A stretch of DNA of 64,000 nt. It comes from Psychromonas sp. L1A2. Its GTDB lineage: Bacteria; Pseudomonadota; Gammaproteobacteria; Enterobacterales; Psychromonadaceae. The stretch is from positions 2,108,001-2,172,000 of the forward strand of contig NZ_WUAG01000001.1 in the NCBI RefSeq assembly GCF_009828855.1. Direction: 5' to 3'. The position numbers and the translations under genes are program-made. A model generated the notes under the pieces. That model was given only the letters and a program-made list of their open reading frames with translations. It was not told the origin of the DNA and searched no databases. Below, in pieces: positions 1 through 64,000 of the stretch. Each line of letters begins with the position of its first letter. The first letter of the stretch is position 1.

Positions 1-43
1 TTGCTTTAAGTGAAGTATCAAAACGAGAATTATATTGGGTCAT
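1..43 (-). CDS. N-terminus of an unidentified protein, cut by window edge
   Basis: An ATG on the minus strand at position 43 opens a frame reading MTQYNSRFDTSLKA up to the window edge. An AAAGG ribosome-binding sequence lies about 7 bases upstream of the ATG. It lies downstream of the 4.5S RNA gene on the same strand. Only 14 codons are visible, too few to name the family. Confidence 0.4.
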   Translation of the reverse strand, partial: MTQYNSRFDTSLKA

Positions 44-96
44 ATTTAGACCTTTAGAAACTAAGAGTGATTAGATTATATAGAGATATTTGGGTG

Positions 97-209
97 GGTG
101 GTAGACCTCCCAGCAAACTCTCGGCACTTGAATCACCTACTATGGCTGCTGCCTTCCGGCTCTGACCAGGTTAATAAGTTATCAATGCGAGAAACCAAGA
201 GGCCTACCA
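97..209 (-). ncRNA. ffs: Signal recognition particle 4.5S RNA
   Basis: The minus strand carries the near-invariant SRP RNA apical core CCTGGTCAG-x-GCCGGAAGGCAGCAGCC (around positions 145-175). This is the Ffh-binding domain IV loop with its GGAA tetraloop and asymmetric internal loop. The 5' GGTAGGCCTC (about 200-209) pairs with the 3' GAGGTCTACC (about 100-109), closing a hairpin of about 113 nt, the usual size of the bacterial 4.5S form without an Alu domain. The RNA joins Ffh to target nascent inner-membrane proteins. The exact ends are estimated from the terminal pairing. Confidence 0.93.
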
Positions 210-217
210 TTGTCACT

Positions 218-273
218 GCATCAAGCCTTAACACTTGATGCGAGGAATTATACGTAAGCAGAATCATAATTCA
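218..273 (-). promoter_or_regulatory. ffs promoter and hairpin-forming 5' leader
   Basis: On the minus strand, TTGAAT and TATAAT hexamers (the TATAAT is at about 245-250) with a 16-base spacer form a good sigma-70 promoter for the 4.5S RNA. Between promoter and mature RNA lies a perfect 8-bp inverted repeat, GCATCAAG/CTTGATGC (218-225 and 234-241, 8-base loop). The precursor leader would fold into a hairpin next to the expected RNase P cleavage point. Promoter strength and cleavage are inferred. Confidence 0.55.
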
Positions 274-615
274 ATAGATAAATGAGTATAATGAGTCTAA
301 GCGATTAAATAGTCAGCACTTTTAGCAAATAATATTTAGTATGGTTAAAAATAGTAATTAAAACGGTGCAATCCAGGCTTTTTTCAACTTTATAAATATG
401 ATTTCTTTTAATACGGCTCAAATTAAAGTTAATAAATAAAGTCGCTAAACTTATTTTTTTAATTTACAAATTCGAAAATGTACTGAATTACGACACTATT
501 AATTTGTTAATTTAATAAGCGTTGAACAAAAGAAACGAAATTAATCACGCTAGTTTGTAATTAATCTCTGTTCAGGAAGAAAAGTGTTAACCTTATTAAA
601 GATGGGGCAATGATT
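274..615. other. AT-rich intergenic stretch with no gene seen
   Basis: This separates the ffs promoter from the pssA terminator. No convincing reading frame, RNA gene or repeat was recognised in it. Confidence 0.5.
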
Positions 616-645
616 GAAAAAAGAGAGGAAGCGAAGTCCTCTTCT
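616..645 (-). terminator. Rho-independent terminator of pssA
   Basis: Read on the minus strand, AGAGGA (637-642) and TCCTCT (624-629) form a stem with a 7-base loop, followed by a T-rich run (complement of the A-run at 616-622). It lies about 75 bases past the pssA stop codon. Confidence 0.6.
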
Positions 646-719
646 TTAACTAAGTACATCAATTAATAATTTTAACTTTGTATGCGATTAGAAATAATAA
701 ATAAGTGTCAAAGTAAACA

Positions 720-2069
720 CTAAATAATACCTTTTATAATTCGATCTGCTTTAACTCTCTTTAAGCGAGATATTAATTGTTTAACTTTATCTGGATACGT
801 CGCCATATCATCAATATCTCGATAACTTTCAATCAAACGCGTATGAGAAAGAATATTGGATAGCTCTTCATTAAACTGTGTGCTTAATTGTTGTTCCGGG
901 TCATCAATTAATAAACCATTTTCAAGATCCAAACGCCAAGCCCTTGGATTGAGGTTATGGCCTGTTAATAATGAAAAACGTTGATCTGAATAAATACCTT
1001 TTAAATGAAAACTATTGGAATCATGTTTCCATAAATGTAATTTTAAGTGCCCTTGCAAAATAGAAGTATGATGCTTCTTAGCAAAATTGCGTAGGTTTAC
1101 TTCATAAAGATAAGGTAAAGCAGCAATCGTTTTAAAGGGTTTATCTTCAGGAATATAAAAGTCATTTGCGGTTTTATCGCCAACAACAATAGTAATATTA
1201 ACTTTACGTTTTAATAATGCTGAAATATCACGAGATAGAGCAGTCGGTAAATTGAAGTAAGGTGTAAATAAAATTAATTCTTTTTCGGTAGAGTGAAAGA
1301 TAGCTCTAATGACTTTATTTAATAAGTTTTTCTTTGTACCAATCCCAGTGAGAGGTCTGACAGCTAGACCATTACATTCAATTGGATCGAACCGATAGCC
1401 AGACAGTTTTAAGTTACGACTTAAGTTTTTATGTTCTTTTTTAAATTCATTAAACTTAGGCACAACAGGTGCATTAAGTTGAACAACCGCTTCACTATTG
1501 ATAATCACCTGTTGAATATAATCAACCATAGAGTCTGCTAATGCGTTGTCTGTGATTAACCAATAACGATCAAATCGATAACGTTCTTGCTGATGGAGGT
1601 AAATATTATTAATACTTGCGCCACTGTAAAAAACAACATTATCGAAAATAAAACCTTTTAAATGTTGTACACCAAAAAGTTCTTTTCGTTTCACAGGCAA
1701 ACCGATTATTTTAACGCCGCGGCCTTTTAACTCAGCAACTTTTTGATACCAGGTTGTATTCGTATCCCCTCCCTTTTCAGCCCCAATTAAACCTCGTTGT
1801 GCTCGATGAAAGTCAATACAAACAGTAATATCCATGGACGGATAATTGTTTTTTGCTTGATATAAAGCATTTAGGACTTCCTCACCTGCATCATCCGCTT
1901 CTAAATATAAAGCGGCAATATAGATACGTTTAGTTGCGGAATTTATCTGCTGAAATAACTCTGTTTTAAATGCTTTAGTGGTTAATAAGCATCGTACATT
2001 GTCTGCAGATAATGGGAGCTTTTTCAATTTTGTTAAAAATGAAAGGTTTTGATTAATTTTTTTACTCAT
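720..2069 (-). CDS. pssA: CDP-diacylglycerol--serine O-phosphatidyltransferase
   Basis: Makes phosphatidylserine from CDP-diacylglycerol and L-serine at the inner face of the cytoplasmic membrane, the committed step to phosphatidylethanolamine. The 449-residue length matches E. coli PssA (451). Two phospholipase-D-type HKD motifs are visible: HLKGFIFD (H136, K138, D143) and HLKGIYSD (H355, K357, D362), the second followed by a GHNLNPRAWRLDLENGLL segment typical of this family. No membrane segment is seen, as expected for this peripheral, ribosome-associated type II enzyme. It is a stand-alone gene with its own downstream terminator. A confident family match. Confidence 0.95.
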   Translation of the reverse strand: MSKKINQNLSFLTKLKKLPLSADNVRCLLTTKAFKTELFQQINSATKRIYIAALYLEADDAGEEVLNALYQAKNNYPSMDITVCIDFHRAQRGLIGAEKGGDTNTTWYQKVAELKGRGVKIIGLPVKRKELFGVQHLKGFIFDNVVFYSGASINNIYLHQQERYRFDRYWLITDNALADSMVDYIQQVIINSEAVVQLNAPVVPKFNEFKKEHKNLSRNLKLSGYRFDPIECNGLAVRPLTGIGTKKNLLNKVIRAIFHSTEKELILFTPYFNLPTALSRDISALLKRKVNITIVVGDKTANDFYIPEDKPFKTIAALPYLYEVNLRNFAKKHHTSILQGHLKLHLWKHDSNSFHLKGIYSDQRFSLLTGHNLNPRAWRLDLENGLLIDDPEQQLSTQFNEELSNILSHTRLIESYRDIDDMATYPDKVKQLISRLKRVKADRIIKGII

Positions 2070-2240
2070 AAATCTCTATCATATTTTACCAATTTCACTA
2101 TTAAATACTCCATTCAGATACAAGCTACGCTATAAAGTAGAGCATTGATACGGTAACTAACGTTCTAGTTACAAAGCTGAAAGCTACGCTAACATTTATA
2201 TTGATGACTATAAATAGCGAGATCAAATAGTGGGTTTGGT

Positions 2241-2279
2241 ATCATTAAACCTCAGTATAAATTGTTGAGGCTTAATGAT
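2241..2279. terminator. Possible transcription-ending hairpin between pssA and aspC
   Basis: ATCATTAAaCCTCA and TGAGGcTTAATGAT form a 13-bp stem with one mismatch just past the 3' end of the aminotransferase gene. There is no clear T-run on the minus strand, so intrinsic termination is uncertain. Confidence 0.4.
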
Positions 2280-2297
2280 TTAACAATCAAAAGTTAA

Positions 2298-3488
2298 TTA
2301 AATAACTTTAGCTAATGCATCACATAAAGGCTGCATGTTGTTTTTAGTCATTCCGGCTACTGAAATACGACCAGAACCAACAATATAAACTGCAAACTCT
2401 TCTTTTAATCGGTTTACTTGTTCAACTGTTAAACCAGAAAAAGAGAACATTCCAAGTTGACGACTAATGAAGCTAAAATCACCTTTAACGCCTTTTTCTT
2501 TTAACGTCGCTACAAATAAATCACGCATTTCTTGAATACGATTACGCATTTCGGCAACTTCTTCAACCCATTGTTTATAAAGCTCAGCGTCATTTAAGAT
2601 AGTTGTTACAATCGCTGCACCGTGACATGGAGGGTTTGAGTAATTAGAACGGATACCCGCTTTAACTTGACTGAATGCACTGTCTGCAATATCACTGTCT
2701 TCAGCTACAAGAGTAATACCACCAACACGTTCGTTGTATAAGCCAAAGTTTTTAGAGAATGAGTTAGCAATCAATAGTTCTTTGTTATATTTTGCAAAAG
2801 TACGTAAACCTTGCGCATCTTCTTCAACACCATGACCAAAACCTTGGTATGCAAAATCAAAGAATGGAATTGCACCTAGTTCAGCAATTAGTTTTGCTAG
2901 TATTTCCCACTGTGCTTGTGTTGGATCAATACCTGTAGGGTTATGACAACAACCGTGGAACAATACCATATCGCCTGCTTCAACAGATTGTAGCGAAGCA
3001 ACCATTGCATCAAAATCTAAATCTTTAGTCTCTGCATTATAATAATCATAAGTAACAACTTCTAGGCCAGATGTTTTGAAAACGTTACCGTGGTTAGCCC
3101 AAGTTGGGTTACTTACCCAAATCTTTTTAATGCCTAGTTTAGTGACTGCAAAATCAGCCCCCGTACGTAATGCTCCAGTACCACCAGGTACTTGCGCTGT
3201 GCGAGCACGTTTAGAAGTGATAATTTCAGCATTAGCACCAAATAGTAATGTTTGAACAGCGTCACCATAAGCCGCAATACCTTCAATGGTTAGGTAGCTT
3301 TTGGTTGTTTCTTCAGCAAGTAGACGTTTTTCAGCTTCTTTAACAGTTGCTAAAATTGGTGTTTGTCCCATTTCATTTTTATAAATACCAACGCCAAGGT
3401 TGATTTTATCTGTGCGGACGTCTTTTTTAAATGCATCTGTTAAACCAAGGATTGGATCTGCAGGTGCCATACTTACTTGTTCAAACAT
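2298..3488 (-). CDS. aspC: Aspartate/aromatic amino-acid aminotransferase
   Basis: A PLP-dependent class I (subfamily I-alpha) aminotransferase of 396 residues, the same length as E. coli AspC and TyrB. The start [16 protein letters not shown] and the NLGVGIYK and [10 protein letters not shown] segments are diagnostic. The PLP-binding lysine is K246 in [14 protein letters not shown]. It interconverts aspartate/oxaloacetate and glutamate/2-oxoglutarate, and many family members also act on aromatic amino acids. AspC and TyrB cannot be told apart safely by eye, so the symbol is the best guess. It lies downstream of the fumarase gene on the same strand (83-base gap), so co-transcription is possible and would fit two enzymes around C4 acids. 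Confidence 0.88.
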
Positions 3489-3571
3489 ACTTATTCCTTT
3501 ATGAATAATGAAAAATACTTACGTTGATGCTTTTATACCATCCTTACTATTTCAAGCAATCAATTTAGTAA

Positions 3572-5113
3572 CTATTCTGACAATTTGCTGTCTAATTCAG
3601 CTATTTTAGCTTTCCAAATAGCCGGACCTTGCTCATGAACGTTATTTCCTTGACTATCAACAGCAACTGTAACCGGCATATCTTCGACATCAAATTCATA
3701 AATAGCTTCCATTCCTAAGTCTGCAAAGGCAACCACTCGTGATTTTTTAATTGCTTTAGCAACAAGATATGCAGCACCACCTACGGCCATTAAATACACT
3801 GATTTATGTTTAGCAATAGAATCAACTGTGTTTTGTCCACGTTCAGATTTACCAATCATGCCTAATAAACCCGTTTCTTCTAGCATGAAGTCTGTAAATT
3901 TATCCATACGTGTTGCCGTTGTTGGGCCAGCAGGACCCACTACTTCATCACGGACTGCATCAACAGGTCCTACGTAATAAATAAATCTACCTTTAAAATC
4001 GACGCCTTCAGGTAAACCTTTACCACTTGTGATTAATTCTTGAATTCGTTTATGAGCAGCATCACGACCCGTTAATATTTTTCCTGAAAGTAAAATAGTA
4101 TCGCCACTTTTCCATTCGCTCATATCAGCTTTAGACAAGTCATTTACATTAACGCGCCTAACGTTTTCGCCTACTTCACGAGTAATTTCTGGCCATTGGT
4201 CTAGTGATGGGGGTGTTAAGACAGCTTCACCTGAACCATCTAAAGTGAAATGTGCATGGCGTGTTGCTGCACAGTTAGGGATCATAACAACAGGTTTCGA
4301 TGCCGCATGAGTTGGACAACTTTTTATTTTAATGTCTAATACGGTTGTTAAACCACCTAAGCCTTGCGCTCCAATACCTAAGTTATTCACTCGCTTAAAG
4401 ATCTCTAAACGTAACTTTTCATCGGTATCCAATGAATCTGGGTCTACTTTTGCTTTAGCTTGTAGATCAAAAATATCAACAGGTTCCATTAATGACTCTT
4501 TCGCCATTACTGCCGCTTTTTCTGCTGTGCCACCGATTCCTATTCCTAACATACCAGGTGGGCACCAACCTGCCCCCATTGATGGGACTGTTTTTTCTAT
4601 CCAATCTTCAATTGAATCAGATGGATTTAACATCGCCATTTTAGATTTATTTTCTGAACCGCCACCTTTTGCTGCAACCATCACTTCTACTTTATTACCT
4701 TTAACCATTTCAACATGCACAACAGATGGGGTATTGTCTTTAGTATTTTTGCGTGCTCCCGCTGGATCAGCAACGATCGAAGCACGTAATGGGTTAGACT
4801 GGTCGTTATAAGCTTGACGCACACCTTCATCAACTAACTCTTGTACTGTTAATTCTGAATCAAAACTGACTTTCATCCCGATTTTAACGAATACCGTCAC
4901 AATACCAGTATCTTGACAAATTGGGCGTTTGCCCTCAGCAGACATGCGTGAATTAATTAATATTTGGGCAATGGCGTCTTTTGCCGCAGGATTTTGTTCT
5001 GCTTGATATGCTTTATCCATTGCTTGGATAAAATCCAGCGGGTGATAATATGAAATAAATTGCAGTGAGTTCTTAACGCTATTAATAAAATCCAGTTCTT
5101 TAATGACTGTCAT
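3572..5113 (-). CDS. Class I [4Fe-4S] fumarate hydratase
   Basis: Interconverts fumarate and malate in the TCA cycle. This is the two-domain single-chain class I type (FumA/FumB-like): an N-terminal alpha domain with the cysteine segments ICQDTGIVTVF, GWCPPGMLGIG and PNCAATRHAHF, and a C-terminal beta domain containing SGKILTGRDAAHKR and VGPAGPTTATRMD. These cysteines are the expected ligands of the oxygen-sensitive iron-sulfur cluster. At 513 residues it is slightly shorter than E. coli FumA (548). It is divergent from pabB across an 86-base gap that must hold both promoters. Which of fumA or fumB it corresponds to cannot be decided. Confidence 0.92.
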   Translation of the reverse strand: MTVIKELDFINSVKNSLQFISYYHPLDFIQAMDKAYQAEQNPAAKDAIAQILINSRMSAEGKRPICQDTGIVTVFVKIGMKVSFDSELTVQELVDEGVRQAYNDQSNPLRASIVADPAGARKNTKDNTPSVVHVEMVKGNKVEVMVAAKGGGSENKSKMAMLNPSDSIEDWIEKTVPSMGAGWCPPGMLGIGIGGTAEKAAVMAKESLMEPVDIFDLQAKAKVDPDSLDTDEKLRLEIFKRVNNLGIGAQGLGGLTTVLDIKIKSCPTHAASKPVVMIPNCAATRHAHFTLDGSGEAVLTPPSLDQWPEITREVGENVRRVNVNDLSKADMSEWKSGDTILLSGKILTGRDAAHKRIQELITSGKGLPEGVDFKGRFIYYVGPVDAVRDEVVGPAGPTTATRMDKFTDFMLEETGLLGMIGKSERGQNTVDSIAKHKSVYLMAVGGAAYLVAKAIKKSRVVAFADLGMEAIYEFDVEDMPVTVAVDSQGNNVHEQGPAIWKAKIAELDSKLSE

Positions 5114-5198
5114 CAGTCGCTCCCAGTAAATAGTAAACAGTTTTTGTAAAACAATGTTAATATTATTGGCCTTATCCGCCTAATTTTTTGTTACAAAA

Positions 5199-6635
5199 AT
5201 GTTGCCTAAATACGAAAAAATGACTTATAAATCAGCTAACACACTCATAAAACCATTGTTTTTCTCTGAAAAGATAATCACTATCATTAAACAAGAATTA
5301 TCCTGTTTGAATTGGACTGTATTTTTGGAATCCGCAAGTTCGGAACATATAGATAGTAATTGGTCTATTTTTAGCGCTGAACCGATCGCAACGTTAACGG
5401 AATCAAATAACAATGCTTTATTTCATGACTTAACAACTAATGCAAAAATTGAGATGGGAACAGACCCGCTCGCTGCTCAATTACAAATTCGACAGCAGTT
5501 ATTTCATGAAGAAACAACCAATGATTTTCCATTTACTGGTGGTGTGATTGCTGCCTACCATTATGAAATGGGAGAACTGTTTGAACGTGTCAATAAAGAC
5601 CAACAAAACGTAGGCCTAAACTTAGGCCCCTACCATTGTGGTTTTTATGATTGGGCTATTTTATATAACCTTAAACAGAAACAATATTATTTGCTGCAAC
5701 AAAGCACTAAGAATATTGAACAAGATGTAACTTCTTTATGGCAAAAACGTTATCAATGGCTTGAAAATTTATCAAAAAAAGCCCTTAATGATGTTGAATC
5801 ATTTAGTTTATCTGAAGAATGGATACCTAATTACAGTGAAGAAGAATACAAACAATCGTTTAATAAGATTCAAAATTATATTTTAAGCGGTGATTGTTAC
5901 CAGGTTAACTTAGCTCAACGCTTCCAAGCTAACTATAATGGTAATGAATACCAAGCCTATTTGGCTTTATTAAAAGAAAACAAAGCCCCCTTTGCCGCAT
6001 TCATACGGTTGCCTGAACAAGTCATTATATCAGTATCGCCAGAGCGATTTTTGCAATTAAAAGGTCATCAAGTACAAACTAAGCCTATTAAAGGTACTAT
6101 GCCACGTAGCCAAGATGCACAGCAAGATCTAGCCAACATACAACAACTATTAAACTCTGAAAAAGATCAGGCAGAGAACCTTATGATTGTTGACTTGTTA
6201 CGAAATGATATTGGACGTGTTTGTAAACCAGGAACCGTTAAAGTCCCAAGTTTATTTAATATTGAAAGCTTTCCTGCTGTGCACCACTTAGTCAGTACAG
6301 TAACAGGACAACTCGGTGCTCAATATTCTTGTGAAGATTTACTTAGAGCATGTTTTCCTGGTGGATCAATTACTGGCGCACCTAAAATTCGATCAATGGA
6401 AATTATTTCTGAACTTGAAAAATTTGAACGTGAAATTTACTGCGGCAGTATTGCTTATATAAATGGTAACGGTGACATGGATAGTAGTATCACGATTAGA
6501 ACATTAGTGTGTCAAAACAACAAAATCTATTGTTGGGCAGGTGGAGGCATTGTAGCTGACTCTAACGTAGAAAGTGAATATAAAGAATGTTTTGATAAAG
6601 TAAGTAAAATTCTTCCAATATTAAGCAAATTATAA
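5199..6635 (+). CDS. pabB: Aminodeoxychorismate synthase component I
   Basis: Joins chorismate and ammonia (from the PabA glutaminase) to give 4-amino-4-deoxychorismate, on the way to p-aminobenzoate and folate. It has the anthranilate synthase component I fold: a divergent N-terminal domain, then the chorismate-binding domain with GDCYQVNLAQRF, SPERF, the PIKGT motif whose lysine is specific to PabB, ENLMIVDLLRNDIGR and CFPGGSITGAPK. The PIKGT lysine argues for PabB rather than TrpE. Two starts are possible, ATG 5199 and ATG 5220 (MTYKSANT); neither has a good ribosome-binding site, and E. coli PabB is 453 residues, so the shorter form is equally plausible. Confidence 0.93.
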   Translation: MLPKYEKMTYKSANTLIKPLFFSEKIITIIKQELSCLNWTVFLESASSEHIDSNWSIFSAEPIATLTESNNNALFHDLTTNAKIEMGTDPLAAQLQIRQQLFHEETTNDFPFTGGVIAAYHYEMGELFERVNKDQQNVGLNLGPYHCGFYDWAILYNLKQKQYYLLQQSTKNIEQDVTSLWQKRYQWLENLSKKALNDVESFSLSEEWIPNYSEEEYKQSFNKIQNYILSGDCYQVNLAQRFQANYNGNEYQAYLALLKENKAPFAAFIRLPEQVIISVSPERFLQLKGHQVQTKPIKGTMPRSQDAQQDLANIQQLLNSEKDQAENLMIVDLLRNDIGRVCKPGTVKVPSLFNIESFPAVHHLVSTVTGQLGAQYSCEDLLRACFPGGSITGAPKIRSMEIISELEKFEREIYCGSIAYINGNGDMDSSITIRTLVCQNNKIYCWAGGGIVADSNVESEYKECFDKVSKILPILSKL

Positions 6636-6707
6636 TTAGGAAAATTTATAAACAAATACAATACCAACCCTTATAATACTGATTACAGTCATTAACCGAT
6701 CTATTTT

Positions 6708-6934
6708 TATACCGATTACATTAAATAATATGTTCTAAATTTTGCGCAGGAAAAATGAGTTAGTTCAAGGCGAAAATTAAGGCCGTTCGAAGATTAACTT
6801 CGTTAATCGTCTATCGGTGAATTAACTAAAACATGTTAATTCATTAATGGTTGTTTCCTTTACGAAATTCACAATGAAGAAATAAGTTATTTTAACAAGT
6901 AAAATAGATAACTTAATTAGTGTGATTGGTATTA
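6708..6934. repeat. Type-A intergenic repeat, copy 1 (MITE-like)
   Basis: A 227-base element starting TATACCGATTACATTAAATA and ending TTAATTAGTGTGATTGGTATTA. The ends are imperfect inverted repeats of each other. Internal smaller hairpins include GATTAAC-ttc-GTTAATC and GAATTAAC...GTTAATTC. Near-identical copies lie at 12930, 33128 and 35199, with a deleted one at 15345. It has no coding capacity. This copy lies between the convergent genes pabB and cysB. Confidence 0.85.
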
Positions 6935-6949
6935 CTTGTTTATAAATAT

Positions 6950-6974
6950 AAAAAAGCCCACATAAGTGGGCTCA
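6950..6974 (-). terminator. Rho-independent terminator of cysB
   Basis: On the minus strand, GAGCCCAC-TTAT-GTGGGCTTTTTT: a perfect 7-bp GC-rich stem with a 4-base loop and a T-run, about 40 bases past the cysB stop. The A-run on the other side may also let it end pabB transcripts. Confidence 0.9.
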
Positions 6975-7014
6975 AATAATTGCTTGTATTAATTAGTCAT
7001 TATTAGTGTAAAGA

Positions 7015-7995
<981 letters not shown>

Positions 7996-8211
7996 TCATG
8001 TTTAGTTAGTGCTTATTCCATTTAATTCTATCAGACTTCTACTATTTACAAAGCCCTACTTTTGTATTGTGTATTATTATATCTATAATAATAAGGGTAT
8101 AACTTGCTATGCAACAAATTTATAGTAGATAAACCTTTACTTAATAAACATGAACAAGATATTTTATTGAGGATAATTAATTGTAATTATCCTATATAGG
8201 TCGATGGAGTT

Positions 8212-8907
8212 ATGAAAAACATAAATAACGAGCAGCTTGATTTCAGCACTATATTAGCGACAAGCATACATGATATGAAAAATTCGTTGGCGATGGTTCT
8301 ACAATCTATCGAAGATCTCGATTTAGCTGACAACCTTACTGCTCAACAACATAAATCGGTTTCAAATTTACATTATCAAACTTCACGCATTAACAGCACA
8401 TTAATGCAGTTATTAGCGTTATACCGAGATGAAAAAAAACAACTACCTATCTTTATAGAAGAAAACTCAGTTAATGAACTATTAACCGATATATTGGAAC
8501 GTAATCGTTTATATTTAAACAGTCATCATATCAAGGTCACCGTTGATGTTGAAAAAAACTTACGTGGCTATTATGATGTTGATTTGGTCAGTTATTTACT
8601 CAGCGATATCTTTATTAATGCACTACGCCATGCAAAAAGTATTGTCACCATCTCAGCTTATTACCAGGCTCCCTATTTGATATTCAAAATAGAAGATGAT
8701 GGAGAAGGTTATCCGCATTATATGATGAATGTGAATGATAAAAATGAAGGCTCTACTTTTAATGCTAACAAAGGACGCAGTGGTTTAGGGCTTTTATTTG
8801 CTAAAAAAATTGCTGAAGCGCATCAATTAAAACAACTTAAAGGCAATATTTGTTTAATTAATAAACCAGATAATAGTGGTAGTATATTCACTTTACAGTT
8901 ACCTTAG
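8212..8907 (+). CDS. Orphan cytosolic histidine kinase without sensor domain
   Basis: A 231-residue protein with only the kinase core. A dimerisation/phosphoacceptor helix carries SIHDMKNSLAMV (probable phospho-histidine H20). An HATPase_c domain follows, with N box DIFINALRHA, G1 box EDDGEGYP and G2 box GRSGLGLLFAKKIAEAH. There is no membrane segment, PAS or HAMP domain. An input signal must therefore come from a partner, possibly the membrane protein encoded 68 bases downstream. No response regulator is adjacent, so the phosphorelay target is unknown. The histidine in an HDMKN context, rather than HExRT, places it in a small atypical kinase group. Confidence 0.8.
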   Translation: MKNINNEQLDFSTILATSIHDMKNSLAMVLQSIEDLDLADNLTAQQHKSVSNLHYQTSRINSTLMQLLALYRDEKKQLPIFIEENSVNELLTDILERNRLYLNSHHIKVTVDVEKNLRGYYDVDLVSYLLSDIFINALRHAKSIVTISAYYQAPYLIFKIEDDGEGYPHYMMNVNDKNEGSTFNANKGRSGLGLLFAKKIAEAHQLKQLKGNICLINKPDNSGSIFTLQLP

Positions 8908-8975
8908 TATCATAAAATTCGTATAAGTATTAATACAATGTACTTTTTCTATTATTTACATAAAGAGTTTATATC

Positions 8976-9764
8976 TTGTACCCATTAATAATTTCTTTAG
9001 TCGCTTTACTGCTTATTGTCATGATTGGTTACAATATCATTCAACAATATAAGCAAAAAGTAGAAACAGAACGTCGTATTTCTGTTGCAAAACAACACGC
9101 GGTAATCTCTGAAGTTGATGAACTTTTATTGTTTGCAACTAAAATTCCATTCACCAAAATTTTACTGCTTATATTAAAAAATAGAATACGTAATGCTTTA
9201 TTCATTATGATGAATATGTCGCCTAGTACTGCCAGTTATAAAGAACACTTTGCTGATACTGAAGCACAAATTAAGCAGATAAAAGAAAATTATATAGAAC
9301 CAACCTCAAATACTTTTCAAATTCCTAATGATGATAAAGAAGCGGTTAATTTAATTAAAGTCACCAAAAAAATACGGGCAGTTTTACGTTCAGAACATGC
9401 TAAAGGAAAAATTAACACTAATATATTTGTTGCTGAAAATCGAAACTTAGAAATAATGCAATTAAAAATAAATTTAGATACAAGCATTAAACGTATTATT
9501 CAAGCTAAATCAATAAAAGAATATAGCAACGCAAAACAAATGATCGACAAATTATTGAAAATATTAGAATCAATTCCAGATAAAGATAACGACCTACTAC
9601 AAAAACAACAGCTTCTTGTTAATCACAATAATGAAGTAAATTTACATTTAACCGACATGGGTTCCTCTTCAAATGGGGATAATCATGAGAAAAAACGTTT
9701 AATGAAAGAAAACTCTAAGCAAAAAGATATAGAAATGCTATTTGGTGACAAACAAAAATGGTAG
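8976..9764 (+). CDS. Membrane-anchored uncharacterised protein
   Basis: A 262-residue protein with one N-terminal membrane helix (about residues 3-22, IISLVALLLIVMIGYNII) followed by a long, highly charged and largely helical cytoplasmic region. I do not recognise a family. The start is TTG at 8976, supported by AAAGAG 8 bases upstream; no ATG gives the complete membrane helix. The C-terminus is lysine-rich and probably disordered. It lies 68 bases after the sensorless histidine kinase on the same strand, so the two are probably co-transcribed. A role as the kinase's membrane partner is inference only. Confidence 0.6.
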   Translation: MYPLIISLVALLLIVMIGYNIIQQYKQKVETERRISVAKQHAVISEVDELLLFATKIPFTKILLLILKNRIRNALFIMMNMSPSTASYKEHFADTEAQIKQIKENYIEPTSNTFQIPNDDKEAVNLIKVTKKIRAVLRSEHAKGKINTNIFVAENRNLEIMQLKINLDTSIKRIIQAKSIKEYSNAKQMIDKLLKILESIPDKDNDLLQKQQLLVNHNNEVNLHLTDMGSSSNGDNHEKKRLMKENSKQKDIEMLFGDKQKW

Positions 9765-9881
9765 TAACTACCCTATTTGATAAATATTTATCTTAACAAA
9801 ACAATCAAACTTGATACAAATCAATAACTTTAATATCGCCTCCCTTATTATAAATTATTATAAATTATTGAGGCGACTGTT

Positions 9882-10271
9882 ATGCATCAAATCACATTCG
9901 AACAACAACAACTTTTGCAACAAAACTTATTAGCTGAATTTACGCAGTTGAAAGAGAAAGTAAAAGTCAGACTAACAGCTTCTTCTAAACAATACTTAAA
10001 TGATTTAGTTAAAGATGTCGACACCATGAATGCTGATGCTTTGATTGATAGCTTAGTACATAGTGAAAGCCATTCATTGAATCTTTATAAAACACAAATC
10101 CAAAGTATTGATGCTGCATTACAAGGTATTGAGCTTGGTTTATATGGTTTATGTTCAGATTGTGAAGTAGAAATAGAAGTGGAAGAATTATTTGAATGTC
10201 CTACCAAACAACGGTGCACAGCTTGCGAAATAAAATACCAACAACAAAAAGTAAAGGGTTATAAATTATAA
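9882..10271 (+). CDS. TraR/DksA-family zinc-finger protein
   Basis: A 129-residue protein: an N-terminal helical half (about 1-75) and a C-terminal four-cysteine zinc finger, CSDC...C-T-A-C (about residues 93-117), followed by a short helix. This is the DksA/TraR architecture. DksA-like proteins enter the RNA polymerase secondary channel and alter transcription, often with ppGpp. At 129 residues it is shorter than housekeeping DksA (about 150), and the coiled-coil tip is not obviously conserved, so it is more likely an accessory paralogue. A GAGGCGAC ribosome-binding region precedes the ATG. It sits just ahead of the LonB-like protease gene. Confidence 0.75.
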   Translation: MHQITFEQQQLLQQNLLAEFTQLKEKVKVRLTASSKQYLNDLVKDVDTMNADALIDSLVHSESHSLNLYKTQIQSIDAALQGIELGLYGLCSDCEVEIEVEELFECPTKQRCTACEIKYQQQKVKGYKL

Positions 10272-10305
10272 AGCGCATTTTGTTGTTAACTTTATAGGGA
10301 GGTAT

Positions 10306-12045
10306 GTGATAAATTGCCCTCCTTTAACTTTAACTAGAGCAGACATTTTGACCGATAATATTTCCCCTTTAATTTCAAGCGATGCCTCTAGTGCTACTGA
10401 TCCTATTATTGAGAAAACTATTCCTTTAACAGTACAACAATGTACAACACATTTTGATCAATATTTAACTCAATATCAAAAGCCTGAAAAAGCAGAGTTA
10501 TCACTTTTGTTTCCTGATGCTGTGTCTGTTGTTTCTCGTTATTTGAAACTACCAACTCAACTACTTTTAATTAATAGCCGCCACTGGTTAAGTGCGAAAC
10601 AATTGCTTGAACAAACGATTGCACCAACTTTACCAACAAGTTATTTACTAAGTTATAATCAAGAAAGTTTATTTGGACGCTTATCTTTAGGAAATGATGG
10701 ACAATTAAATTTTTCCGATGGCCACTTAAGTAAATATGATCAAGGCATTTTAGTCCTTAACATTAGTCCGCTATTAGTTGAACCCAATTTATGGTTTAAA
10801 TTAAAGTCTGTTTTACAACGAGGTCACTTACAAGCAAGTGATGCCGTTAATGCTGAAAAAATAAAACAAGCATTACCCGATTTAACTCAGCAAACTATTA
10901 ATACAAAAATAATTTTAGTAGCGAGTAGATTTCAGCTCGAAGAATTAATTCAGATTGATCCAGAATACTCACAAGTTTCTTCTTTATTTTGTGAATTAGC
11001 GAGTCAAGTACCCGTATCTCAAGAATCTATTAATGCGATTGTTACTTATTGTCACAACTTAACAGAACAGCTAGCAATAGAAAAATTAGATAACGACACT
11101 TTATCAACACTTTTACATTTCCTAGCAACTCAATGTCAGCACCAAAAACTGCTATCGTTTGCACCAGAATCGATTCAACAAGCTTTACAGTATGCAAACT
11201 TATTTAATGATAATAATAAAATCAACCAACAAGATTTAATTGCCTATTTTAATGAAATAGATCAAGCACAATCATTAGCACGAAAATACAGTGAACAATC
11301 GCTCCTTGAAGGACAAGTAAACCTACAATTAACAGGTGAGAATATAGGCCAAATCAATGGTTTATCCGTTGTTGAATTATTAGGTTACCCCTGTGAGTTT
11401 GGTGAAGTATTTAGGATTTCAGCGAGTGATATGATCGGCGATGGTGAGATTATAGATGTAGAAAGAAAAGTCGAACTAGCGGGTAATATCCATGCTAAAA
11501 GTACGTTAATTGTACAAGGCTACTTAAATCACTTTTTCAGTCATGTCACCGCCTTTCCTTATTCTTGTAATTTAGTTTTTGAGCAATCTTATCAAGAAAG
11601 TGATGGAGACAGTGCTTCATTGGCTATTTTAATTGCAGCAAGCTCTTGTTACTCACAATTCCCTGTTAAACAAAACATATTTGTGACAGGTTCTCTTGAT
11701 CAACATGGTAATGTATTAGCCATTGGAGGCATTAATCAAAAAATTGAATCAGTAACCCGTTTGTTTGACTTAGGTTTAATTACAGAGCCCGTTTTAATTG
11801 TAATGCCTAAAGCTAACCAAATTAATTTAACCCTCAATTTGAAAACGTTGGCATTAATTGAATCCGGTAAAATGATGATTCATACAGTTTCTCATTGTCA
11901 TCAAGCTTATCCTTTATTATTAGATAAAACCTTTGAGCAAGTGATCAAAGCAATTAACTTACGAATAGATATTGCAGCTAAAGAAGAGATGGAAGATAAC
12001 ACTAGTAGTTTGTTTTCTAGAATAAAAGATTCTATATTTCATTAG
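10306..12045 (+). CDS. ycbZ: LonB-like ATP-independent Lon protease (YcbZ type)
   Basis: A 579-residue protein with a degenerate N-terminal AAA-like region and a C-terminal Lon protease domain. The catalytic serine lies in ESDGDSASLAIL and the catalytic lysine in GGINQKIESV, the Ser-Lys dyad of Lon enzymes; VERKVELAGNIHAKS is also typical. It lies immediately upstream of fabA, exactly as ycbZ does in E. coli. The chosen start is GTG 10306, preceded by a strong GGGAGG that lies only 3 bases away. A later TTG near 10339 is an alternative. Substrates are unknown. Confidence 0.85.
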   Translation: MINCPPLTLTRADILTDNISPLISSDASSATDPIIEKTIPLTVQQCTTHFDQYLTQYQKPEKAELSLLFPDAVSVVSRYLKLPTQLLLINSRHWLSAKQLLEQTIAPTLPTSYLLSYNQESLFGRLSLGNDGQLNFSDGHLSKYDQGILVLNISPLLVEPNLWFKLKSVLQRGHLQASDAVNAEKIKQALPDLTQQTINTKIILVASRFQLEELIQIDPEYSQVSSLFCELASQVPVSQESINAIVTYCHNLTEQLAIEKLDNDTLSTLLHFLATQCQHQKLLSFAPESIQQALQYANLFNDNNKINQQDLIAYFNEIDQAQSLARKYSEQSLLEGQVNLQLTGENIGQINGLSVVELLGYPCEFGEVFRISASDMIGDGEIIDVERKVELAGNIHAKSTLIVQGYLNHFFSHVTAFPYSCNLVFEQSYQESDGDSASLAILIAASSCYSQFPVKQNIFVTGSLDQHGNVLAIGGINQKIESVTRLFDLGLITEPVLIVMPKANQINLTLNLKTLALIESGKMMIHTVSHCHQAYPLLLDKTFEQVIKAINLRIDIAAKEEMEDNTSSLFSRIKDSIFH

Positions 12046-12194
12046 TTTATACTAACAAAAAAACACTCAGAAAATTGATTATTCTTGATTGTTTTCATGG
12101 GCTCATATACAGTATAGCGCTCATTATTTCGTGGTATTAAGTTTTATGTTTGTTTTAATACCTCACCTTATCAATTATTTTAAGAAAAGTGATT

Positions 12195-12734
12195 ATGACT
12201 AAAATCGTATCCCAAAAAGAGTTGGGTAAAAACTCTTACAATAAAGAAGAATTAATCAAATGTGGTCAAGGTGAGCTATTTGGTGAAGGCAACTGTCAAT
12301 TACCTATCGACAAGATGCTTATGCTAGACCGTATTATCAGCATTACTGAAGATGGCGGAGAACACGGTAAAGGCGAATTAATTGCTGAACTAGATATCGA
12401 TAAAGCATTATGGTTCTTCCAATGTCATTTCCCAAATGATCCCGTTATGCCTGGTTGTTTAGGTCTTGATGCAATGTGGCAACTAGTTGGTTTCTTCCTA
12501 GGTTGGAGTGGCGGTCCTGGTAAAGGACGTGCTTTAGGCGTAGGTAATGTTAAATTTACAGGCCAAGTTTTACCAACAGCGAAGAAAGTAACATACCGTA
12601 TAACAATGAAACGCTTAATTATGCGTAAATTGGTTATGGGTATTGCTGATGGTGTCGTAGAAGTAGATGGTAAAGTTATCTATGCAGCTGAAGATTTGAA
12701 AGTTGGTTTATTTGTGGATACTTCAAGCTTTTAA
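12195..12734 (+). CDS. fabA: 3-hydroxydecanoyl-ACP dehydratase/isomerase
   Basis: Dehydrates (3R)-hydroxydecanoyl-ACP and isomerises trans-2- to cis-3-decenoyl-ACP, the branch point to unsaturated fatty acids in the FabA/FabB pathway. The frame encodes the active-site histidine in [20 protein letters not shown] and the aspartate 14 residues on, plus the conserved [13 protein letters not shown]. The start is placed at ATG 12195, 6 bases after AGAAAAG, rather than the in-frame GTG at 12189; this gives 179 residues against 172 in E. coli. The partner fabB is also in this window (24472-25686). Confidence 0.95.
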
Positions 12735-12758
12735 ATTGAATGATTGATTATTATCTTT

Positions 12759-12796
12759 AAAGCACTGATTATGTTTGTAATCGGTGCTTTTTTTTA
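12759..12796 (+). terminator. Rho-independent terminator of fabA
   Basis: AAGCACTGATTA-TGTTTG-TAATCGGTGCTT forms a 12-bp stem (one G-T pair), followed by eight T residues, 25 bases after the fabA stop. Confidence 0.92.
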
Positions 12797-12929
12797 TCTA
12801 ATATTTCTTTAGAGTGTTGACACAGCCCTGCTAAACTTGTGAATAGGCTAAATCATCACTCATAGTTCAGATCTTAAATCAGTAATAGATTAACCGTTTT
12901 AATCAGCTAAATTACCCATGTATTCAGCT

Positions 12930-13155
12930 TATGCCGATTACATTAAATAAGTGATCTAAATTTTGACCAGGAAAAATGACTTAGCTTAAGGCGTAAATTG
13001 AGGCCTTTCGAAGATTAACTTCACTAATCGTCTGTCGGTGAATTAACTACAACATGTTAATTCATTAATGGTTGTTTTCTTTACGAAATTTACACCGAAG
13101 AAATCAGTTATTTTAATCAGTAAAATAGATCAGTTAATTAGTGTGATTGGTATTA
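12930..13155. repeat. Type-A intergenic repeat, copy 2
   Basis: Same element as at 6708-6934, in the same orientation, with a slightly diverged left end (TATGCCGATTACATT) and an intact right end GTGTGATTGGTATTA. It fills the space between the fabA terminator and sppA. Its right end is only 37 bases from the sppA start codon, so it may carry or displace the sppA promoter. Confidence 0.85.
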
Positions 13156-13192
13156 CTATTATTAACATCTTATTGTGTCACAAGGACCGTTT

Positions 13193-15055
13193 ATGGCTTT
13201 CTTATTTCGTTTTATTAAACAACTATTTATTAAAGGGTTTAAATTACTTAATTTAATCCGTTTATTAATACTTAATGTGTTGTTCTTAATTATTGTACTA
13301 GTCATTTTTGTTTCTTTTGAAACACAAGATGAACAAATAAAAGTGGCTGATAATTCCTATCTTCGTTTAAATTTAAATGGGTTTATCGTAGAAAAGAAAC
13401 ACCCAGTTAATATTTCACAAGAGATATCAAAACAATTAACTGGATTAGATCAAGAAATACCACAAGAATTTGAAACACAAGAGTTAATTAAAACCATTCG
13501 AAATGCACAACATGATCCAAAAATAACAGGATTGGTGCTAGAGTTAAGCGGTTTACAGTCAGCCAGTCTCGATCAACTTACAGATATAGGTGAGGCGATT
13601 AATCTATTTAAAACTGAAGGTAAGCCTGTATTTGCTTATGCGGATAATTATACGCAAACCCAATACTATCTAGCCGCTTATGCCGACCACATTACACTAC
13701 CGCCAAATGGTTTTGTTCTTTTGCAAGGTTATTCAGTCAATAGATTATATTTTAAAGATTTATTAGATAAATTATTAGTAACACCACATATCTTTAAAGT
13801 GGGAACTTACAAATCATTTGTTGAACCCTTTACTGAAACTGAAATGTCGCAATATAGCAAAGAAGCGAATCAACATTGGTTAGATCAGCTATGGGAAAGT
13901 TACATTCAACGAGTATTAGAGCAACGTAAAGCTAATAAACTATTAACCGCTAATTCCATAAGCCCTGACTTAAAATCTCTTAAAAAACAATTACAGGCAG
14001 TTTCTGGTGACACAAGTGAATATGCACTTTCTGTCGGGTTAGTCGATGAATTAAAATTTTATGATAATTTCATAACCACCTTAACGCACCCTACTAACAA
14101 TGAAAGTAAAGCTATTGATATCATCGACTACAACCGTTATAGGTCAACGTTGTCTCCTTTATATAAAACCACAGGTGCGACTAATAGAATCGCAGTAATA
14201 CACGGTTCTGGTGAAATAATATCTGGAGTCACTGATGGAACAACAATTGCGGATAAAAGCTTCAATAGTTTATTAAAACAGGCTCGTAATGATAGTCGCA
14301 TTAAAGCCGTTGTTATTCGTTTAGATACACCAGGGGGTAGCGCTTTTGCCTCTGAGAATATTAGACAACAAGTACTTGCACTAAAAGCCGCAGATAAAAA
14401 AGTAGTTGTTTCAATGGGGTCTGTGACAGCTTCTGGTGGATATTGGATAGCTTCTGCTGCCGATCAAATTATTGCATCACCGACGACGTTAACTGGCTCT
14501 ATTGGAATATTTGGCATGTTTGCAACTATCGATAAATCACTTAAGGAAATAGGCATAAATCAAGATGGGGTTTCAACTAGCCCTCTTTCTGGATTTGGAA
14601 TAACACAGCCCCTAAGTCCTGAACTTGCTGAGATATTTCAAATTGGAATTGAAAGCGGCTATGCTAATTTCTTAAAAGTGGTATCAGAAGGACGTGATAT
14701 GACAGTACAAGCAGTTGATAAAGTAGCTCAAGGCCGTGTTTGGACTGGTATAGATGGCCTTGAAAATGGTTTGGTTGATCAACTAGGCAACTTACAAACT
14801 GCCATTAACAGTGCAGCAAACTTAGCGAGCTTAGATGATTTTGATATTATCTCTATCGAGCCCAAGGTTTCTTCTAAACAAGCTTTCTTTAATCAATTAT
14901 TAATAAGTTCAGTCAGCTTTTTACCTAATGCCGTGATTAAACAGCCATCTTGGGTTTCTTTATTTTCAGATCTAGAGCAACAAGCAAACTTTGTCACTAG
15001 ACTTAATGATCCTCAAAGTCGTTATGTCTACTGCACACAATGCTACATTAAATAA
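13193..15055 (+). CDS. sppA: Signal peptide peptidase SppA, 67 kDa type
   Basis: A membrane-anchored serine protease that degrades leftover signal peptides in the cytoplasmic membrane. From ATG 13193 it is 620 residues (E. coli 618): an N-terminal membrane helix (LLILNVLFLIIVLVIFVSF, about 20-42), then two tandem S49 repeats. The catalytic lysine is in the first repeat (FKVGTYKSFVEPF) and the nucleophile serine in the second (VTASGGYWIASAADQI, followed by LTGSIGIFG). The upstream in-frame GTG 13175 was rejected because AAGGA lies 6 to 7 bases before ATG 13193. Type-A repeat copy 2 ends directly upstream. Confidence 0.93.
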   Translation: MAFLFRFIKQLFIKGFKLLNLIRLLILNVLFLIIVLVIFVSFETQDEQIKVADNSYLRLNLNGFIVEKKHPVNISQEISKQLTGLDQEIPQEFETQELIKTIRNAQHDPKITGLVLELSGLQSASLDQLTDIGEAINLFKTEGKPVFAYADNYTQTQYYLAAYADHITLPPNGFVLLQGYSVNRLYFKDLLDKLLVTPHIFKVGTYKSFVEPFTETEMSQYSKEANQHWLDQLWESYIQRVLEQRKANKLLTANSISPDLKSLKKQLQAVSGDTSEYALSVGLVDELKFYDNFITTLTHPTNNESKAIDIIDYNRYRSTLSPLYKTTGATNRIAVIHGSGEIISGVTDGTTIADKSFNSLLKQARNDSRIKAVVIRLDTPGGSAFASENIRQQVLALKAADKKVVVSMGSVTASGGYWIASAADQIIASPTTLTGSIGIFGMFATIDKSLKEIGINQDGVSTSPLSGFGITQPLSPELAEIFQIGIESGYANFLKVVSEGRDMTVQAVDKVAQGRVWTGIDGLENGLVDQLGNLQTAINSAANLASLDDFDIISIEPKVSSKQAFFNQLLISSVSFLPNAVIKQPSWVSLFSDLEQQANFVTRLNDPQSRYVYCTQCYIK

Positions 15056-15344
15056 ACAATACTTCTGCAAATATTACTCCCCAAGGACTTTAGTAAAAGT
15101 TGGGGAGTCACTTTAATAAAAGTTGGAAAATAATATTAAATAATCTTTGTTAAAAAACATAAATTAAAAAATGAGTGTATAAACCACTTTGCCCTTTTAA
15201 TATTAACGTTAGTATTATAAATGCTCGCCTTGACCTATCGACTATTATCTCAAGCACTCAATAAGCCCATCAGTCATTAAACCAGAAGGTTTCATCTATA
15301 TTAGTATGGATAAAATTCCTCCCTTTCTGTTTAAGTGTATTAGT
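15056..15344. other. Intergenic region after sppA with a stem-loop
   Basis: ACTCCCCAA (15076-15084) and TTGGGGAGT (15100-15108) form a perfect 9-bp stem 20 bases past the sppA stop. There is no T-run, so it may act as an mRNA 3' stabiliser or a weak terminator. Nothing else was recognised up to the repeat fragment at 15345. Confidence 0.5.
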
Positions 15345-15445
15345 TATACCGATTACATTAAATAAGTGAGCTAAATGGTTATTCCCTTTACGAAATTAAC
15401 AACGAAGCTAGCATTCATTTTAACAAGCATACATCACTAGATAAT
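15345..15445. repeat. Type-A repeat, internally deleted remnant
   Basis: The left end TATACCGATTACATTAAATAAGTGA is intact. The sequence then jumps to the TTCCCTTTACGAAATTAACAACGAAG part found near the right of full copies, and continues into TTTTAACAAGCAT. The central 100 bases or so and the right terminus (GTGATTGGTATTA) are missing. Confidence 0.7.
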
Positions 15446-15652
15446 GACTTAAATTATTATTAGTTATTTAAACCTAGATTCTGCCCTGCCTATATTGTTT
15501 ATAAGTGTTTAAAATAAAGACTTATAAACAACACACTTGTTAAATCAGTTATTAGTCCCCATTATTTAATAAGAAAATTTATTTATAGGGATATTCAAAA
15601 TAGTGAGGATGGTGATTTTCGTTAATAATGTATTAAATATATCGAGTAAATA

Positions 15653-16105
15653 ATGAAACAACGTCTCTACGCATTACAACACTATACTGAATCTGGTGAT
15701 TTAAAAGCGCCACCAGTGTTACTGTATATTTTATTATTTTTATCTAGAACTTTGATGTTACTTGTCATATCTGTTGCTTCCCAACAAACAGGAAATAAGT
15801 TATTACAAATTTTTTACCCCGATAAAGTGCATTTTTATCTTGGTTTGATCATTGGCTTATTTCCACTAATTATATTTTTAGTCTCTGGCAGACGTCATGC
15901 ACAAGATGGTTGGGCATTAAAGTGTTGGCCATTTTGCTTCTACTTACTTATAGCGAGTGTATTAGGAGACTTAGGTTTACAGGTTTATTATTTATATATG
16001 CAACACTTTACATATTCAGTTGCTGCCTCAATACAATTAGTCGTCGTTGCATGGAGTTGTATTTATATTATTAAAAGCAAACAATTAAGAGATTGCTTTA
16101 GGTAG
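15653..16105 (+). CDS. DUF2919-like inner-membrane protein (YfeZ type)
   Basis: A 150-residue protein with about four membrane helices (roughly 24-42, 62-80, 95-112, 120-138). The N-terminal pattern of a short cytosolic stretch, then LSRTLMLLVISVAS, FYPD and a VSGRRHAQDGW loop resembles the DUF2919/YfeZ family as I know it. No function is established for that family. It faces ndh across a shared bidirectional terminator. The upstream region has no strong ribosome-binding site, but the ATG is the only start giving the full first helix. Confidence 0.65.
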   Translation: MKQRLYALQHYTESGDLKAPPVLLYILLFLSRTLMLLVISVASQQTGNKLLQIFYPDKVHFYLGLIIGLFPLIIFLVSGRRHAQDGWALKCWPFCFYLLIASVLGDLGLQVYYLYMQHFTYSVAASIQLVVVAWSCIYIIKSKQLRDCFR

Positions 16106-16207
16106 ACCATTTATTTCTTTTAATGATAAGTGTTTTAATAATAGATTATTAAAATGGAGAACAAAATTCCCTATCAGAAAAACTAATTATGATTAATAGT
16201 CATGAAT

Positions 16208-16238
16208 AAAAATGCCTCAACAATGTGAGGCATTTTTT
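16208..16238. terminator. Bidirectional terminator between DUF2919 gene and ndh
   Basis: AAATGCCTCA-ACAA-TGTGAGGCATTTTTT: a 10-bp stem with A-run and T-run on opposite sides, serving the converging genes. Confidence 0.88.
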
Positions 16239-16262
16239 ATAAAATGGTATGCAAACTAAAAA

Positions 16263-17549
16263 TTAATGTAGCTTTAAACGTGGACGTAACACTCGATTAA
16301 TTTTTTCAACAATAGTCATCAATCCAGTACGGATATAACCATGCAAGGCCACTTGATGCATACGATACAAAGAAATATAAACAACTTTAGCTAAACGGCC
16401 TTCAATCATCATTGAACCTTGCATCAAACTTCCCATTAAACTACCTACAGTGCTGTAGTTACTTAATGAAACAAGTGACCCGTAATCAGTATATTTATAA
16501 TCACTTAATGGCTTATCTTTAAGTGTAGCCAAAATGTTCTTACCTACTAATGAAGCCATTTGATGGGCTGACTGTGCACGAGGAGGCACGAAACCACCAT
16601 TAGGTAATGCACAACTTGCACAATCACCAATTGCATAAATATTATTATCTAGAGTAGTCTGTAATGTTGGCTTAACAATCAATTGATTAATTCTATTAGT
16701 TTCTAGCCCAGCTAAATCTTTCAAATAATCAGGCGCTTTAATACCCGCCGCCCATACAATTAAATCAGCTTTAATTAATTCACCCGATTTAGTTAATAAA
16801 CCTTCTTCATTCGCTTCAGTCACCATTGTGTTAGTTCTTACATCAACACCTAACTTAAGTAGTTCACGATGAGCAGAGGCTGAAATACGTTTAGGTAAAG
16901 CCGGTAAAATACTATCGCCAGCTTCAATTAAGCTAACGCGTAAATCAGCGCTTTTAATATGTGAGAAGCCATAGCTAGAAACTTGTTTGAGTGAATTATA
17001 TAGCTCAGCAGATAACTCTACCCCCGTTGCGCCAGCACCAATAATTGAAACGTTAACTGAATTTGTTTCTTTAACACCTAATTGTAAATACTTATTTAAC
17101 ATACGGTGATGGAATTTTTTCGCCTGCTGTGGGCTATCTAAAAAGATACAATGCTCACCAACACCTTTTGTATTAAAATCATTACTGACACTGCCTAAGG
17201 CCATGACCAAAATATCATACTCAAGATGACTTTCAGGTAAAATTTGACAGCCTTCTTCATCAAATAAAGCATCAATTGAAATCGTTTTATTCACACGATC
17301 TAGGTTACGCATCGCACCTAATTTAAAGTTAAATGAGTGATTTGTTGCATGTGCTCTATAACTTACAGCATCGATACCATCATCTAAAGAACCAGCGGCT
17401 ACTTCATGTAACAATGGTTTCCAGAGGTGAGTACTGTTTTTATCAACTAAAGTAATATGTGCTTTTTGTTTCCGACCAAGCTTATTACCTAACTTCGTAG
17501 CTAACTCTAAACCGCCAGCACCGCCACCTACTATTACAATTTTCTTCAT
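16263..17549 (-). CDS. ndh: Type II NADH dehydrogenase (non-proton-pumping)
   Basis: Oxidises NADH and reduces quinone at the cytoplasmic membrane without moving protons. At 428 residues it matches E. coli Ndh (434). Two Rossmann nucleotide motifs are visible: [20 protein letters not shown] at the N-terminus (FAD) and [19 protein letters not shown] near residue 170 (NADH). The YAIGDCASC segment binding the FAD ribityl chain and [10 protein letters not shown] are typical. The C-terminal amphipathic region mediates membrane attachment. The next genes on this strand, ycfP and nagZ, have the same order as in E. coli. Confidence 0.95.
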
Positions 17550-17767
17550 AACGACCTCAATAAAATTAAATTTTTTACAAATAACACTCTTATTTTTATT
17601 GATAAAAATATGTTTTATAAAAAAAGTTGATCTACATCGTGTTTTACAAAAAGTAAGGTTATAAAAAAATGAGCGCTAAGTCACCTTATTTTATGTTTGA
17701 TTGCGAATGAAGTCGCATTTGAACTGATTTAAGTAAAATTATAGGATAGTTTTTGATTTGAAGTTAA

Positions 17768-17784
17768 ACCTGCACAAGGCAGGT
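17768..17784 (-). terminator. Small hairpin after ycfP
   Basis: ACCTGC-acaag-GCAGGT, a perfect 6-bp stem about 50 bases past the ycfP stop. A T-poor tail follows, so it is a weak or Rho-assisted terminator at best. Confidence 0.4.
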
Positions 17785-17834
17785 CTATTAATAGAAACAA
17801 ATTTAATGAGCATCTAAACTCTTTTGCTTAATGA

Positions 17835-18377
17835 TTATTTATCTGTTTTAAACTTGCTAATAGTTGTTAGATGAACCGCTATATCGGTAAATTTATGTCC
17901 TTGATTTTGATCGAAAATAATTGGGTAGTAATTAGCTAACTCATGGTTACTCACTTCACTGTCAAGTACATCATCGACAGTAGACAAAATACATAAACAC
18001 TTGCTTTCATTTTCACGCCTAAAATCACTAACGCATTTTGTATCTATATCAAAATACTCTTCAGGCCATTCAATTCTGCCGACCATATTGTCTTCAGGGT
18101 GTAAGTTAGGATTAAATATGACTTGTTTAATACCACATAAAAAACCTATTCTTTCACTCCAATAACCGCCTAGGCCAACACCGCAGATTAGGGGTGAGCT
18201 ATCGTCTGTACTTTTAATATGTTGATGCACCTCTTTCAAAATATGGCTCATATCTTGTTTAGGGTGAATAGTACTGTAATGAACAGAACGTACATCTTGA
18301 TCGATAGACTTCAATTGCATCACTTTTTCGTGATTACCAGGACTTGTTGCATCAAAACCGTGTAGATAGATGATCAT
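17835..18377 (-). CDS. ycfP: YcfP-type alpha/beta-hydrolase-fold esterase-like protein
   Basis: At 180 residues it has the same length as E. coli YcfP, with [38 protein letters not shown] and [14 protein letters not shown] nearly unchanged. It belongs to the UPF0227 group of the alpha/beta hydrolase superfamily. The nucleophile elbow is GVGLGGY, where glycine replaces serine/leucine positions of classical esterases, and the substrate is unknown. It lies between nagZ and ndh, a conserved neighbourhood that hints at an envelope or peptidoglycan link. Confidence 0.92.
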
Positions 18378-18516
18378 GTATTAAATTCCGCCTTATATTG
18401 CCATTGCGTGATACTACTTAAACGCCTAACTTATTAACATTGTCACACTAATAATAAGTATTTATCTTATCAGTCTAAATAAACTCACTAATAGTGCAAG
18501 TATTGCATAATACTAT

Positions 18517-19533
18517 TTAGAGGCTCTCATTAAAATCGAGTAATAAACGTCTATTGTCAATCCAAACTTTATTTGCTTGTAAAGGTAATGAAAGTTTACT
18601 TTTATCAGCGAATAAAGATGATATCAGATCTTCATTACACTTATTCGAGACTTGCAACCCCTCTAAAATACTCATTGCAGCTGGAGTATCATTACAAGCA
18701 AGTATCAGATCACAACCTGCATGAATTGCCTCTTTTGCTCTCGACAAGTGATTTCCAACAAAACTTGCTCCATGCATTGAAATATCATCACTGATGATAG
18801 CTCCCGTAAATCCAAGTTGCTGTTTCAATATTTTCTGTAACCAATACTCAGAAAAACCACAAGGTAATGAGTCACATTGCGAATAAACAACATGCGATGG
18901 CATTATCGCATCTAATTTATTTGCTTTAATTAATTCACTAAAGGGTTGCATATCATGATCAAATATTTGTTCAAAACTTCGGTTATCAACCGGTAAAGCA
19001 ATATGAGAATCTGCTTTTACACTACCATGTCCCGGAAAATGCTTACCTGTACTGGACATACCAGCTTGTTTCATACCCTCTATATAAGCAGAAGCAAGTT
19101 GAGACACTTGTGCTTTATCTTCACTAAATGAACGTTCTTTAATAACATCGGATATGCCATTAATATCTAACACAGGTGCAAAACTTAAATCTATATCACA
19201 TGCAAGTAACTCACTCGCCATTACAAATGCACTTGCCTTTGCTAGAGCTAAGGCTTCTTGCATTGATGATGAATGAGCAACTAAGGAGCCACAAGATGGT
19301 AACTCAGTAAACCCTTCACGGAAGCGTTGTACGCGACCTCCTTCATGATCGACAGAAATAATAATGTCTTTTTTTGCATATAACCGAATTTGTTGTACTA
19401 ATTCTTTTAACTGTAAAATATTATCGTAATTGCGAGTAAATAAAATAACGCCCGCCACTAAAGGATGCGCTAAATACTCTTGTTCTGTTGCTGTTAATTG
19501 ATAACCTTCTACATCCAAAATGATTGGGCGCAT
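18517..19533 (-). CDS. nagZ: Beta-N-acetylhexosaminidase of peptidoglycan recycling
   Basis: A cytoplasmic GH3 enzyme that removes GlcNAc from 1,6-anhydro-MurNAc-peptides imported during cell-wall recycling; its products are the inducers sensed by AmpR-type regulators. The protein has 338 residues (E. coli 341). It carries the GH3 NagZ signature KHFPGHGSVKADSH, whose His is part of the catalytic Asp-His pair, ISVDHEGGRVQRF near the substrate pocket and ISDDISMHGA containing the nucleophile aspartate. It starts at ATG 19533. Confidence 0.95.
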   Translation of the reverse strand: MRPIILDVEGYQLTATEQEYLAHPLVAGVILFTRNYDNILQLKELVQQIRLYAKKDIIISVDHEGGRVQRFREGFTELPSCGSLVAHSSSMQEALALAKASAFVMASELLACDIDLSFAPVLDINGISDVIKERSFSEDKAQVSQLASAYIEGMKQAGMSSTGKHFPGHGSVKADSHIALPVDNRSFEQIFDHDMQPFSELIKANKLDAIMPSHVVYSQCDSLPCGFSEYWLQKILKQQLGFTGAIISDDISMHGASFVGNHLSRAKEAIHAGCDLILACNDTPAAMSILEGLQVSNKCNEDLISSLFADKSKLSLPLQANKVWIDNRRLLLDFNESL

Positions 19534-19645
19534 AATTTTTCCATTTGATTTAAAAAGCCAGCAATGCTGGCTTTGGAAGTAAATTTATTCAACGTATTAT
19601 TCTAAGTTTTTGTGTTACGTTTTAATTAAATTAAAACAAATTACA

Positions 19646-22114
19646 TCAACTAATTCTAGCAAGTAATTTTTTTACTTCTTTAAGTTTATCTTCTGGCGCG
19701 CTTTCTAAAAGTTTAGTTAATATATCCTTTGCACCTTCTTTTTCATCTATTTCTAAATAAGCGTGCGCTAAATCCAACTGCGCAGCAACACCATCAGCAT
19801 CGGTATCAAATTCAGCAAATGAATCGACTACGTCAGGAAACTCATCTAATCCGAATTCTAGATTAAAGTCTTCTTCAGTAACATCGCTTGCTTCATCACC
19901 TGTTAGTAAGGTATCAATATCTATGAAGCCTTTATCATCATTTTTGTCGAAACTTGGTAATGCAACATCTTCATTAAATGCACCACTACTCAACTGCTTT
20001 GCTAATGTATCAGCGTCAACTTCTTCAACATCATCAGATAACGCTTCAACGTCTGTTTCAATATCAGATGTAATATCTTTATCAGCAGTTTCAGATAATG
20101 CTTCAACATCGGTTTCTAAATCTGTTGCAATGTCTTCAACTGTTTCAGTTACCGCTTCAACTTCAGCGTCTAAATCTGGTGCAATGTCTTCAACTGTTTC
20201 AGTTACCGCTTCAACTTCAGCGTCTAAATTTGGTGCAACGTCTTCAACTGTTTCAGTTACCGCTTCAACGTCAGCATCTATATCTGATGTGACTTCTTCA
20301 ACTGTTTCCGATACCGCTTCAACTTCAGCGTCTAAATCTGGTGCAACTTCTTCAACTGTTTCCGATACCGCTTCAACTTCAGCGTCTAAATCTGTTGCAA
20401 CTTCTTCAACTGTTTCAGTTACCGCTTCAACGTCAGCATCTATATCTGATGTAACTTCTTCAACTGTTTCAGTTATTGCTTCAACATCGGTTTCTAAATC
20501 TGTTGCAACGTCTTCAACGGTTTCAGATACCGTTTCAACGTCAGCGTCTAAATCTGGTGTAACTTCGTCACTTTCTTCTGGTATATCAAGCTCAATAGGT
20601 TCCTGTTCGCTCTCAGAGAAAGTAGGATCTACCTCTTCTATTTCGTCGGCAGAAGATTCTGTTGTTATTTCTTGTTCAACACCATTATTTTCTTCAAGCT
20701 CTGCTTGTGCAAGTTCAGACTCCCATTGTGCTGCTAAATCTAAGTCTTTTTGGTCAGTACCTTCTAAATTTAAATCAGCTTCTGATAAATCAATGACATC
20801 ATCTGAACCATCAATCATGGCATCAAGGTCAAAGTCTAAATCATTTGTATTAATTTCTTCAAGCTCATTCTCTGAAGTACCTTGATCGATTAATTCAGTA
20901 TCGATTACCTCTTCGACTTCATTTATTTGTTCGCCTGTGTTTTCTTCAACGATACTTTGTTCAATACCATTATCTTCAGCGTTGCTACCATCCATTAATG
21001 TAGTTTCAGGTTCATCCGTTGAAACATCTACTATAAAGTCACTGTCTTCTTGCTCTTCAGATAAAGGCTGTATATCTAAATCATCATCTAATAACGTATC
21101 AAACTCGCTTTTTTCTTCACTTAAAATTGCTGTAGATTCAGCCAGCTCTTGTTGGCGTAACGCTAGTTCACGTTTAGATTTTAGGCGTAAAATAAGTAGG
21201 AATATGCCTGTTAATAATAACAATGGAAATAAAATGGCAAAACTCAACATGGAAGTTGATGAGCTAATGACACGTAAAATTGTATTTAAAATGCCAGGAC
21301 CACTGAATGGGGGCTCTTCAATAGCATCAATTTGAGCTTTATATTGATCAATAATTGCTTGTAGCTCTTTCTGTACCTTTACATCTTTTGCTACTTGTTC
21401 TGAAAGTGATGTAATTTGGTCACTTAAAGGTTGTAATTTTAGTTTTAAACGTTGGTTCGCTTCAGTTGCAACAATCAACTGTTCATTAAGTAATTCAAGT
21501 TCTTTTTCTTGATCTGCCACTTGTAATTCATTTCGAATTAAAGTCAGCTGTTTATCTTCTAAATCTTTTTTCAATAGATCAGTATTTGGCTCATCAATAG
21601 GAACAAACGACGTCTCTACTTTTTTAGAAACATCAACCTGTACTGGCTGAACTGTCGTAATTACGCGAGGTTTAGGTTCGGGCTTAGTTATTTGACTTAC
21701 TTTAGGTGTCGGTTTTAATAGTGCATAAGCTTCAGTATTTGATTGTTGTGCAATAAGTGCTGGACTGGGTATATTGATTACTGATGACTCAATTATTTTA
21801 TTGATATCACCCTGACGAAAAGCAGAAGGATTAGATTTGTAAATAGCCGCTAAGGTTTGATAAACAGATACATTATTATTAGGACGGAGCTTAGTTGCAA
21901 TTGACCATAATGTTTCAGAACTTTTGATTGGTCCATATTTAGTTGGCGTATTTATTTGTGTAACAGAGGAAGCCGTAGAGGCAGGGATTGCTTCAACTGT
22001 TTGTTGTTGTGGTGATTGAATTTCATCATTAGGTCCAATTAACTCAACGCTTTGTACAGGCACACTAAAAAATAACGGTGAACAACAAACAAGACCAAGT
22101 AAAATGCGATTCAT
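19646..22114 (-). CDS. fimV: FimV/HubP-type polar landmark protein
   Basis: An 822-residue protein with FimV order: signal peptide (about 1-20, LLGLVCCSPLFFSVPVQS), a periplasmic LysM-like segment (about 57-115, SSETLWSIATKLRPNNNVSVYQTLAAIYKSNPSAF, split by its loop), a coiled coil (about 180-255), one membrane helix (about 283-308), a very acidic cytoplasmic region, and the C-terminal FimV TPR cap (AYLEIDEKEGAKDILTKLLESAP). Family members bind peptidoglycan and organise chemotaxis, flagellar, type IV pilus and chromosome-origin proteins at the cell pole. The acidic part contains about nine to ten tandem 18-residue repeats (see separate entry). The next genes, usg and pdxB, keep the usual order. 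Confidence 0.9.
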   Translation of the reverse strand: MNRILLGLVCCSPLFFSVPVQSVELIGPNDEIQSPQQQTVEAIPASTASSVTQINTPTKYGPIKSSETLWSIATKLRPNNNVSVYQTLAAIYKSNPSAFRQGDINKIIESSVINIPSPALIAQQSNTEAYALLKPTPKVSQITKPEPKPRVITTVQPVQVDVSKKVETSFVPIDEPNTDLLKKDLEDKQLTLIRNELQVADQEKELELLNEQLIVATEANQRLKLKLQPLSDQITSLSEQVAKDVKVQKELQAIIDQYKAQIDAIEEPPFSGPGILNTILRVISSSTSMLSFAILFPLLLLTGIFLLILRLKSKRELALRQQELAESTAILSEEKSEFDTLLDDDLDIQPLSEEQEDSDFIVDVSTDEPETTLMDGSNAEDNGIEQSIVEENTGEQINEVEEVIDTELIDQGTSENELEEINTNDLDFDLDAMIDGSDDVIDLSEADLNLEGTDQKDLDLAAQWESELAQAELEENNGVEQEITTESSADEIEEVDPTFSESEQEPIELDIPEESDEVTPDLDADVETVSETVEDVATDLETDVEAITETVEEVTSDIDADVEAVTETVEEVATDLDAEVEAVSETVEEVAPDLDAEVEAVSETVEEVTSDIDADVEAVTETVEDVAPNLDAEVEAVTETVEDIAPDLDAEVEAVTETVEDIATDLETDVEALSETADKDITSDIETDVEALSDDVEEVDADTLAKQLSSGAFNEDVALPSFDKNDDKGFIDIDTLLTGDEASDVTEEDFNLEFGLDEFPDVVDSFAEFDTDADGVAAQLDLAHAYLEIDEKEGAKDILTKLLESAPEDKLKEVKKLLARIS
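20045..20575 (-). repeat. 54-bp tandem repeats inside fimV
   Basis: About nine to ten head-to-tail 54-bp units encode variants of DAEVEAVTETVEDVAPDL. Many neighbouring units differ by only one to three bases, which points to recent unequal exchange or slippage. All units keep the reading frame. Copy number is likely to vary between strains. Confidence 0.9.
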
Positions 22115-22238
22115 AAACGATCCTTGTGAGGGAAAAGCAAAACAATATTATGTATATAATAAACTAGGACAATCAATAGAAGATCTTTTAAAACAAGTGA
22201 AAAGGCTAGATTTGAGATCTAGCCCATCAAAATACTAC

Positions 22239-23252
22239 TTATAAGTAAGTATAGGCTAACTTTTCCATTACTAACACTGCATTTGTTGCAATACCATAAT
22301 GAACATTGTCTGCACAGACCCACATATTAATACCTGCTGCATCACACGTATCTTTACGTAAACGTCCAACATGTACTTCAACATTACCAACAACATCATC
22401 GATCATATTTGCATAATCGCCAACAGATTCAGCCAATACAATATTGTCACTATGATGTAATGCATTAGCCACTTCTTCAAGCTCTACTGGATAATGTGTA
22501 ACAATATGGACGGCTTGTGAACAACCATAAAACATTGGAACAACCACCTGTGTAGTTGAAACCACCATTTCAGGGTCGTTTAATAAACGTCTTGTTTCAG
22601 CAGCTAAACGTAGTTCAGAAAAAGTAATACCATCTTCGTTAAATTCATCAATCTGCGGAACAATATTGAAAGCGATTTGTTGTTTAAATCTTTTTTGTTC
22701 GATACCTTTAGCATTCAATAAAAGTGCAGTTTCACTCGCTAAAGCACTAACACCGACTTTGCCAATACATGATACTGATTGATAACCTGCAACAGTCACA
22801 CGTTTAATACCAACTTCTTGATGTATTTGTTTAATAGCCAATGTCAGTTGTGCTGTTTCAGGGCTTGGAATAGCGATAATATTTGATTCACTGTAACGCG
22901 CAATATTATCATCGTTAATACCCATTTGTACTAAAGGTACCGCAGCATCTTCTAAATAATAGCCACTGATATCGATAACAACACAATGCTCTTTTGCAAT
23001 CGGAATCCATTGCTGTGCAACATCTCGATCAGCAAGAAATAATGCGATATCAACTTGTTGCCAATCAAATGAGTCAATTTCTAATACATCAACTGGTTTA
23101 CCTGAATACATAAGAGAAGTAGTTTCTGACTCTCCAATACTTAAAGGAAAAATGTTATTAATGGCAAAATCACGTTTTAATAACACTTCTAAAGTCGTTT
23201 CAATACAACCATCAATTTCACCAATAAGTGCAATATTATATTCTTTGTTCAT
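22239..23252 (-). CDS. usg: USG-1, aspartate-semialdehyde dehydrogenase-like protein
   Basis: A 337-residue protein with the two-domain fold of aspartate-semialdehyde dehydrogenase: an N-terminal nucleotide-binding part (IALIGEIDGCIETTLEVLLKRD) and a dimerisation domain with VPMFYGCSQAVHIVT. The region normally holding the catalytic cysteine of Asd is VSCIGKVGVSAL rather than NCST-type, as in USG-1 proteins, so dehydrogenase activity on aspartate semialdehyde is not expected. Its true role is unknown. It follows pdxB by 9 bases and precedes fimV, as in other gammaproteobacteria, so pdxB-usg form an operon. Confidence 0.88.
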   Translation of the reverse strand: MNKEYNIALIGEIDGCIETTLEVLLKRDFAINNIFPLSIGESETTSLMYSGKPVDVLEIDSFDWQQVDIALFLADRDVAQQWIPIAKEHCVVIDISGYYLEDAAVPLVQMGINDDNIARYSESNIIAIPSPETAQLTLAIKQIHQEVGIKRVTVAGYQSVSCIGKVGVSALASETALLLNAKGIEQKRFKQQIAFNIVPQIDEFNEDGITFSELRLAAETRRLLNDPEMVVSTTQVVVPMFYGCSQAVHIVTHYPVELEEVANALHHSDNIVLAESVGDYANMIDDVVGNVEVHVGRLRKDTCDAAGINMWVCADNVHYGIATNAVLVMEKLAYTYL

Positions 23253-23261
23253 GTTGACCTT

Positions 23262-24401
23262 TTATTTATTTTTAACGGTAAAACCAATTTTGTTCAAATT
23301 GATTATTTGAGAATTCTGATGGGTAGGATCAGTAAAATTAAGCGAAAGTGTAGAAAGCTCTCTTCGTTCAGGATAATTTTTACGCATTTGATCAAAACCA
23401 TTTATTTGATTAACTTTACTTCTGAATAAGGCATCATCTCTTCGCACATCATATATCAAATGTACTAAAGATTTTAATAATTCTGAGGTTAAAGGTGATT
23501 GAATATCAGTTTGGCTAATCTTAGCTTTGACCATAAAGTCAGTGCTAGTTAAAATGGCTTCAGTTTTTAATTGTTTAGATAGCGCTTGATAGAGCATTTC
23601 TGTACCACGCACTCGTCCATCTAAACTATAACCAGCAATATGTGGCGTCGCTAATGCGACGAACGGCAATAAAGCTTGCTCAATATTGGGTTCATTTTCC
23701 CACACATCTAACACTAATGTAGGGGCTTTGCGTTCTATTGCTAACTTCAATAACGCTTGGTTATCTATCACCTCACCACGACAAGCATTAATCAATATTT
23801 GTTGTGGGTTAAGTTGCTGCAATACTGTTTCATTGAATAGATGAAACGTTTTAAATGGGCCTTGCATTGTTTTAGGCACATGCAACGAGATAATATCTGA
23901 TTGTAAAACCTCAGAAAAGTCACAGAACTCTCTGCTGTCTCCTGATACTTGTAAAGGAGGATCGTATAATTTGCAACTAACACCAAGCCCTGTTAAACAT
24001 TGATAAACAGCACTACCTGTGTTGCCTGCACCAACAATAGCAACGGTTTTATTGATTAACTCAAATTGTTTACTTTCAGCTAATACTAATAAAGCGCTTA
24101 ATACATATTCACCGACTGATATTTTATTACAGCCAGGTGCACTGCTAAATGCAATGTTGCGTTTAGTTAAGTAATCTAAATCAATATGATCAGTACCAAT
24201 CGTAGCGGTACCAACAAACTTAATGTTTTCATTTAGGCTTAATAGCGTTTGATCAACTTTTGTGATCGACCGAACTAATAATATATCTGCATCTTTTACT
24301 TGTTCAGGCGTTACATTACGTCCAGAAAAAGTAATTATTTCTCCAAAAGATCCAAAGAAATCTTTACCGTAAGGAACATTTTCATCAATGTAAATTTTCA
24401 T
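23262..24401 (-). CDS. pdxB: Erythronate-4-phosphate dehydrogenase
   Basis: Second step of DXP-dependent pyridoxal 5'-phosphate synthesis: oxidises 4-phosphoerythronate to 2-oxo-3-hydroxy-4-phosphobutanoate. The 379-residue protein (E. coli 378) is a D-2-hydroxyacid dehydrogenase. It has the start MKIYIDENVPYGKDFFGSFG, the NAD motif VAIVGAGNTGSAVYQCL (about 116-132), the catalytic region LINACRGEVIDNQAL, the Glu in VWENEPNI and the His in TPHIAGYSLDGRVRGTEM. The C-terminal PdxB dimerisation domain is present. First gene of the pdxB-usg pair. Confidence 0.95.
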   Translation of the reverse strand: MKIYIDENVPYGKDFFGSFGEIITFSGRNVTPEQVKDADILLVRSITKVDQTLLSLNENIKFVGTATIGTDHIDLDYLTKRNIAFSSAPGCNKISVGEYVLSALLVLAESKQFELINKTVAIVGAGNTGSAVYQCLTGLGVSCKLYDPPLQVSGDSREFCDFSEVLQSDIISLHVPKTMQGPFKTFHLFNETVLQQLNPQQILINACRGEVIDNQALLKLAIERKAPTLVLDVWENEPNIEQALLPFVALATPHIAGYSLDGRVRGTEMLYQALSKQLKTEAILTSTDFMVKAKISQTDIQSPLTSELLKSLVHLIYDVRRDDALFRSKVNQINGFDQMRKNYPERRELSTLSLNFTDPTHQNSQIINLNKIGFTVKNK

Positions 24402-24428
24402 TATTTATCCTGACTTATAACCAAACGA

Positions 24429-24455
24429 AAAAAAGGAGCCAAGGCTCCTTTTTTA
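24429..24455. terminator. Terminator after fabB
   Basis: AAAAAAGGAGCC-AA-GGCTCCTTTTTT, a near-perfect inverted repeat with A and T runs. On the minus strand it follows fabB by about 17 bases and separates it from pdxB. Confidence 0.88.
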
Positions 24456-24471
24456 TGCATTAAACGACATC

Positions 24472-25686
24472 TTATTTGAAACGTTTAAATACTAATGTTG
24501 CATTTGTTCCACCAAAACCAAAACTATTAGACATAACGATATCTAATTTAGCTGCTTCAGGTTTGTTTTTAACAATTGGAAGATTAACTGCTTTTTCATC
24601 AACTTCATCGATATTACATGAAGCAGAAATAAAATCATTTTCCATCATTAATAAACTGTAAATAGCTTCATGAACACCAGCCGCACCTAATGAATGGCCA
24701 GTTTGAGATTTAGTAGAGCTAATCTTTGGGGCACCATCAGCGAATACAATGTTAATCGCTTCTAACTCTTTAACATCACCAACCGGTGTTGATGTACCAT
24801 GAGTGTTTAAGTAATCAACTTTACCTTCAACTGTTGAAAGTGCTTGTTGCATACAACGTACCGCGCCTTCACCAGATGGAGCAACCATGTCGTAGCCGTC
24901 AGAAGTTGCACCATAACCTACGATTTCACCGTAAATTTTAGCACCACGAGCAAGTGCATGCTCAAGTTCTTCAACAACAACCATGCCGCCGCCGCCTGAG
25001 ATTACAAAACCATCACGTTTTGTATCATAAGTACGAGATGCTTTATCAGGCGTTTCATTATATTTACTTGAAAGTGCGCCCATCGCATCAAACTCACAAG
25101 CCATTGTCCAATCTAACTCTTCACCACCACCGGCGAAAACAATATCTTGTTTGCCAAGTTGGATTTGCTCAAGAGCGTGACCAATACAATGTGAACTCGT
25201 TGCACAAGCAGAGCTCATTGAGTAGTTGATACCTTTAATTTTAAATGGTGTAGCTACGCAAGCAGAGGTAGTACTCGCCATAGTACGAGGAACCATATAA
25301 GGGCCAACACGACGTACGCCTTTATCTTTCATGATTTGGCATGCATCAACTTGGTTTTTTGAAGAACCACCACCAGAGCCGGCTACTAAACCAGTACGCA
25401 CATTTGAAACCATGTCTTCTGGTAAATTAGCATCAGCAACTGCTTGTTGCATTGACAAATAAGTGTATGCAGCTGCATCACCCATGAAACGCATTACTTT
25501 ACGGTCAATATGCTCAGAAGGATTGATCTTTAAATCACCCCAAACTTGGCTACGCATTCCCACTTCTTTGAATTGCTCAGAAAATGTAATGCCTGACTGG
25601 CCACTTTTAAGTGATGCTAAAACTTCTTCTTTATTGTTACCAATACTAGAAACAATACCGATACCTGTAATTACTGCTCTTTTCAT
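24472..25686 (-). CDS. fabB: 3-oxoacyl-ACP synthase I (KAS I)
   Basis: Condenses acyl-ACP with malonyl-ACP, and is essential for elongating the cis-3-decenoyl-ACP made by FabA. The protein has 404 residues, matching FabB (406 in E. coli). The Cys-His-His triad is visible as [12 protein letters not shown] (nucleophile Cys), [10 protein letters not shown] (His) and TGHSLGAAG (His); [18 protein letters not shown] is the typical start. It lies divergent to mnmC as in E. coli, across about 110 bases. Confidence 0.96.
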
Positions 25687-25798
25687 TATTAAGCCTTTAT
25701 TGCTTGAGGGACTAATTATATGATCATCAAGTGTGAACCAATTTTCTTAAATCAACCTGACTTTATAGAATATGATCGCATATATAGAGGAATATAAC

Positions 25799-27844
25799 TT
25801 GTCTCAAGCTAAAAACAATATAATTAAGCAATCACAACTTTACTGGTCAGATCAGTTAGAAGCACATTCAAACCAATTTGATAGCGCTTATTTTAACAAA
25901 GATGAAGCAATTAACATATCTCAATATGTATTTTGTGAAGGTAATTTATTACCTCAAAGGTGGAAATCGTTTACGAGCGAGCAATTCTGTATTGTTGAAA
26001 TGGGTTTTGGTAGTGCTTTTAATTTTATTAATACTGCCCAACAGTTTTTAACTTTTACTCATAATCATTCAACTGCAGAACTGAAGCGCTTACATTACAT
26101 AAGTTTTGAACAATATCCTTTTAGTATTGAGGAACTTGAAAAAATACTACAATTTTTTCCACAGTTTGATAATTTGATAAAGTCACTTATTTCTCAGTAC
26201 CCAATGCAACTAATAGGTTGTCATCGTTTATCCTTTAATAACGGACAAATATTATTAGACTTATGGTTTGGGGATACTAATCAGCAACTCGATAAGATAA
26301 ATAAATGTCATGGTGGAATAGCTGACGCTTGGTTTCTAGATAAGCTTTATTTAAATAATGATTCAACCACCGAACATAAAACATTCTTTGAGAATATATA
26401 TAAACACTCGAAGCAACAGGCCACATTAGCAGTATCTACACCAACAGAAATGGTCAAAACATATTTAATCAATACAGGATTCAATATAAAAACCAGTAAA
26501 GGATATCAACACACAAACGCAATATTATTAGGTTGTATTGATATTGATCCCTCTAAAAATAATTCAACGCAATTAAACGTCTCTATTAAAGACATAGCTA
26601 TTATTGGCGGTGGCATTTCAGCCTTATGCACTGCATTGTCTTTGGCAAAACGAGGCAATAAAGTCACTATCTACACAAAAGACAGTGCATTAGGGTCTGG
26701 CGCATCGGGTAATTTACAAGGTGCTCTCTATCCTTTATTAAACCAACAGCATGATGAATTAGGTCAGTTATTTACGAATGCTTATTTATTTGCACTTAAT
26801 TTTTATAAAGATATTCATCATCAATACCCTTTCGCCCATCAATTTAATGGCGTGATCCAATTAGCCTACGATCAAAGCTCAACCAATAAGTTACACAAAA
26901 TACATAATGCTAATTTACCTGAGCAACTACTTCGTTGGACAACTCCTGAACAAACAGATCAACTTGCTGGATTAAGTATTGGCCACCCTGCTTTGTTTTA
27001 TCCTACAGGTGGGTGGTTAAGTCCGAGACAACTTATTATTGCTTTGCATAAAAAACTAAATGAATTTAGTAATATAACGATTCACTATCACCATCAAATT
27101 AACACATTTACTGAACAACCAAGTTTAAACGAGCCCCCATCTAGTGCAACTGAATGGATGTTAGAAGCAGAAGTAACTAATACATTAAATTCAAATAATG
27201 AATTAAAAGAATATAAACATAACACGTTAGTGATTGCAGCTGGATTTGATACTTTAAAGTTTGAGCAATGCCGAGCTGTGCCGTTATCAGCTGCGCGCGG
27301 TCAAGTAAGTCATATTAAGACCAACTCTGCACTGTCCCCATTAAAACGAACGCTTTGCCATGAAGGTTATTTGACGCCTGATATTAACGGCGAGCATTGT
27401 ATGGGCGCGACCTTTAAACGTCATGATCAAGATATTAAATATCGAGAGTCAGAACAAACAGACAATCATCAGAAACTCAAAAAGTGTATTGCAAATAAAC
27501 CTTGGGTAGACTCCATTATTGTTAATGACCAAGCTCATATAGGTGTACGCTGTACAACAAGAGATCATTTCCCTTACGTCGGGGCATTAACTGATTACGA
27601 TCAACTGAAACACGATTATCAACTTGGTAAGACAACTACCGAAAACATAAAAACATTATCAGACGTTTTTTTATTAACAGGATTAGGATCGCGCGGATTG
27701 TGCAGTGCACCTTTATTAGCAGAATTATTAGCTAGCGAAATTAATAATGAAAGTTTGCCTGTAGATAAAAATATATATAAAAAGGTGCAAATTCCACGAC
27801 AATGGATAAACTATATACGTAAAAACAAACCCTTAAAAGATTAA
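25799..27844 (+). CDS. mnmC: tRNA 5-methylaminomethyl-2-thiouridine enzyme MnmC, with diverged methyltransferase half
   Basis: Bifunctional MnmC removes the carboxymethyl group from cmnm5U34 (FAD-dependent C-terminal domain) and then methylates nm5U (SAM-dependent N-terminal domain) in tRNA anticodons. The FAD half looks intact: IAIIGGGISALCTALSLAKR, GSGASGNLQGALYPLL and the C-terminal GLGSRGLCSAPLLAE. In the N-terminal half, the SAM motif GFGTGLNF reads GFGSAFNF, the DGFAPAKNP loop reads LDKLYLNND, and the usual GFGRKREM near its end is replaced by GYQHTNAI. The start is placed at TTG 25799, 6 bases after GAGGAA; an in-frame ATG at 25772 has no ribosome-binding site. Divergent from fabB. Confidence 0.88.
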   Translation: MSQAKNNIIKQSQLYWSDQLEAHSNQFDSAYFNKDEAINISQYVFCEGNLLPQRWKSFTSEQFCIVEMGFGSAFNFINTAQQFLTFTHNHSTAELKRLHYISFEQYPFSIEELEKILQFFPQFDNLIKSLISQYPMQLIGCHRLSFNNGQILLDLWFGDTNQQLDKINKCHGGIADAWFLDKLYLNNDSTTEHKTFFENIYKHSKQQATLAVSTPTEMVKTYLINTGFNIKTSKGYQHTNAILLGCIDIDPSKNNSTQLNVSIKDIAIIGGGISALCTALSLAKRGNKVTIYTKDSALGSGASGNLQGALYPLLNQQHDELGQLFTNAYLFALNFYKDIHHQYPFAHQFNGVIQLAYDQSSTNKLHKIHNANLPEQLLRWTTPEQTDQLAGLSIGHPALFYPTGGWLSPRQLIIALHKKLNEFSNITIHYHHQINTFTEQPSLNEPPSSATEWMLEAEVTNTLNSNNELKEYKHNTLVIAAGFDTLKFEQCRAVPLSAARGQVSHIKTNSALSPLKRTLCHEGYLTPDINGEHCMGATFKRHDQDIKYRESEQTDNHQKLKKCIANKPWVDSIIVNDQAHIGVRCTTRDHFPYVGALTDYDQLKHDYQLGKTTTENIKTLSDVFLLTGLGSRGLCSAPLLAELLASEINNESLPVDKNIYKKVQIPRQWINYIRKNKPLKD

Positions 27845-27998
27845 AAAGTAGGCTGTTTATACATAAATTAGTAGTAATTAGAAGTGAGCTCAGGATTGGA
27901 CTTTGTTAAAAGCACAATTTACGGTAATCTACTGCTCCGGTTTAAGGGTTGAATAAAATGGTCCTTTTTAAAAAATTAAAGAGAAAAATTGCAGCTTA

Positions 27999-29048
27999 AT
28001 GAAATATTCCCGCGTTTATATTAATAGCATGGCTTATCAACTAGCCCCAGAAGTGGTTACAAGTAAAGATTTAGAATCTCGCCTGGCACCTTTGTATCAA
28101 AAACTACGAATTCCTGCTGGCCAGCTAGCCGCATTAACTGGAATTGAAGAAAGAAGATGGTGGCCAAGTGATCACCGTTTATCCGACGGTGCAATAGAAG
28201 CGGCTAAAAAATCATTAGATGAAACAGGCATCAATGTCGATGATATTGGTGCAGTTGTCTACACTGGCGTTTGTCGTGATCAACACGAGCCTGCTACCGC
28301 TTGTCGAATTGCTGCAGAATTAGGTGTTAATAGAAGCACTGCCATTTATGATATTAGTAACGCATGTTTAGGTGTGTTATCAGGTATATTAGACATCGCA
28401 AATCGCATTGAATTAGGCCAAATTAAAGCTGGTTTAGTAGTTTCATGTGAATCTGCTCGTCATATTGTCGATATTACCATTGATAATATGCTGTCAAATC
28501 CTAGCATTCAAAATTTCTCTCAATCACTTGCGACTTTAACTGGTGGCTCTGGTGCTGTTGCAGTGTTATTGACCGATGGCTCATTACCACTTAAAAATGA
28601 TCGTCAGCATAAACTTTTAGGTGCAAGCCACCTTTCAGCACCAGAACATCATGATTTATGTAAATGGGGCTTACAAGAAGTAGGACTCAAATTACATCGT
28701 GAATTCATGCGTACTAATGCGGTACCTTTGCTTAAAGAAGGTGTTGCCTTAGCTTTAGATACATGGAAAAACTTTTTAACACAACAACAATGGACGATTG
28801 GCAGTGTTGATAAAGTAATATGTCATCAAGTTGGTTCTGCTAACCAAAAACAAGTGCTAGCAGCATTAGGTATTCCCACTGAAAAAGAATATCCAACGTT
28901 TCAATATTTAGGCAATATGGGCACAGTCTCGTTACCTGTAACAGCGGCATTGGCAGATGAACAAGGTTTCCTACAAAAAGGCAATAATGTCAGCTTTTTA
29001 GGAATAGGCAGCGGTTTGAATTGTATGATGCTTGGATTGGAGTGGTAG
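27999..29048 (+). CDS. oleA: OleA, thiolase-like acyl-CoA condensing enzyme
   Basis: First enzyme of long-chain olefin synthesis: non-decarboxylative Claisen condensation of two acyl-CoAs to a 2-alkyl-3-oxo acid. It is a thiolase-fold (FabH-like) protein of 349 residues with the nucleophile cysteine in DISNACLGVLSG (C123) and the OleA-specific glutamate in VCRDQHEPAT (E97), which separates it from FabH. A C-terminal CHQVGSANQKQ segment supplies the His. It heads the ole cluster with oleB and oleC, which follow almost without gaps. In related marine bacteria the substrates include polyunsaturated acyl chains giving a C31 nonaene; that product is inferred here. Confidence 0.93.
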   Translation: MKYSRVYINSMAYQLAPEVVTSKDLESRLAPLYQKLRIPAGQLAALTGIEERRWWPSDHRLSDGAIEAAKKSLDETGINVDDIGAVVYTGVCRDQHEPATACRIAAELGVNRSTAIYDISNACLGVLSGILDIANRIELGQIKAGLVVSCESARHIVDITIDNMLSNPSIQNFSQSLATLTGGSGAVAVLLTDGSLPLKNDRQHKLLGASHLSAPEHHDLCKWGLQEVGLKLHREFMRTNAVPLLKEGVALALDTWKNFLTQQQWTIGSVDKVICHQVGSANQKQVLAALGIPTEKEYPTFQYLGNMGTVSLPVTAALADEQGFLQKGNNVSFLGIGSGLNCMMLGLEW

Positions 29049-29049
29049 T

Positions 29050-29931
29050 ATGAATTTTGATAGTTTATTTCCTTTCAGACGAAACTTTCTAGACTTAAAT
29101 GGTCAGAAATATCATTACTTAAATGAAGGTTCAGGCGAACCAGTTGTAATGGTGCATGGTAATCCTAGCTGGTCTTTTTACTACCGTAATTTAGTAACCG
29201 AGTTAAGTCATCAATATCAATGTATCGTGCCAGATCATATTGGTTGTGGCCTCTCTGACAAACCTTCAGACGCGGATTATGATTACACATTAAATCAACG
29301 TATTAACGACCTTGAAAAGCTATTAGACCACCTAGATATAAAACAAAATATCACTTTGGTTGTGCATGATTGGGGTGGAATGATTGGTATGGGTTTCGCT
29401 GCACGTTATCCAGACCGTATAAAACGTTTAGTCATTTTAAATACAGCTGCATTCAACTTACCTAAAACAAAGAAGTTTCCTATTCCACTGTGGATTTGTA
29501 GAAACACCTATTTAGGCACAGCGCTAGTACGTGGTTTCAATGCATTTTCATCAATAGCTTCATATGTTGGTGTTAAGCGTAAAGCAATGCCCTCAACCAT
29601 TCGTAAAGCTTACGTCGCCCCTTTCAACTCTTGGAAGAACCGTATTTCTACCCTACGATTTGTTCAAGATATTCCATTGTCACCAGAAGATCGTAATTAC
29701 CAGTTAGTTGAGAATATAGACAGTAGCTTGAAACATTTTCAAACTATCCCCACGGTTATTTGCTGGGGACTACAGGACTTTGTTTTTGATAAACACTTTT
29801 TAACAATGTGGAAGCAAAAAATGCCACATGCTGATGTGCATGAATTTGCTGATTGTGGTCACTATATTCTTGAAGATGCCAGCAATGAAGTGATCAATAT
29901 TGTGCAAAAATTTATGGATAAAAACCCATAG
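29050..29931 (+). CDS. oleB: OleB, alpha/beta-hydrolase beta-lactone decarboxylase
   Basis: Third chemical step of olefin synthesis: decarboxylates the cis-beta-lactone to the cis-alkene. It is a haloalkane-dehalogenase-like alpha/beta hydrolase of 293 residues. The oxyanion region is VHGNPSWSFYYRNL, the nucleophile aspartate is D107 in VVHDWGGMIG, and the catalytic histidine lies in DCGHYILED. The start ATG 29050 lies one base after the oleA stop, with GGAG upstream; an upstream in-frame start inside oleA is unlikely. The oleC start codon follows its stop immediately, so the three genes are translationally linked. Confidence 0.92.
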   Translation: MNFDSLFPFRRNFLDLNGQKYHYLNEGSGEPVVMVHGNPSWSFYYRNLVTELSHQYQCIVPDHIGCGLSDKPSDADYDYTLNQRINDLEKLLDHLDIKQNITLVVHDWGGMIGMGFAARYPDRIKRLVILNTAAFNLPKTKKFPIPLWICRNTYLGTALVRGFNAFSSIASYVGVKRKAMPSTIRKAYVAPFNSWKNRISTLRFVQDIPLSPEDRNYQLVENIDSSLKHFQTIPTVICWGLQDFVFDKHFLTMWKQKMPHADVHEFADCGHYILEDASNEVINIVQKFMDKNP

Positions 29932-31641
29932 ATGTCCAACCCGAGTAAATTAAAAAAGTACAATAGAACCAGTACTAAAAGTAAAACAAAAAGCAATAAA
30001 GGAAATTTGTGCCGCCACTTAGTGGCAGCATCTAAAAATTTTCCAAATAGCCTTGCAGTTAGTGTGCAGAAAAAAAAGCTTAAAGGATTAACTTACAAAG
30101 AGTTAACCTTTGCAGAACTGCACCAACAAAGTGATGATATCGCTTATGCTTTAAACCAACTTGGTATTAAAGCTGGCGATAAAGCGGTACTAATGGTCAC
30201 GCCAAGTATCGCTTTTTTTAATCTCACTTTTGCATTATTTAAAGCAGGGATTGTACCGATTTTAGTCGACCCAGGTATGGGCGTTAAAAACCTCAAACAA
30301 TGTTTTGAAGAATCACAGCCAGATGCATTTATAGGTATTCCCAAAGCACACTTAGCTAGACTGCTATTTGCTTGGGGTAAAAAAACCATCAAGCATATCA
30401 TCAATGTAAACGGTCCTGCTTTATTTGGTGGCCAACAGTTATCTCGCTTATTAAAAAAATATCCACGCACTAAGCCATATCTAATACAACAACTAAGCCC
30501 GCACCAATTAGCCGCCATCTTGTTTACAAGCGGCAGTACAGGCACGCCTAAAGGGGTTGTTTATAGCCATAGCATGTTTGAAGCGCAGATAAATGTATTA
30601 AAAAATGATTATGGCATTCAAATGGGGGAAGCTGATTTAGCAACTTTTCCTTTATTCTCATTATTTGGTCCTGCATTAGGCATGGCTTCAATTGTGCCAG
30701 AAATGGATGCAAGTCAGCCTATAAAGGCAAATCCACGTTATATTTTTGCTGCCATTAACAAATATCAATGTACTAATCTATTTGCAAACCCTGCGTTACT
30801 TGACGTACTCGGACAAGCAGGCCAAAAAGAGAAACACACGTTGCCTAGCTTAAAACGCGTTATTTCAGCAGGCGCCCCGGCGACACTTAGTTCTATTAAT
30901 CGCTTTAGTAAGATGTTGACGGGTACCGCTGAAGTTATTAACTCATACGGTGCGACCGAGTCATTACCTATTAGTAAAATAGGCAGCCAACAGTTACTTA
31001 ATACGACAAATATTACCGATCAAGGCGGCGGTATTTGTGTGGGTTCAGCGATTAAAAACATAGATATATCAATCATTCACATTACAGAGCAAGACATCAA
31101 GCATTGGCATGATGATTTATTATTACCCGCTTTTGAGATTGGTGAAATTGTAGTCAAAGGCCCTCAAGTCAGTGCGAGTTACTATCATCGAGATCAAGCA
31201 ACCGCACAAGCTAAGATAAAAGAGGGTAACAGTGTCCGTCATCGAATGGGCGATCTTGGCTATTTAGATGATAAAGGCAAACTGTGGATGTGTGGGCGCA
31301 AAGCACATCAAGTTCAATCTAATCATCTTAACGTTGATAAACCCTATTACTCTATTCCCTGTGAACGAATATTTAACACTCATAAAATGCTTAAACGAAG
31401 TGCATTAGTGAGCGTCAATATTAATGGTAAAACAACTCCAGCACTTTGTATTGAGATAGAAAAAAGTAAAAAGGTAGGCCAACAAAAATTGTTTGATGAA
31501 TTACTCGACATAGCAAACCAACATCAACAAACTCAAGGTATAGCGCTTTTTTATATCCATAAGAAATTCCCGATGGATATTCGTCACAACGCCAAAATAT
31601 TTAGAGAGAAATTAGCAGTATGGGCTCAAACACAAGTCTAA
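29932..31641 (+). CDS. oleC: OleC, AMP-forming beta-lactone synthetase
   Basis: Uses ATP to close the 2-alkyl-3-hydroxy acid into a beta-lactone. It is an ANL-superfamily adenylate-forming protein of 569 residues. Visible motifs are [16 protein letters not shown] (P-loop-like A3), [11 protein letters not shown] (A5) and [21 protein letters not shown] (A7/A8). Its N-terminus is rich in Ser and Lys. ATG 29932 directly abuts the oleB stop. An intergenic type-B repeat then separates it from oleD. Confidence 0.92.
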
Positions 31642-31722
31642 ACATTGAGAATGAAATAAAACAATTCAATAAAAATAAGTGAAAAGTAAATACTCAAATT
31701 AAAGTGTTAGACTCAACATACT

Positions 31723-31886
31723 TATACCAATGGAATTAAATAAGTGATCAGAGATTATGCAGGAAAAATTAACACTAATAAGGCGTGAGTTGTAGGAGAT
31801 AGTTGTTCTCACTTCAAAACTCACAACGCAGTTAGGGGTTATTTTAACCAGCAAGAATGGTCACCTTATTAATTCTTTTGGTATTA
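31723..31886. repeat. Type-B intergenic repeat, copy 1, within the ole cluster
   Basis: A 164-base element starting TATACCAATGGAATTAAATAAG and ending CACCTTATTAATTCTTTTGGTATTA; the ends are imperfect inverted repeats. The middle holds GTGAGTTGTAGGAGATAGTTG then CTCACTTCAAAACTCACAACG, which can form a second hairpin. A near-identical copy is at 36539. Its termini resemble those of the type-A repeats, so the families are probably related. Confidence 0.85.
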
Positions 31887-31923
31887 GTCAGTCTCACAAA
31901 AAAAATCAACAAAGAGAAACACA

Positions 31924-32994
31924 ATGACAGACAACCGCCCTCTCCTATCTGAACTACTACCACAACATCAACTTATTTTGAATACATTAAAGACACAAGT
32001 CAGCAGTGTGTTTATTACCGGTGCCGGTGGATTTTTAGGCACTGCGCTATGTCGATTTCTCCGAGCCGCAGACATAAAAGTGGTTGGCTTTGCGCGTGGA
32101 GAATACCCTCATTTAAACGCAATGGGTGTGACATTAATTCAAGGTAATTTACAAAACAAACAATCGGTTATCAAGGCAATGCAAGGTTGTGAACTTGTTT
32201 TCCATGTGGCTTCAAAAGCGGGAGTTTGGGGTGATAAAGCCAGTTACTTTGGACCGAATGTCACTGGTACAGAAAACATTATAGCGGGCTGTCACAAACA
32301 CAACATAAAACATCTTGTTTATACCAGTACACCCAGCGTAACATTCAGTGGTGAAGATGAAAATAACATTGATGAATCACAACCCTACGCAAAGCAATTC
32401 CTAAATTTTTATGGCCTCTCTAAAGCAATCGCAGAACAAACTGTAATAGAGAGTAATTCAGCCCAACTTAACACGGTTTCCTTAAGGCCACATTTAATCT
32501 GGGGTCCAGGCGATCCTCATTTAGTCCCAAGAGTGATCGAACGGGCTAGAGCAGGAAAGTTAAAATTAGTCGGGAAAGTAGATAAGTTAGTTGATACTAC
32601 TTATATCGATAATGCTGTTTACGCACATTTATTGGCAGCACTTGAGTTAAATAAACCCACACCTCGTTGTGCAGGCAAAGCGTACTTTATCAGTAATGGA
32701 CAGCCTATTCTCATGGCTGACATGCTAAACAATATTTTAACAGTTGCTAACTTACCTAACGTCACAGCAAGAGTTCCTAGCGGCATTGCTTATTTTGTTG
32801 GCACGCTATTAGAATGGTGGTATTTAAGAACAGGCAATCAGAATGAACCTATCATGACACGTTTTGTAGCAAGGCAGTTATCAACCAGCCACTACTTCGA
32901 TATAAGTGCCGCAAAACAAGACTTTGATTACCAAGCATTAGTGACTATTGATGAAGGGATGAAACAATTAAAACAATACTTAGTCACTCAATAA
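31924..32994 (+). CDS. oleD: OleD, NAD(P)-dependent 2-alkyl-3-oxoacid reductase
   Basis: Reduces the OleA product to the 2-alkyl-3-hydroxy acid used by OleC. It is an extended short-chain dehydrogenase (3-beta-hydroxysteroid dehydrogenase type) of 356 residues. The cofactor motif is VFITGAGGFLGTALCRFL (about residues 34-51) and the catalytic pair is in FYGLSKAIAEQ (YxxxK). It belongs to the ole pathway with the three upstream genes but is separated from oleC by 282 bases containing a repeat. It may therefore be expressed from its own promoter. Confidence 0.92.
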   Translation: MTDNRPLLSELLPQHQLILNTLKTQVSSVFITGAGGFLGTALCRFLRAADIKVVGFARGEYPHLNAMGVTLIQGNLQNKQSVIKAMQGCELVFHVASKAGVWGDKASYFGPNVTGTENIIAGCHKHNIKHLVYTSTPSVTFSGEDENNIDESQPYAKQFLNFYGLSKAIAEQTVIESNSAQLNTVSLRPHLIWGPGDPHLVPRVIERARAGKLKLVGKVDKLVDTTYIDNAVYAHLLAALELNKPTPRCAGKAYFISNGQPILMADMLNNILTVANLPNVTARVPSGIAYFVGTLLEWWYLRTGNQNEPIMTRFVARQLSTSHYFDISAAKQDFDYQALVTIDEGMKQLKQYLVTQ

Positions 32995-33127
32995 ATTGCC
33001 CCTTTTGAGTCTAACTCCTTAGGGAATAAGCATTTAAAATTCAAAGTGCTAATAAACTAACAACATGTGTTCGTACAATTGATAAATGGTTTGTCGTGCG
33101 CTTTAAGATATAAATGAGCCAATTCGT

Positions 33128-33353
33128 TATACCGATTACATTAAATAAGTATTCTAAATTTTGCGCAGGAAAAATGACTTAGTTTAAGGTGTAAATTGAG
33201 GCCTTTCGAAGATTCACTTCGTTAATCGTCTGTCGGTGAATTAACTAAAACATGTTAATTCATTAATGGCAGTTTCCTTTACGAAATTTACAACGAATAC
33301 ATAAGTTATTTTAACAAGTAAAATAGATCACTTAATTAGTGTGATTGGTATTA
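33128..33353. repeat. Type-A intergenic repeat, copy 3
   Basis: A full-length copy from TATACCGATTACATTAAATAAG to GTGTGATTGGTATTA, same orientation as the others, between oleD and the histidine kinase gene. The 300 bases between it and the kinase start are AT-rich, and no further element was recognised in them. Confidence 0.85.
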
Positions 33354-33650
33354 GATTTACGCTTTAAAAATGTAAGCATATCCTGGTCTAATTGAACTGG
33401 ACACTTTATCAATCTTAAAACTTTTAAAAAATCAATTCCTTGCTATTAGTGTATAGTTACTATCTACTGTCATACAGCATAAACATCAAAAATTCTTCAT
33501 TAAAATACTTATTAAAAGTGGAGCTCTATTGTTTTTTATAAAAAGTTGCACAAAATAAAATCGTACAATAGTTAATCATTCTAGCTTCTTTATTTAAAGT
33601 AACATTACTTCATAAACAGCAGCAAACCTTATGGTACAAAGGATTTCAAA

Positions 33651-34844
33651 GTGGAAAAAACAAGTACCAAAACAGAATTGCCAGAATATTCAGAAAGTAT
33701 TGTTAACACGGTTAGAGAACCATTAATCGTGATGGATCAACATTTAAGAGTAATAACGGCTAGCCGATCATTCTATGATTTTTTTAGAGCTGAACCGAAA
33801 GATACGATTGGAAAGTTAATTTATAACTTAGGTAATAATCAATGGAATATACCAAAATTAAGGGATTTACTAGAAACAATTCTGCCACAAAAAACCAGTT
33901 TTGACGGATACAAGGTAGAACATGATTTTACCACTATCGGTTGGCGTACTATGTTACTCAATGCGAGACAAATTGAACATTCGCAATCAAAAGATCACAT
34001 AATTTTACTGTCTATTGAAGATATTACTGAAAGAAATGCAATTCAAGAGGGACTAGTTAAAGCCAACAAAGAACTAGAAATACTAACGAAAGATTTAGGA
34101 AGAGCAGCTCAAGTTAAATCAGAATTTTTAGCAAATATGTCACATGAATTAAGAACTCCTCTTAATTCTATTAATGGTTTTTCAGAGGTGCTTTATGATG
34201 AAACCTTTGGTCCATTAAATGACAAACAAAAGCAATATGTTAAAAATGTATTAGTAAGCGGTAACCATCTTTTACTATTAATAAACGAAATATTAGACAT
34301 GGCCAAGGTTGAAGCCGGAAAAATGACCCTTTCTATTTCTGAACTACCAATACGAGAAATTTTATATGAGATATCTGGTTTAATAAAAGATGCAGCGAAT
34401 AAAAAAAATCTTAAAATGATCATAGATATTTCGAAAGAATTAAAGAATATTCAAGCTGATTCGTTAAAAATTAAACAAGTTCTCTACAACCTACTTTCTA
34501 ATGCCATCAAATTCACACCCGATGGAGGTGAAATTGGCATTAAAGCAACGCAAACAGACACTGAAACTCAGATTGTAATATGGGATACAGGAATTGGCAT
34601 TGCACTAGAAAATATCGAAAAGATATTTGAAGGTTTTTTTAGAATAGAAACCCCCTATTCTCGTGTAACAGAGGGAACAGGATTAGGGCTACCCATAGCA
34701 AAAAATTTAGTTGAACTTCATGGGGGTAAATTAAAAGTTGAATCGGAAGGCAATGAAAAAGGCACATCCGTTCAAATAACATTACCTATTAAACATACAA
34801 CAACGGTAATTCGTGATGAAAACAAAAATAGTCATAGTCGATGA
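33651..34844 (+). CDS. PAS-domain sensor histidine kinase
   Basis: A 397-residue soluble kinase. An N-terminal PAS domain (about 15-132, ending IEDITERNAIQEG) is followed by a short coiled coil, then HisKA with FLANMSHELRTPLNSINGF (phospho-histidine H165) and HATPase_c with N box KQVLYNLLSNAIKFT, G1 WDTGIGI and G2 EGTGLGLPIAKNL. There is no membrane segment, so it senses an internal cue. The start is GTG 33651, 7 bases after AAAGGA; the nearby ATG 33631 is out of frame. Its 3' end overlaps the response-regulator gene by 29 bases, so the two are translationally coupled. Confidence 0.88.
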   Translation: MEKTSTKTELPEYSESIVNTVREPLIVMDQHLRVITASRSFYDFFRAEPKDTIGKLIYNLGNNQWNIPKLRDLLETILPQKTSFDGYKVEHDFTTIGWRTMLLNARQIEHSQSKDHIILLSIEDITERNAIQEGLVKANKELEILTKDLGRAAQVKSEFLANMSHELRTPLNSINGFSEVLYDETFGPLNDKQKQYVKNVLVSGNHLLLLINEILDMAKVEAGKMTLSISELPIREILYEISGLIKDAANKKNLKMIIDISKELKNIQADSLKIKQVLYNLLSNAIKFTPDGGEIGIKATQTDTETQIVIWDTGIGIALENIEKIFEGFFRIETPYSRVTEGTGLGLPIAKNLVELHGGKLKVESEGNEKGTSVQITLPIKHTTTVIRDENKNSHSR

Positions 34845-35181
34845 TAACGCAAATAACTTGCTACTCGAAAAAGATCTTCTAATCGTAGCTGGATTTGAAG
34901 TCTATACCGCAGTCAACGCAACCGATGCAATGCAATTAATTAAAGAGGTAAAACCTCAAGTTATTGTATTAGACGTTCAACTGCCTGATATTTCAGGCTC
35001 TGAATTGGCTCGTATATTAAGATCAAGTGAAGATACGGTTTCTACTCCGATTGTTTTTGTAACCGCATCTGTATTGCAATCGGACATAGACCATTTACTT
35101 TGCATATCCGATAGCGCATATATTTCTAAACCAATAAATACGCGAACATTTTCTAAAGAAGTGAGCCAATGTATTAAATGA
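34816..35181 (+). CDS. Single-domain response regulator (CheY-like)
   Basis: A 121-residue receiver domain without an output domain: acidic pair DDN near residue 9, phospho-aspartate in IVLDVQLPDISG, conserved Thr/Ser in FVTAS and lysine in AYISKPIN. The start ATG 34816 overlaps the kinase gene, which is the likely phosphodonor. A lone receiver next to a kinase and a REC-HD-GYP protein suggests a phosphorelay intermediate or competitor. That is inference. Confidence 0.85.
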   Translation: MKTKIVIVDDNANNLLLEKDLLIVAGFEVYTAVNATDAMQLIKEVKPQVIVLDVQLPDISGSELARILRSSEDTVSTPIVFVTASVLQSDIDHLLCISDSAYISKPINTRTFSKEVSQCIK

Positions 35182-35198
35182 CACTAAACACGTTTATT

Positions 35199-35425
35199 TA
35201 TACCGATTACATTAAATAAGTGATCTAAATTTTGCGCAGGAAAAATGAGTGAGTTCAAGGCGAAAATTAAGGCCTTTCGAAGATTAACTTCGTTAATCGT
35301 CTATCGGTGAATTAACTAAAACATGTTAATTCATTAATGGTTGTTTCCTTTACGAAATTCACAACGAAGAAATAAGTTATTTTTAACAAGTAAAATAGAT
35401 AACTTAATTAGTGTGATTGGTATTA
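35199..35425. repeat. Type-A intergenic repeat, copy 4
   Basis: A full copy from TATACCGATTACATTAAATAAG to GTGTGATTGGTATTA, almost identical to copy 1. It begins 18 bases past the response-regulator stop and ends 20 bases before the HD-GYP gene start, so it occupies the whole gap inside an otherwise compact signalling operon. Confidence 0.87.
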
Positions 35426-35445
35426 ATACACACATGGAGAAATAA

Positions 35446-36516
35446 ATGAATAACAGTTCCGTTATTTTAGTTGTTGATGATAACCCAATGAATATTGAGT
35501 TAATGGAAGCTTATCTTGAGCCTAAAGGATATAAAATAATAACAGCGACCAGAGGCCAAGAAGCACTAGATATATTAGACAATCAATCAATTGACTTAAT
35601 TTTACTGGATGTAATGATGCCAGGCATTAGTGGTTTTGAAGTCACGCGAAAAATAAGAAGCGACAAATTTTCAAAATATATTCCTATTATTCTGATCACT
35701 GCGTTAAGTGAAAAAAAAGAGCGAGTAGAAGGTATTGATGCAGGATGTGATGACTTTATTACTAAACCAGTAGATAAAAATGAACTATGCTCTAGGGTAA
35801 AATCTTTACTTAAAATAAAAGATTACAACGATCTAAAAGATAATTATCAACAAAAATTAGAGCTTGAAGTGGCAACAAGAACTGAATCTCTAGAAAAAGC
35901 AATGCTCAGCCTAAAAACTGCTTCATTAGAAACCATTAATAGATTAACCAGAGCAGCAGAATACAAAGACGAAGAAACCGGTGCACACATACAACGCATG
36001 AGTTTATATTCTGAAGCGGTTGCTCGAAGTTATGGGCTTGATGAAACGACCATTGAAAATATATTATTTTCAGCCTGTATGCATGATCTTGGTAAAATAT
36101 CGACACCCGATAATATATTGTTAAAGCCCGGGAAATTAGATGCCGCTGAGTGGGAAGTCATGAAACAACATACTGTTGTAGGCGCAAAAATTCTAATGGG
36201 ATCGGATTCCGAAGTGATTCAATTAGGCGAAATAATTGCCCGTTCTCATCATGAACGATGGGACGGTAGTGGTTATCCCGATGGTTTAAAAGGCAACGAT
36301 ATTCCAATTGCGGCACGTATTGTTGCCATTGCGGATGTATTTGATGCTCTTTCCTCTGAAAGGCCCTACAAAAAACCATTTTCGGAAGAAAAAACATTCT
36401 CCATCATTAAAGAAGGAAGCGGTACTCACTTTGACCCAACTGTTGTTGATGCCTTTTTCTCAGTACAAAAAGAGATTTTAACAATAAAACAAAAATATGC
36501 TGATAACGTAATATAA
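35446..36516 (+). CDS. REC-HD-GYP cyclic-di-GMP phosphodiesterase
   Basis: A 356-residue response regulator. The receiver domain (1-125) carries the phospho-aspartate D55 in LLDVMMPGISG and lysine in ITKPVDKNEL. A helical linker (about 125-160) leads to the HD-GYP domain, with HDLGKIS, a metal-binding HTVVGAKIL, and HHERWDGSGYPDGLKG, which contains the GYP signature. All expected metal and substrate residues seem present, so it should hydrolyse c-di-GMP when phosphorylated. The likely upstream kinase is encoded at 33651-34844. Confidence 0.92.
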   Translation: MNNSSVILVVDDNPMNIELMEAYLEPKGYKIITATRGQEALDILDNQSIDLILLDVMMPGISGFEVTRKIRSDKFSKYIPIILITALSEKKERVEGIDAGCDDFITKPVDKNELCSRVKSLLKIKDYNDLKDNYQQKLELEVATRTESLEKAMLSLKTASLETINRLTRAAEYKDEETGAHIQRMSLYSEAVARSYGLDETTIENILFSACMHDLGKISTPDNILLKPGKLDAAEWEVMKQHTVVGAKILMGSDSEVIQLGEIIARSHHERWDGSGYPDGLKGNDIPIAARIVAIADVFDALSSERPYKKPFSEEKTFSIIKEGSGTHFDPTVVDAFFSVQKEILTIKQKYADNVI

Positions 36517-36538
36517 ATTACGCTTTTTACGAATAGAC

Positions 36539-36703
36539 TTATACCAATGGAATTAAATAAGTGATCAAGGATTGCGCAGGAAAAATTAACACTAATAAGG
36601 CGTGAGTTGTAGGAGATAGTTGTTCTCACTTCAAAACTCACAACGCAGTTAGAGGTGATTTTAACCAGCAAAAATGATCACCTTATTAATACTTTTGGTA
36701 TTA
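36539..36703. repeat. Type-B intergenic repeat, copy 2
   Basis: A near-identical copy of the element at 31723, from TATACCAATGGAATTAAATAAG to CTTTTGGTATTA, same orientation. It starts about 20 bases past the HD-GYP stop codon. Confidence 0.85.
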
Positions 36704-36932
36704 GTTCACTTCCTATGTGTAGCCAATATTAACACCATTGGATTTACGCGTAGTGGTGACACTCGCTTACAAGAATAAGATTTATAGTGCTAAAGTAATT
36801 TATAAAATGGAGGACCGTGATTAATACTCAAAATAATAACCTAGCGGACTCATAGCTCGGTTTTCTTAATAGTAACCACATCATAAGTTTATTGAACGAT
36901 ACTGCCTAATACAACGACTTCATAAGAGCGGC

Positions 36933-37457
36933 CTAATAAATGCTGCCTTTAAGCTCTAACTGAGTTAAATACAAACGCATTTCAAACTCCATTTGATGGT
37001 AATCGGGCAACATATGTTCACACAATTTATAAAAGGCTTTATCGTGATTTTTCTCACGTATATGGCTCAACTCATGTACAACTATCATCTCTAAAAAGGC
37101 TTCAGGAGCAGTCTTGAATAGCTCACTAATCCGAATTTCATTCTTACTTTTTAACTTGCTGCCTTGCACTCTAGAAACAAAAGTATGTAGACCTAATGCA
37201 TTATTAACAACATGAATCTTCTTATCATAAGTAATTTTACTTAGCGGTGATGACTTACGTAAATAACGATTTTTCAACTCCATTACATAATCACGTAATA
37301 ACTTATCATTATTAATAGTATGCTGCTCTGGGTACTTTGTAAGTAAGAATGCGCCCAACTTATCTTGATCTAGCATTGTTTGTATTTGTGACTGTACCTG
37401 GGGAGAATACGCAGAAAGGTACTTAAGTGATGTTGGTTGCTTTAATGATCTAGACAT
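36933..37457 (-). CDS. YgjP-like zinc metalloprotein (M48/DUF45 group)
   Basis: A 174-residue protein with the metalloprotease-type motif VVHELSHIREKNHDKAFYKL followed by CEHMLPDY. The HELSH histidines and the downstream NHDKAFY histidine are the expected zinc ligands of the YgjP (DUF45) family. E. coli YgjP is 167 residues. No signal peptide or membrane helix is seen, so it is cytoplasmic. Family members are often near restriction or repair genes, but no such context exists here, and the substrate is unknown. Confidence 0.82.
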   Translation of the reverse strand: MSRSLKQPTSLKYLSAYSPQVQSQIQTMLDQDKLGAFLLTKYPEQHTINNDKLLRDYVMELKNRYLRKSSPLSKITYDKKIHVVNNALGLHTFVSRVQGSKLKSKNEIRISELFKTAPEAFLEMIVVHELSHIREKNHDKAFYKLCEHMLPDYHQMEFEMRLYLTQLELKGSIY

Positions 37458-37486
37458 AATTAAATCTTAATAAAAATAATGAATGA

Positions 37487-37639
37487 AATTATAACGTACT
37501 TATTGCTTATGCATTAGCTAAACTCGTTTTAAAGAAAGTTGAAAATAATAATAAAAACCTTAATCATGAAGAAGTAGCGGTTTTTATTGCTTACCTCGCT
37601 AATAACGAGCAAGTAACTCGACTTGTTTATTTAAAGTAA
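37487..37639 (+). pseudogene. Possible gene remnant
   Basis: An open frame of about 50 codons with protein-like composition (…LIAYALAKLVLKKVENNN…VAVFIAYLANNEQVTRL) but no usable start codon after an in-frame TGA at 37484. It could be the end of a decayed gene or a chance frame. The family is not recognised. The rest of the 300-base gap up to 37760 holds nothing else I can name. Confidence 0.3.
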
Positions 37640-37759
37640 TGGTAAATGTCAGCAGTTAATTGCATAAGTTTATTTATATCGAGCAGCTATAGTTAAGCCA
37701 TTAACTTTGACGCTTACCTTTACAAATCTAACCCCCCTTTTTGCTTTTAAAAAATGGGA

Positions 37760-38509
37760 TTAAAGTAAAGCTTTTAAAGACAAACTGACGCCGGATAATA
37801 GTAATAGAACAACCGCGATACGTTTAATCACTTGAGGTGATATTTTAGGAGGATAACGTTTACTCAATACTGCGACAATAAATACACAAGGTAAACCCGC
37901 TAAACTCACCCAAAGCATTGACTCAGTAATTTGACCACCCACTCCCATAATTACAATTCGTAGTAGGCAAGAAAGAAAGAAAACGCTGAGTAATGTTGCA
38001 CGAATGACACTCAAAGCAATAGGTTGACGATACATTAAATAAGAAATAGGTGGTCCAGATGTCGAAAACAAGCCTCCAAATACCCCTGAAATACCACCAA
38101 ACACAAAATACACCCAAGGTCGTGAAGGTTTGATGTCTTTCTTAGGCTTCACTAGGCTCATTAAACAAGCCAGAATGATGCTTATGCCCAATAAGAGTTG
38201 TAGCCAGTGCAAAGCGTTGCTTCCGAAAAAATTCAATAAATAAACCCCAACTGCAATCATTGGGGTTGAGGCAATGAAGTAAACAATGAAATTCTTTGCA
38301 TTAACTTGCTTCCATACGCCACCATATAAACTTGTTGCTGCATTCACCATACTCAACACACTTACAGAAAAGGCGGCAACTTCTAATGGCACGAGAGAAA
38401 ATAACGCAGCGACACTCATCACAATCAAACCAAACGCAAACCCAGTTATACTTTGAACGTAGCTTCCGACAACAAATACGAAAAGAAGCCATATAGAAAT
38501 ATCATGCAT
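37760..38509 (-). CDS. TauE/SafE-family membrane permease
   Basis: A 249-residue inner-membrane protein with about eight hydrophobic helices and the two-fold repeated pattern of the TauE/SafE (formerly DUF81) family. The first half contains SITGFAFGLIVMSVAALFS and the second the related GGISGVFGGLFSTSGPPISY. Members export or import sulfonates, sulfite or small organic anions. It is divergent from the LysR gene at 38813 with about 300 bases between, the standard arrangement of a LysR regulator and its target. Confidence 0.85.
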   Translation of the reverse strand: MHDISIWLLFVFVVGSYVQSITGFAFGLIVMSVAALFSLVPLEVAAFSVSVLSMVNAATSLYGGVWKQVNAKNFIVYFIASTPMIAVGVYLLNFFGSNALHWLQLLLGISIILACLMSLVKPKKDIKPSRPWVYFVFGGISGVFGGLFSTSGPPISYLMYRQPIALSVIRATLLSVFFLSCLLRIVIMGVGGQITESMLWVSLAGLPCVFIVAVLSKRYPPKISPQVIKRIAVVLLLLSGVSLSLKALL

Positions 38510-38812
38510 ACAAATCTCAACTAAAAAATCATGAATAAAATGGTTTATTATGGCCTATTAAACCTTCGACAACCACACAGAAAAACATAGCGTTAACAGG
38601 CGAAAACCCACATGCTTATTGTACTAAACTTTATTTAAGTAAAGTGTTAAATAAAGTATTAGGTCACCATCAAACTTTATCACGTCCACATTCCTGACTA
38701 AAAATCACAAAATAACTAAACCTGAGTGAATACCCATTAATTGTTGTTTAACCCCAATAGTATTTCATATAGGATTTAACTATATCGAACTCAAATAATT
38801 AGGATAAAAAGC
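38510..38812. promoter_or_regulatory. Divergent promoter region of permease and LysR genes
   Basis: This 303-base AT-rich gap separates two divergent genes and should contain both promoters and any LysR operator. I could not single out a convincing T-N11-A operator. Confidence 0.4.
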
Positions 38813-39715
38813 ATGGATATAAAACTACGACCTATTCGTTATTTTATTGCAGCTGCAGAGTGTGGCAGCCTATCTGAGGCCGCTAACAAACTTCATATCT
38901 CACAACCCAGTATTTCAGCTGCTATTATTGAAATAGAGAAAACACTCGATCTACAATTATTTGTACGCTATCCCTCTAAAGGTATTCGATTAACGACACA
39001 AGGCATTAAAGTGTTAGAAGAAGCCAGAATACTGATAAGACATGCTGAGTCATTTCGCGCAGCAACAAGCGCGGTTAAATCACAGCTTGTCGGCAATATT
39101 TCTATCGCTTTCTTTATGAATTTAGGCTCCAATTATTTATCAGAAATTATTAGAACATTTAAAGAAAAATACCCTGATATCAATGTCCACATCCACGACT
39201 TAGATCAAGCCGCCATTTTTGATGCGCTCAGTAGCGGTAAAGTAGAGCTAGCATTAACTTTTGATTTAAATATCCCTAAATCAATGAAAACAAAATATAT
39301 TGCTTCAAGAGAACCCTATGCCCTATTACCAATTGATGATCCACTCGCACAACAAGATGAAGTACAACTCAAAGAACTTGTGCAACGCCCTTTTATTTTA
39401 ATGGACTTGCCTTATACAAATGATTATTTCATCTCGCTATTCGCAAAAAAGAAATTATCCCCCAATATTCGTTACCGCACCACATCATTTGAAACCGTAA
39501 GAACCTTTGTTGCCAGTGGTTTAGGTGTCTCCGTATTAAACTTAAAACCCAAATCTACGGTCACCTATAATGGTAACAAAGTGGTGATTAAACCGATCAA
39601 AGATAAAGTCGATCCTCTTAATATTGTGCTTATACATTACAGTCGACTAGAGCCACGACGCATTGCAGATATATTTTCCGCTCATATCGAATCTTTTTTT
39701 GAAGCAGCGTCATAA
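38813..39715 (+). CDS. LysR-type transcriptional regulator
   Basis: A 300-residue protein with an N-terminal winged helix-turn-helix (MDIKLRPIRYFIAAAECGSL, then AANKLHISQPSISAAIIEIE) and a periplasmic-binding-protein-like effector domain from about residue 90. Neighbours are the divergent TauE/SafE permease and the converging nitrilase-TRAP operon, so either or both may be its targets. The inducer is unknown; a carboxylate or nitrile-related compound would fit the context (inference). Confidence 0.88.
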   Translation: MDIKLRPIRYFIAAAECGSLSEAANKLHISQPSISAAIIEIEKTLDLQLFVRYPSKGIRLTTQGIKVLEEARILIRHAESFRAATSAVKSQLVGNISIAFFMNLGSNYLSEIIRTFKEKYPDINVHIHDLDQAAIFDALSSGKVELALTFDLNIPKSMKTKYIASREPYALLPIDDPLAQQDEVQLKELVQRPFILMDLPYTNDYFISLFAKKKLSPNIRYRTTSFETVRTFVASGLGVSVLNLKPKSTVTYNGNKVVIKPIKDKVDPLNIVLIHYSRLEPRRIADIFSAHIESFFEAAS

Positions 39716-39739
39716 GCTGCTTCAAAAATTCAAGGCATA

Positions 39740-40801
39740 TTAAGTATAATTAATCAGATCTAAGCTCTCTTCTAAGGTTGTATTAGCAATCGGTACTGAG
39801 CTATTAGCACCGTGGCTAACTAAATCATGTAATGGCTTTTGTCGACAGCGATTAATCGAAACATGAAACACATCATGTCTATTATAATAACCGGCCATAT
39901 CATGATGTTGTTTTAATTCCACAAGACTACTAATATCTAAATCAGCGATAACAAGCCCCTCTCGGTCAGATAAAGTTTCACCCAACGTGGTGCCATTAGG
40001 CGTGACAATCATAGAGGCGGATCTTGGAGAAGCTTCTAAAATGGCTCTAGCTTCATCGTCATCACATAATAAAGCTATATTTTCATCTGTTATAAAACCT
40101 GCGGATACAACCGAAAACACTTTAGCTTCAAAACAATGTGCTGCTGCACGCACTCGAATTGCATCTGCCAAATCATAAGGTTCTGAATCACGAGGATCTT
40201 TAAATGGCCAAATAGGAGGATAATTAGCACAATGAATTTCCTCACCTTGTGCCATCAGTGCATAGCGCGACAAAGGGTTACCATTTTCCCCACAAATCAA
40301 ACCACCTACTCGTCCAAACGGCATATCAACAACAGACAACCCAGCACCATCACCGCGATTCCACGTTAATTTTTCATAAAAAGTCGGTACTAGTTTACGG
40401 TGATGATTGACGATAATACCTTGTGCATTAATCAATATCATTGAGTTCCACAAACACCCTGCTGAATATGAAGCAACTTCTGAAAAGCCTAGAGATACGG
40501 CTATTTTCTGTTGTGCAGCCGCACTTGCAATAGCTTTAATTTCCGGTCCATCAACACGTAACGATGAAGCGGCAAATTTAACAAAGTTTTCATGCCCCTT
40601 AATTGGGCTTGATAACGCATTCCAAATTGGGAACCCTGGAATAAAACTCTCTGGAAATACAATAAGTTCAACACCCGCTTTAGCAGCTTCAGTTAAATAT
40701 TTAATGGCTTTCTTTACGCCTCCCTCAGGATCAAAAAACTCTGAAGAAACATGCGCGGCAGCCACTCGAACGGGATTATTTTGTTTAGTACTTGAAGTCA
40801 T
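39740..40801 (-). CDS. Nitrilase-family carbon-nitrogen hydrolase
   Basis: A 353-residue member of the nitrilase superfamily with a complete Glu-Lys-Cys triad: E51 in LIVFPESFIPGFPIW, K136 in HHRKLVPTFYEK and C170 in GGLICGENGNP. The PESFIPGFPIW and CGENxNPL segments are typical of true nitrilases (branch 1), which turn organic nitriles into carboxylic acid plus ammonia, rather than of amidases. It is the last gene of a minus-strand set after the TAXI receptor and TRAP permease. The substrate is not predictable. Confidence 0.85.
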   Translation of the reverse strand: MTSSTKQNNPVRVAAAHVSSEFFDPEGGVKKAIKYLTEAAKAGVELIVFPESFIPGFPIWNALSSPIKGHENFVKFAASSLRVDGPEIKAIASAAAQQKIAVSLGFSEVASYSAGCLWNSMILINAQGIIVNHHRKLVPTFYEKLTWNRGDGAGLSVVDMPFGRVGGLICGENGNPLSRYALMAQGEEIHCANYPPIWPFKDPRDSEPYDLADAIRVRAAAHCFEAKVFSVVSAGFITDENIALLCDDDEARAILEASPRSASMIVTPNGTTLGETLSDREGLVIADLDISSLVELKQHHDMAGYYNRHDVFHVSINRCRQKPLHDLVSHGANSSVPIANTTLEESLDLINYT

Positions 40802-40892
40802 AGGACTTTTCCTTTCATATTCTTAAATATTTTAAATTAAATAATTTGAATTCAATATGTGATCTATTCAATGCAGTTATTACATTGATGAT

Positions 40893-42845
40893 TCAATTTT
40901 GAAGAACAGCTTGGTCATCATTAGTAATATCTGACTCAGATGTCGTTTGATGTTTAACCTTGTTACGATACGTTAAGGCCATTCGGATAATCATTGTCAG
41001 GATCGGTACTAACCCTATCCACACACTATGAGTTAACAAATAAGCGATTAAAGACAACGGCCCTGCAAACGCATAAACTAAACGTTCACGTGAACTTAGT
41101 TTTCGCCCAATTGCACCGTAAACAACCCCAGCCGTTAAAATAGACGCACATAAGAACACCACAAGTCCAAACACTGCTTGTGCAGTAATATTCGTAGGAT
41201 CCAAAATACTAGGAATAGAAACAAAGACAAAAGGCACAAGTAAAGCGCAACTTCCAAGCTTCGCAGCTTCAATGGCACTACGTATAAAGCTACCTCCAGA
41301 GATTCTAACCGCAACTAAAATACCAACAGCAACAGGCGGTGTAAGAGCAGAGAAGATCGCAAAATAAAAGCCATACATGTTCGCAGCAATAGGTGATAAC
41401 CCTGCATCAATTAATCCTGGGACAACAATGATGGCAATCAACGCATAAGCCGCTGGAGTAGGTAAACCCATACCGACGATCAGGGAAACGCCCATACCAA
41501 TCATAAGAGCAATAACAATATTACCGTCAGTGTAAGCCGAGATGAGATGACCCGCAGAAACGCCAAGTCCTGTTGTTGTTAAGGTTTGCACAACCAGCCC
41601 AATAGCAGCAAGCACAACCGTTAATTGCACCGCTGTTTCTAAACCTGTTAAACAGCCTTTCATTAACTCTTTGATATTTGGACGGAACTCAGCAGGACGA
41701 GCAAACGATAGTAAAACAACCAGTAACCCACCCCAAAAACCAGCCATAGCAGGCGAGTAACGCATCACTAGCAACACAATTAAAACGCTAAAAGATAAAA
41801 TAAATGACGGCAGTGTCCATTTAATCTTTCGCCAATTAATTTTATATTTTTGTGAAATATTGCGTGGCTTATGACCTACTAAACTATAAAGGGCAATACT
41901 GATTGCAAACATATAAAGCAAACCTGGGATAATCCCTGCAATCACGACTTCGATGTAAGAAACACCCAATATTACGGCCATTAAAAAGGCGCCTAACCCC
42001 ATAATAGGCGGTAATAACTGGCTACCCGTTGAAGACATAACTTCAATGGCTCCGGCTTCATCAGCAGTAAACCCATTTTTCTTCATCGTAGGAATCGTCA
42101 TCACACCAGACAGAGCAATATTACTAATTGCTTGGCCTGTCACCATTCCTATCAATGTACTCGCAACAACAGCCGAATAAGCTACTCCGCCCTTAACAAG
42201 TAAACCAATCGCTTGCCCTAACTCACCAAAGGTATCAATAACACGAGTACCATGAAGTAAACCACCGTAAACAAGTAACAAGAAAATCATATCTGCAGAC
42301 AGCGGCATATAATTAAGTACACCTCGAGGACCACCGATACCACCAAGAAAACTAATGGCTACATTTAATGGTTGTTGACGTGATGTTAAAGGCTCGGGTA
42401 ACAAATGCCCAAATGTCATATAAGCAGCGCCTATAAGACAAACAAGGGCAATCGTTGCCCCCCACATCCGCCATGTGATTAAAATAACAGAAGCAATAAG
42501 GGACGCCCCCGCAATCAATGCATCATTCTCAACAAAAGGCTGCGTAATTTCTAGTGTTTCTGCATTTGCATAAAGAAAGACACCTGCCCCTGCTGCCAGC
42601 ACTAAACTGACAAGAGAGGTCACAATATCGATCACTCTAGACAATGATGACTTATCTGCAGCGCGACTCCCCAAAATCAACAGCGCACCAATAATGAGTA
42701 CCGCCGTTAAATGCATCGTGTAATGTTTCATTGCGCCATGCACACTGACCCAGAGAGTGACCATGTGGTAGGTGAGCAGGCTTCCCCCTACCAACCATAA
42801 AGCCCAATGACTTAATGTCATTATTTTTGATTTGTTTTCTAACAT
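40893..42845 (-). CDS. TRAP transporter fused 4TM/12TM permease (TAXI type)
   Basis: A polytopic membrane protein of about 650 residues. The N-terminal part corresponds to the small DctQ-like subunit and the rest to the large DctM-like subunit, fused as is usual in TAXI systems. Conserved large-subunit patterns include GMVTGQAISNIALSGVMTIP, MSSTGSQLLPPIMGLGAFLM and GMGLPTPAAYALIAIIVVPG. The start is set at ATG 42845 (MLENKSKIM), 6 bases after AAAGG; an in-frame TTG at 42866 is less likely. It works with the receptor encoded 71 bases upstream, using a cation gradient. Confidence 0.9.
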   Translation of the reverse strand: MLENKSKIMTLSHWALWLVGGSLLTYHMVTLWVSVHGAMKHYTMHLTAVLIIGALLILGSRAADKSSLSRVIDIVTSLVSLVLAAGAGVFLYANAETLEITQPFVENDALIAGASLIASVILITWRMWGATIALVCLIGAAYMTFGHLLPEPLTSRQQPLNVAISFLGGIGGPRGVLNYMPLSADMIFLLLVYGGLLHGTRVIDTFGELGQAIGLLVKGGVAYSAVVASTLIGMVTGQAISNIALSGVMTIPTMKKNGFTADEAGAIEVMSSTGSQLLPPIMGLGAFLMAVILGVSYIEVVIAGIIPGLLYMFAISIALYSLVGHKPRNISQKYKINWRKIKWTLPSFILSFSVLIVLLVMRYSPAMAGFWGGLLVVLLSFARPAEFRPNIKELMKGCLTGLETAVQLTVVLAAIGLVVQTLTTTGLGVSAGHLISAYTDGNIVIALMIGMGVSLIVGMGLPTPAAYALIAIIVVPGLIDAGLSPIAANMYGFYFAIFSALTPPVAVGILVAVRISGGSFIRSAIEAAKLGSCALLVPFVFVSIPSILDPTNITAQAVFGLVVFLCASILTAGVVYGAIGRKLSSRERLVYAFAGPLSLIAYLLTHSVWIGLVPILTMIIRMALTYRNKVKHQTTSESDITNDDQAVLQN

Positions 42846-42916
42846 ACCTAGACCTTTAGTTAGCAATTAAACGACAAACAATAAGTGATAAACGATTGAA
42901 ACTATTCAAGAAAAAC

Positions 42917-43942
42917 TTAATCTATAAGGCCTAATTCTTTATAAGCTCGTAATGCACCTGGGTGAATATTCTCAAGTCCAATTTTGGCAATTGTTGCAAG
43001 AGTTTGTTTATCCCATATTTTTGCAACTGCGCTATATTTACCTAATTCAATCCCTGACTGTAACCATAACTTAGTCATCTCATAAGCATCTTCCTCTGGG
43101 AAAGATTTATGTACTGATAACAAGGTATAGTTACCAAAGCTAGTAACGGGTTTAGGTTGATTCGCAACAGTATTAGCAGGTAATACTTGAATACTAAAAG
43201 GAGCCCCTGTTTTATCGATATAAGACTGGATGTCTTCTTTATTAATATCGATAAACGTATAATCTCTACCCGAGCTTTCTAATGTTTTAAATGGACCCGC
43301 TTGCAAAGTAACACTGAAATCACGATTACTATGAGTCACAAGGGTCCCGATATCGGCTTTACCATCTAAGACGGCATTGATATTTTGAGCAGGACCTAGC
43401 GCATCAAATGATTTCAATTGTTTCGTTATCCCCCAACCATCAAGCATCATGCGTTGATGCATACCCCATTCATTTTGAGTTAACAAACCAACAGCAACAC
43501 GCTTACCAATAAAATCATCTTTACTTTTAATAGAAGGATCTAAAGTAACAAACATATTACTGGTTCGGCTCATTACTCCTAATGCACGAAAGTCGTTTAC
43601 AGCTTCCATCGGTTTAGGGAAAAAAGGAGAGATACCTTTTTTGGCTGCCCATTCAACCACTTGTCCTGAGCCAATAATGGTGTTTTTCCAAAGTTGAGGA
43701 GAAGAGGCCAAATACCTAACATTGTAGGTAAAGCCTGGGGTTTCTACCGCTGTAGGGGCTATTTTATCGGTATAATCACTAGCATAATTTTGCATGGTTG
43801 CCCAAGCAAGATAAGGACCAGAGCCTGAAGGAGAGATTAAAATATCAACTTTGTTAGGCGCGGCAGTAACGGAAAGAGAGGTGGAAAGTAAACAGATTGC
43901 AGACATCGTTAAAGCAAAAGTGTTATTAACAAGCTTTTTCAT
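42917..43942 (-). CDS. TAXI-family TRAP transporter substrate-binding protein
   Basis: A 341-residue periplasmic receptor with a cleavable signal peptide (about 1-27, ending SVTAA) and a TAXI-type binding fold: ILISPSGSGPYLAWATM near the start, RTSNMFVTLDPSIKSKDDFIGKRVAVG in the middle and a NIHPGALRAYKELGL end. It delivers its ligand to the fused TRAP permease. The nitrilase in the same operon suggests the ligand is a nitrile, a carboxylate made from one, or a related small organic acid (inference). Confidence 0.88.
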   Translation of the reverse strand: MKKLVNNTFALTMSAICLLSTSLSVTAAPNKVDILISPSGSGPYLAWATMQNYASDYTDKIAPTAVETPGFTYNVRYLASSPQLWKNTIIGSGQVVEWAAKKGISPFFPKPMEAVNDFRALGVMSRTSNMFVTLDPSIKSKDDFIGKRVAVGLLTQNEWGMHQRMMLDGWGITKQLKSFDALGPAQNINAVLDGKADIGTLVTHSNRDFSVTLQAGPFKTLESSGRDYTFIDINKEDIQSYIDKTGAPFSIQVLPANTVANQPKPVTSFGNYTLLSVHKSFPEEDAYEMTKLWLQSGIELGKYSAVAKIWDKQTLATIAKIGLENIHPGALRAYKELGLID

Positions 43943-44791
43943 AGTAGTACTCCTGTAGTGTTATAAAGACATTCCTTAGTCGGTTTTATAATAAGAATTG
44001 TTAACGACTAAACAATTGCTAAAAATAGTCTAAGAGCTACACTTCCAAGTGTATAGCATGTTATTTATTACAACTAACAAGGAAAAAACTATGAACAAAA
44101 AAGTGCACTAGATAGGTGCGATAAAAATATTTTTTGCAATATTATGAGGCGTTTTTACCAAGAATTTACGGTGAAATTAACGAAAAACAGTGATTTTTCG
44201 TAGAATGAAGAAAATTATGTATTAGAAATTATTTTTTAAAAAAGTCATAAAATTCGTATTATGAGTCGTTTTTTCCCCTAATTTTTACCAATATCTCTTT
44301 AGCTAATATCAATACGCCTTAAACTCATACCAGAATGATCATTCCTGAAACACTCGATAAATATTCAATTAGAATCCTAAAGGGTCAAATTTTGATGTGT
44401 TATTGAACGGGGAAAATAGCATAAAGATATTGGTAAAATAGAAGATAAAATAGACGCAAATATCACCTTTTAACCTTTCAAAGAATAAATTTTCACATTC
44501 ACATTATTCAAAAACAAGAGATAACCAATACCAATCAAACCAAAACGTGAGTTGATGTCCTGTTTTGCCTGAAGCGTTATATAAAATTTCATATAACGCT
44601 TTCGCTAGCATTAACTTAACGCAAAGCACTGCAAAAGGATGAGTAAAAAGCAAACAAGAAAAAATGAAGAAGCTTGAACTGGATTGGGAAACGATCGGTA
44701 TCAGTCTTTTGCCGCCTTTTTTGTCTGGTAAATTTAACTTTAAAAAGCATATTAAAAGTTAAAAGCTCTGTATTCCAGCTTGGGGTATTGA
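43943..44791. other. Long gap upstream of the TAXI operon, with two dyads
   Basis: No credible gene. ATTGTT-N8-AACAAT (about 43998-44017) lies 55 to 75 bases upstream of the TAXI gene and is a candidate regulator site. A perfect palindrome GAATGATCATTC lies at 44333-44344. AGCGTTATAT and ATATAACGCT (about 44571-44602) form a 10-bp hairpin with a short loop. Short open frames here have no ribosome-binding sites and unlikely compositions. Confidence 0.4.
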
Positions 44792-45062
44792 TGGAAAGGA
44801 AAGAAAACACACACATGCAAAGAATGCAGACTAAAGTCAGCGCCCCAAAGTTAAAGCTTGTTTTACTAGGTTGCTAATATCATCGTTCACAAAAAATGAT
44901 CAATAATGGAATCAGTAATATGTTTTTAGTTGGGTAAGGTTGGCAATCATTAAAAGGAGATGAGGATTAACATTCACTATTCATAACAGGATGCCCCCCG
45001 TGTGGAGCTGCATTTAGGTTGGTGTGGTAGCTGGAAGTTAGGCACCTCAAGCTACCCTATTA
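44792..45062 (+). repeat. Accessory-region block repeat, copy 1 (group II intron-like 3' end, degraded)
   Basis: Shares with copies 2 and 3 the stretch GCAAAGAATGCAGACTAAAG and the later TTAACATTCACTATTCAT. At 44989-45062 it has a degraded version of the structured 3' tip (…GGTTGGTGTGG…GCTACCCTAT). It is less well preserved than the others. It ends just before the 3' end of the dehydrogenase gene, which is on the other strand. Confidence 0.65.
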
Positions 45063-45068
45063 GCTTTA

Positions 45069-45776
45069 TTAAAACGGTAACTGCTCACCATTAAAACTAT
45101 AAAGGCTTCCCGTATTATCAATCGATAAATTCCGAATAACTTTCATAATGCCGAGTGCCGAATCAACAACATTTTCACTTGCTGTAGATCCGCCCATATC
45201 TGTTTGAACCCAACCGGGATGAACAGCCACCACAGCAACATTATCATTAACAAGTTCTTTTGATAAATTCACTACTAGCATATTAGCTGCTGCTTTAGAC
45301 ATTCGATAACCATACCAATCCACACTTTGTTCTAGCGACAAAGATCCCATAGCAGAAGAAATAACCGCTATCTTACATAAGCTTTTTTTATTCATTAGAG
45401 GTAAAAAGCAATGAGTTAAATATAGTGGCCCAAGTGAATTCACTTTAAAACACATTTCAGCATTAGCATAATCAATACTATGGATACTTGTATTTTCTCG
45501 ATCCAAATATCCCGCATTATTTACTATTAAATCTAACTTGATATTTTCCTCGCTAAGTTTACCTGCCAACGTCTTAATATTTTCAGGACAAGTGATATCC
45601 ATTAATTCAAGAAACAATTTATCAGGAAACTGACCTTTCAATGAAACTAGATCAACCGCCGATTCTAGATTTCTACAGGTAGCAATGACTGTCCATCCAT
45701 TTATCAAGTATTGTCTTGTTAATTCGAAACCGATGCCTCTATTAGCACCAGTTATTAATACAACTACGTTATTCAT
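45069..45776 (-). CDS. Short-chain dehydrogenase/reductase (C-factor-like), putative integron cassette gene
   Basis: A 235-residue classical SDR: NADP-binding TGANRGIGFEL (about 9-19), NNAGYLD, catalytic Ser in VISSAMGSL and YGYRMSKAAANM with the YxxxK pair, then HPGWVQTDMGG. It resembles the CsgA/C-factor SDR group, whose substrates are mostly unknown. The gene stands alone between two copies of the block repeat. Its start codon lies 14 bases from a GTTAGAT core next to an attachment-site-like hairpin, as expected for an integron cassette gene. Confidence 0.85.
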   Translation of the reverse strand: MNNVVVLITGANRGIGFELTRQYLINGWTVIATCRNLESAVDLVSLKGQFPDKLFLELMDITCPENIKTLAGKLSEENIKLDLIVNNAGYLDRENTSIHSIDYANAEMCFKVNSLGPLYLTHCFLPLMNKKSLCKIAVISSAMGSLSLEQSVDWYGYRMSKAAANMLVVNLSKELVNDNVAVVAVHPGWVQTDMGGSTASENVVDSALGIMKVIRNLSIDNTGSLYSFNGEQLPF

Positions 45777-45789
45777 TGTTTACCTATAA

Positions 45790-45826
45790 ATCTAACGAGG
45801 CTGTAGAATTTCTGATTCTCAGCCCG
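45790..45826. repeat. attC-like hairpin upstream of the dehydrogenase gene
   Basis: On the plus strand ATCTAAC is followed by GA, then GGCTG-t-AGAAT-TTCTG-ATTCT-CAGCC: a 10-bp stem with a single extrahelical base. ATCTAAC fits the integron simple-site consensus RYYYAAC exactly (GTTAGAT on the other strand). The opposite core site is not recognisable, as would follow from insertion of the intron-like block next to it. The same hairpin recurs at 47728. Confidence 0.55.
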
Positions 45827-45984
45827 AATTTTAACTGTAAAAACACAGTATTTTATATTTACTTGAAATTCAAATAGATTATTGATTTTTCAATAATTTT
45901 GGACATATATGGTTACCACTTCCCCCACTATTAATCGTGAAAGTTTATGGAGGTCTATTACTTTACCTTTCCACGAAGGGTATT

Positions 45985-46391
45985 TGAAGAAAGGAACACA
46001 GATGCAAAGAATGCAGACTAAAGTCAGCGCCCCAAATTCAAAGGCTACCAATTGACGATTGAATTTGATCATTGGATCTGCCGTTGACTGCGTATGTCTT
46101 TCCCGTCAATAAAACTGGCGAAAGTGAGAGCATTGATCAAACTCGGTGTCTGTGATGGTTTAGCCACTTTTTGTGCCTGTGGATTTATAAAAGTATAAGT
46201 AAATTACCTTGTCATAATTCACAAAAAAAGGATTCAATAGTGCGATCAGTAATTAGTTTTAGCCAGACAAGGTTTGATGTCATTAAAAGATTTGTGGATT
46301 AATATTCACTATTCATCATAAGATGAACTGCGCGGTGCCGTATGCAGGGTAGTGTGGAGGCTTGAGGTTAGATAACTCCTGCTACCCGATT
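45985..46391 (+). repeat. Accessory-region block repeat, copy 2 (group II intron-like 3' end)
   Basis: About 400 bases closely similar to copy 3 at 48121-48547. The 3' tip (46326-46391) reads GAGGCTTGAGGTTAGATAAC…CTGCTACCCGAT, a domain VI-like hairpin with an adenosine 7 bases from the end. The domain V-like stem before it is partly mutated. The TAA stop of the neighbouring minus-strand gene overlaps the repeat boundary; the bases there read GCCTAA on the minus strand, matching an integron RYYYAA half-site. Confidence 0.65.
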
Positions 46392-47034
46392 AGGCATATG
46401 ATTCAATGATTGGAACAAGATGTTCAAAGTTTTCTTTACACGATTTAATTACTTTGTCGTAAATAATTTGATCATCTGTTTCATGAAATTCTATGCACAT
46501 ATAATAATTTTCAGAGTTGACTTTAGCAAAAACAATCCACTCTCTAGTTAATTGGTTGCGCTCGGATCTCTTTTCAAAGAGCTCATGGTTACCTAAACTA
46601 ATATCTCTAGCTAGTGCTTTACAGTTTTCAACAGTGCTATCTAAACCTTCATATTTTTCAAATGCCTTTTTAATAACAGATTCTATATTTCCTCGGCTAT
46701 TAGCAATTTGCATATTTTTAGCAATAAACTGAGAAGAAAAAAAGTGCTTATGCCAAAGCCCCTTCAAAGGTAATTTAGAAAATTTAGTTTCTTGTTTAGT
46801 ACGGCTTTCCGTAACTGTACACTCTAAAGCTCGGAGTTCTTCAAATATCATTGAGGGGTTTAAGCCTACAGTATTGGCATATAAGTAGAGATCTAATAGA
46901 AAACGTTCACTACACCTTGCTCTTATATTTTCATCTCTAATAAAAAATACGGATAAAGCTTCTAAATCTTTAGGAGTTACAGTGAGAACTTCATTGTTAC
47001 GATCTATTTGATAAGTATTTGTAAATCGGATCAA
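46390..47034 (-). CDS. Uncharacterised cassette protein, second gene of a pair
   Basis: A 214-residue soluble protein without a signal peptide or membrane helix and with no family I recognise. It is rich in charged residues and probably mixed alpha/beta; a C-terminal part (about 160-214) contains WIVFAKVNSENYYMCIEFHE. It follows the membrane/coiled-coil gene by 26 bases on the same strand, so the two are co-expressed. The pair is bounded by an attC-like hairpin on one side and a block repeat on the other, suggesting they moved as one unit. A toxin-antitoxin or defence role is possible but unproven. Confidence 0.7.
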   Translation of the reverse strand: MIRFTNTYQIDRNNEVLTVTPKDLEALSVFFIRDENIRARCSERFLLDLYLYANTVGLNPSMIFEELRALECTVTESRTKQETKFSKLPLKGLWHKHFFSSQFIAKNMQIANSRGNIESVIKKAFEKYEGLDSTVENCKALARDISLGNHELFEKRSERNQLTREWIVFAKVNSENYYMCIEFHETDDQIIYDKVIKSCKENFEHLVPIIESYA

Positions 47035-47060
47035 ATTAACTCCTCATGCCTCGTTATGTT

Positions 47061-47711
47061 TTACTTTGTACCATTAGCTTTGATATTTCTATTTTTACAT
47101 TGATAAAATTGATATCTTAGCGAATTTATTTGGTCTGTAAAAACATCATCTGAATCATATGTAGCAAAGTCTTCAAGGAACTTTTCAAAACAATTAAATG
47201 TATCAATATTATGCTCAATATCATTTGCGTTAAGGTTCGGTAAACAATTTTCGTTAATCATGTTTGTTACACGACGGAGATTTAAATTATCTTTTCCTTT
47301 AATGAAAAAAATAGATGCATTTACAAAACTTTCAAAAGCACTAAACCACCTCTGTTGATCAAAATTACTGCAGCCTTGAACATGACAAATCCCTCCTTTG
47401 GCATTATCAAACTTTCTATTAAGTTCATCTTCCATTTCAGATAGTTTAGATTTAAGAATTTTTTCTTTTTCGTCATATTCGGCTTTTATTTCTTTGACGG
47501 CTATTTCTAATTCAGCTTTCATTTTCTCAATTAGGGAATTTTCAATTACTTCATGTTCCAACTTAAATAAACGCTTTTGATAAATTGTAACCAAAATTGG
47601 GAGGATAATTCCTGAAAATGCTAGCACAGCGACAGTTATGGTAATTAGATGACCGAATGATTGTGAGTAGAAATTATTTACAGTTTCTAATATTTTAAGT
47701 GAATCTTGCAT
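47061..47711 (-). CDS. Membrane-anchored coiled-coil protein, first gene of a pair
   Basis: A 216-residue protein: one N-terminal membrane helix (about 20-43, ITITVAVLAFSGIILPILVTI), a coiled coil (about 50-100, rich in E and K), then a C-terminal globular part with two cysteines (CHVQGC, about 109-114) and an aromatic/acidic tail. I recognise no family. The architecture of a membrane anchor plus a cytosolic sensing or effector part resembles many two-gene defence or stress cassettes, but no catalytic motif is visible. The ATG lies close downstream of the hairpin at 47728. Confidence 0.7.
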   Translation of the reverse strand: MQDSLKILETVNNFYSQSFGHLITITVAVLAFSGIILPILVTIYQKRLFKLEHEVIENSLIEKMKAELEIAVKEIKAEYDEKEKILKSKLSEMEDELNRKFDNAKGGICHVQGCSNFDQQRWFSAFESFVNASIFFIKGKDNLNLRRVTNMINENCLPNLNANDIEHNIDTFNCFEKFLEDFATYDSDDVFTDQINSLRYQFYQCKNRNIKANGTK

Positions 47712-47727
47712 TAACTCTCCGTGTAAA

Positions 47728-47770
47728 AAATAACGAGGCTGTAGAATTTTTCATTTTCAGCCTGTTTATT
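47728..47770. repeat. attC-like hairpin upstream of the cassette gene pair
   Basis: Plus strand: AAATAAC-GA-GGCTG-t-AGAAT-TTTTC-ATTTT-CAGCC-T-GTTTATT. The stem, the position of the unpaired base and the spacing to the flanking core are the same as at 45790. Outer cores AAATAAC and GTTTATT pair at five of seven positions. It lies 17 bases from the start codon of the gene ending at 47061. Confidence 0.55.
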
Positions 47771-48120
47771 TTAAATAAAAATCACAGTAGCTTACATTTA
47801 CTTGAGATTAAATAGATTATTTTATTTTTATTAACTAATTGATTAAATTGAGTCATAAATGAGATTAAAGGGCTAAACATGCGGGATTTATTGAGTTAAG
47901 GGCTTAGCCATTGCTTTAATGTAAATTATTCCTTAACTTCTCGCTGCTCAGGAAAAAAATGAACAAGACAATACATTTCCCATTGATGATTTTTTAAGAG
48001 TTGGCTTTATCTTGGCCGCGCACAGTGACTTTATTCACCGTAATATTATCGAGTTTTACTTTAAAGAAAGTTGAAAAGTACATTCAAAGTTAAAAGCTTT
48101 ATATTCCCATGAGGGACATT
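47771..48120. other. Non-coding stretch with a possible gene fragment
   Basis: No intact gene. One frame on the plus strand between about 47950 and 48075 reads …EQDNTFPIDDFLRVGFIL…HRNIIEFYFKES before a stop, without a start codon. It looks protein-like and could be a fragment of a lost gene, but I do not recognise it. Confidence 0.3.
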
Positions 48121-48547
48121 TAAAGAAAGGAAAACACACACATGCAAAGAGTGCAGACTAAAGTCAGCGCCTCAAAGTCAAAGGCTACCAATTGATGATT
48201 GAATTTGATCTGCCGTTGACTTCGTATGCCTTTCCCGTCAATAAAACTGGCGGCAACGGAAAAACGATCGAAGGTGAGAACATTGATCAAACTCGGTGTC
48301 GGTGATGGTTTAGTCACTTCTTGTGCCTGTGGATTTATAAAAGTATAAGTAAATTCCCTTGCATAATTCACAAACCAAAGGGATCAATAGTGCGATCAGT
48401 AATGAGTTTTTAGCCAGACAAGGTTTGATATCATTAAAGGATTTGTGGATTAATATTGACTATTCATCATAAGATGAACCGCCCTGTTCGGAGCCGCATG
48501 CAGGGTGGTGTGGGGGCTTGAGGTTAGAGACCTCCGGCTACCCGATT
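48121..48547 (+). repeat. Accessory-region block repeat, copy 3 (best-preserved group II intron-like 3' end)
   Basis: The 3' tip at 48476-48547 can fold as a group II intron domain V. CCGCCCTG (48479-48486) pairs with CAGGGTGG (48501-48508), with a 2-base bulge (TG) on the 3' side and a short upper stem closed by GAGC. A domain VI-like hairpin follows (GAGGT/ACCTC core), with an unpaired A in GGCTACCCGAT, 7 bases from the end, where the branch-point adenosine belongs. No reverse transcriptase frame and no convincing intron 5' end are present, so it is a relic. Confidence 0.65.
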
Positions 48548-48557
48548 ATATACGTTT

Positions 48558-48821
48558 TTAGAGTATGATATATAAAAACATACCGTATACAAACACATTG
48601 AAAAATATGGCAAAAGCATAACCTTTTTCACCTTTATAAAACCAATGGCCTAATGAATATGTCTTACTGCTTTGCATTTTTAATTGGAAGACAGACATAT
48701 CTTTACTTGGTTTATGAGGGAGAGCAAGGACGAAAATACGATTAAATAAAACCCAACATATCAAATTTAAATTTTGTAAAAAAAAAGCGATTCCAAAGGT
48801 AATCTCAACAATGTTATGCAT
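48558..48821 (-). CDS. Small membrane protein, putative first integron cassette
   Basis: Hydrophobic segments at both ends (NIVEITFGIAFFLQNLNLI and FAIFFNVFVYGMFLYIIL) surround a charged centre. I recognise no family. The start is taken as ATG 48821 (MHNIVEITFG, 87 residues), 6 bases after a GAG-type site. A longer form from ATG 48863 (MEFFGLINCY, 101 residues) has a weaker site. It is the array gene nearest the broken integrase gene, the position of the most recently gained cassette in an integron. Confidence 0.6.
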   Translation of the reverse strand: MHNIVEITFGIAFFLQNLNLICWVLFNRIFVLALPHKPSKDMSVFQLKMQSSKTYSLGHWFYKGEKGYAFAIFFNVFVYGMFLYIIL

Positions 48822-48863
48822 ATTCACTCGTATATAACAGTTTATCAAACCGAAAAATTCCAT

Positions 48864-49066
48864 ATTTAAGGTGGAAATTCGGAATAGTTTAATTTGTTAA
48901 AATTAACATAAAAATGCATTTATCGTGCATAAAATCAAACAATTAATATTTTTAATCAAATTACTGTCATGTGGACAGATGGAAAAAGTCCGTATTAACA
49001 ATAGAAACATCGAATACCAACGACGCTGTATATAAAAATAGTTAAAGGATTAAAGGAGAGAAATAA
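48864..49066. other. Region expected to hold the integron attI site and cassette promoter
   Basis: It lies between the divergent first array gene and the intI remnant, where attI and the Pc promoter sit in integrons. AACGACGCTGTA at 49019-49030 resembles the AACGAGGCTGTA that starts both hairpins at 45794 and 47731. TACCAAC beside it matches only part of RYYYAAC. No exact core site could be assigned. Confidence 0.35.
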
Positions 49067-49200
49067 ATGAACTCTCCATTTTTAAACGCTGTAGCGGAAA
49101 GTATATGAGCTAAGGAATATGGGTTAAATTCTATGCTGAAAAATCTATTAGGACTTATTTTTATTGGGCAGGTTTAAGTTGCATAATAACCTTATATTGA
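49067..49200 (+). pseudogene. intI: 5' fragment of an integron integrase gene (frameshifted)
   Basis: ATG 49067 follows AGGAG by about 9 bases and reads MNSPFLNAVAESI, then a TGA in place of the expected arginine codon, then AKEYG. After an apparent 11-base insertion (about 49121-49131) the next frame (from 49132) continues YAEKSIRTYFYW. Joined, KEYYAEKSIRTYFYW aligns with the N-terminal SAM-like domain of Vibrio-type IntIA (RYYAKKTIEAYLHWI as I recall it), and MNSPFLNAV with its MKSQFLLSV start. The homology is lost after about 45 codons, so the catalytic domain is deleted. It faces away from the cassette genes, as intI does. Confidence 0.7.
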
Positions 49201-49335
49201 CTTTAATAATGAATAACATCTCTTGAATTCAAGTGATAAGTGAAATCACTAAATTGCTTTGTGCCCTTTCCGACTTAAGTCTTTGTATCAAAAGCCTCTC
49301 CAAAACAGCTTAAAAGAGGCGGTGGTTTTATAAAT
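49201..49335. other. Gap between intI remnant and DinB-like gene
   Basis: No gene is seen. AAGCCTCT…AGAGGCGG near 49290-49323 may form a weak hairpin past the stop of the DinB-like gene. Confidence 0.35.
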
Positions 49336-49872
49336 TTAATTCACATTTGGCTGTATAAACACTAAATCTGTAATACCAATATCAATACCTGATTGACTGA
49401 GAAGCGTGGTGATTTGGCCTCTATGATGTGTTTGATGGTTAAACAAGTGCATCAACAGATTAAAAAGCGTTTTATTAGCGGTAACACCTTTACTATTTTG
49501 GTAATTAATTGGCTGTAACAATGCTTCATCGGTTAATAAACTTGTTAATTCGAGTAATGCTTCATCTAACAATACGCGACGATCTTTAAGGTCATTAAAG
49601 TTATTGGCGAGAAACACATCCAGTGATTCAGGCATTGGTAATGCGGCAATAGGCGCATAAGCGTCATATGTTTGTAAAACAACTGAGCATCGTTTTAACC
49701 ACAAGGTATCAGCAACACAAATATGATTTAACGAGGCAAAAACAGAACCAAAATACGCGCCTTTATCTTCATGGTATTTTTCTGGTGTCATTGTATTCAC
49801 TGCTTCGTATATTTTTTGATTCATCCACTGGTTATAGTCTGCCATTAAGTAGACATGTTCCTTCAGTTCCAT
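49336..49872 (-). CDS. DinB/YfiT-family four-helix-bundle protein
   Basis: A 178-residue DinB-like fold. Three metal-ligand histidines are suggested by LNHICVADTLWLKR (His about 50), HLFNHQTHHRGQIT (two to three His about 140-147) and the bundle pattern in between. Members are often metal-dependent, thiol-using transferases or hydrolases; the name does not imply DNA damage induction. Substrate unknown. It is the first ordinary gene to the right of the integron-like region. Confidence 0.82.
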   Translation of the reverse strand: MELKEHVYLMADYNQWMNQKIYEAVNTMTPEKYHEDKGAYFGSVFASLNHICVADTLWLKRCSVVLQTYDAYAPIAALPMPESLDVFLANNFNDLKDRRVLLDEALLELTSLLTDEALLQPINYQNSKGVTANKTLFNLLMHLFNHQTHHRGQITTLLSQSGIDIGITDLVFIQPNVN

Positions 49873-50124
49873 AAAAAGGGTTTCCTTGCTTGGTCTTAAG
49901 AGAGATGGCGGGATTGTAATATTATTTTAGCAATGTACACCCTATTTAATTTCACTATTTTAAAAAGTGCTCAATACAAAATCTGTCATGCTAATGATTG
50001 AATGGAAGTGATTCAATCAACCGACTTATGAAAATCTAGCATTGATAAGTTAAATTGCTCGCCTTTTCACACTGAGACGTTACAATTATTTAACCTTTTA
50101 AAATATTAACGATAGAGAGTGAAA

Positions 50125-50475
50125 ATGATTGAACGTCAACAAACCAAACAACGTATGAGCCGAGTAGTTAAGCATAACGGTACTGTTTATTTATGTGGTC
50201 AAGTCTGTGCTGATGCGACTAAAGACATCAAAGAACAAACACAAACTATGTTAGACAAAGTAGATAAGCTTTTGATTGAATCAGGTAGTTCTCGTGAGCA
50301 TATGTTATCAGCGACTGTTTATGTTAAAGATATGGCATTACATTTTGCTGGCATGAATGAAGTATGGGATGCATGGGTTCCTGAAGGCTTTGCCCCTGCT
50401 CGTGCATGTGTAGAAGCAAGTATGGCAAGAGATGTGTTATTAGTTGAAATTTCGGTTATTGCTGCTGTTAAATAG
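50125..50475 (+). CDS. RidA-family (YjgF/Rid) imine/enamine deaminase
   Basis: A 116-residue trimeric Rid-type protein. [14 protein letters not shown] at the start, the conserved arginine in [14 protein letters not shown] and the glutamate in [11 protein letters not shown] mark a catalytic-type Rid protein that hydrolyses reactive enamines/imines from PLP enzymes. It belongs to a Rid subgroup (RidA_like) rather than being a clear orthologue of E. coli RidA. The start is set at ATG 50125, about 6 bases after AGAGAG; an in-frame GTG at 50119 overlaps that site. Monocistronic. Confidence 0.85.
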
Positions 50476-50656
50476 TTAATAAAACCACCATTCGATTAAC
50501 CACTTCGCTATTAACAGCTATTGCATTTAACTGGTCTATTTAAGTAATCTATTTAACTAGTCTAGTTCAATGTTACGACTCAATTGAACTATTTTATTTA
50601 GCAATAGCTGTTATTAAGCCGACACCCTATCCCCATCCCGACCGTTAGGAAAATCA

Positions 50657-52318
50657 ATGAGTAATTTATTACCTCCATTACACCCCGTATTTGTCTCTTC
50701 ACTGCCTGCGGATTCAAATTTAACTAATACATCCCGTAGTGTTGAACATGCTGCCTACTCATTTGTGACACCGACGCCGACAAAATATTCTAAGATCATT
50801 TGTTGTAACGATGAATTAGCCAAAAAGTTAGGTTTTTCTGAAGAAGCTTTAACTTCAACTGACTTTGCTGATTTAATCAGTGGTAATAATCTTGACGCTA
50901 ACTTGCAACCCTATGCAATGAATTATGGGGGGCATCAATTTGGTCAATGGGCAGGACAGTTAGGTGATGGGCGAGCTATTAATTTAGGCCAGTATTCCAT
51001 TGCTAAAAATGAAAACTATTCAATGACTAAAAACAAAGAAAAAAGTAATGGATATGTAACTTTGCAATTAAAAGGAGCAGGTCAAACCCCTTATTCTCGA
51101 AGAGCAGACGGCATGGCTGTTTTACGTTCTTCCATTCGTGAATATTTATGTTCTGAAGCTATGTATCATTTAGGCATCCCTACAACGCGCGCATTAACCT
51201 TAACACTAACCGGTGAAGAAGTTATTAGAGATAAACTTTATGACGGTAGAGCCGCTTATGAGCCCTGTGCAATTGTCTCTCGAGTCTCTCCTTCATTTTT
51301 ACGTTTTGGTTCAATCCAATTACCCGCTTCTCGCGGTGATTTAGATTTATTAAAACAAACACTTGAATACAGTATTACGCATGATTACCCAGAATTAATA
51401 CCTGAGTCAGGCGTGATCGATAAGTCAGTCTATTTACAATGGTTTACTGAAGTTTGCGAACGTACTGCACACTTAGTTGTAGAATGGATGCGCGTTGGTT
51501 TTGTACATGGCGTGCTTAATACCGATAACATGTCACTGATTGGTGAAACGATCGACTTTGGCCCTTACGGTTGGATTGATAACTTTGACCTTGACTGGAC
51601 ACCAAACACTTCTGATGCAGGTGAAAAACGTTATCGTTTTGGCCAACAAGGTTACATTGGACAATGGAATCTGTTTCAACTTGCCAATGCTATTTACCCA
51701 TTGATCAATGAAGCAGAACCACTACAAGATATAATTACCAGCTATACTCGAATTTACCAAGGTAAATGGTTAGGTATGATGCGCAATAAACTGGGCATTG
51801 AAGTTGAGCAAAGCCAAGAAAACGCAGCGTTAATCGAATCAGATTTATTGTTAAGTAAAGAGTTAGAACAGTTATTATCTCGTGTGAATACCGATATGAC
51901 TTTATTTTATAGACTCCTTGCTGACTTAAGCAGTCACCTTGATCTTCAAAACAAAGATTTATTAATCACTCACTTTTCTGAATGTTTTTATAATATGGAA
52001 GAAGTAACTGAAGGTTATTTGTCTATACTCATTGAATGGTTAATTAAGTACCAATCAAGATTGTTATTAACACCAATAAGCGATGAAGATCGTAAAGTAA
52101 ATATGGATAAGGTTAACCCTTGTTATATTTTACGTAACTTCCAAGTTCAAGAGGCCATTGAGTTAGCTGAAAAAGGTGATTATTCAAGAGTATCGGTATT
52201 GTCTGAATTGTTAACAACGCCTTACACACAGCAAGAAAAATATAAACAATTCGAAGTCAAACGTCCTGATTGGGCAACCAATAAATTCGGCTGTTCTGCA
52301 CTATCATGTAGTTCATAG
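50657..52318 (+). CDS. selO: SelO-family protein AMPylase (YdiU)
   Basis: A pseudokinase-fold protein that transfers AMP from ATP to Ser/Thr/Tyr of target proteins, a redox-linked stress function in E. coli. The 553 residues include GGHQFGQWAGQLGDGRA, QLKGAGQTPYSRRADG (glycine-rich ATP site), SSIREYLCSEAM, and the catalytic loop region FVHGVLNTDNMSLIGETIDFGPYGW with the metal-binding Asn and Asp. The C-terminus has two cysteines (CSALSC), where eukaryotic homologues carry selenocysteine. It is longer than E. coli SelO (478) mainly in the C-terminal half. Confidence 0.93.
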   Translation: MSNLLPPLHPVFVSSLPADSNLTNTSRSVEHAAYSFVTPTPTKYSKIICCNDELAKKLGFSEEALTSTDFADLISGNNLDANLQPYAMNYGGHQFGQWAGQLGDGRAINLGQYSIAKNENYSMTKNKEKSNGYVTLQLKGAGQTPYSRRADGMAVLRSSIREYLCSEAMYHLGIPTTRALTLTLTGEEVIRDKLYDGRAAYEPCAIVSRVSPSFLRFGSIQLPASRGDLDLLKQTLEYSITHDYPELIPESGVIDKSVYLQWFTEVCERTAHLVVEWMRVGFVHGVLNTDNMSLIGETIDFGPYGWIDNFDLDWTPNTSDAGEKRYRFGQQGYIGQWNLFQLANAIYPLINEAEPLQDIITSYTRIYQGKWLGMMRNKLGIEVEQSQENAALIESDLLLSKELEQLLSRVNTDMTLFYRLLADLSSHLDLQNKDLLITHFSECFYNMEEVTEGYLSILIEWLIKYQSRLLLTPISDEDRKVNMDKVNPCYILRNFQVQEAIELAEKGDYSRVSVLSELLTTPYTQQEKYKQFEVKRPDWATNKFGCSALSCSS

Positions 52319-52460
52319 GCTAATTATTACACTTGTGAGTCATAATCTTGTGAACAAGTTCATGTTGTGATATCTAATTGACTTTAAATAGAGAAATTAT
52401 AATATGAACTCTCGATAATTAGTTTATTATAACCACAAGAACACTACTAAATAGGTATTT

Positions 52461-54140
52461 ATGACTCAAACTAGCCTGCCACTTCAACAAATCGTGTTAA
52501 GTTCAGATAGCTCACAGCTATTATTAAAAATAACACCTGTTTATGCTGAAATAAGTGCAGACGATATTATTGACTTATTAAACACCCCTTCTTTGCCTCG
52601 ATTTAAATTAAACCTTGAAGGAATAGATAACGCCGTAGCTGCCTTTGCAGCTTTATATGACGAAACCAATGATGATGTAAAAGCGTTTACTCCTATCGCG
52701 GTTGCTGATAAGCAAGATGCCACTTTAGACATCATTATTTCAGATAACCTGATGAGCGCGTGTACAACTATTACAACTGCACACGGTGGTTCCCCGATAA
52801 CCTTGAATGACATCAAAAACAAATGTGATCAATTAGGTTTGAAATTTGGCTTAATAACAAAAAACATATTTAGTTTATTGAATGTTTGTAAAAGTGCCCA
52901 ACCAGGTAAAGTTTTTAAAATAAACATAGCGAATGGCGTCCCTGCTATTGACGGTGTTAACGCTAGATTCGAAAAGTTAGTGAGTACAGAAAGTCATCGC
53001 AAGCCTAAACCTAAGCTATTAGAAAATGGCAAGGTTGATATGCTTGACTTAGGTCAATCAATAACGGTAAAAGCGGGGACGGTATTAATGAAAAAAATAC
53101 CAATGATAGTAGGCAAGCCCGGTAAAACGGTTACCGCTGAAATTATTGAGCCTAAAAAGTCAATTGATGCCTCTTTTGTTATTGAAAAAAATGTTGAGAT
53201 TGATCCTAACAACCCTTTACAACTTCTCGCTGCGACTTATGGTATTCCTATCGACAAAGGAAACTTTATAAAAATTGATGATGTTTTACTGTTAGAAAAT
53301 GTCGATAATAGATCAGGTAATGTCATCTACGATGGAACCGTTGTTATCACTGCAGACATACATGAAAATATGAAAGTAAAGGCAAGCGGTGATATTACTG
53401 TCATGGGTTTAATTGAATCTGCCGAAGTTATTTCTGGTGGTGATTTAACCGTCGAAATGCCCATTATTGGCCATCTCAGTAAATCAGATGAAGAGTTTAG
53501 CTGTAAAATAAAGTGTGGGGGTAATTTAACAGGGACCATTGCACAGTATGCAAGTTTAAATGTCGCTAAGAATTTAACTTTAACGAACCAATTAATACAT
53601 TGTGAAACAGTCTGTAATGGTGATGTTGCTGTCCATAATAACGCATTAAGCCAAGGCAGTATTATCGGAGGTACAACAACAAGTCACAAAGGTGTTAAAG
53701 CGGTAACCGTTGGCACATCTGGCAGCACTAAAACAATTATAAATTTAATCAGTAGCGCTAAAGAGTTAGAGCTTGCAAAAGATAAATGTATAACAGAAAT
53801 ACAGCTATTTGATAAAATGATAGGCCAATTTAAGAAAGCAGAAAATAAAGCAGATACCATTCAAGATATCGCCATACGCAAAAAAACCAAAAAACAATTA
53901 TTTATCGAAAAACAGCAATATCGAGATCAAAGCGATCGAGTTCAAGCAAAACTAGCGGCTATCAAAATCACATTAGAACAGTCTTATCAAAATACTTATT
54001 TAACAGCAACCAATAAGCTATACAGTGATACCATAGTTAACCTTGATGGGAAAATTTGGTCAAGTACCCAAGAATTTGGCGCAAGTACCGTTTCAATTGT
54101 TAATAATCAATTACAAATAACACCCTACCAAGCACAGTAA
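52461..54140 (+). CDS. FapA-type DUF342 protein
   Basis: A 559-residue protein with the FapA layout: a mixed N-terminal domain (about 1-170), a central right-handed beta-helix (about 280-430, seen as repeated short strands such as GDITVMGLIESAEVISGGDLTVE and CGGNLTGTIAQYASLNVAKNL, each a few residues apart), and a C-terminal coiled coil (about 440-520). FapA homologues are linked to flagellar placement or c-di-GMP-related polarity in Vibrio-like bacteria. No flagellar gene is nearby, so the role is left open. Confidence 0.78.
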   Translation: MTQTSLPLQQIVLSSDSSQLLLKITPVYAEISADDIIDLLNTPSLPRFKLNLEGIDNAVAAFAALYDETNDDVKAFTPIAVADKQDATLDIIISDNLMSACTTITTAHGGSPITLNDIKNKCDQLGLKFGLITKNIFSLLNVCKSAQPGKVFKINIANGVPAIDGVNARFEKLVSTESHRKPKPKLLENGKVDMLDLGQSITVKAGTVLMKKIPMIVGKPGKTVTAEIIEPKKSIDASFVIEKNVEIDPNNPLQLLAATYGIPIDKGNFIKIDDVLLLENVDNRSGNVIYDGTVVITADIHENMKVKASGDITVMGLIESAEVISGGDLTVEMPIIGHLSKSDEEFSCKIKCGGNLTGTIAQYASLNVAKNLTLTNQLIHCETVCNGDVAVHNNALSQGSIIGGTTTSHKGVKAVTVGTSGSTKTIINLISSAKELELAKDKCITEIQLFDKMIGQFKKAENKADTIQDIAIRKKTKKQLFIEKQQYRDQSDRVQAKLAAIKITLEQSYQNTYLTATNKLYSDTIVNLDGKIWSSTQEFGASTVSIVNNQLQITPYQAQ

Positions 54141-54331
54141 ACTGATAGTGTCGGATCTATTCCCCAACATAGATTTGCGACTAATATTCAGTTAATTCAT
54201 TGATTAAGATAAAAATATATCAACTTAATCGTTAAAATCACTGACAGGCTCTAGCACCAGAAGCCATTACAGGCTAAAATTCTGACCATTATTTTTTCCA
54301 GACAATCCATTTAACACAAGAGAGCATTCAG

Positions 54332-55054
54332 ATGGGAAGAGCATATCAAAACAAAAAATTAGACATGGCAAAAACGGCTGGCGCTAAAACTAAAGTTTAC
54401 TCAAAATACGGTAAAGAAATATATGTTTGTGCAAAAAATGGTGGATTTGATCCAGACGGTAACCTAACACTTCGTCGTTTAATTGATAAAGCTAAAAAAG
54501 ACCAAGTACCTGCGCATGTTATTGACCGAGCGATTGATAAAGCAAAAGGTGGCGGTGGCGAAGATTATGTACGTGCAAGCTACGAAGGTTTTGGGCCTGG
54601 TGGATGCTCTGTGATCGTTGACTGTTTAACTGATAATGGTAACCGTACTTGGACTGATGTTCGCAACTGTTTCAATAAAACAGGTGCAAAAATAGGTTCT
54701 CCAGGAACCGTGGCACACATGTTCGAACATCAAGCTGTATTTGTATTTGATGGTGAAGATGACGAAGCTGTGCTTGAAGAGCTAATGATGGCCGATGTTG
54801 ATGTGGTAGATGTCGTCGCTGAAGACGGGAAAATATCTGTATTCTGCCCTCATACTGAATTTAACAATGCAAAAGTCGCATTACATGCTATTTACCCAGA
54901 AACAGAGCTTGAAGTTGAAGAAATCACCTATGTGCCACAATCTGATACTGAAGTCACTGAAGAACATGTTGAGAAGTTTGAAAAATTCTTAGAAATGTTA
55001 GACGAATGCGATGATGTACAAAATGTATATCATAATGGGATTCTACCTGAGTAG
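54332..55054 (+). CDS. YebC/PmpR-family protein
   Basis: A 240-residue three-domain protein: [21 protein letters not shown] start, ARxKxA-like N-domain with [25 protein letters not shown] and [16 protein letters not shown] in the middle, and the C-terminal VQNVYHN end. The family was described as DNA-binding regulators and more recently as translation factors that relieve ribosome stalling at proline stretches. The MGRAYQN start, rather than the MAGHSKWAN of YebC, marks the second paralogue type common in marine gammaproteobacteria. A terminator follows. Confidence 0.9.
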
Positions 55055-55131
55055 GTTTATCGACTGATTATCTATTATTAATGACTATTAATGATGAGTG
55101 CTAAATAGTGTTAATAGTGTTAAAGATAACT

Positions 55132-55162
55132 AAAAGCCACGTTTTAATAACGTGGCTTTTTT
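55132..55162 (+). terminator. Terminator of the YebC-family gene
   Basis: AAAGCCACGTT-TTAAT-AACGTGGCTTTTTT: a perfect 11-bp stem and a T-run, about 80 bases past the stop codon. Confidence 0.9.
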
Positions 55163-55252
55163 ATTACTAGTACTTTATTTTCAACATCTCATTACGAAAG
55201 CCTTATGGCTAAAGCTTTCGACAATATAACGAGTAATGAATGATATCGACTC

Positions 55253-55987
55253 TTACTCACCACAGCCTAATGCTAATAAAGTGGCATTTCCTCCGACGGC
55301 GGTTACGTTGGTTGTTAAGGTTTTTTCAGTAATAAAACGTAACACTAAGCTTTGGTCTCGTACCATTTCTAGCCCCTCTAAATCCGTTTCAACAATTAAT
55401 AATGCAATTTGTCCGTCACGCTCTGCTAACACTCGATTTAAACGAATAGCTTCTGCTTCACTGCCTACGTAACCGACACCAGCAATAGCAGGGTTAATAA
55501 TAACATTTTCAAGTTCACTATTATCTTTAACAGCAACAATCGGCATTTCAATATCAGAAAAAGTACACACTTGCTCAAGCGTACTGATTATATCTTCATG
55601 TTCAGGTAGTGCAGCCATTACGACACTGTTACCTGCTACAAGCGCACAACTTACCAGCGCAATAAATGCTTCGATAGGTGCGTCTTGTTTCGCCATGATC
55701 ACAAAAGGACCACGTCCAGCCGTACTAAGTACATTACTTTCACCAGTAGGCCCAGGCATCTCTTCACCTGAAGAAATAAGGGGTACAGCATGTAAACTAT
55801 GAAAATCAACCATTTGCCCAGGTAATAAACCTAAACTGTGTTGAAGTTTTAATAGCTCACTCCACTGACTGATCAATGTAATGCGTTGTTCAATTTCAAT
55901 CGCATTCCAAGTTAACCATGCTGATGTTGCTTTTTTAATGACTGATGTTGATTGTTGGTCATTTGTATCTTGAATTGATTTAGACAT
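55253..55987 (-). CDS. Detached PutA C-terminal aldehyde-dehydrogenase-like domain
   Basis: A 244-residue protein that corresponds to the C-terminal ALDH-superfamily-fold domain of long PutA proteins. VISQWSELL-type helices, LPGPTGE and the ending TTNVTAVGGNATLLALG resemble the extreme C-terminus of E. coli PutA. It has no catalytic cysteine or NAD motif of its own. In long PutAs this domain helps seal the substrate channel. The gene begins 11 bases after the end of putA on the same strand, so the two products together (1059 + 244) equal one long PutA. It probably forms a complex with PutA (inference). Confidence 0.75.
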   Translation of the reverse strand: MSKSIQDTNDQQSTSVIKKATSAWLTWNAIEIEQRITLISQWSELLKLQHSLGLLPGQMVDFHSLHAVPLISSGEEMPGPTGESNVLSTAGRGPFVIMAKQDAPIEAFIALVSCALVAGNSVVMAALPEHEDIISTLEQVCTFSDIEMPIVAVKDNSELENVIINPAIAGVGYVGSEAEAIRLNRVLAERDGQIALLIVETDLEGLEMVRDQSLVLRFITEKTLTTNVTAVGGNATLLALGCGE

Positions 55988-55998
55988 GATTAACTCCT

Positions 55999-58900
55999 TT
56001 ATACTGTTTCAAAATTGATAGGATCTGTTTTATCAGTATCCATCACAACCGAATTTAATACTTGCTTAGTAAAGCGATGAATATAACGTGGTCCACCAGC
56101 TTTAGGGCCTGTACCAGATAAACCCTGCCCACCAAATGGTTGTACACCAACCACTGCACCAACTTGGTCACGATTAATATAACAGTTACCAACACGACTT
56201 GAATTAGCAATTTGCGTATAAGTTGTTTCATTACGGCTATGAATACCCATGGTTAAACCAAAACCCGTATTATTAATTTGCTCAACAACTTGCTCTAATT
56301 CAGATGATTTAAAACGAATAATATGCAAAATAGGACCGAACTGCTCTTCCGTTAGTTGCCCTAGATGATCGATTTCAATGGCCGTTGGCGCAATAAAATC
56401 ACCTTTACTGCAACTTTCGTTGAGTTCAACCTGCGCTAATAACGTATGTTGTTTTGCCATCTTTTCTATATGTTCAGTCAATTTATCTTTAGCCGTTTTA
56501 TCAATCACTGGACCGACATCCGTACTATGTAAATAAGGTAAACCAACTGATAGTTCTTTCATCGCGCCTTTGATTAATTCAATCACACGTTCAGCAATAT
56601 CTTCTTGAATAAACAACACACGTAATGCAGAACAACGCTGACCTGCTGATGCGAACGCAGAACGAACAACGTCACGAACAACTTGCTCTGGTAATGCAGT
56701 ACTATCAACAATCATGGCATTTTGACCGCCTGTTTCAGCAACAAAAGTAGCTGGGAGCGCTTCCCTTTTTGCTAAATTGCGGTTAATCGCCTGAGCAGTA
56801 TTTGTTGAACCTGTAAACACAACACCCGCAATACGTGTGTCAGAGGTTAAAGCAGAACCAATTTCAGCACCGTTACCCGTTAATAAATGGATCGCTTGCT
56901 CTGGGAAACCCGCTTCTAACATTAATGATACAGCGCGCGCTGCAATTAATGAGGTTTGTTCAGCAGGTTTTGCAATCACAGTATTACCAGTGACTAACGC
57001 AGCACTAATTTGGCCAAGGAAAATAGCTAATGGGAAATTCCATGGGCTAATACAAACAAATACGCCCTTACCTTTACGACGAACTTCTTGAATGATGTTA
57101 TCAAAGCTCACATTCGCTTCACTGAATGAAAGACTGTAAATAGCTTGTTGACCATAATAACGACAGAAGTCCACTGCCTCACGCACTTCATCAATACAAT
57201 CATGAATTGTTTTGCCTGCTTCTTGGTGACATAACGCAATCAATTCAGGCATATTCTCTTCAAGTAGGTCAGCTAAGTTATATAAACACTGAGCACGTTG
57301 ATCGACTTCGGTATTATTCCAGTATTCGTAATAACTATGTGCACTTGCTAATGCTGTTTCAATCATCTCAGGGGTTGAGAACAAAACTGAACCCACATCA
57401 ATACTACGATCATAAGGTGCAGTACAACGCTGTAAAGTTGCATCATGTACGGCATCGGTATGCATAACACCGTCGACAATAGGGCCAGCTTGCCAATAAT
57501 GGCCATCAAAAACTTGAATTGCTTTTTCTAATGGTGCTAATTCACTTTCAATATCAATATTAACGCTAGAAGAGTTTTTTCTATCAGTAAAAATAGACGG
57601 CGGTAAAACAATCAAACTATTATGTAAGGTTGGACGTCTTAACAACGTATCTACTGGATGCTCCGTTAATTCTTCAATAGGACAGTTTACGTCTACTAAT
57701 CTATGAACAAATGAACTATTTGCACCATTTTCTAATAAACGTCTTACTAAATACGGTAAAAGATCTTTATGGTTACCAACAGGGGCATAAATACGTACTT
57801 TACTGTTAAACATCTCCATCACATGATGATATAAAGCGTCTCCCATGCCATGTAAGCGTTGAAACTCATAAGACTGATGTTGGGCTATAGTGGTAATAGC
57901 AGCAACTGTATGAGCATTGTGAGTGGCAAATTGAGGATAAATAAGTCCTTCAATGTGCGCTCCTAATAAAAAGCGAGCACAAGCAAGATAAGAAACATCA
58001 GTGGCTTCTTTTCGAGTGTAAACAGGGTAATCAGCATATCCATTTTGTTGAGATAATTTAATTTCAGTATCCCAGTAAGCACCTTTCACTAAGCGTAGAG
58101 GGATAACATCTCCCTGATCTTTAGCTAAAGCTGCTAACCATACCAATACAGGTAATGCTCGTTTACTGTATGTTTGAATAACAACGCCTAACTTTCCCCA
58201 ACCTTGTGTTGTTGGATGACGATATAACTTTTCAAATAGATGTAATGAGAGCTCTAAACGGTCAGCTTCTTCTGCATCAATCGTTAATCCTACTTTTAAT
58301 TCACGTGCTTTCTCAATTAATAACAATACCGTATCAAACATCTCTGTCATGACGCGTTCTCTATTAGCAACTTCATAACGAGGATGTAATGCAGAAAGCT
58401 TGATAGAGACGGTTGCTGCGTTAGTTTGATCTGATTGGTTTAACGACTGATGTCCTACTGACTCAATCGCGGTCATATAGTCATTAAAATATTTATTCGC
58501 GTCACTTGCCGTCAAGGCTGACTCACCTAGCATATCAAATGAATAACTACTGCCTTGCTCAATGAATGGTTGGCCATTCTTTTGTGCTTCTTCAATACTA
58601 CGCCCCAGTACAAACTGATGGCCCATTATTTTCATTGCTTGGTTCATTGCTTGGCGGATCACAGGTTCAGACAATTTATTAACAAGATTACTAAGCACAC
58701 CACTTACACTCTTTTTGGCCGTTTTCTCTATATTGACAATTTTACCTGTTAACAATAAACCCCATGTAGAAGCATTAACAAATACAGAGTCGGATTTTTT
58801 AAGATGTGACTTCCAATCAGCAACACTTAATTTATCTTTAATAAGCGCATCAGCCGTTTCCTTATCGGGTACACGCATCAATGCTTCAGCTAAACACATC

Positions 58901-59178
58901 AGTAAAATACCTTCTTTGGTATCTAAGCTGTATTCAACTAATAAAGCATCAATCATATGGACTGCATTTTTATCTTTACGCACTCGTTTAATTAAATCAG
59001 CGGCATGATTATTAATTAAATTAAATTCATCCTTAGAAGGTGTTGCTAATGGCAATAGCTGTTGTAACCAAAGTGACTCATCCACCATATACAATGGTGA
59101 TATCAAAGACCATAACGATGCTAAGTCAGACTCTATAAAATCTTCACGCAGAGTATCTACAGCAATAAATGATGACAT
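55999..59178 (-). CDS. putA: Bifunctional proline dehydrogenase / P5C dehydrogenase
   Basis: Oxidises proline to P5C with FAD at the membrane, then P5C to glutamate with NAD. From ATG 59178 (8 bases after AGGAG) the protein has 1059 residues. An arch region (about 1-170) is followed by the PRODH barrel (about 200-470, with RLVKGAYWDTEIK, ATHNAHTVAA and RLHGMGDALY) and the P5CDH domain (about 540-1040, with ISPWNFPLAIFLGQ, the glutamate in AETGGQNAM and the catalytic cysteine in ASAGQRCSALRV). The ribbon-helix-helix DNA-binding domain of enterobacterial PutA is absent, so it cannot repress its own gene. An AraC-type regulator lies directly upstream. Confidence 0.94.
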   Translation of the reverse strand: MSSFIAVDTLREDFIESDLASLWSLISPLYMVDESLWLQQLLPLATPSKDEFNLINNHAADLIKRVRKDKNAVHMIDALLVEYSLDTKEGILLMCLAEALMRVPDKETADALIKDKLSVADWKSHLKKSDSVFVNASTWGLLLTGKIVNIEKTAKKSVSGVLSNLVNKLSEPVIRQAMNQAMKIMGHQFVLGRSIEEAQKNGQPFIEQGSSYSFDMLGESALTASDANKYFNDYMTAIESVGHQSLNQSDQTNAATVSIKLSALHPRYEVANRERVMTEMFDTVLLLIEKARELKVGLTIDAEEADRLELSLHLFEKLYRHPTTQGWGKLGVVIQTYSKRALPVLVWLAALAKDQGDVIPLRLVKGAYWDTEIKLSQQNGYADYPVYTRKEATDVSYLACARFLLGAHIEGLIYPQFATHNAHTVAAITTIAQHQSYEFQRLHGMGDALYHHVMEMFNSKVRIYAPVGNHKDLLPYLVRRLLENGANSSFVHRLVDVNCPIEELTEHPVDTLLRRPTLHNSLIVLPPSIFTDRKNSSSVNIDIESELAPLEKAIQVFDGHYWQAGPIVDGVMHTDAVHDATLQRCTAPYDRSIDVGSVLFSTPEMIETALASAHSYYEYWNNTEVDQRAQCLYNLADLLEENMPELIALCHQEAGKTIHDCIDEVREAVDFCRYYGQQAIYSLSFSEANVSFDNIIQEVRRKGKGVFVCISPWNFPLAIFLGQISAALVTGNTVIAKPAEQTSLIAARAVSLMLEAGFPEQAIHLLTGNGAEIGSALTSDTRIAGVVFTGSTNTAQAINRNLAKREALPATFVAETGGQNAMIVDSTALPEQVVRDVVRSAFASAGQRCSALRVLFIQEDIAERVIELIKGAMKELSVGLPYLHSTDVGPVIDKTAKDKLTEHIEKMAKQHTLLAQVELNESCSKGDFIAPTAIEIDHLGQLTEEQFGPILHIIRFKSSELEQVVEQINNTGFGLTMGIHSRNETTYTQIANSSRVGNCYINRDQVGAVVGVQPFGGQGLSGTGPKAGGPRYIHRFTKQVLNSVVMDTDKTDPINFETV

Positions 59179-59348
59179 AAGCAATTCTCCTAAAAGTCAT
59201 AGCAATGATTAAGGCTATGTTAAATGTTAAATAAATATGACTAATTTTCGATAGTATTTCTAATTGAATAGAATTTCTTATCAAAAGCTACGATTGATAT
59301 GTCTAAAAGTACGATGAGATTTTTTATGTGATCAAGATCACATAAAGT

Positions 59349-60128
59349 TTAATGGCGATATTTTGAAGGAGAAGTGCCTTGTAATTTGGTAAAGCTATGC
59401 GTGAAACTGCTTTGATTTGCAAAGCCACTAGCACTTGCGATAGAAGCCAATGTTAACGAGTTATCTTCTAATAGTTCTTTAGCAAATTTAAAGCGCATTT
59501 GTAAAATATATTGGTGCGGTGTAATACCAACTTGTTGCTTAAAAAGAAGATGAAATTGGCTTTCACCTAAAAACACACAGCCAGCTAACTGAGCAACCGT
59601 AATTTTAGTGGCAATTTGTTGAATGATATAATTATCAATAATAGACATATTGATTCTATTTCTTTGCATTAATTTCTGGGAAAAATCGGTTCGTACGTGA
59701 CGTTGTAGTAAAGCAATAATAGTATTCTTACAGGCATCAGTAACCAATAAGTCATCGGGAGATTGACGAATTTCTTTTACGAGTAACTGTAACAAACATT
59801 GAAACTGACTATCTATTTTAAAATAATGGTTATTATTGAAGATAGGCTCTAACCGTTCGTTTGTATATTTATCTAAGCGGGTCTGGTTTGGTAGGTTTAA
59901 GGTTAATATTTCAGATTCACCTAAACCATTAAAAGCATGATCAGATGAGGCGGTGACAATACAACCTTGTCCTGGAATAATAAGGCTTTGCATTCCCTCA
60001 ATGCTAAATTCTGAATAACCTTTTAATGCAATGACTAATTGATGATGATCGTGGTCGTGCTGCTGTACTTCATTGGGCAAAGTAATAACTTCAACTGGAC
60101 GGATAAGTCCTGTGTCAGGTGGTTTCAT
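59349..60128 (-). CDS. AraC-family regulator, probably of putA
   Basis: A 259-residue protein: N-terminal cupin sensing domain (about 15-90, with HDHDHHQLVIALKG) and a C-terminal double helix-turn-helix AraC domain (about 160-255, with LAGCVFLGESQFHLLFKQQVG and LASIASASGFANQSSFTHSF). It lies upstream of and in the same direction as putA, with 170 bases between, like the proline-responsive AraC activators of Pseudomonas. Because this PutA lacks its own DNA-binding domain, a separate proline-responsive activator is expected. The start ATG 60128 follows GGAG by 5 to 6 bases; the in-frame GTG 60149 is less likely. Confidence 0.82.
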   Translation of the reverse strand: MKPPDTGLIRPVEVITLPNEVQQHDHDHHQLVIALKGYSEFSIEGMQSLIIPGQGCIVTASSDHAFNGLGESEILTLNLPNQTRLDKYTNERLEPIFNNNHYFKIDSQFQCLLQLLVKEIRQSPDDLLVTDACKNTIIALLQRHVRTDFSQKLMQRNRINMSIIDNYIIQQIATKITVAQLAGCVFLGESQFHLLFKQQVGITPHQYILQMRFKFAKELLEDNSLTLASIASASGFANQSSFTHSFTKLQGTSPSKYRH

Positions 60129-60149
60129 AATTACTCCATTAACAATCAC

Positions 60150-60759
60150 ACACTACAATTTAATCTAAAAGTAACACCGTTTTATTACTCATTCGAATGT
60201 TATACCAATTATATTTAAATGGGCTAATCAATCTTTAAAATAATAAAAAAATAAAAAAATTAGTTTATAAACATTACCTTGAGAGTAAGCATTAAATATA
60301 AATCTAGCAACATAAATTTAGATAAAAATGAGTAGAAAAAAATGGATTTTTTAACCCATGACCTTAAGAAACCTCAAGACCAATCCATAAGGTTAAAATG
60401 AATAAATTATTTAGAGGAAAAAGACAAAATAAAGTTAATGGGAGATTCTATGGTTAAGTGGAGCAGAGCATTAGAAATAATTTTATCTACAGCACTAGAA
60501 AAATAACACAGACAATACGGTAAAGATAATGGTAGCAGTTAAAGGCCACAGTAAAACATATAGCATTAATTTAAACTTATTTAACGAATAATACTTTATA
60601 AACAAAGCTCTATATGTCAACAATCATTTTATTTTTTGAATGAAAACGAAATAAAACTTAGTGGCACCACTAAGATGCAACACCAAGAGATAAGACATAG
60701 AAATAAAGGTTATGAAAAATTTTTATTTCAAAGTCGTACCATTAAATTTACGCTAAAAC
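60150..60759. other. 610-base AT-rich gap with no clear gene
   Basis: Two very short frames are present: one starting at 60398 (MNKLFRGKRQNKVNGRFYG) and one near 60451 (MVKWSRALEIILSTALEK), the second after GGGAG. Both are under 20 codons and could be chance. No RNA gene, terminator or repeat was recognised. Confidence 0.4.
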
Positions 60760-60987
60760 TTAGTCTTTATATAAGCTATTAAACCCTTTAACACTAAAAC
60801 CATTTAAAAGTTGATCGCCAATTTTTAATACAGGCACTCCACGATAGCCAGTTTTAGCAAATTCTTTTTGGCCAGCAGGACTTTTCACATCCACTAATCT
60901 AAAGGTTATTTTTTGTTGTTCAAGATATTGCTTTGCAGTTTTGCAATGAGGGCAATTAGCCATAGAAAATAGTGTAATGCGCTTCAT
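60760..60987 (-). CDS. Glutaredoxin-like small thiol protein
   Basis: A 75-residue thioredoxin-fold protein with the active site CPHC (about residues 11-14 from ATG 60987), the cis-proline segment GVPVLKIGD and GFSVKGFNSLY at the end. CPHC is shared with some NrdH/glutaredoxin-like proteins; classical glutaredoxins have CPYC. The start at 60987 is chosen because AGGAA lies 7 bases upstream; the longer frame from 61020 has none. Substrate unknown. Confidence 0.82.
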   Translation of the reverse strand: MKRITLFSMANCPHCKTAKQYLEQQKITFRLVDVKSPAGQKEFAKTGYRGVPVLKIGDQLLNGFSVKGFNSLYKD

Positions 60988-61139
60988 AAAGAAATTCCTA
61001 ACGTAACTGATAACAAACAAGGTAATAAGATAAAGGTTTTACTATTACAAAGGCAAAACAAATACTGCCCCTTGTAATAGCCATTATTCACAGTAAACAA
61101 TAAGAAAGCTAATACGAACTTACTGCTCACTATGTATTT

Positions 61140-61206
61140 TAGTTATATAATTTAGCTGTGTAGTTTAGCTATATAATTTAGCTCTGTATTTTAACTATAT
61201 GGCTTA
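61140..61206. repeat. Short imperfect tandem repeats between glutaredoxin and slyD genes
   Basis: About three to four imperfect units of roughly 16 to 20 bases built on TATATAATTTAGCT / TGTAGTTTAGC / TGTATTTTAACTATA. The stretch lies just past the 3' end of slyD. It is probably a slippage product. Confidence 0.5.
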
Positions 61207-61216
61207 GCTAACTCTA

Positions 61217-61696
61217 TTAATGACCGCAGCCACCTTTAGCATGAGCATGACCGTGAGATAATTCATCTTCAGTCGCAGCACGAACACTAATAACGTCAAT
61301 GTTGAATGTTAATGTTTTACCTGCAAAAGGATGATTTAAATCGCAATCTGCATTAAAGCGCCCTACTTTAATAAGCGTTACTTCTTGCTTACCTTGGTTA
61401 GATTCAACCACAGCCGTCATACCCGCAGTCCATTTTTTAGCACCCTGTAAATGCTTAAGCGGAATACGTTGTAAAGCACCTTCACGACGTTCACCGTAAG
61501 ATTCTTGCGGCGTTAATGTAATTTCAAATTTATCACCCACTGTTTTATCAACAAATGCTAATTCCATTTTTTCAAATAAACCACCAGCGCCGTGAAGATA
61601 AATAAGTGGATTATTACCTGCACTATCTTCTAATAACTCTGTTCCTTCAGTCAGACGATAGTGAAATTCAACTACGCTATTTTTAGCTATTTGCAT
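61217..61696 (-). CDS. slyD: FKBP-type peptidyl-prolyl isomerase, SlyD type
   Basis: A 159-residue protein: split FKBP domain (1-70 and 125-145) with an inserted IF chaperone flap (about 75-120, ending RFNADCDLNHPFAGKTLTF), and a short His/Cys-rich metal-binding tail HGHAHAKGGCGH. It starts MQIAKNSVVEFHYRLTEG. SlyD isomerises prolines, acts as a holdase, and through the tail delivers nickel for hydrogenase maturation. The tail here is much shorter than that of E. coli SlyD (196 residues). Confidence 0.92.
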   Translation of the reverse strand: MQIAKNSVVEFHYRLTEGTELLEDSAGNNPLIYLHGAGGLFEKMELAFVDKTVGDKFEITLTPQESYGERREGALQRIPLKHLQGAKKWTAGMTAVVESNQGKQEVTLIKVGRFNADCDLNHPFAGKTLTFNIDVISVRAATEDELSHGHAHAKGGCGH

Positions 61697-61856
61697 TTTC
61701 TTTCCTTTTGGGTGTTCATTCTTATTTTTAATAAGAGTTTATAAATTAATAGTTAACAGTCAGCTACTGATAACTTTTGTTAAAAATTCTTTGTTAATAA
61801 TTGATTGCTAATTAATAGCTATTAATCATTAATATTAATATTAATTGATGATGTAG

Positions 61857-62753
61857 TTAATTTAATGTAAATACCGATAACGGTATTTGATGAGCCAATA
61901 TATGCTCTTGTTTAATCGTCTGCCTTTGTTCTGACATCACAACGAACAGCTTGTTTATTGCCAATGGAAAGTCACATTGATTGCTTTGATTCGTTAGATA
62001 TTGCTTAGCAGCAGACTGTTTAAAATAATCGATATCATGTCCACCCACATTGAAATTAACCAAGGCATTATGGGTTGGAGATAACATGGCAGAAGCACCA
62101 CTGGTGATTGCTATCTTCATTCCTTCTGGATCAAAGTCTGCAAAACATAATAATTGATGCGAAACTTTAAAACGCCTAAAGAAATCGTAAGCACGACCCG
62201 TACTTTGTTCTCGCTTTACGTCACCCCGATAAACCCATAAAGCATTCACTAAGTGTTTCGCATTGTCCAATAGAACTAATTTAGCCAAATTCGCCATCAC
62301 CGCCAAGTTTTCAACCAACACTATTTGTTTATGCTCTATGGTTTCTATTTTATTAGCATTAATATAAATACCTAATGATGAGAACGCATTAATATCTAGG
62401 ATTTTTGAATTAATTTGTAAGGTGTTCAATGAATTAACTAATACAAAGTCTTTACTAACAGCCAGTGCATTGTTTTTCTCATCATTGTCATTGGCGGCAA
62501 TATCAATTCTAGATTGCTGTTGTGGATAAGCATCAAATAGTAGATCAATATTCCATTGTGATTTAACTAACTGAATAATGGCTAATCTATCTTTTTCTGT
62601 ATAAAGCCAGTAACCATTAACAATGCGTCCAATTCGATGCGTATCAACCACCCATTGACAACTTTTAGCCGTCTTAACTTTGCCAAGGTCAGCTTTAAGA
62701 TGCTTAGCAAAGAAGTTATATTGTGTTTTATTAAAAAGGTGATCGTTCATCAT
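61857..62753 (-). CDS. Toprim-fold putative nuclease, JetD/MksG-like
   Basis: A 298-residue protein with a helical/winged N-terminal half and a C-terminal Toprim-type domain. The catalytic glutamate is in QIVLVENLAVM (E148) and the metal-binding aspartates in LLCFADFDPEGMKIA (D206, D208). The DxDPEG pattern with VYRGD before it resembles the DNA-cleaving subunit JetD of Wadjet and MksG of MksBEFG, which nick or cut plasmid DNA loaded by an SMC complex. Its ATG overlaps the stop of the preceding gene (TAATG), so the two are coupled. Whether an SMC partner exists cannot be seen. Confidence 0.6.
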   Translation of the reverse strand: MMNDHLFNKTQYNFFAKHLKADLGKVKTAKSCQWVVDTHRIGRIVNGYWLYTEKDRLAIIQLVKSQWNIDLLFDAYPQQQSRIDIAANDNDEKNNALAVSKDFVLVNSLNTLQINSKILDINAFSSLGIYINANKIETIEHKQIVLVENLAVMANLAKLVLLDNAKHLVNALWVYRGDVKREQSTGRAYDFFRRFKVSHQLLCFADFDPEGMKIAITSGASAMLSPTHNALVNFNVGGHDIDYFKQSAAKQYLTNQSNQCDFPLAINKLFVVMSEQRQTIKQEHILAHQIPLSVFTLN

Positions 62754-63997
62754 TAATTCACTTTGACTACAATATCGCTATAAGACCAGTTATGAGAAAT
62801 ACCCGCTAACTGTTTTCCTTTAGGCTTTATATCAATAAGCGCTTGTTGAGCATTAGTTAACTTACAGTAACTACTAAACACTAACTCAACCCAGGCAACA
62901 GGCTCTATATGCTGCTTTTCAATATGCCATTCTGGTAACGCTTCTTGCCAAAAACTCACCGCAGAAACAGCCTCATTAGTGGTAATAGCTAATTCGAATA
63001 AACGTTCTGTTTGCTCTTCAAAATAGTCATAACTAAAACTCATTGGCACATTATCTAAAACTTCAACGGAAGAGGTTTCACGCGCAGAAGGTTTAGTGAC
63101 ACTATTAAGCTTACGTAATGATTGTACTATTTCTATTAAAGCTTGCTCATGCGCCGTTTCTTTAACGTTAATATAAGATTTAATCGGCATAGGCGCTGCA
63201 AATCGAAGTGATTTAGGCAAGGCTTTGTCTTCGAAGATCGTGTCATTAATTTCAAATTCAGGATGCTTATTTAAGTATCGCGCCATATTACGCAATAAAC
63301 TTGCCTGTTTTTCATCACGTCTTAATTTGAATAAGCTAAGGCGCATACTATCAATGATGAAACGCAATCTTGGTAGAGTTTGATTAAACCAGTAAATAAA
63401 GCCACTAATTTTTCGTGCTAGCTCAACAGGACAAGCCCAATTCATCCACTCGTAACACGTTTCAGGGTCTATCTGTTGCAATTCCGTTAATAACTTTTGT
63501 GCGTAGGTTAACGCGCGCTCATTTTCACGGACTTTAGCACTGATGGTAGAAACAAAGCCAAACTGGCTAGAAATCGCATAATGCATGTTATCTAGGCTAA
63601 CGTTAAGATTGTCTTTCGCTTCGTATAGGAGATCGTCTAACTGATCTAAATAATATTCAGCGTCATCTTGCTGATCACCTATCACTGACAATCGGTAATC
63701 ATTCACTGTATCTTCTAAGACATCAATGACCTTACCCATATCGGTTAACTGACGATAACTGCTTTGTTTACGCATTAAACGATTAAGCATGCGCTTAAGT
63801 TCAGCACTCACTCGATAATCACCCGGCTCATCATCAGGTCTAAGTAATGATTTTTTATGCAACGCCGCTATTTTACGCGCGTCGTCACCATCACCTTGCA
63901 CTGAGCCAAAGACATAAGCTTCTGCTAATAATTGATCATTACTGCCTAATTGACGTAATAATTCAGCAACATCTTTCGTATCATAACCGGCCATTAG
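62753..63997 (-). CDS. Uncharacterised helical protein coupled to the Toprim gene, possibly kleisin-like; 5' end may lie outside the window
   Basis: At least 413 residues from ATG 63994. The frame is still open for two codons up to the window edge, so the true start may be further upstream. It is predominantly helical with heptad-like stretches (about 120-180, 225-260) and an N-terminal basic segment RVSAELKRMLNRLMRKQS that could be part of a winged helix. No enzyme motif is visible. Coupling to a JetD-like gene suggests the MukF/JetA-like subunit of an SMC system, but I cannot confirm the family by eye. The protein could equally be an unrelated partner. Confidence 0.5.
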   Translation of the reverse strand, partial: LMAGYDTKDVAELLRQLGSNDQLLAEAYVFGSVQGDGDDARKIAALHKKSLLRPDDEPGDYRVSAELKRMLNRLMRKQSSYRQLTDMGKVIDVLEDTVNDYRLSVIGDQQDDAEYYLDQLDDLLYEAKDNLNVSLDNMHYAISSQFGFVSTISAKVRENERALTYAQKLLTELQQIDPETCYEWMNWACPVELARKISGFIYWFNQTLPRLRFIIDSMRLSLFKLRRDEKQASLLRNMARYLNKHPEFEINDTIFEDKALPKSLRFAAPMPIKSYINVKETAHEQALIEIVQSLRKLNSVTKPSARETSSVEVLDNVPMSFSYDYFEEQTERLFELAITTNEAVSAVSFWQEALPEWHIEKQHIEPVAWVELVFSSYCKLTNAQQALIDIKPKGKQLAGISHNWSYSDIVVKVN

Positions 63998-64000
63998 AAC

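Follow-up and report, generated by a model that had tools for sequence, protein, structure and literature searches.

Group IIC-attC introns, including S.ma.I2, insert into the R'' core of attC sites at TTGT/T, antisense to the cassettes, and 5'-truncated copies such as UHB.F1 have already been reported in integron arrays (consulted sections of PMC8876359 and PMC7923331). Among insertion sequences (IS), ISKpn4 and ISPst6 of the IS1111-attC group target one end of attC; they belong to the IS1111/IS110 family, for which the relevant section of PMC11187229 describes a DEDD transposase and a guide RNA. ISAjo2-type elements of the IS1202 family insert in an orientation-specific manner by a tyrosine-recombinase site (pdif/dif), 5 bp from the XerC site, with a 5-bp duplication (PMC10132070, excerpted part). 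Some members of the IS1182 family (IS1272 and others) have been reported to target palindromes, and IS1272 to replace a hairpin without duplication (PMC5678879, excerpted part).

Here, we analyzed a locus within 64,000 nucleotides of the genome of Psychromonas sp. L1A2 (this whole stretch is referred to as the window). It is very probably the remnant of a chromosomal integron that has kept attI, an intI stub and three cassette units, and whose attC sites were destroyed by two attC-targeting mobile elements (Table 1). The locus resembled a sedentary chromosomal integron or CALIN in keeping attI and a stub of intI, in its antiparallel cassette genes and in its R''/R' matching, but its integrase was broken and its attC hairpins were replaced by intron and IS ends. 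Like the known group IIC-attC introns, the intron pieces were inserted in R'' at TTGT/T antisense to the cassettes and were 5'-truncated copies within an array; unlike them, at all three units and in many relatives they were reduced to the 3' end, which was fused to an IS end. The IS appeared to share its transposase type with the IS1182 family, whereas its location (mostly attC R'), its 3-bp GTT duplication and its fixed orientation were different. It also resembled the IS1111-attC group in targeting one attC end, but had a DDE transposase (DDE/IS1182 according to Pfam and NCBIfam). Orientation-specific insertion at a tyrosine-recombinase site was common to this IS and the ISAjo2-type elements, which differ in transposase family, and the insertion described here lay in the core.

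Table 1. Features of the decayed integron array, in order of position within the window.
Feature	Position	Strand	Details
Third group II intron remnant, 3' end	44996..45060	+	Most decayed; similarity to other copies starts at ~44893
Cassette 3 R'' core leftover	45061..45069	-	TAGCTTTAT on plus strand; 8/9 letters as in its R'
Cassette 3 gene, short-chain dehydrogenase/reductase (SDR)	45069..45776	-	Pfam PF00106, E 1.4e-35
Cassette 3 R' core	45786..45796	-	GTTAGATTTAT on minus strand
Second IS1182-family remnant, right end	45797..45877	-	Abuts cassette 3 R' core; 78% identity, 89 columns, E 4e-12
Second truncated group IIC-attC intron, 3' end	46055..46390	+	Repeat similarity, tblastn of reverse transcriptase (RT), alignment to full-length introns
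Cassette unit 2, second gene	46390..47034	-	ORF ending at intron end; no Pfam/NCBIfam match above cut-off
Cassette unit 2, first gene, membrane/coiled-coil-like	47061..47711	-	ORF; no Pfam/NCBIfam match above cut-off
Cassette unit 2 R' core	47725..47734	-	GTTATTTTTT on minus strand
Decayed IS1182-family right end	47735..47942	-	Abuts cassette 2 R' core; 75% identity, 216 columns, E 2e-34; inverted repeat GAGGCTGTAGAATTT
Linker, IS end to intron end	48071..48183	.	Contains a repeat also found elsewhere in the genome
First truncated group IIC-attC intron, 3' end	48248..48546	+	Decayed RT C-terminus, then domains V/VI at 48477-48546
Cassette 1 R'' core leftover	48547..48554	-	TATATACG on plus strand; 8 letters identical to its R'
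Cassette 1 gene, small membrane-like protein	48558..48821	-	ORF; no Pfam match above cut-off
Cassette 1 R' core	48829..48838	-	GTTATATACG on minus strand, at attI junction
attI region 5' of intI	48839..49066	.	Shared with G006, where it precedes an intact intI; partly shared with other arrays
intI 5' end remnant	49067..49217	+	DNA alignment to intact G006 intI; insertions break the frame

The region 48835-49167 aligned with attI and the start of the intact integron integrase gene of the relative G006 (76% identity, 333 columns, E 5e-66), and its local score of 504 was above the maximum of 253 in 100 shuffles. The intI coding part alone scored 184 against 150 in 200 shuffles. This supported the proposal of the initial annotation that a decayed chromosomal integron with a broken intI lies here and that the region 49067-49200 has IntI similarity. 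The surviving intI 5' end (~150 nt) and attI together occupied 48835-49217, and the remainder of intI was absent before the DinB-family gene at 49336. Four cassette genes forming three cassette units were on the minus strand and the intI stub was on the plus strand, which is the standard integron geometry that had been described; the 5.4-kb stretch from 44001 also had the lowest coding fraction found (0.44, against 0.81 for the window), as previously noted. Neither an intact attC nor an intact integrase gene was recognised in the array, which would fit an integron-free reading in which unrelated genes lie among repeated intron and IS debris. However, the attI/intI alignment and the R''/R' test described below contradict this reading, whose probability appears negligible. 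A scan of 44000-49400 revealed no excess of promoter-like (17 versus 24.2 expected) or terminator-like (2 versus 3.0) signals. At the gathering threshold, Rfam reported only the SRP RNA, at 105-200.

Homologues of the DinB-family gene were present in 11 of 24 genomes. Comparison of this locus covered the window, G009 and seven further loci (L106-L112), with the distant homologues in G003 and G012 left out, and no array or attI match was observed at those seven. Among the loci compared, only G009 shared the gene order, and it carried the same integron signals; conservation of the order in relatives devoid of such signals, which would have told against the integron reading, was not found.

The R'' and R' cores provided further evidence for the cassettes. 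In two of the three units of the window, R'' matched the cassette's own R'. For cassette 3, the scripted test chose a site inside the gene (9/10), while the R' beside the IS end was equal by eye. The match in cassette unit 2 was limited to 7/10 letters, and because its R'' mismatches its R', this unit is probably two fused cassettes. Among 103 intron 3' ends, 40 had R'' and R' identical at 10/10 letters, compared with 0.8% after permutation, and 75 matched at no fewer than 9 of the 10 letters (22/32 in the Psychromonas set and 53/71 in the named set), compared with 13.3%; the AAC anchor determined three of the ten letters, and did so equally in the permuted control. These 103 remained from 119 entries after 16 had been dropped for having less than 1200 nt downstream or a 3' exon not starting with T, and the only entry without intron similarity (L112) was among those dropped. 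Since R'' and R' match and group IIC-attC intron 3' ends lie in R'', the cassettes are real, and the three cassettes of the initial annotation can be upheld as three cassette units. An SDR had been named among their products, which agreed with the Pfam result for cassette 3; the three non-SDR genes had nothing above the cut-off in Pfam or NCBIfam. For cassette 1, the start at 48821 is the probable one, because the longer ORF (to 48863) crosses the recombination point.

The initial annotation had overlooked three group II intron 3' ends, all of them 5'-truncated and on the plus strand. Each interrupts the R'' core, across the lost attC from the IS end. The first copy was recognised by an Rfam match (RF00029, E 3.7e-5, 38.8 bits, 1.2 below the gathering score of 40), tblastn of the RT and alignment to full-length introns, whereas the other two had no Rfam report up to E 5 and were recognised through similarity to the first. 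The 3' junction of the window copies was in R'' at TTGT/T, antisense to the cassettes; the 5' junction was observed in relatives only, where full-length introns had a 5' junction TTGT/GTACGCC and a 3' junction CCCGAT/T. We regard the window copies as remnants because domains I-III and most of the RT are missing. The idea that these repeats are ORF-less mobile introns was rejected, as domains I-III were absent and the genome contained no match to the first ~550 nt of the intron; no long RT was found in this genome either. With regard to sampling, 80 of 113 matched stretches were used in the intron-end pattern set, and the TA start of 3' exons in pattern-found loci (85/86) is biased because the search pattern ends in TA. 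The 33 entries of the Psychromonas set were found by similarity, and their 3' exons began with T in 32 cases and had A at the second position in 30. Because copies were gathered by their 3' ends, 3'-truncated introns are missed in the full-length alignment.

The initial annotation had described attC-like hairpins just upstream of two cassette starts. Hairpins are indeed present at 45797-45824 and 47735-47762, directly against the R' core (GTT) of the lost attC sites, but they are the right ends of IS1182-family elements and not attC. The reference is a complete IS in G006 that has the same 18-bp perfect inverted repeat at both ends; its transposase resembled the IS1182 model (E 1.3e-77, 261.8 bits, just below the cut-off of 270) and, in Pfam, DDE_Tnp_1_6 and DUF772. 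The window remnants retained one terminal inverted repeat end only and had lost the transposase, the one at 47735-47942 may reach about 48060, and no complete IS of this type was found in the same genome. We folded and aligned the hairpins as attC candidates and dropped them on their match to complete IS ends. That they are short genuine attC sites in a plain decayed integron would account for a hairpin with a single unpaired base lying directly at R' and for the ability of R' and the opposite arm at 47725-47774 to pair further out. However, what folds into this hairpin is one terminus of a complete IS bounded by matching 18-bp inverted repeats, one such IS sits in an ORF, and related elements of another genus (L325, L329 and L331) lack the hairpin at their right ends, which still border R'. 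In addition, the arm beside the hairpin mismatches the cassettes' own R', whereas the letters beyond the intron match it. Genuine attC sites are thus very unlikely. We consider it just as improbable that the 1.85-kb element is a gene cassette with a transposase gene, placed between attC and R' by IntI. Its borders coincide with cassette borders (G/TT), it has a cassette-like orientation and, in Psychromonas, its right end forms an attC-like hairpin; but it carries perfect 18-bp inverted repeats at both ends and a DDE transposase apparently of the IS1182 type, L325, L329, L331, L316 and L317 lack the hairpin, and G034 contains the element at five loci in copies that share 99.7% identity or more, among them one copy that lies within an ORF and has GTT on either side.

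The IS reading was extended by the target preference observed in relatives. GTT bordered every one of the 20 left ends and 45 of the 52 right ends (complete and remnant ends pooled, orthologues not merged). Of the seven right ends without an AAC border, three had AAT and one each had CAC, GAC and AAG, and the seventh was a left end that the right-end pattern had picked up. Across other genera and plasmid records, the GTT border was present at 9/9 and 8/8 IS ends; this count was based on 18 pattern matches with left and right assigned by hand, and one match (L328, 4260), away from the element, was set aside. The orientation was always the same and the location was mostly attC. Moreover, 17 of 20 left flanks, including that of the ORF insertion, folded better than 95% of 300 random 100-mers from the window, whereas the flanks adjoining two complete copies (L288 and L298) were unremarkable, with ranks 54 and 141 of 300. 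It seems likely that a clade of the IS1182 family, distributed in several marine gammaproteobacterial genera, has specialised to the R' core of attC, with one orientation and GTT duplication and probably via the folded attC, and that together with group IIC-attC introns at the R'' core it disarms attC from both ends, which fixes mobile cassettes. No report of attC targeting by IS1182-family elements was found among the papers retrieved from the CC-licensed PMC literature, as judged mainly from titles and the starts of abstracts; the term 'attC' was absent from the consulted part of PMC10057117.

One attC in P. arctica (L077) carried both the IS and the intron, the latter itself broken, with the first 317 nt from its 5' end and a piece of the RT on opposite strands. 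In the decayed array, a group IIC-attC intron very probably occupied the R'' core (GT/T) of the attC sites, antisense to the cassettes, and an IS1182-family IS occupied the R' core (GTT, duplicated) in its single fixed orientation. Deletions presumably then removed the intervening attC hairpin and left the 3' portion of the intron fused to the right-hand portion of the IS, and the product would read gene, R'', intron 3' end, linker, IS right end, R' and next gene. The same junction could have come to lie beside several cassettes when copies recombined inside the intron and IS stretches that they have in common. No intermediate with both elements complete was seen among the relatives' loci, and an empty or unbroken ancestral form of the array was likewise not found. 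The double remnant is not the rule in the genus, because a strict pattern detected an IS right end at most 1000 nt upstream of the intron end in just 4 of the 33 entries of the Psychromonas set. An alternative is that genes were joined to a shared block by recombination, in line with a published model of cassette formation by group IIC-attC introns (PMC7923331). Such a model would fit the comparison of the window with G009, where the block meets different genes precisely at the 3' boundary of the intron, with R'' and R' staying with the gene. However, the same picture is expected from gene conversion between neighbouring blocks, and naked-gene capture is not needed because cassettes with R'' equal to R' already had their own attC. 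This alternative is unlikely for this locus, and we favor invasion of attC by the two elements. The array can presumably no longer be shuffled by IntI.

These findings bear on the fixation of cassettes and the decay of chromosomal arrays: the locus, together with its relatives, points to a concrete route in which two unrelated elements each take one core of the same site, and the site is then lost. Matching of R'' to R' across an intron end offers a simple test for cassettes that attC-based annotation may miss. Finally, attC-targeting introns are already known, and our results suggest an attC-targeting clade as a candidate addition from the IS1182 family, which has been reported to like palindromes.

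First, the decayed integron proposed for this locus in the initial annotation was borne out by DNA alignment: window 48835-49167 matched a relative, G006, at 76% (E 5e-66) across the attI region and the opening codons of an intact IntI gene. In a wider alignment intI similarity reached about 49217, with the frame broken by insertions; as the DinB-family gene has its end at 49336, the greater part of intI is gone. The same stub is present in a second relative, G009 (95.5% identity over window 48833-50200), which suggests that intI was probably lost before the two genomes split. The source genome (G000) totals 4.34 Mb in two contigs, with the window at C1:2108001-2172000; elsewhere in it we found a stop-free IntI frame of 328 aa (C2:112967-113914) and one of 296 aa lacking the N-terminus (C1:1098510-1099370). 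Outside the window, 296-aa tyrosine recombinase frames also occur at seven places, with identical integron-integrase model scores and in groups spaced 3.2-3.7 kb.

A second array of the source genome (L067) and its G009 counterpart (L072) have distal cassettes and an attI-like stretch in common; their attI-proximal cassettes differ, and no integrase gene was seen there (L067 was read, L072 judged by alignment only), as if attI insertion had continued in trans or proximal cassettes had been lost. Near the distal end of the window array, an inverted repeat (AAGCGTTATAT/ATATAACGCTT, 44571-44602) may be a terminator or a last recombination-site remnant; the matching place in G009 carries about 60 extra bp resembling a small inverted-repeat element. 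The minus strand of window 105-200 matched the bacterial small signal recognition particle RNA (65.4 bits).

Positions of array features in the window and of recombinase frames elsewhere in the source genome
Feature	Position	Strand
Intron-derived repeats (three), ends	45060, 46390, 48546	+
Cassette 3 gene, SDR	45069-45776	-
Unit 2 genes (two)	46390-47034 and 47061-47711	-
Cassette 1 gene, small membrane-like protein	preferred start 48821	-
296-aa tyrosine recombinase frames	G000:C1:2362766, 2366479, 2370044; G000:C2:106029, 109250, 249225, 252491	

Second, each of three repeats stops at, or no more than about 10 nt from, the point where a cassette gene ends. One of them, the best, scored 38.8 bits (E 3.7e-5) against the Rfam model of group II domains V/VI, whose gathering score is 40, and two of the three are preceded by the decayed C-terminal part of a group II reverse transcriptase. 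Among seven full-length relatives the intron measures 1.95-1.97 kb; it follows an attC arm ending TTGT, starts GTACGCCC and ends CCCGAT before a T. These junctions are the same as the TTGT/T target in R'' described for group IIC-attC introns in the published account (PMC7923331). About 336, 299 and, as far as detectable, 65 nt remain in the three window copies. Ten matches in the source genome reached the intron 3' end, a set that leaves out the most decayed window copy; none covered the first ~550 nt, and the best reverse transcriptase match there was 33 residues. In G009, 16 matches reached the 3' end and no 5' end was found. Of 76 copies with 2000 nt or more of upstream sequence, 58 retained only sequence 3' of position 1500, and 11 reached the first 30 nt (8 of them spanning >1900 nt). 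The 5' end was reached by none of the 32 copies of the Psychromonas set; copies were gathered by their 3' ends, and the search of the genus with the 5' end gives the fairer comparison. Near the truncation point of several introns (for example at loci L070, L141, L172, L196 and L212) lies TGGGTGTC, possibly the terminus of a further IS.

An intron in R'' predicts that GT plus the 3' exon equals the R' core at the far end of the same cassette. This was found for cassette 1 (TATATACG and GTTATATACG, 8/8 letters) and cassette 3 (TAGCTTTAT and GTTAGATTTAT, 8/9). R'' and R' of unit 2 gave no match, so its pair of genes probably represents two cassettes that have fused. With R'' permuted among loci as control, 75 of the 103 usable intron ends agreed at 9 or 10 of 10 positions (13.3% permuted) and 40 at all 10 (0.8%). 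The exact 7-letter core was present at 78 (23% permuted), and past it position 8 was the same in 66/78 (vs 27%) and position 9 in 63/78 (vs 30%). Genes with such intron ends are thus, as a group, cassettes.

Third, the two hairpins previously called attC-like (45797-45824 and 47735-47762) proved to be right ends of an insertion sequence. Both start GAGGCTGTAGAATTT, immediately after the AAC of R'. In G006 this is the right end of an 1847-bp element adjoining the intact intI, whose inverted repeats, 18 bp each, are perfect and whose transposase has 510 aa (DDE_Tnp_1_6 and DUF772 domains; IS1182 model E 1.3e-77, 261.8 bits, cut-off 270). The identity of this element to the window was 75% in one alignment of 216 columns (E 2e-34) and 78% in another of 89 columns. 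The transposase C-terminus is still recognisable in G009 copies; in the source genome there were 10 partial matches of up to 246 bp, and the transposase gave no long match.

In relatives, this IS favored attC. In the fetched loci, GTT preceded 20/20 left ends, 17 of them with GCGTT, a usual attC end, and adjoined 45/52 right ends (read as AAC); each of these triplets accounts for about 2% of the sequence of the loci. All 14 near-complete elements had GTT at both sides; 1 lay in an ORF, 2 had a flank folding not unusually well and 11 had typical attC flanks, as judged by eye and fold. The same flanks occurred in other genera at 9/9 left and 8/8 right ends (four genera by genome code plus possibly overlapping Pseudoalteromonas and Catenovulum records), and one of these elements had a transposase of 45% identity. 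No reversed orientation was seen. In another genome, G034, five loci each carry a copy, with an identity among the copies of no less than 99.7%, which speaks for transposition. What the transposase recognises is probably the foot of the attC hairpin: palindromes are reported as targets of members of the IS1182 family (PMC5678879), and in the unrelated IS1111 family attC is a known target (PMC11187229). We found no report of an attC-preferring IS1182-type clade among the openly licensed papers that the searches listed.

Finally, one attC of P. arctica (L077) has been entered by both elements: a complete IS occupies R', and R'' contains the 5' end of a rearranged intron. The window probably has a deleted form of such a double insertion: R''/intron 3' end, linker, IS right end/R'. 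The linker contains a repeat that also occurs, with no intron attached, at other places in the genome; a ~50-bp repeat forming part of the linker (48132-48183) has four copies spread over about 1.1 kb of another cassette-like region (L069 7500-8600, reverse complement). At the same locus, the G009 array carries at least six intron 3' ends (by eye) and five IS ends; flanks, intI stub and distal SDR cassette are common to both arrays, the cassettes between differ, and the longer matching blocks are 81-89% alike. In a strict pattern search, an IS right end lay within 1000 nt upstream of an intron end in only 4/33 Psychromonas entries, all in these two arrays; thus, the double remnant belongs to this locus in particular, whereas intron ends by themselves are common in the genus. 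We infer the step by which a single junction came to adjoin several cassettes. Because the attC hairpin would be absent between R'' and R', IntI would be unable to use the sites and the cassettes would be fixed. The locus points to attC sites being attacked from both sides, with an attC-preferring IS1182-type clade as one of the two partners.
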